From: Polytrichum commune
Taxonomy: Eukaryota; Streptophyta; Polytrichopsida; Polytrichales; Polytrichaceae
Direction: 5' to 3'
Length of the DNA: 64,000 nt
Assembly (NCBI GenBank): GCA_950295325.1
Contig: OX485804.1
Coordinates: 64,760,533-64,824,532, forward strand
In this document: in pieces, positions 1-64,000 of the stretch
Layout: every line of letters starts with the position of its first letter
How positions within the stretch are numbered: position 1 is the stretch's first letter
The notes under the pieces: generated by a model
Seen by the model: only the letters and a program-made list of their open reading frames with translations
Database searches by the model: none
What the model was told of the DNA's origin: nothing
Translations under genes and position numbers: made by a program

Positions 1-394
1 ATATGATTAAACATAGCTCACACACCGTAAGATAAGTAATAATCTCTAAACATGTACCGATAGGACTTCCAAACATGATAGAACCAACTACACAAATTCA
101 TGGCGCTAATATTACCGATTAATATTAAAAGTAATAGTACTAGTGGTATTTTCCACTCTTTAATTTTGTGGTGGAGTCATAGATTTGTTGTTGCTCCACT
201 TGTGTTTCTAGATGACACGAAAAGACATGTTTGAAAACGTGAAAAGTGGAAAAGATTGGTTTCCGGTACTACAATGAACACCATGATATTGGATATAGGC
301 AAGACGTGACAAGTGGAGCCATGTGAAAGGGTACATGAGACACATGTTCAAGGTACATGGAGAGCTTCATAAAGCACAAAGTCTCATGTAACTT

Positions 395-860
395 ACTCTC
401 TAAGGTGGCCACCATGCAATCGTAGCTTGCCTCTACACAAGGAACCAAATCATTTATCCCAACAACCGTTCATTTAATAGAAGACTATCAAATGTGATAA
501 GATTGATTATTGTGTCCATTTGGTGACAACTCTCACTTAATAATTCGCCATTAATGGATTCCACTAGTAGATTGTAAAACACATGTTTATTGGAGCAAAT
601 TTGCAAACATGCTCTCTCTCTTTATTTATTATATAATGTGGATTTATTTAGCTCTATAAATTACATAAAATTGCAAAAGGTTTTGAAAGTGTCATTTTTA
701 GACATACTTACCTTACGGTGGCCACCGAGCAATTGAAGCTTCCATCCACATGAGGGACCAAATCATTTACCCCAACAACTCCATTGTGATATTATTTGGT
801 GACTTGTCTATGTGTTGATTGAACTAGGCCAACCAACTCTAATAGCATGCTAGGCCTTAG
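395..860. repeat. Diverged direct repeat pair
   Basis: Two related stretches of roughly 150 bp begin near 397 and 708. Both carry the order 'GGTGGCCACC', then 'GGACCAAATCATTTA' or a close form, then 'CCCAACAAC', then 'ATTTGGTGAC'. The spacing is about 311 bp and the copies are clearly diverged. No coding capacity was recognised in either. This looks like an old segmental duplication. Confidence 0.55.
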
Positions 861-3800
861 ATATTTGTTGCACATGGCAATTTTATATGAAAGACCTTGG
901 CCAAACTTTTGAATTGACAAATCTAGGAACACAATGTGGTGAGTGATGATGCAAAATCATCTTTCAACATTTATCCAAATTTCTACGCTCACCTCACATG
1001 CAACATTATAAACCCACTAGTTCGAGTCCAAAATTAATGGTCTTATATTTGTTTGTGCAACTTATGTCATATGCAAACCATCTTTGGTTCTTTTGTAGGG
1101 TTTCATAGCCGTACCCACTATGGAACCATAACAAGAAGCCAAATGTTGAAGTTAATAGTTTCACCAGACATTTTAGTGACCTTTTGATGGAAATTGTACT
1201 TAGATGGATGAAAGAAGTGTACAATGGACGGAGTTAAGTGGTTAGAACTTTAATTATGAGCTTGGAAGGCCATAGTTAGTTACACTATCATCTTCCTCCT
1301 GGCCATAAGGATGTGGGGTGAGGAAGAGCAAGACATACATTCCCGGAGACAATTTGAGCTCATTGTTGAACTCAATGGTCTAGTCTCCCTCGACATAGAG
1401 ATTGTGCGATAGTTGAATTATTCTTTGTGAGCAGAGAGCAATCGCCACATCAATTGTGGGACTGTAGTTTGTGACAAAGCATATTGTTATTTTGATTACA
1501 AGTTATACAAAGGTTGCCGAAGTCTGGTTTAGTTATTTTCTTGTTTGTGATTGAGTTATGTGGAATTGAGAACTATTGTCTTTTGTTGTGATAGCATTGG
1601 ATTGAGTTTTAGGTTATGAATGAAGTTGATTAGGTCAAAACCATGAGTCAATTTGTCCAAATATGAAAGAGTTGAGATCCATAAACATTGAGTGAAGAGG
1701 TGAGAAAATGTCTGAAGTGCATGCAAAACTAGTGTTGATCCCCGTGAGAGAAAGAACTTGTCTACAATAAAGTAGAGTGAGAACGCATTTGAAAATATAT
1801 ACTTTGAAAGATGGACAATACGATCAAACCATTGTTTGAGAGTTGGGAACACTTCAATGTAGAACAGAGAAAGGGACAAATCAAATTAATCTAAAGATGA
1901 GAAAATGAAAATATTGTAAAAGTGTCAAATGAACATTCAAAGCTTACGAGCAAATTTGAAACCATTAGCTAAGGAAGGTTTATACAAAGAGTTGCATAAA
2001 CTATTGTTGGTCAACACTTCAAGAGAAAAACTCTTAGTGACTAAGCCAAATTGTAAGCACATATGGATCCAATAGATGAAGAAAGAAGACATGATTGTTG
2101 ACCGAGAGCCATGTGATGGGGAGAAATCAAGAGTCACCAAGGATTACCCAAGAAAGGAACCACTTGAGTGCAATTAAGTCTTGTGACATACATAGGAAGC
2201 GTTTGAGAGATAGAAGTTCAAGGGTTAGTTTGAGAGAGAGGCCATTTGACGATTGTTGAAGCCCGTGGAAGGTAAAGAACATGATGGACCATGTCATTGA
2301 ATTTGTGATTATAGTTGATACAAGAACTGTACTCTTATTGGTGCATCTCTGGAAGTTGAATTTAATGAACCCTCTTACCAATTGAAGATGATGAGAATGG
2401 AATTTTGATTAGTTGAGTAATTGTGGAGATGATAGATTGAGAGTTATCATGCGCAATAGTGATTAGACAAACTTGGATTTATCAAGAAGATTTAGCCATG
2501 AGTTGTCCTAGGGTCAAGTAGGATTCTGAGATTGACAATTAGTCTAGTGACTATGATCTATGAGAGCAAAGTGTAAGCTAGCCAAATTAACTATGGTCTT
2601 GTGTGTTCTCATGGTTGTTGAGTTGTTGTTGTCGTCTTTGCAAGTTGTGCAAGGCAATTGAGACTAAAGCTTAACCTTGGTCCTTGCTATGAATTGTAGA
2701 ATTGTGAATGATTATTTTAGTACTGGAAGCAATGAATAAATTTTTTGTCTTCTATTGAAATTAACATTGACCAATTAATGAAGGAACTTGTTGTGATTTG
2801 AAGTTGCATTGGCCAATGGTTACAAAGACATTTATTACACTGAAAAGATCATGGTTATCAAAGACTATTCTTACACTTTACATTTAGGAGATGGAAACTT
2901 ACATACCATGACCAAAAAACAAGACACAATAAAACATTAAAATTGAGGTCCTAAGAGGAACCCTTGTAATTAAAGAGGAGTGAAAGGTATGTCAGTCATG
3001 TTTTTAGAGTGAAATAGCAACCCCTTTGACTAATCAATGAACCGTAATGTGACAAATGCATATTAGAGACACCAATTAAGCCTTCATTGAGAGTCTATGC
3101 CATGAGTGTTGGTTGTTTTAAGCCATAGCAATACCTGAACTATAATCTTCAAGCTTAGGTCTAGTCTTGAGTATTTGTTTAGTAAGGTATAATCATGTCA
3201 ATTGGCTTTTATTTTCGAAGATATTTTTGGGACTCTTCAGCTATATAATTTTCAATATATATATATACATGGGTTTATTTTATTATAGATGATGGTATTT
3301 TTGTTGTAACAATACCATAAATTGCATGCATGAAATTTTATTTTTACTAGTTTCATAGAAGACAACAAAGTACGAATGTGGAATATGGCACCAACCTTTT
3401 GCCAACAAGTGCTACAACCCTCCAAGTATTACAAAGATATCACAAACATTGAAACCAATAAACAAAACGAAAACAAGACAAGTTTGAAATGCTATGTTGA
3501 CCCAACATGTAGTATTGCAAAGCAACACAAGCATGCTTCTAGCCTCAAGCGTACAATCCACAACTCAATAAACCGCATGGCATTATAGCACCATACGTCC
3601 CTTAAACCCTAATTTACAAATAAATAAGGAAAAGTAGTGTCACAAGAATAGTGCATAGTATGTGAATCAACGAAGAACTTTAGAGGTTGAAAATTTGCTA
3701 ATCATCAACATTATTACTCTACAAAGTCTTCCAAACTAGCGAACTCATTAGCATGTGTCGAATATAGATTTTGAGCAAGGTTGTATATCAACGTGGATGT

Positions 3801-5190
3801 TGTACTATTGGTGTCAATGTCTACCCATACCATATCCGAACGGTCATACCTACAACCTTAAATCCCAAACCCTACATTGTAAAACGCTTTGAAAAGTCTA
3901 GAGCAACCAATGAGAAGAATCGTGGATGTGAAACCCTAGCCCCTGGTCCCACACCCATGAAAGTATCACCTAACACCTTCCAATACCCACCTTACATTAC
4001 GTACCCACCTTTATCTTATTGACATGATCCTAAGCACTTTGTATTTTCTCCCACCTATATCAATTTCAAAACATTCTACTACCTTGCAGTATCTTCCAAT
4101 TTAATACACAAAGAGGTTATCTTAATCCTCTTGTCTCAATAAGTGGTTGAGATGTATCATATTTTTTTGACAAAATAGACCCATTCCTTACTCTCACGTA
4201 GTTTCCAAGGTTTAAACTAAGTCCCCCCCCCCTCCCCCCCCAAGATCCTAACAAAGTCAACCTCAAGAGTAGCTTGGTTTTTCACACATCTAAGTTCGCC
4301 TTGTTTGAAAATTTGGCTTGTGTGGGCCACCCCCGCACAATTAAATTTTCTTTTGGTTGCATCACCCAAGCATTGCCAACGATATTGGTACTTCTCACTG
4401 CCGTTGTTTTATTGGAAACTCTCTAGACTTATTTTGTTCGACGCCCAAGGCTTGAGTATTTTGAGAGAGAATTGAGTTCGAATTGGAATTGTCATCCGAA
4501 CATGTAAATAGCGGACTCAATCTTGGATTGCAAACACCCCACAATGTTTTTTATTCATTGCATAAGAAGATCAACAACACTTCTTTATTAGTGTCTAAAG
4601 TTTCCTACAAAAGATAATTTTTTCTATTCTCTTGTCAATCCATAATGGTCTTCTTTGCTCAACATCAACCACTTTCATGAAGCATGTATATGAAAGCACA
4701 CATAAAGCCCTGGATTGGGATTAAAATGTAAGGTTTTACATAGATACAAGGTTTATCATTCTAGAGTGTTCAACATGGTTCATTTTCACTTCACACTAAC
4801 CTTGAGGTATGTGATCATGCAAAACTAGTTTTGAAATTTTCATAGTACGACATTCGGATGGATTTCATGCATTTATAAGCTCATGATCATGGATCAAGAA
4901 ATTGTTTGTAAAGTGGATCCAATTAAGACGATGAGCATGACTCGTGTTGGTGCGCACCTATGTGGATAGATACATGCACTATTATGGAACCCCATGAGGT
5001 CTAGGCAAATGTGATGAAGTAATTTTGAACAATTTGATCATAGATTTAGAATGAACATGCAACCAATGACATTTCAAGTAAAATGTTAAACGTACTCCCT
5101 TTTAGCTCGGTGTGAGATGTTTTTCCAACCCAAAAACCCTCAGACCTTTTATGATATATCTTAATGGCATGCATTTGGATGCTTGGATAT
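861..5190. other. AT-rich intergenic stretch, no gene recognised
   Basis: I see no convincing gene. Minus-strand open frames at 1556-1879, 1937-2140 and 2127-2381 follow one another closely, but their translations match no family I know and the frames are broken between them. They could be remnants of an old mobile element. A C-rich tract (ten C, one T, eight C) lies at 4223-4241. Confidence 0.4.
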
Positions 5191-5229
5191 GCTTGGGGGG
5201 GGGGGATGCATCTTAACTCGGATTATGAG

Positions 5230-5580
5230 GCTTGATAAGACAATCTTCACGGTTCATAATTAATGACCGACGAGACAATTCATTATATGATCCAATGGCC
5301 GAAAATCTATGTGGGGTTGGAAGTGCCCACAATAGGGCTATGTACCATATATATACTTGCACACCTTACATGATATACCTTAATTGCATGTATTTTAATG
5401 TGTGTGTGAGAGAGAGAGAGAGAGAGAGCTTATACATCTCAACTTCAATTTTGAAATTTGAAATGACAATCTTCATGATTCATAATTGATGAGTAGATGA
5501 TACAACCCTTGTATGATTGCACAGCTGAAATCATATGTGGACTAGGAAGTGCCCGCACTAGGGTCATATATGACATACAT
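5230..5580. repeat. Family G dispersed repeat, two adjacent copies
   Basis: Two copies of a roughly 120-bp sequence lie at about 5236-5360 and 5457-5580. They share 'GACAATCTTCA', 'TTCATAATT' and 'GGAAGTGCCC'. Related copies occur near 23612-23745, 39118-39245 and 42975-43080. A GA microsatellite at 5408-5428 separates this pair. No terminal repeats or coding sequence were recognised, so the class is unknown. Confidence 0.5.
5408..5428. repeat. GA dinucleotide microsatellite
   Basis: About ten uninterrupted GA units follow a short TG run. Confidence 0.9.
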
Positions 5581-5616
5581 TAATTGCATGAAATTGGATG
5601 ATTCGATTTGTCCAAT

Positions 5617-5984
5617 AAGGTACAAGGGTGTTATTCGGTTCTTCTTTTCTCTATCTTCTATTTATCCTATTTACACCTTCATTTGTGATGCATTAGGAAA
5701 TCTATGATGAATCATCAAGAAAAACTTGAAAATTGGACATTCCCTTCATTTAGTTATGATTATCATAAACGTACGTTTGTTGGTTCCTTAAATGAATACA
5801 TGCATCCTCCCAATTGTGTCCAATATTGAATGTGGAGTGAATAATAAAATATCAAAGACATAGTCCAATCCCCCTTAAACAAGTGGCTTTATGGTGTATG
5901 TTCCTCGATCCTCACCAGACCACACACCAGTCAAATATAGGTGTCCAATTAAAAGAAAGTAACTAAATAACACCCACACACCTT
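5617..5984 (-). mobile_element. Family A short inverted-repeat element, copy A1
   Basis: This stretch of about 368 bp starts with AAGGTACAAGGGTGTTAT and ends with the inverse of AAGGTGTGTGGGTGTTAT, so it has imperfect terminal inverted repeats of about 20 bp. Its body recurs at about 17938-18185 (partial), 18510-19133, 24911-25258, 37573-37926 and 39378-39640. No ORF is conserved, so it is a non-autonomous element. The target duplication is not clear, so the superfamily is left open. Confidence 0.6.
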
Positions 5985-6049
5985 AGAAAAAAATCAAGAG
6001 GGAGTGAGGGAGAGAGGGGGGTTATTACTGAAGGTAGATAACCCATATT

Positions 6050-6710
6050 TGGTTACTTCTCTTATTGAAACACCTAGTTTTTGAGTGGTATGTGGTTGGG
6101 TGTGGCTTCAAGAACAGATACCATAAAGGCACAAGTTTAAAAGAGATTGGAGTGTGTGCTCAAAACATGATAACTATTTTGGGCTCAATTGTATTTGGGG
6201 GGGGGGGGGACTAAATGACAATTTAGTAAACATGAAAATCTTCACTTTGATAATGAATAAGATAATCATATGAGCCTGGAAAATAAGAGAAGTTGTGGGT
6301 CCGGCCTCAACTTGGATGTGCTAACCACCTGGTGAGTAATTATTTGCATGTTTCATGAAATCCTAGGAGAAGTGGGCTAGTTGGGGAAAAGTAACCATTT
6401 AAGACCCAAATGCCTTACCCCATGTGTGGGCTACACACACTGGCGGTGGAAGAAGCTATAAGATTAGGAGACAACGTCTGCATAGAGTTTTGGGCATAAT
6501 TCAATTGGTCATGACCTCAGTGTATCCAAGTCTTGCCAACTACATCTGTCATAACATAATCCAACTGAGTATGGAGGGTGGGGGCCGGGAATATGTACAA
6601 GAATATTCAGAAACTACACTGAGTTTATTCTTTCACCAGAGTATATTCAGCTTGATAAACTCAAGTGAAGCAATACAATTGATATTTGTACAACGGAACA
6701 GTTGATATGG
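6050..6710. other. Family A fragment and unique sequence
   Basis: 6065-6240 resembles the internal part of family A (the 'AAAAGAGATTGGA' region) and ends at a run of 13 G at 6197-6209. The open frame at 6424-6705 (93 codons) matches nothing I recognise and is probably chance. Confidence 0.4.
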
Positions 6711-6860
6711 TTGACATCTTTCAGTTCATTAATGTATCAATAAAAAAAAATCATATCCTCCAAATTCTTCTAGATCGATGAGTAGTTTTCCCAAATTCTT
6801 GAACTTCGATTGGTTATTTCCCGAGCTCAACGGGTTCATCTCCAACTACACCGATTATCC
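6710..6860 (+). repeat. Family E repeat, partial copy
   Basis: It carries the family E order: 'GACATCTTTCAGTTC', a T- and A-rich middle, 'AATTCTT...AACTTC', then 'GGTTATTTCCCGAGCTCAACGGGTTCATC'-type sequence (not quoted exactly). The left part of the family is missing. Fuller copies are at 7425-7660, 21670-22490 (interrupted), 28545-28745 and 54556-54890 (interrupted). Confidence 0.5.
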
Positions 6861-7043
6861 CAACCACTATGTGCTACTATTTGGAAGATACGCATAGTGC
6901 TGCAACTATTAACGAGAATGTAATATTTTACCAGGCAAAGTCATTTGTATTCAAATACCACTTCACTGTGTAACTCCGAATAATAACCGAGGATAATCAG
7001 TATAGCAACTTGTTTGGTTCCTCCCCCCCCCCCCCTTCATTGT

Positions 7044-7135
7044 AATATGAGCGAACCAACCCATACACTCGTTCCTTGTTGAATGCCTAAACCCTTGCCT
7101 CCAAGGAACCAATATACAGGTTGGTTCGCCCCAGC
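7044..7135. mobile_element. Family F micro-MITE, copy F1 (92 bp)
   Basis: This is a nearly complete hairpin. The left arm begins GCGAACCAACC and ends GTTCCTTG; the right arm is its inverse, from CAAGGAAC to GGTTGGTTCGC, with about seven mismatches in 28 bp. It is flanked by the direct repeat CCTTCATTGT at 7034-7043 and 7136-7145. A 10-bp target duplication with such small size suggests a Mutator-like MITE. Relatives are at 19556-19647, 53984-54076 and 54771-54863. Confidence 0.75.
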
Positions 7136-7149
7136 CCTTCATTGTGGAG

Positions 7150-7410
7150 GGGGAGGGAACACCAGTTAAGTAAGTTGGCTACCAATAAGGGGGCGCCACC
7201 TGTCCCACAGGGGAGAGGCACCACTTCGGCTTGGGCAGAATGGGGCGTCTGGACATGACGAAGGCAAAAGGGAACGAGACCCTTCACTCCCGAAACTGAC
7301 ACGTGGCACATCCCCACTCGCTCTGACGCATGGGGTCCACGTCGCCACCCGTTATGGGGCCCACCCGGCGGCACGCTGCCCATTTGGCCACCCTCTCAGC
7401 CCTACAAAAT
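7150..7410. other. GC-rich patch of unknown origin
   Basis: This block is much richer in G and C than its neighbours. It contains ACACGTGGCA (a G-box-like core) near 7300, CCACGTCGCC near 7336, and an AT-rich ACAAAATATA near 7404. Overlapping minus-strand frames of 98 and 60 codons arise from the base composition and match no family. It could be a displaced promoter or CpG-rich gene fragment. Confidence 0.35.
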
Positions 7411-7424
7411 ATAGTGACCTGATT

Positions 7425-7660
7425 GAAGACTGTGTGGGAGTGCCCGGGAAGTTTTTGGGCATATATATGTAGTGGGTCAAGATCCATGTGATTCTAAACC
7501 CAACCGGTTACATGTTCACATCTTTCGGTTTTGCTTTCATTCATTTGAGGTATATTCTTCTATAGATTCCTCTAAAATGATTGGTAATTCTCCTAAAGTC
7601 TCCAACTTCAACCGGTTGTTTCTCAAACTCAACCGGTTCATTTGCAACTAACCGCCGGTG
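7425..7660 (+). repeat. Family E repeat, uninterrupted copy
   Basis: This is one of the fuller copies. It runs from 'TTTTTGGGCATA' through 'CCCAACCGGTTACATG', 'ACATCTTTCGGTTTT', 'ATAGATTCCTC', then 'CTCAACCGGTTCATTTGCAA'. It has no insertion at the sites used by family B and F elements in other copies, so it helps define the unoccupied target. Confidence 0.6.
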
Positions 7661-7789
7661 CTTCCCGAGCCCTTGGTGTGTGGCCCTATTGTGGGGGCAG
7701 TTTCGCATTTACAGCCAATTCGGCTAGGGCTAGATGCGTGCCTTGTTGACCTGGGCCCCATCACTATTACCCGAGGTGAGACCGCAAGC

Positions 7790-8244
7790 AAGTCTCCTAT
7801 AGCGTGTAAATGGGCTAAAATTAGCCAAAAATATAAGAATTGGAGCCTTTGGCGAGGCATAGTTTGAAGCCTCCAAAGGCCAAGCCCAAAGTCCAAACCT
7901 TTGGAGAGAGAAAGAGAGAGAGAGAGAGAGAGCATCCCACTTTATTCCCTGTCCAAAATGACCCCTCCAATCTAACAACCAAGATCTTGTCAAAAAAAAA
8001 AAAAAAATCATGAAAAAAAGATCGATAGCCTCTCGACCATAGTTTGGGTTTTCATTCTTGCCCGACCCAAACTTCTTTTAAGAGTCCGTCGCCTTGGTCA
8101 AAAAGTACTGCCATGTAGGCATTTTGGAGAACGACGGCCTTTGGCCTCTAGTGTGAAAGGCCGAGAGGCCGAATCCTTGGTTTCTTGCAATATGATTGGT
8201 GGGAATTGACAGCCTCTCAACCTTCGGCCATAGCGTGAAGCGAC
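7790..8244 (+). mobile_element. Family B MITE, left-truncated copy
   Basis: The sequence from 'GGGCTAAAATTAGCC' onward matches the family B copies at 21768-22325 and 48450-48953. It includes 'GGAGCCTTTGGCGAGGCATAG', 'CCTCCAAAGGCCAAGCCC', 'GGCCTCTCGACCATAG' and the right end 'CATAGCGTGAAGCGACCC' (all partial quotes). The left terminal repeat is absent. A GA microsatellite has expanded at 7904-7932. Frames in it are not genes. Confidence 0.6.
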
Positions 8245-8261
8245 CCTTGGTGATGGTATTT

Positions 8262-8780
8262 GGAATGAGTCAAAAGCTTGGCCTTTATCTTTAAGGAGTT
8301 AGGTATAGTTCACTCAAATAAAAACCATACTCTTACTCAAATTAAGAGTAAAACCTCTCTTATTACCTTGAACATTGCATATGTTATGATATAGTTGGGT
8401 GAGTTTTTGCTTTATATTTAAGGTGCAGATGAGACTTGTACTAGGTCATGGGAACTCACAATTGCATGCAATTGTCACATAACTTGCGATTTTAAGTAAG
8501 CATGGCGCATTCCCCTTGGTACGCAAGATAATGCTTGGCACGTGGGGGAGGCGAGGCTCAGGATCACACAATTGTCGTGAGCACAATAAATTTTGGTGTG
8601 TCAAAAGCATGTGATTGTTGTGAATTGAAGAGGAGGAAGTGAAACGTAAATACATGACATATGGAGTTGTTGAGTTGACTTGACCCCAATTGCATCGCCA
8701 TCGCCACTTGCCCCTTAGAAGCTACAAACAAGCAATTAGAGCTTGAATTAGACTTTGCAAAATGGTTCTAAATGGACACG
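8262..8780. other. No gene recognised
   Basis: I see nothing recognisable in this AT-rich stretch. A minus-strand frame at 8446-8655 matches no known family. Confidence 0.4.
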
Positions 8781-8942
8781 AACTCATAACATTATTCATA
8801 TCCATAACAATGTTTTGTGGGATTGACAATATTCTATGAAATACTCTCGAATTTTTACATATCGATTAAATATGAAGAATATTTTATGGAATATTGTTAG
8901 TCCCACAAAACATTGTTTTGGATCTAAATAATGTCATGCTAA
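8781..8942. mobile_element. Long inverted repeat (hairpin) element
   Basis: Two arms of about 75 bp are inverted copies. The left arm contains CATTATTCATATCC, CAATGTTTTGTGGGA and ACAATATTC; the right arm contains the inverses (GAATATTGT, TCCCACAAAACATTG and GGATCTAAATAATG). The loop, about 8850-8875, is AT-rich. It has no coding content. It looks like a small MITE and would fold into a long double-stranded RNA if transcribed. Confidence 0.65.
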
Positions 8943-8960
8943 GCTAAATTGCTTGCACAA

Positions 8961-9916
8961 TCATTGTTTACTGCCATAGCACAAAATTACTAATAGAGAG
9001 CTAAGGCTCGAGGAACTACTAATCTGGGATTGAAAGAGCAACAAGTCACTGTCACTAAGTGTCAATGAGCAAGAAGGGAGTTTGGTGAGGTGGAGGGCCA
9101 AATGTAGGTAAGATAACAACACCTCAAACCGAGGTTTAAGGTATTTGGGATACATGTCGTAGCCGTATGAACCTTAAAAATAATTTCCCATGTAGGAAAA
9201 AAACCAAGTGTATTACAATCTTTTTTTTTTAAAATCCCCAATACTGAAATAAATACAAAAGTTTAAAGTGAAAATTGTGTTGGCACCCAAGTTTTTAGGA
9301 GGCCTAGCTTAGCATGGCGATTGCGATGGGCTTGTAGAATGAGACATGGGTGATGTGATTTGGTTGCGCCATGAAGGTGAGAGACGAAGTGGAGGTGGTT
9401 GAAGGAGAGGTGGCGCATTTAAGAGCACTTTGGCTATCCACTTCATGATTGGGTCACCAAATCTAGATATTCCCGTAAAAATGATTAGGGCACAGGTGGC
9501 GATACCCTGCCCCCGGTTATAAGCTTATGGCAAAACTTCCCTTTAACTCCTTTATAATTCAAAGAAGGCATGTAGAAAACATGGTTTTTGATTAAAAAAA
9601 ACGCATGCAAAAATTCGCCAACTAAACTGTCACTCGTAGGCACTCCAATTATGTTCAATATAGAACATAAAATGGTGTGTATAATTGAGGATATTGTCAA
9701 ACATTTTAGTGATATGTGTCTTTTTGGTGTCCATTCATTACTACAAACCTTGCCATCATGCCACTCAAACATAGGGAAGAGTGACCATGTACGGTCCTCG
9801 TACACTACCGTGGTTTGGGGCCATGATGTAAAATGAAAATGCTCCATTCCTTCAAGGTTTGTTAATTTGTATTCTTTAGGGAATACATCACTTCTTTAAT
9901 GTCATGATTTGGGTTT

Positions 9917-9956
<40 letters not shown>

Positions 9957-11230
9957 CATTGTTGTCGTCATGGGTTCCTTTTGCTAAATCTTTGTGGCAT
10001 GGGTGAGGGGATACTAGCGCTAATTAATAAAGTTATGATAGGACCAAGATACTAAAACCCTAACTTACCAATGTCTACATAAACCATATTAAAATTAATG
10101 CATCACCAACCTTGCATTGATGGGGCCTAAAGTTCACATCATCTAACATGGCTTTTGTTTCCCATCATCCGAGTGCAGTAAGAACGTGCCCCCTATAAGT
10201 TTGTTATTCATTTTCCCCTTATTTAAGTTCACTAAACTATTTTGAAACATTTAATCCCATATTAGGTGTTAAATCAACCAAACTATTGATCCTCACGTTT
10301 TAGATAGTAAGTCACTGTTTCAATCTTCCCGTTGGTAGATGTTGTGAATGTTTATTCATATAAGAGCAACTCTTATTACAATGCTTTGGGATCAAAAGGT
10401 ATAACATTACTCAACTCCTTGTTGCATTATGTGGGACTAGGTATCGGGTGAGCAAGTTTCTCCTCTAATTTTAGGATTCCTTGTTTATGAGAAGCACTCA
10501 TGTTTTGTACTATAGAGTTTCGACAAGCGACTATAAATTATAATAGCTTTTAAGTCGTAGCCTTTTTCTTTGGAATGAGACCATGATTGCTAAGTAGTGT
10601 TATGGGGTGGTGCCACCAACCCTACAAGTTGGGCACCTAATTTGACACTAGCACATCTAATTAATCATCCTTAGGTCTCTAACCCTAGCCAAAGTTACCT
10701 TTCTTTGGGGCCCATGATAGTGGAGGTTAGTGCCAGTCACCCAAAGTTTCTTAGTAGTGAGAGGGCATAAGTCATCATATACAAATGTGAATTGTACTTG
10801 AAGCAACCATTGACACCACCACAACACACGATCATTGTTGCCTACCGCACATTGTATCATGGACTTGCCATTGAAACTTGACGATGGACAAGTATTCCTA
10901 TCTCTAGAGATGCTAGACTATGTCACTTTTGCTCATAAAATGTAGTTGAAAATGAGACACATTTTGTTGTTGGAATATCCTCTATATAACCCCACTAGAG
11001 ATAAGTTTCCATCACTTGAGAATGTAGACCTAGGGAGCCTCAAGTCTTTCTTTCAACTGGACCATCAAGTTGACACCAACCTCTATCTCACGGAGGCTAC
11101 TACACTATGGCACTCTAGAGAATTAGCCGGTTTGAAACCATCATGTTGTATGTTTAGTCCCATTAGCCTTTTTAGCTTCCCATACTTCAAAATCAATTTC
11201 ATTTCATATAGTCTGCATGCCATAAGTTAG
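8961..11230. other. No gene recognised
   Basis: Open frames at 9485-9847, 9588-9836, 10657-10860 and 10946-11230 overlap or conflict and match no family I know. A TTG trinucleotide microsatellite lies at 9917-9955. Confidence 0.4.
9917..9955. repeat. TTG trinucleotide microsatellite
   Basis: Thirteen perfect TTG units. Confidence 0.92.
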
Positions 11231-11234
11231 TACA

Positions 11235-11613
11235 TATATTATATAACATTTAGTGTCACGAATTCCATTTGTCTTGCTCAATACTAATTGCAAACCGCCT
11301 ATGTAGTGTCACCAACACTAAATGTAACCCTGACGTTATTTGTCATTCCTTTAAATAAAAAATGGACATCATAGATGTACAATGTTATAATTACTATCAC
11401 TTACTAAGTGGATTTTTTCATTAAAAAATCAATCATCCATACAAATAATTCATTACATAAATATAAGGATACAAAGTACACCAAAAAGTAGATGAACTAA
11501 AAGTATAGTAAAATGACAAGTACATGTAAACTCATTCATAAGAAGTGTCATTAGATAATACACCACAATGACATAAAATACAATATGACGTTATATACAA
11601 TATTTAGTGTAGG
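11235..11613. mobile_element. Family H inverted-repeat element, copy H1
   Basis: One of three related stretches of about 370-400 bp (also 49480-49848 and 51105-51505). They share 'TAGTGTCACCAACACTAAAT', 'TTATTTGTCATTCCTT' and 'AAGTGTCATTAGA' in order. The two ends are imperfect inverse copies around 'ATATTTAGTGT'. No coding capacity is visible. The superfamily is uncertain. Confidence 0.55.
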
Positions 11614-11639
11614 TCAAGCGTAGTAGCCCACAATCGGAA

Positions 11640-12540
11640 ACATCATCGTGGCCCACCGGACAAAGCATTTCCAAAACTTTATTAAACAATACTGGTTAGT
11701 TAGCCACAGGAAGTGTGTGAGGCGGGGGTAAGTGATGGGGGTCGTCATAAAGCATCTGCTGCATAAGCTCCATGTGTACGTATATTTAGGTGAGTTGCCA
11801 AGCCTGTTTGGTGGGGACTACACTCGAGGTTTTGCATGCACTCGGCAAGTGGTGAAATCATGGGGCGTTTCTTAACTCTTCGTGATGAACTCTTAAGTTA
11901 GAGTAGAGGCATCCATAACGGATCATTCAAGAGATTATGCGCCATATTTGGAGAAGGGGAAGGCTGTGTCACTGAGGCAGTGTGAATGGAGGGTGTGTGG
12001 TAGTGGGCAGACCGCATCCAAGCCATCCAATCATAGAGAATCATCCTGTGGTTTACGAAACTGCTCCAGGGAACTCCATTGGGAACTTAGGAAATTAGTT
12101 GGGAACTTTCAAAATCTGACACAAATGATCTCATTCAACCGGGTGAATTTCATATGATTTCAATGTTGGTCATCAAAAAGGGCTTGGAGTTGATGGCTAG
12201 TACCCTTGGTTCTACCTTTCAGAAGAAAGAGGTAGGAGTTTGACTCCCCCCCCCCCCGGTTGGCATCATCTCCTCTGCAAGTCCTTTTAATGAAGGATTG
12301 AGTTTGAAAAATTTAATTCAAGATTCGTGAGTGGATGGAGGTGGAGATTTCGTCCAACGTGAAGTTTTTCAAGCTCTACCCGAGGGGAAGAGAAGCCAAA
12401 AGTTGGGGTAGGATAGGAGCCTTTAGATATGTCAGATCACAATCGACGGTTGAGATCTTTCTAGCCCTCGACTTTGTATGGTTGGAATCTAATTACTTTA
12501 AGAATTCAATAAATAATGTAGAATTACTTGAAATCTAAAT
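11640..12540. other. No gene recognised
   Basis: Frames at 11948-12157 and 12335-12538 are short and match no family. A run of 12 C lies at 12246-12257. Confidence 0.4.
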
Positions 12541-13027
12541 TTTATAATATTTTCATAATAACATATTTTCACTTTATATTTTGTATAGTTGGATGAAGTG
12601 CAAGGTCTAACAACAACATCAAAGAAACTCAAGTGAGTGAATTTCATCTTAGATCTTTAAAAACTTAAAGACTTCAAAGCCTCTTATTATGATGGCCAAT
12701 TCACACATGATCCCAAGTCCTAATGCTCAATTCCCTTGAGGTCAATATGTGCAATCTCGATTGTTGAGAGCATGGAAATTGAACTTTACCACTTCATACG
12801 GGGCCCTAAGTCATAAGTTCCAAGTGTGACATGGATTCATGTACATGGCAACACTTTTTGGAGGTAAGGCTCATGACTTGTGTTGAGGGTTGAGCAAAAA
12901 AACTAGACCCAACTCTCAACACAAACTATGAAAAGTTTTTCCTTTAAAGAATCCGGATCTTACTTAAATGGATATAAACCAAACTTTAATGGTATCTTGA
13001 GGCTCAAAAGTATTGACTTTACCTTTC

Positions 13028-13157
13028 ATGTTGGGACATGTTGACATGAATGGGACTTTATCTATATGTTGGGCTTGCTAACATGAGTGGGACTTTACCT
13101 CCATGTTGGGCTTGTTGTCATGAGTGGGACTTTAGCTCCATGTAACATGCATGGGAC
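13028..13157. repeat. Minisatellite, unit about 37 bp
   Basis: About 3.5 units start near 13028, 13066, 13102 and 13139. Each reads roughly 'CATGTTGGGCTTG', then 'ACATGAGTGGGACTTTA'. The units drift in sequence. No coding frame is kept. Confidence 0.7.
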
Positions 13158-14188
13158 CTAGCACTCCATGAGCACCGGCCTTGAGTTCTCCAACAAATGA
13201 GCATTATTGACATAAATAACTATATTTGTTTACTAAGAAATATGTACATGGCACTTCATCATGAGACATATGCCATTCGAAAGCAAATTTTCTTGTGATC
13301 CCAATGATGTGGAGAGTGACCTTTCATGAAGCTTCCATCTAACCAAAAAAGTGTGTTCAAAACCATTCATCAACTACTATATGGCTTTGTGGGCACTTAA
13401 GAGTTAAGAAATAAAGTTGTGCACTCTACCACCGATCTAATGTGATCAGAGAAGTTATCTCAAGTAAAAGGAAGAGTTCTCTCAAAATAGGTGGCTTCGT
13501 TTGATTATACAAAGTCTAATTATGAGTACATTAGTGCATTGTAGGCCTACCCTACCATGTGGTGACTTTTGAAGTGTTGGCATGATTTGCTTCACACATG
13601 GATGCATAGGTTTCACGTTGATAAACATTTATAAGCACATGCATGCATAGTTGTAATGATAATGCGTGTTTGTTAATATCATTTTCAAATCCTACAATGG
13701 ATAGTCAACTCGTGCATTACTTTGAATCTCAAGATGAGATTACCTCATGATTATTCTTCCTTTGGAAAGCTATGTATTTGAGGGATTTTAAGAGTTGGGA
13801 ATAACAATCATTTATATGGTTTTAAGTTATCAAGGATGTGAGTATTCTAATCCATAATAAAAACCATTGAATGTATTATATTAAAAAAGCCACCAAACCT
13901 GTTAATCTTGTATCCCCCCCCCTTCTCCTTTGTCACATGAAACACTTCGCATGGGGAGAAAATTTGTATGGCCATTACCAACCAAGCTGTGTTCTTTACC
14001 CCCAAATGTGTGGCCTCACATATAGCCCAGGTCCATAAGCACCCACGACATAATTTTGTAAACCCCAAAAAACAAATACAAAAAATTCCACCCAACATTT
14101 TGAAGGTAAAATGTTAATAACGAGAAAAACTTCCACGATACAAATTAATTTTTTTTGAGAAAAAAAGCCCTCGTAATGAAGTGACCAA

Positions 14189-14910
14189 TCCACCTTGACC
14201 CCCAACAAGGTTTGCACAAAAACCGTGACAAACCAACATTGGCAATGTTGAGGGGCCACTTCCAACATCACAAGTGATGGCCTTCATTTACGGGCATTGG
14301 TGGCCATGTTTTAAAGTACCATCCTAGCTTTATTTTATGCTATTATATCCACCTTGACCCTGAGAAGGTTTGGGCAAAAAATGTGACAAACTAGCATTGG
14401 TAGTGATTAGGGGCCATTTCCAACATTGTGAGGGATGGCCTTGATTGATGGCCATTTGCCACATCATAGCCCCATATTCTATTATTAACTCCACTTTGAA
14501 CCCGAGAACATTTCGGCATAAATTATGACAAACCAACACTGGTAGTGTTAAGGGGCCACTTCCAACATCGCAAGGGATGGCTTTAATTAATGGCCGTTGG
14601 TGGGCATGTTTTGGGGTTCCTCTTGGCTTCATTTTATAATATTTCATCCACCTGGAACCCAAAAAGATTTTGGCAAAACCGTGAGAATCCAACATTGGTA
14701 GTGTTGAGGAGACGTTTCCAACATCGCGAGGGGTGGCCTTAGTTGATGGTTGTTCGTGGCCATGTTTTGGGGTCATTTTCTAGTTTTTTTTATAATACTT
14801 AATCCACCTCAACTTCAAAAACATTTTGGGGAAAAAACTTGACAAATTAGCACTGGCAGTGCTGAGGGGCCACTTCCAACATTGTAAGGGACAACAATTT
14901 GGGCCCCCGC
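14189..14910. repeat. Degenerate tandem array, unit about 142-159 bp, five copies
   Basis: Copies start at about 14189, 14348, 14490, 14647 and 14803 with 'TCCACCT' followed by 'GACAAACCAACATTGG', 'GTTGAGGGGCCACTTCC' and 'AACATCGCAAGGGATGGCC' (consensus-like). A minus-strand frame of 148 codons at 14330-14776 is repetitive because the DNA is. Frame is not kept across the whole array, so I do not call it a gene. Confidence 0.75.
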
Positions 14911-16260
14911 CAAAAACCAAATTGATTTAGTGGGTATTGGGGAAATGATTCCATGATGTGCAGTTGTAATATGACTTGGATGGAAGACAAAAATTATTAG
15001 AATGTGGTGGCCAATTATGTTTCCTTCTTTCAGAGGCCATGCCCTTCTATAGGATCTAGAGCCCACAACCCCCCTCAAAATTCATTTGACCCCATTGTTC
15101 TTGGTTCATGCCACTCTGATTGATACCTTCAAACATACACCTTGAGTCATGAACTATGATCTTCCCCCACAACTCTTGTGTTTGCCACTCATTCATGCAT
15201 GATTGTTTTATTTTATTTTAAACGACAACAAGGACATGGGTGTGAGGCCAAATCCACCACCCTTAAGCGTCCTAGTCCAGGTGATGACTTTGAGAATCAC
15301 ATTTATCTATTACAACATTGAACCATGTGCAAGGTAATTTTCATGTCCAAATGAACATGTATTGTCTCACTCATTGTACTTTATTAATGTTGGCCTCTTG
15401 GCTTGTGCTAGAGTTGGCTTTCTCAAGAGTCCAACCCGCGGCCGTGGCCACACATGCCTTTAAAGACATCCCCCTCGCAACCTTTGGCCTAACCTCCTTT
15501 GTCTCGTCATCGCGGGGGTCATCCACCTTCTCCATTAATAATGCAAGTGATTTATTTGCCCAATAAGATGCGAGTGTTCAAAAACACTGTTCTTACTAGT
15601 CCACCCCAATTACATTTACTAGCAAGTAGTCTAATAAGTCTAAAACTTACATATGCACTAGAATAATCTAAAATGCATAACTTGCCCTATGCTTAGTTCT
15701 AGTGATAATGTTCGATTTGGGCTAAGCTTTAGGCCCCTAAACCCATTCCTCGGTAACCCAGCTTAAACCAACCATCCAGGTTCCCTTAAAGTTGACCTTC
15801 GCTTTCACCACTTCAATGAGCTGGTCTCGGCCCTTTCGGCTACTGAGATAACGAGCCTTGGGAGGCCCCTTGTCGTGTAAACTAAGATCATTAAACACAA
15901 TAGATCGAGTGTCGTTGTCAACATCAATTAGCAAAATAAAATAGCAAACTAAAATGCTAAACAACCACCTCTTCAAGTATGAGGGTTCTCTCTCCAAGCT
16001 TAAGAAACTAAAATGTCTTCTTACAAAGCTTAAGAAACTCTGAAATTCACACACAAGAGTCAAGCTATCTCTCATTCCACGAAGGGAGAATCCAAGAGTG
16101 CAAGTGGTGGAGAAAGAATGCAAAGGCTTTGCTCATAATCTACTACACCATAGCCATGAGAAAGCAACAACAAGCTCTCTCTCTCTCAAAACACACTCAC
16201 AAGACTTGACTTGACAACAATGGCAAGTCAAGAGGCCTTCCTCTCCATACAACCCCAATC
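14911..16260. other. No gene recognised
   Basis: The frames at 15318-15566 (+) and 15737-16123 (-) match no family I know. At 15852-15872 there is a single stray copy of the 'GAGCCTTGGGAGGCCCCT' core of the minisatellite that begins at 16413. Confidence 0.4.
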
Positions 16261-16270
16261 CTATGTGGAG

Positions 16271-16358
16271 TTCATCCATGGAGTGGATGAACAACTAACT
16301 AGGACTCCCAATGGAGTCCGTTATTCATCCCAACACACATGGACTCCTAATGGAGTCC
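16271..16358. repeat. Cluster of three palindromes
   Basis: Three short palindromes follow one another: TTCATCCA-tggag-TGGATGAA at 16271-16291, GGACTCC-caat-GGAGTCC at 16302-16319 and GGACTCC-taat-GGAGTCC at 16341-16358. They lie just before the 42-bp minisatellite. They could be hairpins or paired protein-binding sites; the sequence alone does not say. Confidence 0.7.
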
Positions 16359-16412
16359 ATTTACTCCTAAATTGACGTAACTTAGCCCCCGATGTCACCT
16401 CACGTGACACCC

Positions 16413-16693
16413 TGGACTAGCAGTCCCGGCAGCAGTTGAGCCTTGGGAAGCCCCTGGACTAAGCAATCCCAGCAGCAGTTGAGCCTTGGGAGGCCCCTGG
16501 ACTAAGCAGTCCCGGCAGCAGTTGAGCCTTGGGAGGCCCCTGGACTAGCAGTCCCGGCAGCAATTGAGCCTTGGGAGGCCCCTGGACTAGCAGTCCCGAC
16601 ATCAATTGAGCCTTGGGAGGCCCCTGGACTAAGCAGTCCCGGCAGCAGTTGAGCCTTGGGAGGCCCCTGGACCAGCAGTCCCGGCAACAGTTG
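16413..16693. repeat. Minisatellite, unit 42-45 bp, about 6.5 copies
   Basis: The unit is GC-rich and carries 'GGACTAGCAGTCCCGGCAGC' followed by 'AGTTGAGCCTTGGGAGGCCCCT'. Units differ by one to three bases (ACTAG or ACTAAG), which breaks the reading frame between copies. The minus frame at 16502-16687 gives a repetitive peptide but has no other sign of being a gene. Confidence 0.85.
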
Positions 16694-17937
16694 ATGAAAT
16701 CAACACCAAACTAATTTCAACTCTAGTGCTTAATCAATTGCTCATCTAAGCCTCTTAACTAATGAATGCACACCTCCCACTAAATTAATCCAATCTAACC
16801 ACTACTCATGAGCTTAATCCAATGACTCTAAGCTTCCCCTACTCATAAGAGGGATTAACTTCCTAACTTCACTATAACTAACTAATCCACACATAAGCCT
16901 CAAACTCTAAGAGCTCGCTCCCCTTGAGAGGATTTGAGAGGGAGAGCTTAACTACTTAACTTCACTAAAACTAATGACCCACACACGTGGCTCAAGCTCT
17001 TAAGAGCTTGCTCCCTTGAGAGCGCTTGATGGGGAGAGAGAGGAAAATGAGAGAAAAACACCTTAAGTAGCAAAGAGGGAGAGAGGGAGAGAGGGAGAAA
17101 GAGGTGAGGATAGGGTGAGAGGATTAGCACCTCCAATCACAATCCTTTAACCCTCTCCTCCAAAGTAGGGACTAATCCCCAACCACCAAGCTTCCTTCTT
17201 CCTAAACTACCAAGGTGGATCCAAAAGTGGGCATTTAACCCGCGGAGCTCACCTTGCTTCACCTTACCCACTACTCCCATAATCAAGGCATCCTCTTATT
17301 GAAATCCAACCTTGAAATAACTACACCACACATTCTAATGCCTAAACTTAAATCCACACCACACTTCACTCTTTTTATGTTTTGTGAATAATCATAACAC
17401 ATCAAAGTCAAACTAAAATTGGTTTCGAAGAGTTAATCACCACATGTGGGCACCATTTTGGGCTCACAATGGGCCATATTAAGTTTCTGATGGCATGTTG
17501 TAGAAAATGGCTTGAAGTGTTGAGGACTCGTGTGGGAGGAGGGCCAACAACAACTGGTTGGTGGTGGCCAATGTATTTGTCTTCTTCCTAACCCATACCC
17601 TTGCCTTTATTATTGCTCAAGCACCCAATACTTATCATCCATCACTATGACACATCATTCATCCATCACAACAAACCTATGACATATCATCCATCCATCA
17701 CTTCATACATGCACCTTGAACTATAGAGAAACACTATGTACTTTGCCTTTATATAGAGTAAAACAACACCTTCTTATTCTTTGAGTCGGTGGCTTGCTAC
17801 AAACCCTCTTACACCATGGGTATATTATCCAATGATCTTCCTAATATTCACAACTGCTCATGTACATATACTATAAAATACTTTTATTCATTACCTCAAT
17901 GTATCTAACTTTTACTAAGTTAGTAACGGAATTACAA
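16694..17937. other. No gene recognised
   Basis: I see no gene. 17030-17110 is a purine-rich GA-type low-complexity block, and the 62-codon minus frame across it is a product of that composition. Confidence 0.4.
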
Positions 17938-18185
17938 GTTTTCAAGTTTTGGTGAGGATCAAAGTACAAACTCATGTTTAAAAGAAATTGGACCACATCT
18001 TCAAATTTTGATTAGCCATTTCACACTCAATAATAACACAATTGGGAGGACTAAGATGTATTCAGTCTAGGAATTATAAATTGTGCACTTCCGATAACCA
18101 TAACTAGGATTAGAGGAGGCCCAATATTCAATTTGGTTCATGTTCGTGTTTCATCATAAATTTGCCAACGCAACACCTTGTAAAA
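17938..18185 (+). mobile_element. Family A fragment
   Basis: It matches the body of family A: 'GGTGAGGATCAAAG', 'AAAAGAAATTGGAC', 'AATAACACAATTGGGAGGAC' and 'CCGATAACCATAACTA'. Both ends are missing. Confidence 0.5.
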
Positions 18186-18194
18186 TTATTCGGT

Positions 18195-18500
18195 TGCATG
18201 GTGGTGTTCCATTCTATATTTAACATATGGCATGGGCCTCCACTACTTCATGGGATGAAACCAAAGCGGGTATGAATAACAAATAAAGCCAATATGAATA
18301 GTAAGAATATTGTGAATAATGTTGGTGTTTTCAGTGATAGTGTTGTTATGGATAGTATTTTCAATGAATAATACCGGGATGAACTGTGTGTCATGTGAAT
18401 AGTGTCGAGAGTATAACTCCACCCAAATTTCCAAGTGTTAGCATGAATGTATGAACAATAATCGAATATGTTTTGCTTTATTTGGGGGCCCGACATGATA
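18195..18500. repeat. TGAATAGT-rich dispersed repeat, copy 1
   Basis: It pairs with 41845-42180: both have 'ATTTAACAT', 'CATGGG', 'CTTCATGGGA', then a run of irregularly spaced TGAATAGT-like octamers, then 'TATAACTCCACCCAAATTT'. Minus frames of 63 and 82 codons here overlap and are not recognisable genes. Confidence 0.6.
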
Positions 18501-18509
18501 TAGGGTTAT

Positions 18510-19133
18510 GGCTTGCTTTCTTAACCGAACCCCTAGATTTCATTGCTGTGTGGTTTGGTGAGGATCGAGGAGCAAACATCATAAAGACACATGTCTAAAC
18601 GAGATTGGACAATGTCTTCAAATATCAATAACTACTCTCCACTCAATAATGAACACAATTGGGAGGACCTATGTATCCAATCAAGGAATCCACAACAAAT
18701 GCACTTCTGATAACCACAACTAAATCAAGGAAGGTCCGATTTCAATCCAATTTTTACAGATGTTTCATCATATATTTGGTAATGCAACATGAGTTTTGGT
18801 GCGTAAATCTAATTGGTAGAAGTTGGAGAACATGAAAAACAAGCCAAATAACATTCACATGTTTAAAAGAGATTGGAAAATGTCTTCATATATTAATAAC
18901 TACTCTACACTCAATAATGAACACAGCCGAGAGGACCTATGTATCCAATAAAGAAACCCACAAACATGCACATCTGATAACCATAACTAAATCAAGGGAA
19001 GTCCGATTTTCAATCCAGTTCTCGTAGATGTTTCATTGTAGATTTGGTAATGCAACATGAGTTTTGTTGCGTATATCTAATTGATAGAAGTTGGGGAACA
19101 TGAAAAACAAGCCAAATAACACCCACACACCTT
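18510..19133 (+). mobile_element. Family A element with internal 268-bp tandem duplication
   Basis: The right two thirds of family A is present twice, at about 18589-18860 and 18862-19133, with 'GAGATTGGA' spaced 268 bp apart. The second copy ends in the family's right terminus 'ACACCCACACACCTTA'. The same portion of the family also gave rise to the 168-bp array at 39625. Confidence 0.6.
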
Positions 19134-19555
19134 AGTCGGCATAGAGACGGGTTGCCAAAACTCGGTCTAAGGATGTACTTAACGTACTTCTTTCAAGGAA
19201 ACTTGTATAGAAACCCGTGACCTACATATAGTATATACTTGAGATCTTGTGGGGCCTATAACTACAAATTAGGCCGAGTCTGCATGTCTGCACCCTTAAC
19301 TTAACTTAACTTATTGCAAGGATCCTGGGATCATGGGCAAAAATTGCACTGAGTGACTTTATTTATTTACACTAGATTACTAACTCATAACGTCGAGTCA
19401 TTAAAAAAAATTCGGTGGAACCCCATAAATGGTGAGCATAATGGGTACTAGGATCCACATTGGTACTATTCCAAGTCCTTAGGGAATGTGCCATAATGTA
19501 AATGTGGAGGAAATAGTGTAATTCCACAAAGGACCAGGAAGGCATGGCCTGGCTA

Positions 19556-19647
19556 AATTTGGGTGAACCAACCCATACACTCGTTCCTTGTTGGATGCCT
19601 AAACCCTTGCCTCCAAGGAACCAATGTACAGGTTGGTTCGTCCCAGC
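19556..19647. mobile_element. Family F micro-MITE, copy F2
   Basis: It is very similar to F1: GTGAACCAACCCATACACTC, then GTTCCTTGTTGGATGCC, ending CAAGGAACC and GGTTGGTTCGTCCC. The arms pair over about 28 bp. The flanking target duplication is not clear here, so the edges are set by alignment with F1. Confidence 0.65.
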
Positions 19648-19732
19648 TGCATGGCTGGACTTACCGGATATTCTTTAACTTCACGGAAAGACTGGTCCAC
19701 AAGGGAAATTGGCATGGTGACAATTGATCTTA

Positions 19733-20232
19733 GGCCCACTTCACACACGAGCTAAGAGCCGTGACCATGGGATTGTGAGAGCCCAAAAGAAAGTGTCCAA
19801 AGGCCGTCCCAATACACCTACGAAATCATGTAGTGTGGTCACGGATCCTCAAGTGTAGTGTGAAGTCATATGTGACCGGGCCCTCAACCAAATGCTATTT
19901 CAGTGAATTTCTAGTCATGCGGATCCTCACACATGATTAAATAGAATAAACCAATGGTTGTGAACATTTAGAGTGCCATGGTCTCCTGGTTTTGTGTTAG
20001 GCTTACCCTCCAAGAGGTGGTTTTTGAAAATAGTCCAAGTGACCATGAAACATGATCCATTTAATGCCATGTAGGAATCCATGTAGACTTTACATCCATC
20101 TTGCATTCACATACTCCGTTGGTCCCTCAAGCATAGTGTGAAGCAAACTTGGACCGGCTCCACCTTTTCCACCAATGAGAGTTCTTGAAGTGTAATGGTA
20201 ACATGCTCTCAGTCTTGTATGTGAAGTGGCCC
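19733..20232. mobile_element. Family C Harbinger-like MITE, copy C1 (500 bp)
   Basis: The left end reads GGCCCACTTCACACACGAGC and the right end TGTATGTGAAGTGGCCC, an inverted repeat. TTA stands on both sides (19730-19732 and 20233-20235). A related stretch at 20457-20500 has the same flanks ('GGCATGGTGACAATT', then 'AAACCCCAAGTTCC') without the element, so it serves as an empty site. TWA target duplications are typical of PIF/Harbinger elements. There is no transposase inside. Confidence 0.8.
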
Positions 20233-20235
20233 TTA

Positions 20236-20700
20236 AACCCCAAGTTCCATGTTCAGTATTTTTGGCAACTCTAACTTATGTGGCTCTATTGTGGAGACTT
20301 TGAAATCCACATATGATTTTGATTGTTGGATTGAATTAAGAATTGTATTTTGGTTGTTTGATTGAAATAAGGATTGTCTCATCTGGTTAGCAATTGTGAA
20401 TCATGAAGATTATTAATCCAAACCATTATAATCATAGATGAGATGCAAAAGTTATAAGAGAAACCGGCATGGTGACAATTAATCTCAAACCCCAAGTTCC
20501 ATGCTTCGTATTCTCGGCAACCCTAATGTATGTGGCTCTATTGTGGGGACTTTGAACTCCACATGCGACTTTAGTTGTTGGACTGACTTGAGAATTGTCT
20601 TATCTAGTTAGTGATTGTGAATCGTGAAGATTACCAATCCTATCAATTTAATCAAAAGATGAGATGCAAGACTTATAAGAGGCTAAAATGATTATTCTCT
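20236..20700. repeat. Direct duplication, unit about 252 bp
   Basis: 'AACCCCAAGTTCCATG' starts at 20236 and again at 20488. Both are followed by 'TATGTGGCTCTATTGTGG', 'GACTTTGAA', 'CCACAT' and 'GAATTGT'. The first unit is split from its left flank by element C1; the second is uninterrupted. Confidence 0.75.
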
Positions 20701-21660
20701 TTCCATCTCAATGATCACACAAACCATGTCCATTGTGTGCATTATTGAACCTAGAATGATGTCTACATTTTGAACACTTAGTCCAATCTCAAAGTAACTC
20801 ATATCTTCTTAGTGCCCAATCTTAACTATAAGTCTTGTTGAATTCCACTCAAATATAGATATATGATTAGAAAAAAGTGACCCCATAAAGCTCACATACC
20901 TTGATGTCTTGCGCCTCACAATTAACTTCAAAAAATGAACATGGGTGGAATTTTAGTTCCATTAGACATGTTAACTATTTTGGTGTGCATGTGATGTGCT
21001 TTGTTTGGACGACTTCAATCACCTTTGATGGAATCCCCCCCCCCCCCCCCTCCCCAGCCCCTTTGGTTTGATGACAACCTAACCTAGGCAACTTAACTAG
21101 ATTTATGGCTCTTCTCTTTGGTTTTATAAGTTCACTTTGATCCTATCCACAAAAACAAAACAAAACACTCACACACACTCACACACAAACACACTTACTT
21201 GAACTAAGGTAGATGTATATTACTCGGATACCTTTCTCTTTGCACCCACTTCTCGTAGGATATGAAGCATGCACTTCATGTGAGATGATTAGCATATCCA
21301 AATTATGCATGTAGCCATTACCCTCATAGTTTTCAAAGCTCATATGAATATCCTCTTCATTATCAAAGTGAGGATTCTGTTGCTTATTAAGTGATCATAT
21401 AAGTCCGTCTAATCATTTTAACTATCGAATCTAAAATGATTAACATATTTTGAACACAAAGTCCAATCTCTTATACACACTTGTCTTTTTTAGTGTTCAT
21501 TCTTAGATCCACACCTACCCACAACCATTTTAAAATACAAGTGTCCGTATTATTGCTATATTGGATTTATGCACTCTACCTTACTCCGAAAAGGGTGGTG
21601 ATTTTTAGCATTCTAGTGTCCATAGTTGGGACTCCATGTACATAACTTGGTTATCTACTG
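20701..21660. other. No gene recognised
   Basis: No gene is visible. There is a run of 16 C at 21035-21050 and an AC-rich block near 21165-21195. Confidence 0.4.
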
Positions 21661-21669
21661 CAGCAGACA

Positions 21670-22490
21670 ATATATGTCTGTTATTAACTGACACACCTAT
21701 ACCTTCTTGAGAGCCAGTGTCTAGGGAGATTTTTGGGCATAACCGGTTGAGATCCTAGTGTTTCTAAGGGCTGCTTCACACTATGGCCGTCCAAGTCAAG
21801 AGGCCATGGGATTGAATGGCCAAACTTTGTTGAGAGTCCAAAGAAATGGGTTGAAAATAACCAATAAAATATAGGAATTGGAGCCTTTAGATGGGCATAG
21901 TGTGAAGTCTCCAAAGCCCAAAGTCCAAACCTTTGGCCATGAACTCCCACGGCCTCTCAACTTGGACGGCCTAAGGCCAAGCTGAAAGTGCAAGGGAAGA
22001 AGCACCATCCCACTTTATTCCGTGCCCAAAACCACCCCTCCAATCTAAAGGCCAAGATCTTGTCAGTTCTTGATTTTTTTATGGAAAAAAAAATCAATGG
22101 CCTCTCGACCATAGTTTGGGTTTCCATTCCTGTCCAACCCAAACTTCCTTCAGGAGTCCGTCGCCTTGGTCAAAAAGTACTGCCATGTAAGCGTTTTGGA
22201 GAGCGACGGCCTTTGGACTTTGGCCTCTAGTGTGAAGAGTCGAGAGGTTGAATTCTTGGTTTTTTGCAATCTAATTGGTGAAAATCGACGGCCTCTCGAC
22301 CTTCGGCCATAATGTGAAGCGGCCCTAAGTCCAATTGATTACATATTGGCATCTTTCGGTTTTTCTTTATTAGTTCAAGGTATATTCTACAGATTCCTCT
22401 CAAATGATCTATAATTTTCTTGGAGTCTTGAGCTTCAACTAGTTATTTCTCAAACTCAACTGGTTATATAACTAGCAGCTGGTTCTCCAC
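21670..22490 (+). repeat. Family E repeat interrupted by a family B MITE
   Basis: The left part of family E (21715-21767, with 'GGGAGATTTTTGGGCATAAC') and the right part (22326-22490, with 'GGCATCTTTCGGTTTTTC' and 'CTCAACTGGTT') are separated by the family B element at 21768-22325. The uninterrupted copies at 7425-7660 and 54556-54760 show the joined state. Confidence 0.7.
21768..22325 (+). mobile_element. Family B Harbinger-like MITE, copy B1 (558 bp)
   Basis: The left end is GGGCTGCTTCACACTATGGCC and the right end is the inverse type GGCCATAATGTGAAGCGGCCC (each quoted approximately). TAA flanks both sides (21765-21767 and 22326-22328). The host repeat in other copies lacks the insert. Internal frames on both strands (for example 21684-21950 and 21988-22230) are not genes. 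Confidence 0.8.
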
Positions 22491-24590
22491 ATTCATCGTT
22501 CATAGCTTGTATAACTTAATGTCCTATGCATGTAGTACTCTTGGATGGATATTTGGAAGATTATGTGGCTGGGTGCACCTATATTGGAGGTTGACCTAAC
22601 GTGAAAGAAAGAGAGAGAGGGAATTATCTCATATATTGCAGAGGGTTCCTTATTTCATCTGTACATGTGTTGGAATGTAGTTTCCATGTGGGATACAAGT
22701 GGGTCCTTGCGAATGCGAGCATGACATGTGGCAGATTTGGAGGGCAAAATAATCAATTTGTGTTGGAATAGGGAGTCCTCTATGGTACAAGCGTACCTCT
22801 CATCCAATGTAAACAACATGACCCCTATAAGTTTGTGGTCAATTCGTCTTAAATGACTTGGATTGAACTAAATTGGGATCCTTAAAGCTAATTCCCGTGT
22901 TAAATCAACTAAAAAGAAGGTATTGTTTTCTCTTAATTGAATGAGTGATATGCTCATATGCAACAATTCCATGTATTTGACATAGACCTACCGGTTTCTA
23001 ATGTATTGGTATGTATATTATCAAAGTTTGAATTGTGCATAAGGTATGTTATACCATATACTTCCAACACCAATTTGCACTTTTGGCCCATGGATGGAAT
23101 CGCAAAATGTCTTGTTCATTTAGCAATTTTGGATCATAAAGATTGTCATTTTAAATGTCAATTTTGGATTTGAGATGCAAAAGTTATAAGAGGTCAAAGT
23201 GAAGGTTTTTCTTTGTCTTTGAGCTATCACATAGGCCCTTCTAAATGTGTTGATTGTTGAATTGATAATGGTGTCCTTATTTTGAGCACATGTGGTTCTC
23301 TTCATCTCAACATGACAACCTCAACTTTCACACTCCTCATTTGGATTTGTGAACATGTTCTAATGTATGTGGACCTTATGTGATCACTCTTCTTAATCAA
23401 ATAGGTATATTTGAGTGGTATATGACAAGGCTTAAAGTCAAGAACTGGCACCAAAATGGCATGTGTGTTACAATGAGATTGAATTATGTGCTCATAATGT
23501 GCTCATAATTATAAATGCAATAGTCAATGCACTCAAGAAGGCTTATGCAATCACTTGAAGAGTAAGAGAATCAAGTCCAATTTGTACTCTAATAAATCTT
23601 TGCATCTCTACTCTTATTTCGAAACTTGAAATGACAATCTCCATGATTCACAATCATTGAATAAGACAATTCCCAAGCGAACCAATGGCCACAAATGCAT
23701 GTTAAGTGGGACGTGTCCATGATAGGGCCATATACATATTCTATTTTTCTCATACCCTTACATGAATCTTGGAACACTTAAAAGTGATCACAATAGGCAG
23801 TTTACACTTGAGAGTTTGCATTTTGTTGGTGCTCTTAAAAAGTTATATTATGTCATGGACACTATATGGATTTCAACATATGTAGAGTTTTATTACCATG
23901 TAGAATTATTCAAGTATGAGAATGTAGAGTTAAGCTTGCTATTTTGCAGTGAAGGTGAATATGTTATGCATTCTTGAAGTGAAAGTCGTAGATGACTTCT
24001 AATGCTTGTACTATTTAAACTTAGATATGGGCCTACATATTCATACTCATCCTCTCACTTCTACTCTCTTTCTTAAAGGGAAGTCAAAAGTGAGAGGCTG
24101 ATATAAATCACAAATTTTGTAGGAATATGGTTTGAATTATGCATGGTGACAACATGGTCTAGCTAGAGTAAACCTGGCTATGATGTGCCGCAACACACAC
24201 GAGACCCTCGCTATGTGGCCAACATGGCGACATTGTGTGTGTGTGTGTGTGTGTGTGTTTAAAAATAAAGAGTTAATTAAACATGCTGATTCTTTTGGTT
24301 AGACAAGCCATGTCGAGATAGGTGCCGGGTTCCAAGGGGGAGCAATAAACAATACTTAGGTTGAGTATCATTCACTTTGTAAGAGCCTTCCAGAATAAAG
24401 GGGGCATAATGTCCGTCAAATTCCCGGCCCCAAGGTGCATCGACCTATAATTGAGTAATGTTATGTTAGAACACCTTATAGGTTACAATTCATGATAGTT
24501 GCACTCACCTCATATTAAACCAAGAGAGTAAGTGAGGTAGACATGCCTAATTCCAATAGAACACCAATATGGACACCCATAGTTGATTGA
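22491..24590. other. No gene recognised; family A and G fragments
   Basis: Family A-like sequence lies near 23405-23500 and family G near 23612-23745. The plus frame at 23762-23977 and the others here match no family. A GT microsatellite lies at 24234-24258. Confidence 0.4.
24234..24258. repeat. TG dinucleotide microsatellite
   Basis: About twelve uninterrupted TG units. Confidence 0.9.
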
Positions 24591-24910
24591 TATGTGGTTA
24601 GATGTAAAATCCAGGATGGGACACCAAAAAGACATGTGTTTGAAGAGATTGGACTATGTGTTCAAAATACACTATCCATTCTAGGCTTAGTACTCAACAT
24701 AATCGAGAGGGCCAATATGACCACTTAACGAGCACAAGAACCTTCACTTTGATGGGGAACAAGATATTCACATGAACTCCAAAAATTACGAGGCAAATGG
24801 TTAGGGGCACGATTCAAATTTTCCACCCATCTCGCACTAATTGCATGTTTCATGTCCGATGAGAAGTGGGTGTAGAGAGAGAAGTATCCGAACGACACAT
24901 GTCTAGCTTG

Positions 24911-25258
24911 AGAAATGTGGGTATCATTTGGTTCATCTTTCATGCTCTCCAACTTCTATAAAATTAGATTGACACAACAAAGCTCGTGTTGCATTACCAA
25001 ATATACGATAAAACATCTGCAAAAACTGGATTGAAAATCACACCTCCCTTGATTTAGTTATAGTTATCAGAAGTGCATGTTTGTTGATTTCTTAATTGGA
25101 TACACCAATCCTCCCAATTGTGTTCACTATTGAATGTAAATTCATTATCAATATGCGAAGATATAGTCCGATCTCTTTCAAACGTGTATCTTCATGACAT
25201 TGGCTCTTTGATCCGAACCGAACCGCATAGCAATCAAATCGAGGGGTCCGATTAAGAA
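24911..25258 (-). mobile_element. Family A element, copy A5
   Basis: It runs inverse to the 18-kb copies. It starts near 'AATGTGGGTATCATTTGG' and ends near 'GGGTCCGATTAAGAAAATG', with 'AGTTATCAGAAGTGCATG' and 'CCTCCCAATTGTGTTC' inside. The terminal repeats are more decayed than in A1. Another internal family A piece in the other direction lies at 24595-24730. Confidence 0.5.
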
Positions 25259-25417
25259 AATGAGCCACTTGAGACCCATCTACCTTAAGTACTGAAGGTT
25301 ATGGTTCCACTCCAAATCGCATCTTCGATATTCCAAAGACCTGGCAGGCCCGGAACAGCAGAGTAGGTGGGGTGTGGGGGTCAGTCATGTGTGTGAGAAA
25401 CTCACAGTCAGTGTGTG

Positions 25418-25424
25418 TATAAAG
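25418..25424 (+). promoter_or_regulatory. TATA-box-like motif upstream of the 142-bp array
   Basis: TATAAAG occurs in a locally GC-richer stretch (25320-25570) that looks different from the AT-rich repeats around it. A promoter here would read into the 142-bp array. No downstream reading frame was found, so any product would be non-coding or unrecognised. Confidence 0.25.
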
Positions 25425-25578
25425 AGGAGGCAAATGCAATGCGGTGGTGATTCATGAAGTACTTTGGGCTTTGCTCGCGTCACTGTCCCAGCATTGAGGA
25501 GTGGCCTACCTACCTTTACTTTGCCTCCAATACTTACTCTCGTACAAGACGCCATGCCACCCACGACAGTCTGTAAGG

Positions 25579-26270
25579 CTTTGCATGACGAGAAGAGTGA
25601 ATAATTATGTAAAATGTTGTTGAAGTCAATGTTTTTCTACGTTTTATGCTCCTGCTGTAAGCATGCTTACTTTACTGGATGCTTCAATCCCAGTGAGTAA
25701 CTGGAGAGTGCATAATAAGACTTTGCATGACGAGGAGAGTGAATAATCGTGTAAAACGTTGTTGAAGTTGATTTTTTCTACGTTTTATGCTCATGTTGTA
25801 AGCATGTTTACTATATTGGATGCTTCAATTGCAGTGAGTAACTGGAGAGTGCATAATAAGACTTTGCATGACGAGGAGAGTAGATAATTATGTAAAACGT
25901 CGTTGACGTTGATGTTTTTCTACGTTTTATGCTCCTGTTGTAAGCATGCTTATTTTACTAGATGCTGCAATTGCAGTGAGTAACTGGAGAGTGCATAATA
26001 AGACTTTGCATGATGAGGAGAGTGAATAATTATGTAAAATGTTGTTGAAGTTGATGTTTTTCTACGTTTTGTGCTCCTGTTGTAAGCATGCTTATTTTAC
26101 TGGATGCTGCAATTGCAGTGAGTAACTGGAGAGTGCATAATAAGACTTTGCATGACGAGAAGAGTGAATAATCATGTAAAACGTTGTTGAAGTTGATGTT
26201 TTCTAACGTTTTATGTTCTTGTTGTGAGTATGTTTACTTTACTGGATGCTTCAATTGCAGTGAGTAAGAT
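25579..26270. repeat. Tandem array, unit about 142 bp, five copies
   Basis: 'CTTTGCATGACGA' starts at 25579, 25721, 25862, 26004 and 26146, giving intervals of 142, 141, 142 and 142 bp. Each unit holds 'GAATAAT', 'TGTAAAACGTTGTTGAAG', 'TTTTTCTACGTTTTATGCTC', 'TGTAAGCATG' and 'TTGCAGTGAGTAACTGGAGAG'. Copies are highly similar. No reading frame stays open across units. Confidence 0.92.
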
Positions 26271-28249
26271 AGAGATTGGTACGTGTTAATGATTTGGAAG
26301 GAGGGTTGTTTTGAGCTTTACATTTTTGAAGTCAACCACCGTATTGACTTTGCTTTAAGGTGGGTGTGACTATCATGAACCATGTGACTTGGGATGGATT
26401 CGAATGTGTACGTAGACATCTAAGGTGGGATGTACAAACACGGAAGGAAATCATTAGAGGTTATCTATAACTTTCACTTCAAGAATAGCACAAGTGATTT
26501 GGGTTTTGTAATGTAGCACATGTTTCTCATTTACTTTTGCTAATGTTTCCATGTGATTTTTCATATTTTGTTTAATTTTTATATTTGGGAAAATTCCAAA
26601 AATGTTCATAATAGATGCAGGTTGTAAAGTGGACTTTCCTTGTTCTAGTAGGTAGTGTATTTTTCCCTTGCTAACTTGTGCTTCTAGATGCATATGCTTG
26701 GGATGCCATCCAACCAACTAGCTGGATAAGTTTCAGGACAAGTTCAAGCATTGTGTTTGTAGATCATGAGTTTTGAAACTCTCGTAATGACCAGTTTTGG
26801 ACTCTTGAATTTATTGAACTGCATGCACACGCAAATCATTAAGCATTTGCCATGAATTTAAGATATGGCGGCTACACCTTTAATCATCTTTTTGAACATA
26901 TGAACACATATACTATTATAGATCATCTTTATTTTTGTTGGGTCTTCTTAACAATTGAAAGTTGGTCACTATACATCTTAGCATGTAGGTTTTGGACCAT
27001 GTATGATAAACATATAAATTGTCAAAATGTTGGTCGTGGATGAGCTTAAAACTGTCCATAGACTCTCATGTGTAAACCACATTCATTTTAGGCAAGAATA
27101 TAAAGAGGTCACTTTTATTAGGTGTACTTCCATATTACACTTTGCATTTACCTTGTGCAACCAACAGTCTACTACAAAGAATTTTACATTGACAGAGAGC
27201 AATACAATGATATTTTCTGCGCATGTGCTAACTCAAGAATCAAAAGAAGCTGAGCTAAACCTTTGACACTAGAATTAGTACCCATTTGATTTTCTGTGGA
27301 TAGTTCATGAATTGCCCACCCATAACAACATTCAAGTGAACCACTTCCTCAAGTTGCGATATCCATTGGAGGCAAATGTCACAAGAAGAACATTCAGATC
27401 TGAATTCTCTAGCAAGAAAATGACTATTTCGGGCACTTCAAACTCAACAACCCAATATGGTTGTTGCATAAGCAAGCTGAAAAAATTCTACTGCTAGCAT
27501 TTTTTTAATGAATAAGCATAGCAATGAAGAATTTACAACTGGAGCTTGTAAGAACTTGGGATCTCCAATCAAAGCACAGATTCCATGATTTGTAAGTGGT
27601 TGTATAGGGGACCCAATTTTGAGATTTTGTTTGCTTAAATTGACATCTTTCTGTGCCCAAGTTATGTGGGTGTCAAATGGTGTGTAAAAGAATAGTTTGC
27701 CATATTCATGTCTTGTGTTTGAAACTATGTCTATGAATCACATGTTGGATATAAGGACATGGTCCCACATGGATTACAATAGTAAGACTCATGGTGTCCT
27801 TCAAACGGAAATGGTCTCAAAATAGTACTGCTCCTTCAATGTCGGCATCAAGTTCTATGAATGAAAGTGGACATCTCCTCTGAGGTCGTGTAACTATGCT
27901 TAGAATGGCTTGATCACCTTTGACATACATAATAAGATCATAATCTGACCAATTTCAGTATGTGCTTAAAGTCCAATTAAAACCCCAAACTAGCTAGCCA
28001 CATAAGACAAGTGACCACATAAATCACATACCTTGGTCATCAGCTGTGGGGCCCTGTTTGTAGAGATTCCAGATCTCAAGGTGCTTGAGGCAGATGAAAA
28101 CATCAAATATAATGTCCTGAAACTAGTAAGATTCAAAGACAACCTAATTTTTCTTCTATAGATTGGATGGGAAGTAAGGAGCTCCTCTTGAAATCAGTTG
28201 AGAGATTGAATATATGATCTTAGCACTCATGGCTAAGGCAGCAACGGAT
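26271..28249. other. No gene recognised
   Basis: Plus frames at 26852-27043, 27027-27266 and 27312-27497 follow one another in a stretch with few dispersed repeats, but their translations match no family I know. A decayed gene is possible. 27500-28249 is downstream of the PAS-receiver gene and would hold its 3' untranslated end. Confidence 0.35.
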
Positions 28250-31200
28250 CTATGGATTCAGACCATAGTTGGTAGCAGAATCTGGATTTATTTTCTTCAA
28301 CCGGTCCACAAGCTTATCAAGTGTCAAGGGCTTGCTTACGAACTCATCGAAGCCACTTTGGGCACACTTAACCATGTCTCGATCTGAACAAACGCCAAAA
28401 CAGAAATTCATCTTATGAGCCATAATTTTGTAGGAGTCCATAATTTTCAAAGGTTGGGGCGTTGGAGGTTTCCTTAGGGCTACAATTAGGCAATCAAAAT
28501 AGCCCCTGAAATAATGACGTTAGGGAAGCCTATGATCATGGAGATCCAACCGCTTAGTTATAGATAGCCGGTTGAGTTTGAGAAAGAACCAGTTCAAGTT
28601 AAAGACTTCAGGCAAATTGTCGATAGTTTTAGAAGAATCTATAGAATATACCATCAATTAATAAAGTAAATCCAAAAGACATGAGCATGTAACTGGTTGG
28701 ACTTGGAAATACTTGAATCTCGACCGATTTTGCCCATATTCTACTTGGAAGCCATTGGAAAGGACCCTAATAAGTCCAAAGAGTGCCCTGTTGATGATTG
28801 GTCTCCAAATATATTGCAGATCAATTCAATCCATGCAGATATCTCATACTCATAGTTTTTAAACCTTTACACTGATCTTAGAGGAGGGACAGATCAGGTT
28901 TCCTTTATCACAAATTTCAAACCTTTAATAAAAAATAGGGTTCTCCACAAGGCAAACCCCTCAAATGCAACACACTCCATTGCTAGATATGGAGAAGAAC
29001 TCAGAAGTCAGTGCAACTCCAAGTAAATGCAAGTAATTTGTGTAGTCAAAATATCATAATTCAGATAAAGCTCATGAACTGTATTTTGTGCACCAGACCA
29101 ATTAATGGATTTCAGATATGCATTTAATGCTCAAGACACTGTAAATCTGACAGAAAATCTGTGTATACTTTGTGCAAAGAGTAGATTCTTAAAAAGTAAC
29201 ATTACGTACCACTAACATTTGCAGTGAGTGCAAAAACTGTCATTCGTTTTCTGGGTGGTTCTTGCTCTTCTTCCCATTCTCGAAACAGCTGCACCTGGAG
29301 CCCATGTCCATGGTAGTGTACACCAGACTCAGGCTTTCCCTTCCTTCCTCTCAAGTCTCCCAAAAGTGAGGTTCAAAGAGGTACAAGTACAAAGGATTTC
29401 ATTCTTATCGCTCCTCAGAACATGGGGTTCAATTTTTAGCTGTTACCATTTGTCATCAGCCAGCAAGTGCATTTAAACCCTACAAGACATCAGAGAATGA
29501 GAAAAAATTATTCTCAAAGCCTGGGAAAAATGCTCACAGGTGTTCTGTGTTCTTTAAGGGTTCTCATAGGCTTAAGCTGGCAACCAACATAAAAACCAGC
29601 TCATCTGGTGTCACGCGCATACGAATAGGCTCTTTTTGAAACGGGGTTCAGCAGGCCAAGGTAAAAGAATTTTGGCCTTGACATGTGCCTAACCTTGGAG
29701 ACCTTGGTTTCAAGGTTTGTCCCTTTGTTGGGGCAGAGAAGAGTTGAAAACGGACATTTGCCCCAAAAAATAGGGTCCAACCTTGAAACCAAGGTCCCCA
29801 ACGTTAGTACATATGTAAAGGCCAAAATTCTTTTACCGTGGCCCACCAAAGTCCGCTTCTCAGAAACAACATTTTGAAACATGTTGAAACATGACAATCA
29901 GGATGAGGGAGGGAGCAGGAATACCGCATGTGTGCCATCCATGACAGGCATTTGAAGATCCATAAGCACCAAATCAAATTGTGGAGGTAGCGCCTTGCCA
30001 TCTAGCACCTGCTCCGAATCAGAAGGTGCACGGAGTACATCCAGTGCCTCCTGGCCATTACATGTCACAGTTACATGGCAATCCAGACTCTGCAGCAACC
30101 TTTGGCCAATCTTTCGATTCACAACATCATCCTCCACTAGCAACACCTGCAGGTTTAAGGCAAAATTTACAAATCAAAGATGATCTTCCGGTTTCATTAT
30201 GTGGGCGAAGGATAGTTTTGTGTCTAAACATGCGCAAAGTTTGCCATGCATTCACTGTTACGATATATCAAGATTTATGCACTTGTCTGATGTAGCAATT
30301 AGATCTTGATTGGATGATAGCAGCTCAATGGTAGGGATCAGGATTTAGGTCTGACCATGATGACTGCACTTGATTTGTAAAACCCTTCTGAAAAAGTGCA
30401 ATTTGAATCTATGAAGATTCTTCACTCATAGCACACATGGTTGTGTGGTCCACTGCAACAAACTAGGTAACGGATGTGAGGAGCTCTGCATGGGCTGTAG
30501 TTGCTGCCCAGACTACTGAGCTGCAGTAATAGCAAAGTAGGTATTGGGTGCCTACTACAACCAATGGCAAGGCACCATGTTGGATGTAGTGGTTAGGCCA
30601 TGGCAAGGCCATCAATTACGGGTGATGATGTGCCTCTTCGTAACCAGTTGAACCGACATGTCAGTAAAATCGCTTGGCATGACCACTACGATATGTAACA
30701 ACACTTGAAGCAACCTTCAAGACTAGAAAGAAAGGAAGTCGACTCAGATGTTGCCACCGGCGTGAATTATGGTGTTGCTTCATTTTGAGTGGGCCCTGAA
30801 GATTACTGCCTCTTTTCAGTAGTGAACACCTTGAACGAACGCAGACAAGTTGGCATGGGAAAGCCTCTAGGTTCCCACATCATTGGTTGAAAATATCCGA
30901 TTCACTTGAATACCCCCACTACAATTGGGTGGACCATAGGTGGTGGGGTGCACCAGAATCAAGTGCTAGGAAGGTCACCTATCCAAGTACTATTCCAACC
31001 TTAGGCAGCTTAACCTCGAAGTTCTTATAGGACTAGGTTAAGGCCTTGGCTTTAAGCCACCCTCCTCAGGACTAGGCCTATGACCTCAAGCTCGGCAAGT
31101 AAAATTTCCAAGAACCACAAAGGACACAATGAGATTTATTGAAGCTTTTTAAGTATTGTAAATTTGTTGAAAGCAAGCACCTTTCGGCCCTTGAGAAGCT

Positions 31201-34200
31201 CTGCACCAGGGGGTTGAGATTGAGGGTTTTGGGAGGTTTTGGGAGTCCGTTGAATTGCAGCTTTACCCTTAGCAACTGGGGCTACTCTGTCTTCTTGCTC
31301 AGTGGCTGGACTGGACTTTGCAGCAGCCAGACCTATCTCAGCCTGTTCTACAGAAACCTCTGTGCTGCATATCATTTACACATGCTCATGATAAGTATTG
31401 AGAATCTCAAAGAAGTACAAGGGTGATCATGCTATAGAACATGATGAATGCTAGAGAAAAATCATACCTCAAAGGTGGTGTTGCCACAACTTCTTTACCC
31501 CGAACATGCTGCTCTAGCGGCTGCATCAATCAGATAATTATTAGAGATCATGCTCCTCCACTGAATACCCTGCCATCTGAAAACTCACAACTATCAATGT
31601 ACCCATAGATATACAATATACAACTATTACATGGCTTAATATAATATCATGCCCTCTGAAAATTCATAAATATCAATGTAGCCATAGATATACAACTGGT
31701 ACATGGCTAAATATAATATCATGTCCTTTGAAAACTCACAATTACCGATGTACCCATAGACATACAATTAACCCGTTGTTTGAATATCAAGCCATGTGAA
31801 AACTCACAACTATCAATACCCATAGACATATAGCTACTACATACCTGAATTTCATGCCATCCGAAAACTCACAACTATTGATGCACCCATAGATATGCAA
31901 CTGTGTGGATGAACCATGCCATCCAAAAACTCACGACTATACAATCTGTAGATACAGACCAAAGAAATTTCTAAATAAAAAGGATGGCTATTGATGACAC
32001 CTTTGAACCGCTTGTTGTGTCACCGAAGGGCTTCAGCTTTTCCGTGGCTTCATCTGGATCCAATCCTGCCCATGCTTTGCCCTTGTTACGTGCTGCTTGT
32101 AGCCGCTCCAGTACACTCAGAGGTGTAACTGGAGAGACAGGACGACTGCCACCTCCTACAAGTTCCCACTGTGGGTTAGGAACTTCAGATGGCCTCCGGG
32201 CACGGAGTGCTGCTGGAGGACTGTCCGCTGCTTCGCCTGTTGGCTTTGGGACTCCAACTGCTCTCAGGACTCCTTTGTTCTGGCTCACTTGTGCATGATC
32301 TTCCTGATGTTGCTGCAGGAGCAATACAAGGGTGTTTAACCGGTGGTCCACTAGAAAACACGGTCTAATAAGGTCCCACTTAATGTTTCAAAGTTAAAAT
32401 CTATAATAGTACTAAAAAAATCTTGGGTATTGGAAATCTATTTTGAAAATATAAGTGTATTCATCAAATATGCAAAATGTCTCATGAATTTGCGCTTCAC
32501 TTCATAGCCCCCTTCATCTCAGGTGGTTCATATCTCTACAAGGGAGTGACCCTCTTGTGGAGTAATTACCAGCAATAAAATGTTTTGGTTGAGCATCAGG
32601 TATTCAGAGTTCTTACAGAAACTTGCAGAGCAAGTGATGAAAAGCATACCGCTGGAGAAAAATTGAGGATGTCCTGCTCCACCCATGCATACCACCTGGC
32701 CGGGCACAATCATACAGGTCAATTTACTCTACAGATATACTAGGAACCTGCAAAGCTAGTCATAAATGTTGGTGACCATTTGTTGTGCCCTTCGACAGGT
32801 GTAATCCACAGAGTAGGAGTTTGCAACAACAGAATTTGAAAGGGTCAGAGAGGCGATCATTGAAAAGCATGAGGTGCCTAAAGAGTGTTACCTTGTACCA
32901 ACAGCTCGGCCAGTTGCCTGCACAGTTACATAGGAGCGATCTTTCCGCATACGCCGATAAATCACACTGCCTCCAAATGCGGCCTCACTGTCTTTCAAGT
33001 GAAGCATCTGGAAGAGAAGATTACAACCCATCAAACAAATTTCTAACTTCTTGTTTACCCTCAGCTCTTTGAAAATGTGACAACTTGTCAAACCTCAGTC
33101 TTCAGTATTGAGTACAGAATCTTACCAAATGCTCCTATTCCATAGTCTTGTCTCAGGAATCCCAATATTTCACAGAAACAAAACCAGGCACAGGTTGCAA
33201 TTAAGTCTGTGATCTATCAGCAGATTTGTGGCAGTTGGAAACCTCATTGCTTCTGTCTACTTGCTTAACATAAGCTTGTTTGCGGGATGTGCATTGAGAT
33301 TACACGCTGAAGGGTGGGAATGTCATCAGGGTGACAGGCACTCCACGCAGCTGTACCAATAAGCTCCTGAGGCATCCAACCTGTTGTGCGCTTTGTGCTG
33401 GGGGATACGTAACTCAGCAGCCACTGTCCGCACGAGTACCTATGATCCTGTTGTCAACAATTTCTTCTGCAGCTCCCCTACATCTCCTTTTCCCGCTATA
33501 TTACAGATGCTCAAAATGCGACCATCCCAAATTAAGTTCTTCAAGACTGAACAAGGGGATGCTTTCAATGCCCATGTAGAAGTCAAGGAAAGGTAACTTG
33601 CTGTTACACATTATTCTACTAGGCAAACCATGAAATATTGTGACCAGTTCTCATTCATTAGACAGAAGATGGTCTCCACATCTTGCAATTTAATTTTTTG
33701 GTTTGCGAAGGTTGAGAACTGTAGGGATATTGCATTGCATTGTTGACTACATGGGTTGAGATGAACCTGGTTGCGCTCTGCAATGTACATAGTCCAAGGT
33801 GAAGTGGCACTGAGCATGAGCATGTCAGTCACTAATGAGAGGTCAAGTCCTTCCATCGCAGCTTCAGCCATCCAGGCATCGGCAATTACCATTCTGCAGA
33901 CGTCTTGAAGTTCGTTCAAGCCTGCTTCAATCCTATTTTCACCCTAATACTAACCAAAGAGACTGTACCCACAAGCCGAAACAGAGTCTGTTCATGTATA
34001 CGTATGTTGTATTTGTAGAACATTAAGGTTTGCAAAGGAAGGGTGAGACTCCGCACCCTACACATCTGCAGCAAAATCTACAATGTCAAGTCTCTCTCTT
34101 CGGATCACCAAAAACATTCAACTCACAAAAGAAATATAGAGCACACAGTCGAAGCGACAGTGTAATGGAATCAGAGTGAGTTTATTGTGGATCTATGTAA

Positions 34201-36963
34201 TGTGCATAACTTCCGCATTGACCAAACAGATTAGGCTTCTTACACTAACTTTCTCTTTTCGGATCACCAAAAACGTTCAACTCACAAAAGTATGTATAGA
34301 GCACACAGTCGAAGCGACAGTTTAGTGGAATTAGAGTGATTGTTCTGTGGGCTATGTAATAATGTGCACAAGTTCTACATTGACCAACAGATTAGGTTTC
34401 TTGTACCGATTTCCTGTCTTCAGATCACCAAGAACATTTATTTCACAAAAGAATAAAGCACACAGTCGAAGGTCAGTGTAATGGGAATCAGACTGAAATT
34501 TTTGTGGTTGTACGTAGTAATGTGCACAAGTTCCGGATTGACCAACAGATTAAGATTCTTGCACTGACTTCCTGCATGGGTTTTCCCCACCGGACAGAAA
34601 CCTAATTGTCCAGAAATTGTGAGTGTTTTTCTAAAGGTTGGATATGAAGTGGAGAGGGAGGAGGATGAGAGAGGGACTGACTGTTTTGAAGTTGGAGCGG
34701 CAGGATTGAGATCAGTGAAGATCATGATGAGCTCCTCCAGGGAACGCAATTCCGCCTGCAATTTTCTGACATCCCCAGGAGCATCCCGACCTCCGACTGC
34801 TTGCATCATCGACAATTGCTCCTCCAGCTCATGGAAGCAACGGCGGTACACTCGCAGCCTTTCCGGGGCCGCCAACAGCATCCCTACTGGCCCATGCCCA
34901 ATGGTCACCGACCGCCGCATGATTGTACCAAAAGGATTAAGTATGTCCTACAATTGGGCAGAATAAATCACTCTCACATCGCTTTTTCTCCAACGGAGAA
35001 AGAGTGATAAGAGAGAGATGTGCTCGGACTCAATATAAAGAAACCAAACTGACTCACAGACCATCCAGATCGATTAAGTATGCTTTTCTTCCGCGGGAGA
35101 CACAGGAATATGAATCATGATGCCCTCTTAAAACTGGGCATGGTTAAGATAAGGCTGAGGATTCGGGTGCCCATCAATGTGGCCATTCTTTCGATGTGAA
35201 AATGGAGCAGATGCCGCATTCCATCAAATTTCACCAGAAATCCCAATACTCGAGAGAAAGTCCAAAGCTCCTGCCCTGATTCCCAACAGGTCTGCGAAGA
35301 GAGAGATTGATTCACTCGGACTCAGTAAGAAACCAATTAACTCAGAGACCCATCTAGATTAATTATGCTTTTCTTCCTAGAGAGACATATGAATATGACT
35401 CATGATGCCTTCTTGAAACTGGGCATGGTTAAGATGAGGCCGAGGTTCAGGGTGCCCATCAATGTGGCATGTGAAAATAGAGCAGATGCCGTATTCCATC
35501 AAATTTCACCAGAAAGTTCAAAGCTCCTTTCCTAATTCCCAATAGGTTTGCGAAGAGAGAGAGAGAGAGAGAGAGATTGATTTACACGGACTCAAAAAGA
35601 ACACAATCCGATCAGAGAACCTGATCAATTGTGCTTTTCTTCCCCGGGAGACATAGGAATCATAATGCCCTCTTGAAACTGGACAGGGTTAGCAGAGGCC
35701 AAGGTTTAGGATGTCAATCAATGTGGCCCTGCTTTCAATGCCAAAATGGAAGAGATGCCGCATGAGTCCATCAATTTTCACTAGAAAACCCAATACTCGA
35801 GCGAGAAAGTCCAAAGCTCCTTCCCTAATCCCCAAGAGGTGTGCGAAGAGAGGAATTGATTGATTTACTCGGACTTTAAAAGAAACAAATGGCATCAAAG
35901 ACCCTTCCAATCATGCATCGGACCATTTATGCTTTTCTTGCCCAGAAGATAAGATATATGGTGATGCCTCTCTCGAAACTGGGCAGTATTAAGATGCCGG
36001 CCGAGGTTTAGGGTATCAATCAATGTGGCCCTGCTTCGATGATTCAAAGTAAGAGATGCCGCAGTCCCTCCATTTTCAGCAGCAAACCCATGCGAGAAAA
36101 GCCCGTTGAAATTCCTAATTCCCTAATAAGCTCTCCATGGTCCCTGGAGAGCCCTGGAAATGTGCCTGCAAGTCCGTTTGAAGTATCCTTAATTATTATT
36201 GTCCCAATGCAACAATTCACTCTACTACTCATCAAAATGCAATGTGCGGAATGTTGTCGGACACCCAAATTGTCTGCATTGTCCACTCTACTACGATGAC
36301 GTGCCTCATTCCATCAGAGCTACACCAACCGTCATCCAAATTGCCGCCATGGCTCACGAGGTTAGCCTGTCACATGTCTGAGAAAAGAAACAAAAACAAA
36401 AACAAAATAAAACAGAACAAACAACCAGCATTCATCAGTCCAATGTATGTTTGTATCTATGTATGTATGGATGTATGTATGTATGTCTTCATGTGATGAC
36501 TTACTTGCAACCCAAACCAGACAAGAAGCTCTGATCCGCCAACACCTAAAGAGTGCTCCGAGGTGAAACCTGGCATCCAAACCCTAGTCAACTTGTCCAG
36601 GACATGGGTAGAGTAATGGGCAGAGTGCTGGCCAAACCCTTTACCTGCAGGGTTCTTCTTTTGCAGAGCAGAGGACCTAATTAATTGCCATTCCACAAAC
36701 ACTGCCAACATATGAATCCCGCTTAGGTGAAAGAACAATGCAAATTCACCTCTGGTAGATTTGCAGATTTCAGGACTCATATGCTTGTAGTGAAAGCTCT
36801 CAAAAACGGACGGACAGGCAGTTGTGAAGGGATCTGTAACTGGAAGGCAAAGACTGAATGACTGACTGACTATTCACATTCCACCACTTTGTTTTGTTCC
36901 CTTACCTACAGATGTGACCAAAAGGTAGGAGTCTGTTGATCTGCCATGATTCAGTAACTCCAT
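28250..36963 (-). CDS. PAS domain-receiver domain signalling protein (spliced, about 755 aa)
   Basis: This is my exon model, 5' to 3' on the minus strand: 36963-36906, 36839-36505, 36366-36265, 34947-34602, 33903-33767, 33447-33304, 33007-32892, 32695-32650, 32312-32001, 31520-31468, 31364-31181, 30146-29925, 29288-29210, 28383-28250. Every junction is GT-AG and every phase agrees, giving 2268 bases and 755 residues. The PAS domain covers about residues 311-428 (YVSPSTKRTTGW, QELIGTAAW, CHPDDIP, YRRMRKDRSYV). A proline/serine-rich linker follows. The receiver domain covers about 612-750, with acidic pair D617-D618, phosphoacceptor D674 (LMDLQMP), T707 (ALTAN) and K729 (VSKPL). It looks like the receiver of a hybrid histidine kinase, yet no H, N or G box is present. 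Such a protein should accept phosphate from a phosphotransfer partner while PAS senses a signal or binds a partner; that role is inferred. The last eleven exons are firm; the third exon's acceptor and donor are the weakest calls. Confidence 0.8.
28545..28745 (-). repeat. Family E repeat in the last intron of the PAS-receiver gene
   Basis: It is inverse to the copy at 7425: 'CCGGTTGAGTTTGAGAAAG', 'TCTATAGAATATA', then 'AACTGGTTGGACTTGGAAA'. It lies inside the intron 28384-29209 and carries no nested insertion. Confidence 0.6.
29638..29859. mobile_element. Long inverted repeat in an intron (hairpin with about 85-bp arms)
   Basis: The left arm (29638-29720) and right arm (29775-29859) are inverse copies. 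The left reads GGCCAAGGTAAAAGAATTTT, then GGCC, and later GACCTTGGTTTCAAGG; the right reads CCTTGAAACCAAGGTC, then GGCCAAAATTCTTTTACC, then GTGGCC. The central loop itself contains GGGGCA and TGCCCC. It sits in the intron 29289-29924 between the two halves of the receiver domain. It is probably a MITE. In the pre-mRNA it would form a long hairpin. Confidence 0.8.
31572..31940. repeat. Intronic tandem array, unit 62-79 bp, six copies
   Basis: 'GAAAACTCACAACTATCAATG' or close variants begin near 31580, 31659, 31731, 31799, 31864 and 31926, each followed by 'CCCATAGATATACAA'. It fills most of the intron 31521-32000 of the PAS-receiver gene. Unit length shrinks toward the right. Confidence 0.8.
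34091..34575. repeat. Intronic tandem array, unit about 160 bp, three copies
   Basis: 'GGATCACCAAAAAC' starts at 34102 and 34261 and in changed form at 34422. Each unit continues with 'TCAACTCACAAAAG', 'GAGCACACAGTCGAAG' and 'TTGACCAA-CAGATTAGG'. It lies in the intron 33904-34601. Confidence 0.82.
35050..36110. repeat. Intronic tandem array, unit about 266-298 bp, about four copies
   Basis: 'TGCTTTTCTT' recurs at 35081, 35366, 35632 and 35930. Units share 'GCCCTCTTGAAACTGGGCA', 'CATCAATGTGGCC', 'AGATGCCGCAT', 'CACCAGAAA' and 'GAGAAAGTCCAAAGCTCC'. It lies in the large intron 34948-36264. On the minus strand several units keep a short open frame with VLGFLVKFDG-like sequence (35115-35315, 35689-35910). 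The repeat may have grown from a transcribed or coding segment. Confidence 0.75.
36265..36963 (-). CDS. N-terminal exons 1-3 of the PAS-receiver gene (tentative)
   Basis: Exon 1 (36906-36963) starts at ATG and encodes MELLNHGRSTDSYLLVTSV, ending at a perfect AG|GTAAGG donor. Exon 2 (36505-36839) encodes about 111 residues, including CPSVFESFHYKHM and HMLAVFVEWQLIRSS, and ends at CAA|GTAAGT. Exon 3 (36265-36366) encodes ANLVSHGGNLDDGWCSSDG and onward, in phase with the exon at 34602-34947. An in-frame TGA lies upstream of the ATG. I recognise no domain in this part. If these exons belong elsewhere, the gene could instead start at the ATG at 34920 and encode 581 residues. A 6-base shift at the exon 2 acceptor (36833) is also possible. 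Confidence 0.5.
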
Positions 36964-37572
36964 GATCGCAACAACCGCATCACGTAAGTAATGGATGGCC
37001 AAGTCCTTTACGAACACGATGATTCAGATTCGGATTCGAGTCGCAGGTACGGATGCCATCCACGTTACTCACTTAACAGGAAAGTGGCATCAAAATAGTG
37101 ATGGGTACATCATAATTTTTCAGGTCACCTCACACACCTCGCCTAAAAAGTCATGCTGATGTGCGGTGAAATTCGTACATGACCAGTACAGATACTTTTT
37201 GGCTACAGCTTGTGATTGTACAGAATCCAGGACGCAAACTTCAAAGCATGGGCAAGGGCAGATAGATAAGTGAGTATACTTATACCTTGGTCCTTGCCTA
37301 GACTTCTCACAGCTCTTTAGGTGATGACCTCTCAAGCCATCACTCCACTACAAGCATATGAGTCCTAGGCAGTTGACTGCGTCATTGGAAATTTTGTTTG
37401 ATGTTATCCAGAAACATATGTAAATCTATTATAGTGACAGTTTTGTAATTTTTTTTTCGTCGACGCAAAACGATTGTGTAGGACTCATATGCTAGTGGTG
37501 ATCCAAAGCACATACATTGGTCAAGTTTTTTGTAATCACTGGGTCGATTAGTTAGCTTACCAACTTTAGCTT

Positions 37573-37926
37573 GAGGTATGTGGGTGTTATTCAGTTCGTT
37601 TTTCATATTCTCTAACTCCTATTGATTAGATTTACACAACGAAACGCGTGTTGCATTAGCGATTTCACAATGAAGCAACAACAACAACAAAATTGGACCT
37701 TTTTTTTTACTTAGTTGTGGTTATTTGAAGTGAATGTTTGTTGATTTCCATAATTGAATATTGTGAATGTTCACAATTGAGTGTGGATGTAGTTAATAAA
37801 AGTTGAAGACATAGCCCACTACCTTTTAAACATGTGTGTGTATGGTGTCTAATATGCACCTAACCACACACCAGTCAAATATAGGTGTCCGATCGAAAAA
37901 GGTAACCAATTAACACCCACATATCT
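37573..37926 (-). mobile_element. Family A element, copy A6
   Basis: It begins GAGGTATGTGGGTGTTATTC and ends with 'AATTAACACCCACATATCTTA', so the terminal repeats of about 20 bp are preserved. Internal family landmarks are present ('GTTGCATTAGCGATTTCAC' and 'CACACCAGTCAAATATAGG'). It lies about 600 bp upstream of the PAS-receiver gene's predicted start. Confidence 0.65.
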
Positions 37927-37929
37927 TAT

Positions 37930-39377
37930 GTCATGAGTTGCAAAAGCAAAGTCATTGAATTGGTTTGGTCGGCCAACATGTACGTTATTGCTTCCACTAT
38001 GATATGTGTGCCTTGTGTGGTCACTCTTCTCAATTGGGACGCATGTATTTGAGTGGTAAGTATATGGCAAGGCTTGTCGTTAAGAACAGACATCAAAAAG
38101 ACACTTGTCACAATTATATGTGACTACGTGGTCAAATGAGAGACGATGCCAACCACTAGTGTTGGTGTGAATGAGGGGTGCTTCACCTTGATCATAGCAG
38201 CGAGTTCACATGTAAACCCATGACGGGTTTAAAGAGCAAGGCTATGGGACAAGTGCTATTGTCTCTTGTTGGAGGTGGTCCCCATGGGTAACAAACAAGG
38301 GCGGGCCACTATTGGGTTTATTTGTTGGTTTGTTGGCATGTTGAGTGGTATAGGTTTTTGTACATCAACTCATGTGTTATGTACTTGTTGTAACATGTAT
38401 TGGGTTCGTTCCTCATGGTTGGCTTCAGGCAGCTTGTGTATCTATCTAACTAAGTTGATTAAGTAGGCATCTTGTTGTAGGATTCATTATCGGGGTTTTG
38501 GTGGTTGCTTAGGTGGGGGTTACTAGTTGTTGGTGGATTTCCAATTTTCATTTGTTGAGCATGAGTAGGGTGAGATGTTGATGGCTATTAAGTGAATTTG
38601 TCGCATACATGAATGGATGGGCATTTAGGAGATGTAGCATTGTTCAGATAAGTTGATGACATTGTCTGTGTGGATCCCTCCTCGGATGCCTATTGTGAGG
38701 ATAGTGAGTGTTACATGCCATCCGGCGTCTTCTAGAGTGCCCACCAGTGTCTGGGTGTCTAAGTATTTGATGTTTGGTAACAATGGTGGGGTCACGATCT
38801 TGGTAGAAGGTCGCTCGAATTTTGGTTGGTATAGAGTGTGGTTTTCCATGGGGAAGTGATGGTGATGATTAGGTTGTCAAGTTTGAGTCTGACAAGCATT
38901 GGCATAGTCTTGTGGTGCAAATGCAAGGGCAGAGCCATGTATGGACCGTATTCTCAGAGGGGGGAGGGGACTCCTAGATGGGTGTTTGTGTTCATATATG
39001 GTCAAAATATATACATCATTCTAGGTTCAATCATGACCACGGTCGGGAGTGTCTATGTGATCGTTTATAGAGAACAAGGGAATGCCATCCTTCATATCTC
39101 ATAGTTTTTGCATCTCTACTTTGATTCAGAATCTTGAAATGGAAACATTAGTATTTCGTAATTACTAATTGGATGAGGCAATTCTCAATTTGTTCAAATG
39201 GACGAAAACATCTAGAGTTTGAAGTGCCCACAATAGGACAACATACCTTAAAGCTAGACTTGCTACCCTGTCCTCCTATGACATCAATCCACAAGTAAAT
39301 TAAATGCAAAACTCACTAGCCGTTCCTCACGAACCTATTTCCTGCAATCACCTCCACCATGGGTTAAGTTTAAGTTT
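37930..39377. other. No gene recognised
   Basis: Frames at 38266-38466, 38625-38849, 38653-38859 and 38838-39104 conflict in strand and match no family. A family G fragment lies near 39118-39245. Confidence 0.4.
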
Positions 39378-39640
39378 AAGGTGTGCAAACTTGTTATTCG
39401 GTTACGTTTCTTGATTGAACACCTATATTTGAGCAGTGTATGGTTAAGTGAGGATCAAGGAACAAACACCATAATAACAACACATGTTTAAAAGAGAATG
39501 GACTACATTGTCAAATGTTATTAACTACTATATACTCAATACTAATGAACACAATTGAGAGAACCTATATATTCAGTTAAAGAATCTACAAACATGCACT
39601 TCCAATCACCTTAACTAAATCACAAGAAGTTTGGTTTCTA
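39378..39640 (+). mobile_element. Family A element, left part, running into the 168-bp array
   Basis: It starts AAGGTGTGCAAACTTGTTAT (the family terminal repeat) and continues through 'GTTTAAAAGAGAATGGAC' and 'AACACAATTGAGAGAACC'. Instead of reaching the normal right terminus it passes into the 168-bp tandem array. Confidence 0.65.
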
Positions 39641-40464
39641 ATCTGAACTTTGCTGATGCTTCATCGCAGAGTTGCTAATGCAACACAAATTTCAATATGT
39701 GAATCCAATCAGTCGGAGTTGGAGAACGTCACGAGCTGCAAAGCAAAGTCATGTGGAGTATTACTGCTGCCATTAATAAGGAAGTGGCCACAAGAAGTTT
39801 GAATTCTAATCTGAACTTTGCTGATGCTTCATCGCAAAGTTGCTAATGCAACACAAGTTTCAATAGGTAAATCTAATCAGTAGGAGTTGGAGAACGTCCC
39901 GAGCTGCAAAGCAAAGTCATGTGGAGTATTACTGCTGCCATTAATAAGGAAGTGGCCACAAGAAGTTTGGTTTCTAATCTGAACTTTGCTGATGCTTCAT
40001 CGCAAAGTTGCTAATGCAACACAAATTTCAATATTTAAATCTAATCAGTCGGAGGTGGAGAACGTCACGAGCTGCAAAGCAAAGTCAAGTGGAGTATTAC
40101 TGCTGCCATTAATAAGGAAGTGGCCACAAGAAGTTTGGTTTCTAATCTGAACTTTGCTGATGCTTCATCGCAGAGTTGCTAATGCAACACAAATTTCAAT
40201 ATGTAAATCTAATCAGTCAGAGTTGGAGAACGTCACGAGCTGCAAAGCAAAGTCAAGTGGAGTATTACTGCTGCCATTAATAAGGAAGTGGCCACAAGAA
40301 GTTTGGTTTCTAATCTGAACTTTGCTGATGCTTCATCGCAGAGTTGCTAATGCAACACAAATTTCAATATTTAAATCTAATCAGTCGGAGTTGGAGAACG
40401 TCACGAGCTGCAAAGCAAAGTCACATGGAGTTTTACTGCTGCCATTAATAAGGCAGTGGCCACA
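39625..40464. repeat. Tandem array, unit exactly 168 bp, five copies
   Basis: 'AGAAGTTTG' starts at 39625, 39793, 39961, 40129 and 40297, each 168 bp apart; the next unit fades out at 40465. About 110 bp of the unit is the right-hand part of family A ('CTAATGCAACACAAATTTCA', 'AATCAGTCGGAGTTGGAGAAC') and about 58 bp is other sequence ('GAGCTGCAAAGCAAAGTCA', 'ATTACTGCTGCCATTAATAA'). Copies differ at only a few positions, so the array is young. Confidence 0.95.
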
Positions 40465-40830
40465 AGCAGCACGTGAGACACGTATTTGCGACGACAAAAG
40501 AGTCTTCCTGCAAACCGCAGGGGATCATGAAATTATCTGGCCTCGTAGCTAGATAGGGAGGGAAGGGAGCCATTGGGGATGATGATGTTGGCGACATTGT
40601 TTGACCACATTGTGTGCAGCTGCTGACGTAGCTGGGCAGTATATTATGTACATGGTGATGTAATCTACTGACCGACACTTTTTTCATGTGCAATTTGCAT
40701 TCAATTCATCTGAACACAATGTCGGTGGCAGTGTAGGCAGAGGCTCTGTAGGTCGCCTGTTTGTCACGTGTGAGGATTCATGTCCAATGCCTGATTCATG
40801 GACGGGGAGCAAGCTAGTTCTAGATGAACT
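40465..40830. other. No gene recognised
   Basis: Short frames at 40322-40552 (+) and 40445-40693 (-) start in the array and match no family. Confidence 0.4.
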
Positions 40831-41595
40831 GAATGAGTTTGAGAAGTAGCTGGTCGAGTTTTGAGATGCAACCAGGTGAAGTTCAAGACATCAGGAAAAT
40901 AACACCAAATGTTTTCAAGGAATTTGTGGAATACGCCTCAATTCTTTAAAGAAAACCAAAAAGGTCCCAGCATGTTACGGGTTGGACTTGGAAACATCAG
41001 GACTTTGACTAAGGGCCGCTTCACACTATGGCTGAAGGTCGAGAGGTCGTCGATTTCCACCAATCCGTTTGCAAGGAACCAAGAATTAGGCCTCTTGACC
41101 CTTCACAATAGAGGCCAAAGTCCAAAGGTCGTCGCTCTCCAATTTGTCTACATGGCAGTACTTTTTGACCAAGGCGATGGACTCTTGAAGGGAGTTTGGA
41201 TCGAGAGGATGTCGATTTTTTCATTTTAAAAAAATCAAAAACTTACAAGATCTTGGCCGTTAAATTGGAGGGGTTGTTTTGGGCAGGGAGTAGAGTGGGA
41301 TGCTCCGGACAAAAGGTATGGGTTTGGACTTTGGGCTTGGCCTTTGGAGGCTTCACACAATGGCCATCCAAGTTAAGAGGCCTTGGGAGTTCATGGCCAA
41401 AGGTTTGGACTTTGGGCTTGGCCTTTGGAGGCTTCACATTATGCCCGGCTGAAGGCTCCAATTCCTATATATTATTGGTTATTTTCAGCCCTTTTCTTTG
41501 GACTCACAACAAAGTCTAGCCATTCAATCCCACGGCCTCCCAACTTGGAAGGCCATTGTGTGAAGCGGTATGCCCAAAAATCTCCCCACACATTG
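40831..41595 (-). repeat. Family E repeat interrupted by a family B MITE (second case)
   Basis: The left flank (40831-41012) has 'GGGTTGGACTTGGAAACATC'; the right flank starts 'TATGCCCAAAAATCTCCCC' at 41569. Both are family E in inverse orientation. The family B element sits between them. Confidence 0.6.
41013..41568 (+). mobile_element. Family B Harbinger-like MITE, copy B2
   Basis: The left end is GGGCCGCTTCACACTATGGC preceded by TAA (41010-41012). The right end reads TGTGTGAAGCGG and then passes directly into host sequence, so the last few bases and the right TAA are lost. An internal segment ('GGAGGCTTCACA...GGCCTTTGG') is partly duplicated. Several long frames here (for example 41196-41519) are repeat-derived. 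Confidence 0.7.
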
Positions 41596-41844
41596 TTCAT
41601 GTCCACAAAGTTTCCAAAATGGTGTCAATCATTGCGTCTTGTGCTAGACTTCAAGGGAATGTGCTTTCTATGACCTACAACAAGAGAGAGATGGCATACC
41701 TCTCACTCATCCAACCCAAAAACCCTGAAATAGTATGTAGTCCAAAGTTTATTTTGTTTTACTTCAATTGACATCGAAATTAGCTTCAAAGGTTTCAAAA
41801 TATTGAAGAGAGTGAATCATCATCAGAACATTATTCAACTACAT

Positions 41845-42180
41845 AGTTGTGTTACATTTTTATTTAACATCTAACATGGGCTTCCATTAAATTACCTTCA
41901 TGGGAAGAAACTTAGAAAATTGGAAGAAATTGACGTTGGTATGCATAATGAATAGTGTCCATATGAATAGTAAAAATATTGTGAATAGTGTTAGTGTTAT
42001 TATAAATAGTATTTTAAGTGAATACACATGGATGAATAGTGTTTCATGTGAATAGTTCTGGAAATATAACTCCACCCAAATTTTTGAGTGTCGGTTGAAT
42101 GCATGAATAGTTAAATGAATATTCTTACTTTGTTCGGGGGGGCACATAATATAATAGACATATTCTAGGGTCATGGAACT
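41845..42180. repeat. TGAATAGT-rich dispersed repeat, copy 2
   Basis: It partners the copy at 18195-18500. At least seven TGAATAGT-like octamers lie between 41948 and 42115. The minus frame of 113 codons (41887-42228) is repeat-derived. Confidence 0.6.
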
Positions 42181-42229
42181 AATGTGGTTGAATAATGTTA
42201 CGGAATAAGATAGATATACGGAAAACAAA

Positions 42230-43970
42230 ATAAGTTGATTTGGTCAAAAATTAAAGACTTTAAAATTTTGCATTATTTTTCAGAGATGGAGTAGAGGAAA
42301 TGATGAGGAATGCAAGTTATTTCATAATTTTATTCATGTAAATAATTAATTAGATTTTCCCAAAGAAGCAAGTAAGTCAAACCCATACTTCTATGGTAGA
42401 GTGTCCCTAATTTGAGCATTGAAATATCCTACTATGCATACGAATGCACTCAAAATAGTTAACTCAATGGCACCCAAAAGTGGTCACAAGTCGTGTGAAA
42501 CAACCCTTATTTGGCCAATCACTACATCCCACCCATCATTGCATCATTTTCAGGCTACCACTTTTACAATTAGCCGTTATGGGTACACATAAGAATTATT
42601 CTACCACTAGTGTAGTGCAGCAGTAGTGGTCATTCACCGTTTTCAGTTTTTCTACCTTATGAGCATACCTATCATTCATCCAACATAAAGGCTCTAAAAC
42701 AAGATGCAGACTACATATTACTTTTTAAACTTGAATTTACACCAAAATTAACTTTGAAGGTCCCAAATTAGTGTACTCAAGGTCATTTGAGATGAATCGG
42801 CAACAAACCTATAGGGAGTCGAGTTTTTATGCTGGATGGATGAGAGTTACACTCGTATACGATAATTCCTTCTCACCCAAAATATTCTCCTCCTCATAAA
42901 GTTGAGTGTTGTTATAATGGATCAATTTTTTTAAATAAAGGGATCTTCAATTTGAGCTCTTAAGAGTTATGCATCTCTACTTTGATTTGAAACTTGAAAT
43001 GACAATCTTCACGATTTAAAAGTGTTAATTGCATGAGACACTCCAGGAGTTGGAAATGCCCACAATAGGGCCACAAATTCCAAATCTCAAAAGTACAAAA
43101 AAATTGAGCATTCACCCTTCAAGGTTCTTCTTGAGAAAACATCAAAATTTCAAACATCACTTGAAAAAATTGAAGTGGAGAGCAGATGCAGGTTCCTCTT
43201 ATGCGAATAGATGTTTTGAACATTAACGTTTGCATTGAGAAGTCCACTCTTTTGCTTTGAAAAAAAATCTTTAATTGAAGTAAAAAAAACTATGTTCTTG
43301 ACATCATAAGTTAAATGTGTTGTTTTCTACCACCCTTCATAACTTGTGTAACTTCTATCCAATCAACCTAAACATTCCATAATTTTGATATGTTTTCAAG
43401 TTAAATAAGTTTTAAAAGGAAGACGCTTCTAATTGGACTTTGTGGATATCAATGATAGCATCGTTATATCTAGCCTCATGGTTGTAATTCAATATCAAAT
43501 TCAACGTTCTCAACTTTGTTCTAAATGGCAACTTCAAAATAGGTCTCCAAGGCACATCAAGGCATATTTGGTTTGGTTAGAGCTCTATAACATACTCAAC
43601 TTGTGAAGATCCTTCTCTTTCCAAACAAATTAAAAGTTTGTTTCATTCATTAAATTCACTTGAAATTAAGGCTGAAATGGGATCAAGATGATGCATCTTT
43701 GTAGTAAGTTTTTGCTATGGCTTAAAACAACAAAACCCAGGGAACAAAGTCTCCAGGAAGACTGAGATAGTGTCTATAAGGGTTAATGTCACATTGGATT
43801 CAAGGACTATAATAACAACTTAGGGTCTTTCTTCCTTCATTCCTTCTTAATTCCACTTATTCTCCACTCTTATGGTTTCTTTGTGCTTCCTTAGTCGTGA
43901 GTGATTCCGTCCTATCTTCAGGAAAAGTTTCTATCATTCTATGTCTTTGACCTATTTCAGTCATGAAGCT
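42230..43970. other. No gene recognised
   Basis: A family G fragment lies near 42975-43080. I see no gene. The frame at 43029-43226 matches no family. Confidence 0.4.
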
Positions 43971-43979
43971 CAAAAGCTT

Positions 43980-45505
43980 GGCAAATAGTCCTTGGCAATT
44001 CGTCAGGACCGAAGTCCGGGGTAATGTCTTTTTGTAACCACATCGTCTTTGCATAACAAGAATTGAGCTTTGCAATAACTTCAAATTAATTCATCTTAAT
44101 TTAACTTACAGTCATTCGGACAATCTTCACAAGATTGTAATCATCATCTTTATCTTCAACTTATCTGGCAACTTGTCCACACAAATCCCCACAGCATTAT
44201 ATATAATCAATGCATCAACAATGTAGGCGATATTCCTTGATTAAGGCCTAATTACATTTTAAGTTCGAAAGAATTAGCCTTTGGTAATGTCTTACACTAA
44301 GTAGTCAATCTCTCTTTCCTGAGATGGTAATGTCTTTTGCAGCTCACGCCTGCGAATAACTCATCTCGTCTCTGCAGTCACTGCAACGGCTACACGCCAG
44401 GTAATGTCTTAGAGTAGGCCTTTGGCTAGGCTCCCACGAGCGGCCTCTCTGTTCTCTTTCCCTCTTCTCTCTCAGGGACGACACCTGCTAAGCCTATAGC
44501 CCTACAGGACATTCCTCTCTCAACTCTCGCTCAAGGTCTCTCAGTAAACAAATAGGCGATAGCCAAAGGATTCAGGCGATAGCCATTCCTCGATGTTTCG
44601 ACTCTCTGTCCGAGCAGGCGATGGCCCTAACCTCGACTATTTACCCTCACGGACTTCTCTCATGACTTCCCTTAACATAGCCTATCGCCCAGGCCTTGCC
44701 TCACGGAAGTTACAGACTTCCAAGACTCTACCACTCACTGCCTAATTGCCAACGCTCTTTATCCTTCTTGCGACCATTGCCTTTGTCCTTCTCTCAGGCA
44801 AATAGTCCTTAACCTGTGCACCAGGCTGAGAGAAGTCTTTTTCATGTCTGTGGCCATATTCAGACTCCGACTCCTCCTTCTTCCACTAGACTATTGCCCT
44901 TCTTTCTCGGCAATCAGCCTTTGCTTCATTGACATGACTCACTCACAAGACGATGGCCATAGTCCGACTTCGACCATTGCTATTTCCAGACTCAGTTACA
45001 AAACTCCTCACCTTCTCAGTGGATGATACGTCTATTTCAACGCACACGGCTATTGCCAGAAATCACACAAGACATTTCACGATTATCAATCACACGACAA
45101 ACAACTTCCACATTGAAGACAATGGCATCTCACAAACAGTTTACTCATACTGTCAAATTTCCAAGTCACATCAAAGTCCGAATCACTCGGCTCTTAGCTC
45201 TACTCCTACTTCTGCCAGCCTTTTGCTTGGCATTGCCTATTGCTGCCGGCCTCAATCACTGAGTGCTCGACTTCCTAGCCTATTGCTCTGATTCTGAGAC
45301 TATTGCAAGATTCTACAAAATGATAATAGCATGTCTTGGCGATGGTCAGCCTCCTCCTTATCAGCGGGGGAGGTGAAGGCGGTTGCAACCGTCTAGGAAC
45401 GACTATCGCCCTCGTTTCACACTGGTAAGTGGCCTCTAAACGACTATCGCCGCTAATTGTCACTAATTTGAAAATGGTAGCTCTCCAGCTAGGCGATAGC
45501 CCAAA
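43980..45505. repeat. CT-rich region with clustered near-palindromic decamers
   Basis: A 10-base motif close to GGCNATNGCC recurs in both orientations. Examples: GGCGATAGCC at 44555, 44575 and 45492; GGCGATGGCC at 44617; GCCTATCGCC at 44680; GACCATTGCC at 44772; GACTATTGCC at 44889; GACGATGGCC at 44949; GGCTATTGCC at 45048; GGCGATGGTC at 45338; GACTATCGCC at 45401 and 45442. Spacing is irregular. The plus strand is rich in C and T and differs in composition from its neighbours. Frames here (44844-45026, 44953-45291) are not recognised. Confidence 0.6.
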
Positions 45506-48110
45506 AATTGCGTTTACAATCTTGCGTTGTTATTGTAAAGGCAAAGTGGCGCCAGCTAAGATTATTCCCAAGGAAAAAGAGCATGCAACTCTCTCCAATT
45601 AAATATTAAACCAAATGTGAATTTTGAACTATGACAACTTCAAATCAACTAATGAGGAGGGAGGGAGAAACTCAAGTTTGTATTCATGTACTTTATATTG
45701 AGCAGGAAATGCATTGTGCTAATTAGCAAAAGAAAGTTTGCAACGGATGCATCTTCATGATGTCTACATGAAACCCATCCATTATGGATGAAAAAACTTG
45801 TTGTAAAAACAAAACCCCTATAAGTTGAGGGCTGAATCATTCCAACTAGACCTCGTTACGGTGGTTGGGGGTGTTTGATGCCATTTCAAGAGTGACCACC
45901 ACTTGTCATCTAGGAATAAAAACTCTCCAAGTTGTAAGTAGAATAGTTCACTCCATTTTCACCCACCCCAATGGACGAGCTTACGTGAACACTACGAACC
46001 TCTAGCCACTTGGAATGGACACATGTTTAGGTACCTACAAAGGTCACCTATTGAAAGAATGATTTCACTCTTCACCCATTAACAAGCTGACATGGAAAAT
46101 TGCAACTAAATGTCATAGTGGTCAACTAACTTTTTGAGACAACCTTCAACAACCTTGTGCATTACCACCACTAGCAACTTAGTAGGTGGGGTGACGTGGC
46201 ACAATCTTGACATGTTCTTACAACCGACTATGTAAATCAGCCAATAAACAAGTCCTCAAATTTCTACTTGGCGGTCACTTTGGAAAGCAAGGCCCATGTT
46301 GCAAGTGAAGTGCCGCTAATAAATGTACATGTACCGCACCGTTTATGGTATTTTAATGTCCCTTGCTATTTGGAAGTACGGAATGCCATGACTTTTTGCT
46401 AAAGATACTAAAATGGGCTAATTTGGACATTAAAGAGCATAAACAACTTTCCGTGGTATATTTGCATTCTCAATATAGAGCTATTATAGTGTGTTGCTTA
46501 ACTTGGGGTAAGAAGTGACACTAAATACCATAAGCAATGTGCCCCATGGCAAGTTTTGTGACACATACCATTTTTGCTTTCGAAAATGAATGAGTGAATG
46601 TCAAAGTTGTGGTGGTACTATGATCTTGGCTTCACTTTTGAAGCTTCATAGAGCTTTTTTTCCAAGTGAGAATATCTCTCGTTTGTTCATTAAAATCAAT
46701 GGGATTTGTTAGATAGTTTGGACTTTCTTAAGGTTTAGGGTTTAGAGTGTTGCAATTTAGCAACTAAATACAAGAATTAGTATTGTGAGATCCAATTAAA
46801 ATGGATCCAATTTTTGGGCAAGTTTTTTGAATTGCATGGATGAGGAGTACGTTTGCATGCAAATTTGCTCTTGGCTCAAGGCTCGTTGAGCCCATGAAAG
46901 AATGCTCGGTCCACCATGGATTGTTTTATGAGCACTTTAAGGTAGAGGCTCTTTAACCAAAACCCCCCTTTCATAACACGTGTCCAAAAGTACATAACCA
47001 CAAACCTCCACAATTGTGTCAAGTAAGAAAGATACAATTTAGGGCCCGGAGTTCCTCATCCAATGAAACGCCCCCACTCAACACTTGGATAGCGTGATAG
47101 CTTCAAATTACATCTAATTTAATGTGACAATGGAATCAATGGGTCGTACTAATTAGAGTGCTAATTCCATGACGTGTCTTGTTTCATGCTACCTTCTATA
47201 GTTGCCACTCAATGATTGTAAAATCATTGGCATCAGTCAACGATGAATAGTTTGGACCACACTAAATCAAACATATAGTGTATTCTATCATCTTAGTGCC
47301 AGCTATTGCAACATTGGTTGACAACCGCAACGGAAGTAGTAAGATTGACATAGTTGTAACATTTGTATGAGCCAAAGTGACGAATACATGGTTCCTTGGT
47401 AGACGGTTCACGGTGGCAAAACAAATAGGTTTGCAACATTGCAATGACAATCACTAGGCTTTGTGCATCTAAGATAGTTAGTAGGATCAGGTCTTTTGTC
47501 TCGGGGAGATCGTTAGTATGTAAAATATATTCATAACTACTTTTGAAGACCAATTCAATGGGGTCTATTGTATTGAAGTTTAGGGGTTTAGGAACCCCTA
47601 TCGTTCTCTTTTTAATTTCTTTACAATGTGGGGCTTCCATTTGTTATAATGTTTTGTATTATGAATATAAGAATTCGTTAACCTTCCTTGTTTTGTTGTT
47701 AACTTGTTATTTACTCTTCTTATAAAAAAATGTATGCCCGGACAAGAACTGCAGAACTGCACTTCGGAAATGTAATGAAGAAAAAGATCAACGATGAAAC
47801 CCAACAAAGCCATATACTTTTTTATAATCAATCGTAAATAATGTAAAAGAAATGAAGGACCATTCATAATGTCACAAGGCAAAAGTATTTTCCTACCTAA
47901 GGTAATTGGCAGTTAGAGCTTAGCAATGTTATGAAAAAAAGGAAAATCATCATAGTACATTTCAATCTATGATGATAGCCAAACAACTCACATCGTGATA
48001 AAGTTTGTTGCATCCCAACAAAGTTTTCTAGCTTAGTGATAAAGTTGTCAATATAATGAAGTGTACATTCGTTTTTCTTTTAGCAGGGCTAAAATGAAAC
48101 TACATTGTTT
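45506..48110. other. No gene recognised
   Basis: Minus frames at 47262-47450, 47293-47640 and 47598-47882 overlap and match no family. A TTTAGGG-like string ('GGTTTAGGGTTTAGAG') lies at 46732-46747. Confidence 0.4.
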
Positions 48111-48449
48111 TTTTCTAATTAGTGTGGGCCACACTAATTCCCAACTACCCAAACTATTTTTTGATTATAGTTTGAGGTGGCCCACTATAATTTCAAGTGT
48201 GAAAAATTAGCGTGGGTTTTTTTGTCTACATATTTGGATGAAAGTTCAAAGCAAAGGCAAGTACTATATAATTACCAATGTTGACCAAGGCAAGTAGTAT
48301 AAATTAATGTGGGCCACACCAAATTCTAATCCACATGAATTTCCCACCCACACTAACTAGACCAAACAATGGCAGTTCACAAAATTTGGCACAATGATGC
48401 ATCCAACATAATTGTGCTAGCCGTTACTGCTTTCACATACCGAGACTAA

Positions 48450-48953
48450 GGGCCGCTTCACACTATGGCCGTCCAAGTCGAGAGGCCATGAGATTGAATG
48501 GCGAAAATTTATTGAGAGTCCAAAGAAATGGGTTGAAAATAGCCAATTAAATATAGGAATTGGAGCCTTCGGCTAGGCATGGTGTGAAGCCTCCAAAGGC
48601 CAAGCCCAAAGTCCAAAGGAAGAAGGAGCATCCCATTTTATTCCCTACCCAAAACAACCCCTCCAACCTAATGGTCAAGATCTTGTCAATTGTTTATTTT
48701 TTATTTTTTATATGAAAAACAATCAACGGCCTCTCGACCATATTTTAGGTTTTCATTCCCGTCCAACCCAAATTTCCTTCGAGAGCATGTCGCCTTGGTC
48801 AAAATGTATTGCCATGTAGGCATTTTGGAGAGCAACGGCCTTTGGACTTTGGCATGTAGTGCGAAGGGTGGTGAGGCTGAATTCTTGGTTTCTAGCAATC
48901 TAATTAGTGGAAATCGACGGCCTCTCGACCTTCGCCACAGTGTGAAGCGGCCC
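48450..48953 (+). mobile_element. Family B Harbinger-like MITE, copy B3 (504 bp)
   Basis: The cleanest family B copy. The left end is GGGCCGCTTCACACTATGGC, the right end CAGTGTGAAGCGGCCC. TAA flanks both sides (48447-48449 and 48954-48956). Internal landmarks are shared with B1. Frames inside are not genes. Confidence 0.82.
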
Positions 48954-48956
48954 TAA

Positions 48957-49065
48957 GTTTCCATGTAGGCCGCTTGCCCACTAGATTATACTTGAAATGT
49001 AGATTCCAAGAGATAAAATCTGCAGTTCCACTAGAATCTCGTGGGTAAGTGGCCTACATGGAAAC
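48957..49065. mobile_element. Family D hairpin element (about 109 bp)
   Basis: The left arm GTTTCCATGTAGGCCGCTTG (then CCCACTAGATT) pairs with the right arm AATCTCGTGGG (then TAAGTGGCCTACATGGAAAC): 31 bp with four mismatches. It directly abuts the right TAA of family B copy B3, and CCCTAA follows its right arm after TAG. Part of the same arm appears again near 50090-50115. Confidence 0.7.
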
Positions 49066-49479
49066 TAGCCCTAAGCGCCCTCTATGTGTTACCTTAACTA
49101 GATCCATTTGTGCTCTTCTCACTTGCAAATGGGACAACCCGCCGGGTCAAGACTCATACATTCCTTTTTTGCAACTTTGAGCATTCCAAATATAGATCAA
49201 TGGCATTGTTTTTGGACTATGTACTAGGACCCAAATGTGATGTCAAATTGTAGCTTTTGTCTATGGTGATCTCTCATACTGCCATTTGTGGCCAGGTGCT
49301 TTTACACTTGACCAAAACTAACTTAGTTAAACTGGGAGGAAGAGACACGTTCAGCATCTAAGGTAGAGGTTGCAGCTAAGGTAGGCTGTTTGCCCACCAG
49401 ATTCAAGTGTGAATAAGGACAAACCCACCCAAATGTAGAGGGAATCTGGTGGGGTAGGGCTTGTATGTGCCAACTACAC

Positions 49480-49848
49480 TAAATACGATATTCAGTGTCG
49501 CCAATTATGATTGTCTTCCTCAATAATAATTGTAAAATGTGCTATAGTGTCACCAACACTAAATATCAACCCAACATTATTTGTCGTTCCTTGTAAAATT
49601 TTGAGGGGATTATATATCTATAATGTTGCAATTACTGTCACTTACCATGTGATTTTTCATCCAAATTGCAAATCATCCATGATAGTATTTCATCACAAGT
49701 TGTTGACAAAAGAAGGTAGGGTTTTGACCAATGGATGAACTCATCCATCAGTCTTGACAATATTTGTTCGCTAATTCATAAGAAGTGTCATTTGAAAAGA
49801 TACCATAGTGACATTAAATACCATATGACGCCAAATATCATATTTACT
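49480..49848. mobile_element. Family H inverted-repeat element, copy H2
   Basis: It starts near ACTAAATACGATATTCAGTG and ends near 'GACGCCAAATATCATATTTA', which are imperfect inverses. The body shares 'TAGTGTCACCAACACTAAAT' and 'CATAAGAAGTGTCATTTGAA' with H1 and H3. Confidence 0.6.
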
Positions 49849-49849
49849 A

Positions 49850-51100
49850 AATTACTCCCATCTTTTGTCCTCCAATTTAAAACTTCCTCCTCCTCCTCAA
49901 ACCGATCTTCGATCCTTCGGTAACCGGCACTTGTAAGTTTAAGATTCTTTAGCAAGCGCATGGAAGTTTAGCAACCACCATCCATAACCCTCCACATTCT
50001 AGTGAACCACAAAAATATGGTTGGATGGATGGCAACTTGTGCTTAACTACATGCGAATATTTCCAACCCATTATTATCTAGGATCTAGTGGGCGAGTAGC
50101 CAACATGGAAACTCACCTCAAAACCAACACCCCACCCCAAACCAACACCTATAAACGCCTACCCAATTGCAAACACTCCACTATGTCTACCTTGAACCAT
50201 TCCCCATGGTGTAGAAGTGTCCGGGCCCACGAAGTGACAGTTTTAGATGCCATTAGTGGCGCCACCTCATTGTGGCCTCCATTACCTCCATGTTGGATAG
50301 GTAACGTGCTCACTTTATCTCGGGTTGGTTCAATGTGGGTTGAGGGTAGCTTGTTAATGCATGTTATAGCCATTATACTCACAAAGCCAAGGAGGTAGGC
50401 CCACAAAGCACAAGGGGGTCAGTTCCCGGATGCAATGTGATGGTTTTGCAAGTGAACAAGGTGGGATCATGGAGGTGGCCATATGCTTTGAGCACCATTA
50501 CTAGTTGGGCTTTGATCTAGCTTGGGTCTAGTACCCAACTATGTTGTGTTGGTTTCTAAGCAATCATATGTTGGTTCTAGGCAATGAAGGTGGGGGTCTT
50601 CATCATATGCAAGGTCGTCATACACGGGGCCTACGAATTGGTTTAAGGAAGATAGTGGTTTTGACTTTGAATATTCATCAAATATTCAATTGAGGCTAAA
50701 AATATTGTTTCTTTCTTTATACCTATGTCTAGCCCAAAGTCTAATATAATATTTTTATATCAACCACATAGCCATATGTATTTGCAATAGCTTAAAGTTT
50801 TGGTTTAAGCACCCTTAACCCAACCCTTGCATTTGATTGCACCGTACGCTAACTAGTACCATGTCCATACAAAGGCCAATCATTGGTCTTCGGCAATAGG
50901 AGGAGTCCCTCTTGATATGAAAAGTGCATCCCTTTCCAAAATTTACTGCTACCAGTAAGGATCTTCTGTTCTATGCAAAGTAACATCGTTGGATGCAACA
51001 TACTGCAATTTTGCCAATGCTTACAAGGCAATAACTCCTATCAAGATGGAAACCCTCCCACTAGTGTGGGCTAGGCATTGTTCCTAGTGTGGGCATGACA
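49850..51100. other. No gene recognised
   Basis: The plus frame at 50021-50398 (125 codons) has an overlapping antisense frame (50149-50406) and matches no family. I see nothing else. Confidence 0.4.
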
Positions 51101-51104
51101 TTAG

Positions 51105-51505
51105 TACACAAAACATTGTGTTAACTATCACCAATACTATTTGTCTCGCTCTCAATACTAATGGTAAATCACATGTGTAGTGTCACCAACATCAAATATA
51201 TATATTTAACATTATTTTTTATTCCTTGCAAAGAAGAAGAAGAAGATAGTAGGGCTTTGTAGATTTACAATGTTGCAAATAATAATCACTCACTAAGTGA
51301 ACTTTCTTCCAAATTTCAATCATTCATGAGAATATTTCATTACGTAAATGTTAGGATGCATAACATAACAAAAGTGGATGATTTTAAAGTAAGTTGGGAT
51401 GACAATACTTGTCAACTTATTCATGAGAAGTGTCATTTGAAAAGTTATTGTAACAATGACATGAAATACCACATGATACTAAATACAATATTTAATGTAG
51501 TTTCT
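51105..51505. mobile_element. Family H inverted-repeat element, copy H3
   Basis: It aligns with H1 and H2 across 'CACCAATACT', 'GTGTAGTGTCACCAACA', 'TATTCCTTGCAA' and 'CATGAGAAGTGTCATTTGAA'. It lies about 1.3 kb from H2. A GAA-rich insertion is near 51232-51247. Confidence 0.55.
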
Positions 51506-52139
51506 TGTGAACATTTTTTCCTTTTTTCCTTTCATTAACGTGAATGAAGATACAAGTTGCTAAGAAGTGAACAAGTTAAACTAGGTGCACTTCACAAACT
51601 CTAAGGCTAGATTAGGGGCCACTTTATACTAGAGCTTGAAGGCCATTCACCTGTGATATACAATGATGTAATTGGTTGAAGATGGTCCAAGTTTGGCTTA
51701 TGAAGGACAAAGGAAACTTGAATGGATGAAAAATATACATGGCATCAACATGTATTCTTAATACTTTTTATCCTTGCAAATTTCTCATGATAGCAAATGA
51801 GCAATGTATGTTATTTGATGAGAAAAGGGTTCAATGGGCTTTTAGTTGTGAAACTCCATAAGTTGAAAATGTAAGAAGTTATATTGATATAAGATTACCT
51901 ATGATTTTGGAGTGTCCTCGACATGGTCCATTTTCACTTTACAATAAACTTGAGGGCTCATCAATTACAAAATTGAAATACTATTTCTTATGATATGGCA
52001 CTTGGATGATATTTAAGGGCCCTTAGATTTTCATGGTCATGGCTCTTGGTCTGTGTGTAGAGCTGCAAGCAAACCTTATAAGTAGGTCAAGTTGAGAGGA
52101 GCTAGATTCACACACAACCAATTGTGGATACAATTGTAA

Positions 52140-52445
52140 GGGCCACTTCACACACAAGCCAAGGGTTGTGACCTTGTAATTGTGAGGGCCCTTGATTCTC
52201 ATCCAAAGGCCATACCAATGACACGGTTTGCCCGGATTCGCGTTAGGCCTACCTCTTGGAACATCATTTACAATCCATCATGTAGGAATCCTCATAGACC
52301 TTTCATCCATGATAATTTCTTTGGGCTCTTAGGCCTTCACCTTCTAGTATGAAGTGAACTTGAACAGTCTCGCCCTTTTGAACCAAAGGAGAGACATTAG
52401 AATACAAACGTCACAAGCCTTCAACCTCACGTGTAAAGCGCGCCC
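52140..52445. mobile_element. Family C Harbinger-like MITE, copy C2 (306 bp)
   Basis: The left end GGGCCACTTCACACACAAGCC and right end CACGTGTAAAGCGCGCCC are an imperfect inverted repeat (quoted in part). TAA flanks both sides (52137-52139 and 52446-52448). It is shorter than C1. A further truncated left end (GGGGCCACTTTATACTAG) lies at about 51616. Confidence 0.72.
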
Positions 52446-52449
52446 TAAG

Positions 52450-53970
52450 GATTCCTCGACAATGCTTTGCACAAGTACACCCATCATAAGCCGTTTGTAC
52501 AAAAGCTAAGCCTTATATTTAAGGGACTACTCAATCAACCACACGCCAAGTTAAAACGACCACAAAGATGCTTCGTGCAAACACATAACCTATCAAAAGT
52601 TGAACAATTCTACTGGTAAGCTTGAATAAAAAAGAAGAAGAAGATCCAAAGCTATTACCTTCCTCCTCTTCATGTGTGCACTAAACATAAACAAAATCTG
52701 AGAAGCCATGTGACTGCGCAACGTGTCTTTGTGGCTGTTTTAACAAACTACATGGTTGATTTAACAATCAACTATTTTTATGGCATTAGGGTGGCACCGA
52801 ACTCCAAATAGGAAACCCGGAATAGATCGTAACGGAAGTCAATCCATTGCATGTTTTTAGTAACCAGTTCATTGTGGGCGAATGGGATTACTCCAGGTCA
52901 CTTACAGAAGGATAGGCATGCAAGATCCTTATGTAAACAAAAGAAGAAAACCTCACGTTGGCGTCCTATGTGAGGTGAAGATCGGCCTCGGAAGTTGTGA
53001 GTGCCACATTTACCCTATCATTTCCTACCGTCTATTCAATGTATGGTTGTGATTTTTCGGGGACTTAAATGCCGCGCTTGCTTAAAAAAAGGCCCAAAAA
53101 CTTATTGTAGTTTGTCATCAACTACTCAACAAATGTCATCGTGGCCACCGAGACGATGGCATGGTTGGACACGTGGGGGAAAGGGAAGTTAGTTACACCT
53201 CTATCTCCTCCACATAAACCCAAAACTCGATCCTTATGTGTTGTGGTTGATTCATCTCACGTAGGTCCCCATTAGACTAAGTTACTTTGGAGGGGGTCTT
53301 TGAGATAAGTTTTGGGTGTCGATGTGCTTTACGAAGATGAGTCCAAGTGGTTTGTGGTGATGTCACGACACTGTGCGTTTGGTTTAGTGTGGCCCACACT
53401 AGTCACCGTTAACGCATGTAAATGATATCTTCCGACTAGTGGTGGCAACTAAAAGAGGCAGCATGGGACAGTTGTTGTTGCATGAGAAATCATGGAGGCC
53501 GTTCTGATTAGTGTGACTCATAGGAAGGCACATTTGTCTAACCACGTGAAATGGCAAGCTGCTTTGTGTTATCTAGGGAGCGTCATCCATTGGGAAGGTG
53601 AAAACATCATGGAGTTTAAAATAGCATGGACTACTCTATTTTTAGTTGACACAACAATAATAATAGTATTCACAATGTGCTTGGAGCCCAATAAAAGCAT
53701 TTAGAGTGTATAGCAATCGACTTGGAAGATTTTGACTGCATGGAAACAATATTGTTTTAACTTCAAACACATGCATGTCCACTTGTTGTTTGTATTTATA
53801 TAAATATGTGAATTATAGAGTGGGTGGGGACAAAAGGCCAAACAACCATATCCAAAAACAAACTAAAGAACCGTTGAAAGTAAGTTCACTTGGAGGGGAG
53901 GAAGAACACCTCAAGTTGTCACATTGCCACGCAAAGAGAACAAGGATCCACCAAAGAACCCAAACCATAG
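52450..53970. other. No gene recognised
   Basis: Frames at 53001-53192, 53492-53704 and 53775-54125 match no family I know. The last overlaps the F3 element. Confidence 0.4.
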
Positions 53971-53983
53971 TCACCCCTTCATG

Positions 53984-54076
53984 GGCTGGGGTGAAACAAC
54001 CCGTACATTGGTTCCTTGGAGGCAATGGGTTACGCATCCAACAAGGAACGAGTGTATGGGTTGGTTTGCCCAAATC
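53984..54076. mobile_element. Family F micro-MITE, copy F3 (93 bp)
   Basis: Inverse in orientation to F1. Arms: GTGAAACAACCCGTACATTG with GTTCCTTG, and CAAGGAAC with GAGTGTATGGGTTGGTTTGCCC. It is flanked by the perfect 10-bp direct repeat CCCCTTCATG (53974-53983 and 54077-54086). Confidence 0.82.
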
Positions 54077-54292
54077 CCCCTTCATGCGTGCACACAAACA
54101 AGGAAAGCTTTGTGACACCTATTGAGGGAAGAGTGAAAACCTTGGAAAGACATTGTGGAGTTGATGTATTGCTTATGTAATCCAAATTAACTACTAAAAT
54201 TAATATCAGATTCCACGCGTATGCTAGAATGAATCAACAACAAACTTGGGAGGAGTATATTTCTTACCATCCTCCCCCCCCCCCCACCAAAA

Positions 54293-54319
54293 ACACACAC
54301 ACACACACACACACACACA
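54293..54319. repeat. AC dinucleotide microsatellite next to a C tract
   Basis: About thirteen AC units. A run of 12 C lies at 54274-54285, immediately to the left. Confidence 0.9.
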
Positions 54320-54555
54320 AAGAGGGAATTGTCATGTATAAGCATAACCCTCTTTCATCCAACATTTAAACCTTGAAATAGTATGCAACCCGGAGGATAC
54401 CTCTTTAAGTTGATTTGACACCGAAATTAACGTCAAAGATCCCGAATTAAGCTACGGAAAGTCATTTAAGATAAATTGACAACAAACTTCTAGGGAATGA
54501 CGTTTTAATGTTGGATGGAATGAGAGATATGCTCGTATATGATAATTCCCTTTCT

Positions 54556-54890
54556 CCTCAGTAATATCATGGGAGATTTATGGGCATAATCAATTGATAT
54601 CCTAGTGTTTCCAAGTCCAACCGGTTACATGTTGACATCTTTCAGTTCTTCTTTATTAAATTACAATATATTCTATAGATTCTTCCAAAATGATCAACAA
54701 TTTTCAAGAAATCTTGAACTCCAACCGATTACTCCTCAAACTCAACCGGTTTTTTAGTAACTAAGCTTAGGGTTGGGGCGAATCAACCCGTACATTGGTT
54801 CCTTGGAATCAGGGTTGCAATCATCCAACAAAGAACCAGTGTATGAGTTGGTTTGCCCTCCCCCTAAGCTTAGCAGCTGGTTCTCCCCCG
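54556..54890 (+). repeat. Family E repeat interrupted by family F element F4
   Basis: It begins 'GGGAGATTTATGGGCATAATC', continues 'CCAAGTCCAACCGGTTACATG' and 'AACTCAACCGGTTTTTTAG' and ends 'CAGCTGGTTCTCCCC'. The F4 element splits it at 54771-54863. The site used by family B in the 21-kb copy is empty here. Confidence 0.7.
54771..54863. mobile_element. Family F micro-MITE, copy F4 (93 bp)
   Basis: Arms: GGGGCGAATCAACCCGTACA and its inverse-type GTGTATGAGTTGGTTTGCCC. It is flanked by the perfect direct repeat CTAAGCTTAG (54761-54770 and 54864-54873), which is itself a palindrome. The host family E copy at 22480 reads straight through 'AACTAGCAGCTGG' without the insert. Confidence 0.85.
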
Positions 54891-54959
54891 TTCATTGCTC
54901 CTCAAATGACACACACTAGGAATTATAATTGCTGGTTAGCTTTCATCCTCCAATTGTAT

Positions 54960-55208
54960 ATATCACAAATGGAGTAGATCTACAACATACGCAATTTTAA
55001 GATTCTAATACCTCCGATCGAATCAGCTTTATGGTAACTACTGTACGTTAAATGTGCACTGTGACCAAGGCGCCGCCTTCTTGCAACTGTCACAAGCAAA
55101 AAGAAAGGTATATAAAGTGTGCAATTAATAATGCCCGTCAAAAGAAAAAGCCAAAATGAGAAAATGCCCGTCTTAAACATATAAACAAAAGAAGACAAAT
55201 GCAATCCG
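54960..55208. other. No gene recognised
   Basis: Short unique-looking stretch between the E/F4 complex and the Harbinger derivatives. I see no gene in it. Confidence 0.4.
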
Positions 55209-55211
55209 TTA

Positions 55212-55628
55212 GAGCGTCCCCAGCAGCCTCGCCATAGGGCATGCCAACGCCAAAAATGGGGCATCCCGGGTTCTTAGGTGGCGGTACCGGCATAAATTGA
55301 GCCCCACCAATGTCCGGTCCGGCATAATTTAGAAGCGGCCCGGGTATAGTAAAGGCCTTCCAACGCCATAAATGGTTCATATGGCGACCCTCCTCCGGCC
55401 CGCCAAGAGATTACTTTAATATCAGATACTCCGATATCCTACTTTATCCCATGTCAGATAATAGGTGTCGTTGTCTTATTGATTGCTTCCTAATTATACC
55501 GGGGGTATGCCTAGGCTTTGGTGGGCTCTGACTCAAGATGAGCGGCCCCGCCCAAGATGGAGGGCTCCTAAACACCATATAATATATTATTTTTGGCGGG
55601 TTGCTTACTATCTCTCATGGGGATGCTC
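55212..55628. mobile_element. Harbinger-derived MITE, tandem copy 1 (417 bp)
   Basis: Ends: GAGCGTCCCCAGCAGCCTCG and GGGGATGCTC (inverse type GAGCATCCCC). TTA flanks at 55209-55211 and 55629-55631. The left end, the 'TAGGTGGCGG' segment and the right 'TTATTTTTGGCGG' segment match the autonomous element at 56116-62148, so it is a deletion derivative. Frames inside (55138-55380 on the minus strand) are not genes. Confidence 0.88.
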
Positions 55629-55631
55629 TTA

Positions 55632-56048
55632 GAGCGTCCCCAGCAGCCTCGCCATAGGGCATGCCAACGCCAAAAATGGGGCATCCCGGGTTCTTAGGTG
55701 GCGGTACCGGCATAAATTGAGCCCCACCAATGTCCGGTCCGGCATAATTTAGAAGCGGCCCGGGTATAGTAAAGGCCTTCCAACGCCATAAATGGTTCAT
55801 ATGGCGACCCTCCTCCGGCCCGCCAAGAGATTACTTTAATATCAGATACTCCGATATCCTACTTTATCCCATGTCAGATAATAGGTGTCGTTGTCTTATT
55901 GATTGCTTCCTAATTATACCGGGGGTATGCCTAGGCTTTGGTGGGCTCTGACTCAAGATGAGCGGCCCCGCCCAAGATGGAGGGCTCCTAAACACCATAT
56001 AATATATTATTTTTGGCGGGTTGCTTACTATCTCTCCTGGGGATGCTC
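55632..56048. mobile_element. Harbinger-derived MITE, tandem copy 2 (417 bp)
   Basis: Identical to copy 1 except at one position (A at 55617 versus C at 56037). It shares the middle TTA (55629-55631) with copy 1 and has its own TTA at 56049-56051. The order is TTA-element-TTA-element-TTA. Confidence 0.88.
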
Positions 56049-56265
56049 TTAGTAGACGCGATAAGAGCACAAGGCTGGAATATTAGAGCCTTCATAGTTA
56101 TCACCGTAGGAGTAAGAGCGTCCCCAGCAGCCTCGCCAACCTGGAATAAAACGGCATTCCGGTATTGTAGGTGGCGGGTGCAAAAAAAATGGATCCCCAA
56201 GGAAGGCCCGCCAACGCCATAAGAGGAGAGCGGGCGGGCATAATTGAAGACGTTTTCCGCCATTT

Positions 56266-57723
56266 TTGCCTCGCTTGGCGTGCCGAGAAGAGGTCCGCTA
56301 CCCAAGAATATCGTCGGAAATAGGCATGTCAGGGTGTACCACTGCTGACGTCATCGCGGGTGGGGCGAAGCGGAAGGGGAAGAATTTCCTGCCCGAGGAG
56401 GAAGAGCAAACATGCAGGAGTTTTATGTATGTCTCAACAAACGCGCGGCGGGGGATCGGGCAGAAAAAAGCTACGTTTTGGATTGCTGTTGCTTCGCATT
56501 ATGCAAGAAACAAACCTGCAGCATGTCCGGAGCGACCTGCGAGGAGTATTGAGACGAAGTGGGGAGATCTGAAGGCGAGCATCGCCAAGTTCGTGGGCTG
56601 CTATGAGCAGATCAAATCCCTCGACGAGAGCGGGCGAATAGAGGACGACATCATCCTTGATGCATTGCAGCTTTTTGAGCAGAAGGTGGGGAGGCCATTC
56701 GCCCACAAACATTGCTGGTTGCTGCTCCGAGATCACCCGCGATTTGCTGCCATCTTCAGGGCTTCAGGGTCGAAGCGCAAGGCTCCAGGCACTCAGGGTT
56801 GTGATCTGCCGGTTGACAGGAGGGAGGCTAACTCTCCCGATGAGCAGCCACGTGAAGGAGTCGACGCCAACGTGAACCTGCACAGGCCACAAGGAGTGAA
56901 GTCAGCAAAGTCTGAACACAAGGACATGAGGGAGAAGGAAGCAGCCTTGAGGGCGAATGCGAGGGCAACAGCCGATTTCGCTCAAGCAACTTTGAAGAAG
57001 GCTGAGCAGATCGCCCAGCAAAATGCCTTCAGCCTCTTCACGCTGGAGGATTCCCTTATCACGTGCCAAGTAGCCCGTAGATGGCTCCTTCTCCGCCGCC
57101 AGCAAGAGCTCAAACGGCTTGAGAAGGAGATGGCAGCCGAGGAAGACTCATCGAATGCAGGCGATGTTGTTGCGCCGAATGCGGGTGTGCGAGTGCACAC
57201 AGGCACCATCCCCGGATGCGCTGCCGCACCCACAGATCTTTTCGCTCCCTCCTCGACTCCCCTTTCTCCTTCACCCCCAGTGCAGCCAGATCTCAATGTA
57301 GGGGCCACTATGGGATTGGAAGGTGATGACGATGAAGACCAAGAGGACTCCGATAGCGAGGCAGCCCATCGGAATCGCTACCGCAACTCTGAGCCCAGCC
57401 TCTACATGCAGAGTGCACAATTGAAAGCTAGGGCACATCAGCGTAGTTATGATAGTTTAGGTGGTTGCGAAGGGGAAGAGATGTGTAGGGTTCCCCCTTC
57501 GCAACGTCGCCGCACTGGCGAGTACCCTAACGGCGAAGTTCAGTTTAGGGAGGCCTCGAAGCAGGTCCTCTGGAATGAGACCCTGGCTTCCGAATATGCC
57601 ACCAGAAATTGTTTGCCTGCTATTCCTCCCTCGATGCCAATCCCTCCACCCATCGGTAGTCATTACCAAAACATCCCTTGGGCAGCTCCATCGCCTTGGC
57701 AACCTGGTGCAAGAGTGTTATAA
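56266..57723 (+). CDS. PIF/Harbinger ORF1, Myb/SANT-like DNA-binding protein (485 aa)
   Basis: This is the accessory protein that works with the transposase, helping it bind the element ends and reach the nucleus (known for the family). Residues about 40-160 form the trihelix/SANT-like domain with its conserved aromatic and acidic positions: FLPEEEEQTC, RGIGQKKATFW, SIETKWGDL, IAKFVGCYEQ, HCWLLLRDHPRF. Many plant genomes annotate this family as NAM-associated or 'glutathione S-transferase T3-like' proteins. SKRKAPG follows the domain. A long charged helix, probably a coiled coil, spans about 220-295 (many A, E, K, R and Q). The tail is rich in S, P, D and E. The start at residue 1 or at Met21 (MSGCTTADV) cannot be decided. 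The frame is open throughout, so the gene looks functional. Confidence 0.88.
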   Translation: MPRLACREEVRYPRISSEIGMSGCTTADVIAGGAKRKGKNFLPEEEEQTCRSFMYVSTNARRGIGQKKATFWIAVASHYARNKPAACPERPARSIETKWGDLKASIAKFVGCYEQIKSLDESGRIEDDIILDALQLFEQKVGRPFAHKHCWLLLRDHPRFAAIFRASGSKRKAPGTQGCDLPVDRREANSPDEQPREGVDANVNLHRPQGVKSAKSEHKDMREKEAALRANARATADFAQATLKKAEQIAQQNAFSLFTLEDSLITCQVARRWLLLRRQQELKRLEKEMAAEEDSSNAGDVVAPNAGVRVHTGTIPGCAAAPTDLFAPSSTPLSPSPPVQPDLNVGATMGLEGDDDEDQEDSDSEAAHRNRYRNSEPSLYMQSAQLKARAHQRSYDSLGGCEGEEMCRVPPSQRRRTGEYPNGEVQFREASKQVLWNETLASEYATRNCLPAIPPSMPIPPPIGSHYQNIPWAAPSPWQPGARVL

Positions 57724-58290
57724 CCTGCTGGGTTTCAATAAATGCCTCTTTGATTCATTATGGTTTCATTTCTCTTTGCCTGTGTGAATTGCTCAGTGTG
57801 AATTTGCCTGTGAATTGCTCAATGTAGGCTCAGAATGTAGGGTTCTCATTGATACAGAAAACGGTGAGTTGGGTTATCTGAGATTGAATCTCTCGGATAC
57901 CATCACATCATATGTAGTATGGGTGAAGTGAGTTGGCTGGATGGATTGATTTATGGCATACAGTGTTGTGAGAGGCAGAAAACTCCCTTGCTTGCAAAGC
58001 TGATTGAAATTTGAGGAGATTGACTCTGCTATCTGGTGAATTAGGTTAATTGAGGTTGAATATCTCGGAGATGGCAGAAATCTCTCTCTTGAATGTAAAC
58101 CTGGGTGAAATTTTTAAGGAGATTGACAATCTTGCTATGTATCTTGCTTCTTGACCAATTTGCAGGAAATGAGAAGGTTAGGGCTGAGGAGGCAGTTTCT
58201 GCAGACAAAGTTACGGAATCACTCGGTTTGAAGGCCAACAATATGCTCCGATATATTGAATCCAGAGAATGCATTTAGAAGGCAGCAACT
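57724..58290. other. Transposon spacer, origin unclear
   Basis: Between ORF1 and the clathrin fragment. A short plus-strand frame (about 58165-58278) encodes NEKVRAEEAVSADKVTESLG and ends at TAG; I do not recognise it. It may be part of the same capture or of another one. Confidence 0.4.
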
Positions 58291-58524
58291 GTGTCAGCAA
58301 CTGTCAAGGCTTTCATGACTGCTGATTTGCCTCATGAGTTGATTGAGCTTTTGGAGAAGATTGTTCTCCAGAATTCTGCATTCAGTGGCAACCCCAACCT
58401 CCAAAACTTGCTCATCTTGACAGCAATCAAGTGAGATACCACTCGGGTAATGGACTACATTAACCGTCTGGATAACTTTGATGGCCCAGCTGTAGGAGAA
58501 ATTGTTGTTGGCGCTGAACTTTAT
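58291..58524 (+). pseudogene. Captured clathrin heavy chain fragment, piece 1
   Basis: The plus strand encodes [20 protein letters not shown], then [26 protein letters not shown], a stop codon, [19 protein letters not shown] and GAELY. This matches the strongly conserved clathrin heavy chain arm. The internal stop, several substitutions and the abrupt ends show it is not functional. It lies inside the Harbinger element between its two genes, so it was probably captured from a cellular gene. Confidence 0.88.
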
Positions 58525-58557
58525 GTTTAGGGTGCTGGGTTTAGGGTTTAGGAAAAC
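58525..58557 (+). repeat. TTTAGGG-like telomeric-type repeat at the fragment junction
   Basis: The junction reads GTTTAGGGTGCTGGGTTTAG followed by GGTTTAGG: three copies of the plant telomere-type heptamer, one imperfectly spaced. Such strings can be left by end-joining repair, but they also occur in plant introns and promoters. Confidence 0.6.
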
Positions 58558-58620
58558 TGCTTTGCTTGTATTGATGCTGAGGAGTTCCGACTGGCCCAGA
58601 TTTGTGGTCTCAATGTAATT
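58558..58620 (+). pseudogene. Captured clathrin heavy chain fragment, piece 2
   Basis: The plus strand encodes [19 protein letters not shown], a segment that in clathrin heavy chain lies roughly 200 residues after the end of piece 1. The two pieces are joined by 58525-58557, which holds TTTAGGG-like repeats. The intervening part is missing. Confidence 0.82.
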
Positions 58621-59355
58621 GGTCGTTTTTGCAGCTTGGTTGCTAGTGTGTATGAGTAAGGTGCATTGGAAATTGGGTAAGGTCGAAGGTTAGAAAGCTT
58701 CCAGGTAGGTGTGTGTGTGTGTATGTTTGGGTCACTTTCTCATACGGTCCTGGAATTATCTGAATTTTTGTGCAATCAATGCTGGATTTCTTATGTGGGT
58801 GATGAGTGTCCCAATGCTGAATCTCTTGTCTGGGTTAAGAGTACCTCAATACTGAATAGAGTGAGGCTCCGCATGTCCTTTCAGTGGTTTGGAGTATTCC
58901 AATGGTATCATTTATCAGCATTTGCTAAACCTTGCTCACTTGTCTCATGCAAAAGTATATCTGTATCGATATTGTTCTCGTGATATTGCCGCTTATGCAA
59001 ATGAAGGATAAGGCGATGGATCTAAATCAAACCTCGTGTGCAATAACATCGGAACATTGCAGTTCAGAAAGAAGTTTTCTATAAGTTATGCTTTCGAATA
59101 AAGATAACTGAACTACCAATGGCAAGTTGAAACAAGAAAAATGGTCACATCCATTTCAAAGAAATTCACACCCTAAACAAACAAGCACATCCTTTGCACG
59201 AACGAATGCTTGAACAATTATGATAGTTGCATAAATAATTCATAAATTGCCGAAGCAATTAAGACTAAACCTAAACAAATTCATAAAGTTTCAATAGACT
59301 TTTGAATCCTAAACCTCACAATATACCTTAAGCTATAGACAAGACCCACGTATGG

Positions 59356-60666
59356 CTAATATGCATTGTCCCCTTTATGCTCCCATAGGTGTTGTACAAG
59401 GTCGTCACGCAAGTTGTAGTAAGTATCAGTGTCCTCAATGAGTGCAGTTTCTCGTGTCAAATCGGCGAAGGTGAAACCTCGTCTCATCCCCGATGATGAT
59501 GAAGATGCAACTCCTGGTGTTAGAATTTCCAAGTCTCTACCACTCTCATCCTCTATAATCATATTATGCATTATAATGCAAGCATACATAACATCCGAAA
59601 TGTCTGATGTATTCCACAACTTGCACGGTTGTGTGATAATGCTCCACCTAGCTTGCATCACTCCGAAACATCGTTCTACATCCTTGCGCGCAGATTCTTG
59701 AGCTCCTGAGAAGTTACTTTCTTTTTGGTCCTCGGGGTCCTGTAGGGATTGGACGAAGCAACTCCACTTAGGGTAAATGCCATCGGCGAGCAAGTAGCAC
59801 TTTTCATACCAGTTCCCATTGACCCTAAATCCAACACTACTGGCAGCGCCATGAACCAACTTGCGTACCAGTGGACTGCGATCCAGTACATTTAAGTCGT
59901 TGTTGCCACCCGGGAGGCCGAAAAATGCATGCCAAACCCATAAACTTTGATCGCACACTGCTTCGAGAATTATACTCCTTTTTTTATCTTTATCTTGAAA
60001 TGCCCACTGCAATGCAACTGGACACAACTTCCATTTCCAATGCATGCAATCTATGGAACCAAACATACCTGGCCACCCCCGCTCCTGATTTATCTCCATT
60101 TGTTTCACAATATCATCTTGTGAGGGATCCCGCAAATAGTACTCTGTAAAACATCGCCTAACCCCCCTGCACCACCGCAACATCGCCTCTTGAGCAGTGC
60201 TTTCAGCCATCCTAGTGTATTCTTCTTGTGCCTTTGATGAGGTCCCGTACGCTAGCATACGCATTGCAGCCGTGGCCTTTTGAAGACTGCTTAACCCCAA
60301 CTTTCCTGCAGCGTTCCTTTTTTGAACGAAATAATCGTCAGACTCTGTGATTGCATGCAATATACGGAGAAAAAGAGGTTTCCTCATGCGATAAACGCGT
60401 CTGAAATCAGTGTCATCAAATATGGGGTCGTCCGAGAAATAGTCTTTGAAGAGCAAGGCATCGTACATCTCGGCTAAACGCTCTTTGTTCGCCCTCCTCC
60501 CTAGACGACTACCACCCCGCTGCCTTGGTTCATCGTCGCTGGAAACATTGTCATATTGTTGGGCTAGCGTTCTCATAACGAATTCCTCTCCTTCATCATC
60601 CTCTAGATTAGCCTGAATGTCTTGGTTGTACCTTCTCCAACGATTCGACATTGTGATGTACCTCAA
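59356..60666 (-). CDS. PIF/Harbinger transposase, DDE family (436 aa)
   Basis: This enzyme cuts out the element and inserts it at TWA sites. The catalytic triad is complete: D206 in FGSIDCMHW, D295 in YLLADGIYPKW and E331 in RKDVERCFGVMQARW, with 88 residues between the first two and 35 between the last two (the D35E spacing). Other family landmarks are GLPGGNNDLNVLDRS, ACIIMHNMI and an N-terminal helical, probably DNA-binding, part (RKPLFLRI). Length is normal for the plant family (Plant_tran/DDE_Tnp_4). The natural start may be Met6 (MSNRWRRYNQ). The frame is uninterrupted and I see no intron. It converges with ORF1. Confidence 0.95.
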   Translation of the reverse strand: MRYITMSNRWRRYNQDIQANLEDDEGEEFVMRTLAQQYDNVSSDDEPRQRGGSRLGRRANKERLAEMYDALLFKDYFSDDPIFDDTDFRRVYRMRKPLFLRILHAITESDDYFVQKRNAAGKLGLSSLQKATAAMRMLAYGTSSKAQEEYTRMAESTAQEAMLRWCRGVRRCFTEYYLRDPSQDDIVKQMEINQERGWPGMFGSIDCMHWKWKLCPVALQWAFQDKDKKRSIILEAVCDQSLWVWHAFFGLPGGNNDLNVLDRSPLVRKLVHGAASSVGFRVNGNWYEKCYLLADGIYPKWSCFVQSLQDPEDQKESNFSGAQESARKDVERCFGVMQARWSIITQPCKLWNTSDISDVMYACIIMHNMIIEDESGRDLEILTPGVASSSSSGMRRGFTFADLTRETALIEDTDTYYNLRDDLVQHLWEHKGDNAY

Positions 60667-61225
60667 ACAAACTAAACAACAATCCTGCGGATACGAATGG
60701 CAAAACTAAATGATAATGGCAAAGCCAATAGTTTTAATATATAGGATGGAACGTGTGCGAAGATGTACTACATGAAGTTGGTCGTACACCCTAAACCCCT
60801 ACACGAAGATGGCCTCAACGTGTGGCAAGGAAATTTTCAATTGGTATCCCACGTATTATTGCTAGACAACAAAATGAATAAGACAAAAATAAGGCAAAGT
60901 CATCCATGCAATGTTCATGCATTTTAGACATCGATGTATTCAAGAACATTTGTGGCTCTCATTAGGTCGCAGTAGATATTGTTGAGCATATGCCTTGTGA
61001 CTTTGGGCAAGCCATTCAACACATTATGCTATAAATTTCATTTGACGTGTAACTTCAAATCCAAAGTGTCACGTGGCGTTCTTAAAAACAAATATGAATG
61101 TCAATTGACATCTACATTTTATTCTAAAATGTCACCTCAATTTTGGCTTACACAATATTTTAGGAAAACTAATATTTTGAATAAGCAATATGCAATCTTG
61201 ATTTGTAACAAGAAAAAAAAACTTA

Positions 61226-61441
61226 TCAATCGAGAGTAAGTATCCTTCGGTCTTGCATGTTTCTCCAAATGTTGAAGATCGTAGCCCAATCCATTGCATA
61301 AATTTCGAGCCCACAAATAGAACCCAACATAAGAGCATCAAGGGTCTTCAAGTTCAACCTATTGCGCAATTGGCTTTTGATTGCATTTTGTTTGGAAAAT
61401 CCTCTTTCACATTGCCTCTCCTTGTTCCCAGTTAGTCTCAC
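61226..61441 (-). pseudogene. hAT transposase C-terminal (dimerisation) fragment
   Basis: The minus strand encodes CERGFSKQNAIKSQLRNRLN, then LKTLDALM and IWRNMQDRRI. This is the characteristic end of hAT transposases (the ECERGFS...IK..LRNRL...LD.LM pattern of the dimerisation domain). Only about 70 residues remain. It lies within the Harbinger element, between the transposase gene and the right terminus, so it is either a nested insertion remnant or a captured piece. Confidence 0.78.
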
Positions 61442-61707
61442 TATCTGTGATCACCGTCTCAACTCCCGGTTACAAAAGAAAATTGCAAAGAGCGAAAGTG
61501 AACTTAAGTATGTAAGTGAGTTTAGGAAGTTCTCCTAATGTTATGGGTACTTGATACTTGAGCTGCAGTTTATAGAACTCAAGTTGCCTACTAATACGTG
61601 TCATTTGAATTTCTAGTGTGTCAACTGGCATGTGTTTTTTTTCTTCACAAGTCACGGTATGTGTCAACTTCTACAATGTACGTGTCAATTGACGTGCATT
61701 TATTTTT

Positions 61708-61757
61708 TTTGCAAGTTTTTGCGTGTCAAAAGAGGAAAACTTGCAAAAACTTTATCA
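61708..61757. repeat. Short perfect inverted repeat
   Basis: TTTGCAAGTTTT and AAAACTTGCAAA are separated by about 16 bases, giving a 12-bp perfect stem. It lies near the right end of the Harbinger element; its role is unknown. Confidence 0.65.
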
Positions 61758-62151
61758 AACATATACATTGCCCGCAATTTGTGCAAAAATGTACACAAAA
61801 GAATGTATTTGATTCCCTTTTCCACTTGCCAAGTCATCTCTCAATAGATTGTGGACTTGAACACTATGTAATGATTCTATGTTGCCAACAAGGACATGTG
61901 ACCATAGTCAAAGTAGCCCGTGATGATGTCACGCTGGGCGGGCAGGCCTTCGGGCAGCCCCTTAAATAAGTCGGGAGAGGGTGGCTCACAATATGTAGAG
62001 CGGGCCCAGTTGGCCAAAATGGGTGACTTTGCCGGGACTCGTGGGCTAGGCTGGTGCTTCCCGGCCCCGCCACCCAAGCCGGCCACCCTAAACAGAATAA
62101 AGAACATTATTTTTGGCGGCCTGCTTGCTACCTCTCCTGGGGATGCTCTAA

Positions 62152-64000
62152 GGGGAGACATTCACACAAGAAGCATTGAACTCCTTGTACATATCCCCAC
62201 ATCACTAATAAAAAAACAATGAAAACCATCCACCAAATAGTCATCAAATATCTCACATATCTAGTACTTAATAAGAGAAAACTCAACAATAAACAAGGAC
62301 CAGCACTCCAATCACATAGTGAATGGATATCCAAAATAATGTATTTTAAATAATAATAATATTTTTTACAAACAAGAGCCCACCCACCGCATGTAGGTAG
62401 TAAACCCCATCATGCATCAAGGGGATTCTTGAGTAGGGTAGAGCCAACTGGTTCAAATTCAATTTGGTGACATCAAAGAGTGTGATGGTAAAGTACCCTC
62501 AGTTGAGTGAATTGAGGACAAATAAGAAGTAAGGTTTATGGATGGAAAGGCTTGTACACCAAAACTGCAATTGAAAACTTCATCGATTGGAAATGGCTAT
62601 GATGATTCGTATTTGAATAGCAAATCTTTGGTAGACTCAAGCATGAAACTCATGCACTCAATAAAGTTTCGGGTTCTTGAGATGCAAGAGCTTTTGCAAA
62701 GTCTACATGCAAGGAATGTCAATGGTGCACTTTATCTTACATCCATACCTCATACCCACCAGTAGAAGGAAACTCGCCTATTACACCACCCCTTGTGACT
62801 TGGCCATTGCAACTCATGGCTAGAAAATGCATGAATAAATCATTTTTGGTTGTCAACTGGAGGAGTTTGGTCGGTAGTTGTCCATAGACTACGACCATAA
62901 TGATCACACACTACATCTCACACATGATTGATCCTCACAACAAGTCAATACATGACATCAATGTGATGTTTGCTTAAATTGGAGCCATTTTCAAGACACA
63001 ATTGTGGCTACTGGTAGCCACACTTATCATCATGTTTGCATGCAATAGCATTTAAGCAACTCTCCAAAGTGAATCTAGTTTTGGACGCAAATTTCATGAC
63101 CTTAAATATTTTGAAGTTGGATTTTTTCCCCCACATTCCTTGAAATCATCATATACTTGAGGACATCATCAAGAAACTTTGTAGAAAACCATCAATTTAA
63201 TGTAATTTTATCATATTTAAAAAAATCTAATATCACCTACTTGCACACCACTTGCACTGTTCTTTTAAATATGTAGATTGTTCTTGGAATTCATTATGTC
63301 ATCATAAATTGCTTGGATTTCTAGATTAATATGTTTTTAAAATGTCTATTGTTTTTTTCTCCACAAAGTTCAAAGTTAGTGTATAGTTTTTAATCACTTT
63401 CACTTCACACTAAGCAAGGATCATGAGTTGTCCACTTTCCCATGATGGCACCTATTAGCATGAATTACCATTTGGAGTTACGCATTGTTGTAACATTTTA
63501 CAACTTGTTTAATTTTTTTAGTCAAGATAGATAAATAATTAGTGGGCACATCAAAAAAATGATATAACTTACGTGGTGAAAAATATATATATATATTGGT
63601 ATTGAAATTTTATAGCAACATGTAACTCCAAATGGTAATTGTGGTGCAAAATTATTTACTTTTAGTCTAAATAGGATTCATATGTGAACAAACCTCTTTG
63701 TGAACTAGGAAAGTTCAAGTAGCTTAGTATGAACATACTATTGACTTGATATATTAAGAAGCAAGAATGGAAGGACTATAGCTTGATTATAAGAAGCATG
63801 TAAGTTAGGGCCACATGTGGAAAACAAAAGGGTGTGTAGAGGGAGAGTGAGCAACCTCGGGGATCTATCTCTTGGTTTTGAAAAAAAAAATGAAGAATTG
63901 GGATTTTACTCTTTGGTAGAGTTTTTTTTAATTATTTTTAGCAAGAGAGGAGAGATTCCTTAGTTGCAAGCCAATTGTCCGTACTTTGGAAGACTTGGAA
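62152..64000. other. AT-rich intergenic stretch, no gene recognised
   Basis: I see no gene. The plus frame at 62538-62765 (75 codons) matches no family. An AT microsatellite lies near 63583-63597. Confidence 0.4.

Follow-up and report, generated by a model that had tools for sequence, protein, structure and literature searches.

The window (the whole 64-kb stretch of Polytrichum commune DNA that was analysed) carries on its minus strand a gene whose predicted product is a PAS-linker-receiver protein without a histidine-kinase core, a conclusion that holds with corrections to the preliminary description of this DNA. A motif search of the window placed CHPDD at 33336, YRRMRKD at 32959, LMDLQMPVMDG at 29966 and REWEEEQ at 29282, all on this strand. 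According to predicted splicing, exons 2 to 11 run from 33921 down to 28250 as ten exons in one open frame ending with a stop codon at 28250; judged by stop-to-stop frames and splice-site reading, every intron between them is GT-AG and each junction is in phase. With exon 1 included, the predicted protein has 587 residues. The gene model is as follows:

Exon 1 (probable), 34602..34920, minus strand: N-terminal segment, 319 nt in the model; ATG at 34920, 169-residue stop-to-stop frame
Exon 2, 33767..33921, minus strand: lead-in to and start of the PAS fold; GT-AG, in phase
Exon 3, 33304..33447, minus strand: PAS core (SYVSPSTKRTTGWMPQELIG to CHPDDIP); PAS_3 match, E 1e-10
Exon 4, 32892..33007, minus strand: second half of the PAS domain (VIYRRMRKDRSYVTVQATGRAV); splice chain and Pfam
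Exon 5, 32650..32695, minus strand: end of the PAS domain; splice sites, in phase
Exon 6, 32001..32312, minus strand: first part of the linker; splice chain and open-frame statistics
Exon 7, 31468..31520, minus strand: linker; splice chain
Exon 8, 31181..31364, minus strand: linker, ending in LKGRK just before receiver strand 1; splice chain
Exon 9, 29925..30146, minus strand: N-terminal half of the receiver (E448, D449 and phospho-acceptor D506); splice chain and Pfam
Exon 10, 29210..29288, minus strand: middle of the receiver (T539); splice chain and Pfam
Exon 11, 28250..28383, minus strand: C-terminal part of the receiver (K561) and stop codon; splice chain and Pfam

The in-phase exons for a PAS domain and a complete receiver that had been described earlier are thus borne out by ten GT-AG-joined exons and by the PAS_3 and Response_reg matches, and exon 9 was also matched by the genome-wide Response_reg search (C2:64790451-64790678). 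The earlier placement of the gene start at 36963, adding about 168 residues, found no support, the longest frame there having no Pfam match up to E 10. Exon 1 is likewise free of Pfam matches up to E 10, and its 3' end is uncertain because several candidate GT donors fit and a 158-bp tandem repeat starts nearby in the intron. Comparison of the acceptor region with decayed copies leaves two starts for exon 3, at 33447 or, eight residues on, at 33423, such that the first eight residues are uncertain. The repeat in intron 1 comprises three tandem copies (window 34097-34574), and a 72-bp unit occurs in 2.1 copies in the intron that separates exon 6 from exon 7 (31616-31767).

Base composition sets the exons as a whole (GC about 0.52) apart from the introns (0.34-0.44), with exon 1 at 0.538 (computed for 34917-34602) and exons 10 and 11, at 0.43 and 0.44, no higher than introns. 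GC by codon position is 0.63, 0.46 and 0.46, exon 1 being counted one codon short. For exons 1 and 6, which are the longest frames and hence picked, the chance of each staying open in a given frame in intron sequence is about 0.00075.

The profile searches with PAS and Response_reg models that the preliminary description had suggested matched both domains in the 587-residue model: PAS_3 at residues 171-242 (E 1e-10, 42.2 bits against a Pfam cut-off of 25.6) and Response_reg at residues 444-572 (E 1.9e-18, 67.1 bits against 30.2). The receiver residues E448, D449, the phospho-acceptor D506, T539 and K561 are all intact. The spacing earlier given as D617, D674, T707 and K729 corresponds to D449, D506, T539 and K561; the pair D617-D618 equals D449-D450 and is not the acidic pair, which by alignment is Glu448-Asp449. 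The linker encoded by exons 6 to 8 has 183 residues, in keeping with the roughly 180 proposed, but it is rich in alanine and proline (12.6% Ala, 11.5% Pro) rather than in proline and serine (7.7% Ser). It has no match in Pfam up to E 10 or in PHROG up to E 0.01. Lead-ins similar to its terminal LKGRK occur in kinases of the same genome, as LKGLKVLVTDDN in L010/L011 and LLSGKRFLVVDDN in L038 (L numbers designate loci).

Several searches bear on the kinase core. Against Pfam up to E 1, the 587-residue model yields six families, none of them a kinase family, and no Myb-like, CCT or bHLH match. At E 0.01, the HisKA and HATPase_c models have 39 and 35 matches in the genome and none inside the 64-kb window, the dozens of exons matched elsewhere serving as a positive control. 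Profile HMMs trained on kinases of the same genome give best E values of only 1.5 (HisKA) and 7.9 (HATPase) in the six frames of the window. The same HisKA profile gives 1e-36 to 1e-50 on its six training loci and 1.7e-16 on one untrained locus (L030), and the HATPase profile gives 1e-65 to 1e-69 on three training loci and 1e-12 to 1e-27 on untrained ones (among the matches listed, 12 of 28). The lack of an H, N or G box noted earlier is therefore upheld by Pfam, by the genome-wide searches and by the own-genome profiles alike, and the idea that kinase exons had been missed is rejected, the controls being positive.

The receiver was compared with others in the 407.8 Mb of the genome that were searched (seven large contigs of 42-78 Mb). 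Response_reg matched 40 exons, which group into 32 loci. In 28 of these, a HisKA or HATPase match precedes the receiver on its own strand by no more than 10 kb; the four exceptions are the window gene and three loci with 71-95% identity to a type-B query. These are minimum counts, the family model having overlooked a fourth type-B locus (C5:13.16 Mb) and being liable to pass over type-A or type-C genes too. The names used here for kinases and regulators of this genome (ethylene-receptor-like, cytokinin-receptor-type receivers, type-B regulators and PAS hybrid kinase) are our presumed assignments. The window receiver scores 110 bits against a profile made from 20 own-genome kinase receivers and 27.6 bits against one made from four type-B receivers; in leave-one-out runs, true kinase receivers score 89-153 bits on the former and 14.6-52.3 on the latter. 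Among the best 60 of 106 matches in the PDB, the best are named histidine kinases, including 8phn (E 1.2e-16) and 4euk (Histidine kinase 5, E 1.1e-12). These comparisons support the view, already expressed in the preliminary description, that the receiver is of the hybrid-kinase kind, as its sequence appears to fit kinase-attached receivers far better than type-B regulators.

The relatives of the receiver within the kinases are less sharply marked. By tblastn, the closest receivers in the genome belong to two ethylene-receptor-like kinases (37% and 40%). The receiver phylogeny that had been called for delivered the split of type-B regulators from the rest (100/100 support in the second tree, with 24 receivers and omitting L020, one divergent kinase receiver) and failed to name an ancestor or sister: the window gene stands on a long branch with no supported sister in that tree, and has none in the first tree (22 rows) either. 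The nearest receiver by path is L014 in the second tree and, by a hair, L026 in the first. An AU test rejected none of four groupings of the window gene, type-B included (p = 0.239 with L014, 0.288 with L026, 0.078 with L025 and L027, and 0.365 with type-B). By eye, no receiver intron position was seen to be common to the window gene and the fetched kinases; L038 and L039 have a receiver intron a few residues from one of the window gene's. The receiver of L025, a hybrid kinase about 26-32 kb past the window end (C2:64850966-64857013), is interrupted by a long insertion where the window receiver has one too.

At E 0.1, PAS_3 has five matches in the genome, namely the window gene, the LOV proteins L016, L106 and L107, and the PAS hybrid kinase L014 (C6:24.81 Mb), the last being the only other non-LOV PAS_3 match found. 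Along 58 residues, its PAS domain shares 31% identity with that of the window gene (in a small set, E 2.4e-5). A local PAS search of 30 fetched loci (L010-L039) returned L014 as the one clear match, with the next best at E 0.38, 22 of the 30 having been trimmed to the immediate surroundings of the receiver or kinase, where a PAS domain would not show; L014 is absent from the genome-wide tblastn matches at E 0.01. By eye, the L014/L031 locus (C6:24814300-24825200) reads as a hybrid kinase; besides its PAS_3 match it shows other stretches resembling PAS domains and two resembling receivers, of which the first is atypical. NCRFLQ, which we take to be the flavin-binding cysteine motif of LOV photoreceptors, is not in the 587-residue model and is present in L016 (C7:2.58 Mb).

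Beyond this genome, two Flavobacterium kinases (L070 and L073) have PAS domains 34-36% identical to that of the window gene (E 2e-12 and 2e-10 in a small fetched set), and the latter may for that reason be regarded as a PAS_3 domain of general type. In the PDB it is matched best by animal bHLH-PAS proteins (ARNT, E 1.2e-6; Cycle, 8.9e-6; BMAL1, 1.8e-4); kinship with ARNT was rejected, the similarity being attributed to a common PAS_3 type and to the content of the PDB. Scanning bacterial and archaeal genomes by way of the receiver yielded 59 loci; for 46 of them, and not for the other 13, the flanking DNA retrieved contains a kinase core in the same orientation. Six of the scan loci appeared to match from residue 60-78, in the PAS part; on re-alignment these proved to be extended receiver matches, and all six have both core models.

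No intact paralogue was found in the genome by tblastn at E 0.01. Five decayed PAS copies (L005-L009, at C1:15105917, C3:36989553, C7:8410788, C5:2685450 and C6:10856004) are fragments of exons 3 and 4 with 74-88% DNA identity to parts of window 32843-33516. Intron-3 sequence is also kept in L005, L006, L007 and L009, and stop codons lie inside the matches in two of the five (C1 and C7). In the 8 kb fetched around each copy, no convincing match to the receiver or the linker was seen. The copies have in common both departures from the window sequence and additional flanking DNA, and may thus stem from a lost paralogue or from spread by a mobile element. Their number is a lower bound, since matches to a repeat within the L006 intron overwhelmed the DNA search for more of them; this repeat, of about 340 bp at bases 4395-4744 or so, has at least 42 further matches at 96-100% identity, with scores for 40 of the 4571 candidates.

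Plant response regulators are usually grouped as type A, B, C or pseudo-regulators, and we know of none among these that senses a signal via a PAS domain of its own. Type-A and type-C regulators consist of a receiver without an output domain and, to our knowledge, lack a PAS domain; by this description, the window gene with its PAS domain stands apart from both. A pseudo-response regulator has a receiver without the phospho-acceptor aspartate, together with a CCT domain, whereas the window gene has D506 and no CCT match up to E 1. Type-B regulators resemble it in having a receiver without an attached kinase core, but its receiver scores 27.6 against 110 bits and no Myb-like match is found up to E 1; the tree alone permits kinship. 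Unlike LOV photoreceptors, the model lacks the NCRFLQ motif, and unlike the animal bHLH-PAS proteins ARNT, Cycle and BMAL1, which provide the best PDB matches to its PAS domain, it has no bHLH match. In the bacterial PAS_3 kinases of Flavobacterium (L070, L073) a similar PAS domain sits inside a kinase and, in contrast to the window gene, the receiver match lies on the next reading frame downstream. Of the parts that define a hybrid histidine kinase, the predicted product has the kinase-type receiver at its C-terminus, complete with acidic pair, Asp, Thr and Lys, and neither HisKA nor HATPase_c. The gene as modelled is therefore outside the definitions of hybrid kinases, type-B regulators and pseudo-regulators.

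The closest architecture among known plant proteins is that of the PAS hybrid kinases of non-seed plants (PHK1 and PHK2, and L014 here), which likewise combine an N-terminal PAS domain with a C-terminal kinase-type receiver. PHK1 and PHK2 of Physcomitrella are PAS-PAS-HisKA-HATPase-REC proteins, and the available portion of the survey describing them places the PHK group in bryophytes, lycophytes and a charophyte and not in ferns or seed plants (PMC6137987). The window gene, with one PAS domain and no core, is set apart from PHK by this description. No description of a plant PAS-receiver protein was recognised among the papers listed in searches of the open-access literature, including the available portions of PMC6137987, PMC10338860 and PMC9915684.

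With regard to a phosphate donor, the Hpt family model has no match in the genome. Two HPt-like loci with VHQFKGSS (C5:46.71 Mb and C2:6.71 Mb) were found in a motif search (E 0.011 and 0.019), and their frames, with exons joined by eye, have the look of HPt exons, containing VDGHVHQFKGSSS and SIGAQRVKQVCITFRQCC. On the strength of these two loci, a donor for the receiver probably exists. Hybrid histidine kinases in the same cell would phosphorylate HPt proteins, which in turn would phosphorylate D506 of the window receiver, and the PAS domain, via a ligand, redox state or a partner, could alter the charging or the binding of the receiver. The protein would then most likely act as a phosphate sink or as a protein-binding regulator of the phosphorelay, a role suggested by the fact that no output domain was recognised.

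Our overall reading is thus of a PAS-linker-receiver protein without a core that would serve as an HPt-fed, PAS-modulated phosphate acceptor, with core loss from a PAS hybrid kinase as its likeliest origin; we give this reading an even chance. The origin by core loss, already proposed in the preliminary description, is the simplest account and is weakly favoured because both domains point, weakly, to L014: that much of the proposal stood, while the supported sister and the shared introns that would have strengthened it did not materialise. A competing origin, which we hold to be somewhat unlikely, is fusion, in which a set of PAS exons became linked to a copy of a hybrid-kinase receiver and the gene never had a core of its own. 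Fusion would agree with the lack of receiver intron positions seen by eye to be common to the fetched kinases, with the lack of support for a PAS-kinase sister in either receiver tree and with ethylene-receptor-like kinases having the tblastn-nearest receivers, but not readily with L014 providing both the nearest non-LOV PAS domain found and, in one of the two trees, the nearest receiver, both weakly. Core loss might also have been followed by loss of function, leaving a decaying PAS hybrid kinase gene from which the core was deleted. The five decayed PAS-exon copies elsewhere and the failure to find an intact paralogue at E 0.01 are in line with decay; nevertheless, all modelled exons are open, all introns are GT-AG, the receiver residues have all been kept and a long coding sequence stays open across the linker, making decay improbable.

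Two further alternatives concern how the protein is built and how it works. The protein might pair with a PAS hybrid kinase and lend it a second receiver, with the core acting in trans and not via HPt. PAS domains often dimerise, and a PAS hybrid kinase with the sole other non-LOV PAS_3 match found, L014, is present; yet its PAS identity of only 31% over 58 residues, and the fact that the pairing itself is something we infer, make this regulatory partnership an improbable one too. Still less credible is that a PAS protein (exons 1 to 5) and a receiver protein arise from two transcripts that were wrongly joined by phase-compatible exons: the splicing is indeed predicted, but the first strand of the receiver begins exactly at an acceptor, without an ATG, exon 8 gives the typical LKGRK lead-in, and the phases agree from exon 5 through exons 6, 7 and 8 to exon 9.

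If the core-less acceptor reading is right, a PAS-receiver protein would equip the phosphate-accepting end of the phosphorelay with a sensor, and the window gene could testify to core loss within the PAS kinases. That it represents a distinct class of plant response regulator, a PAS-gated, kinase-derived receiver lacking both a core and any known output domain, through which a PAS signal would tune the HPt phosphorelay directly, is a tentative possibility that we consider doubtful.

Elsewhere in the window, two long open frames lie towards its far end, one at 56248-57723 on the plus strand for a protein with a NAM-associated domain (E 1.5e-10) and one at 59356-60705 on the minus strand for a Plant_tran/DDE_Tnp_4 transposase (E 9.7e-81). 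Together they are presumably the two genes of a PIF/Harbinger transposon.
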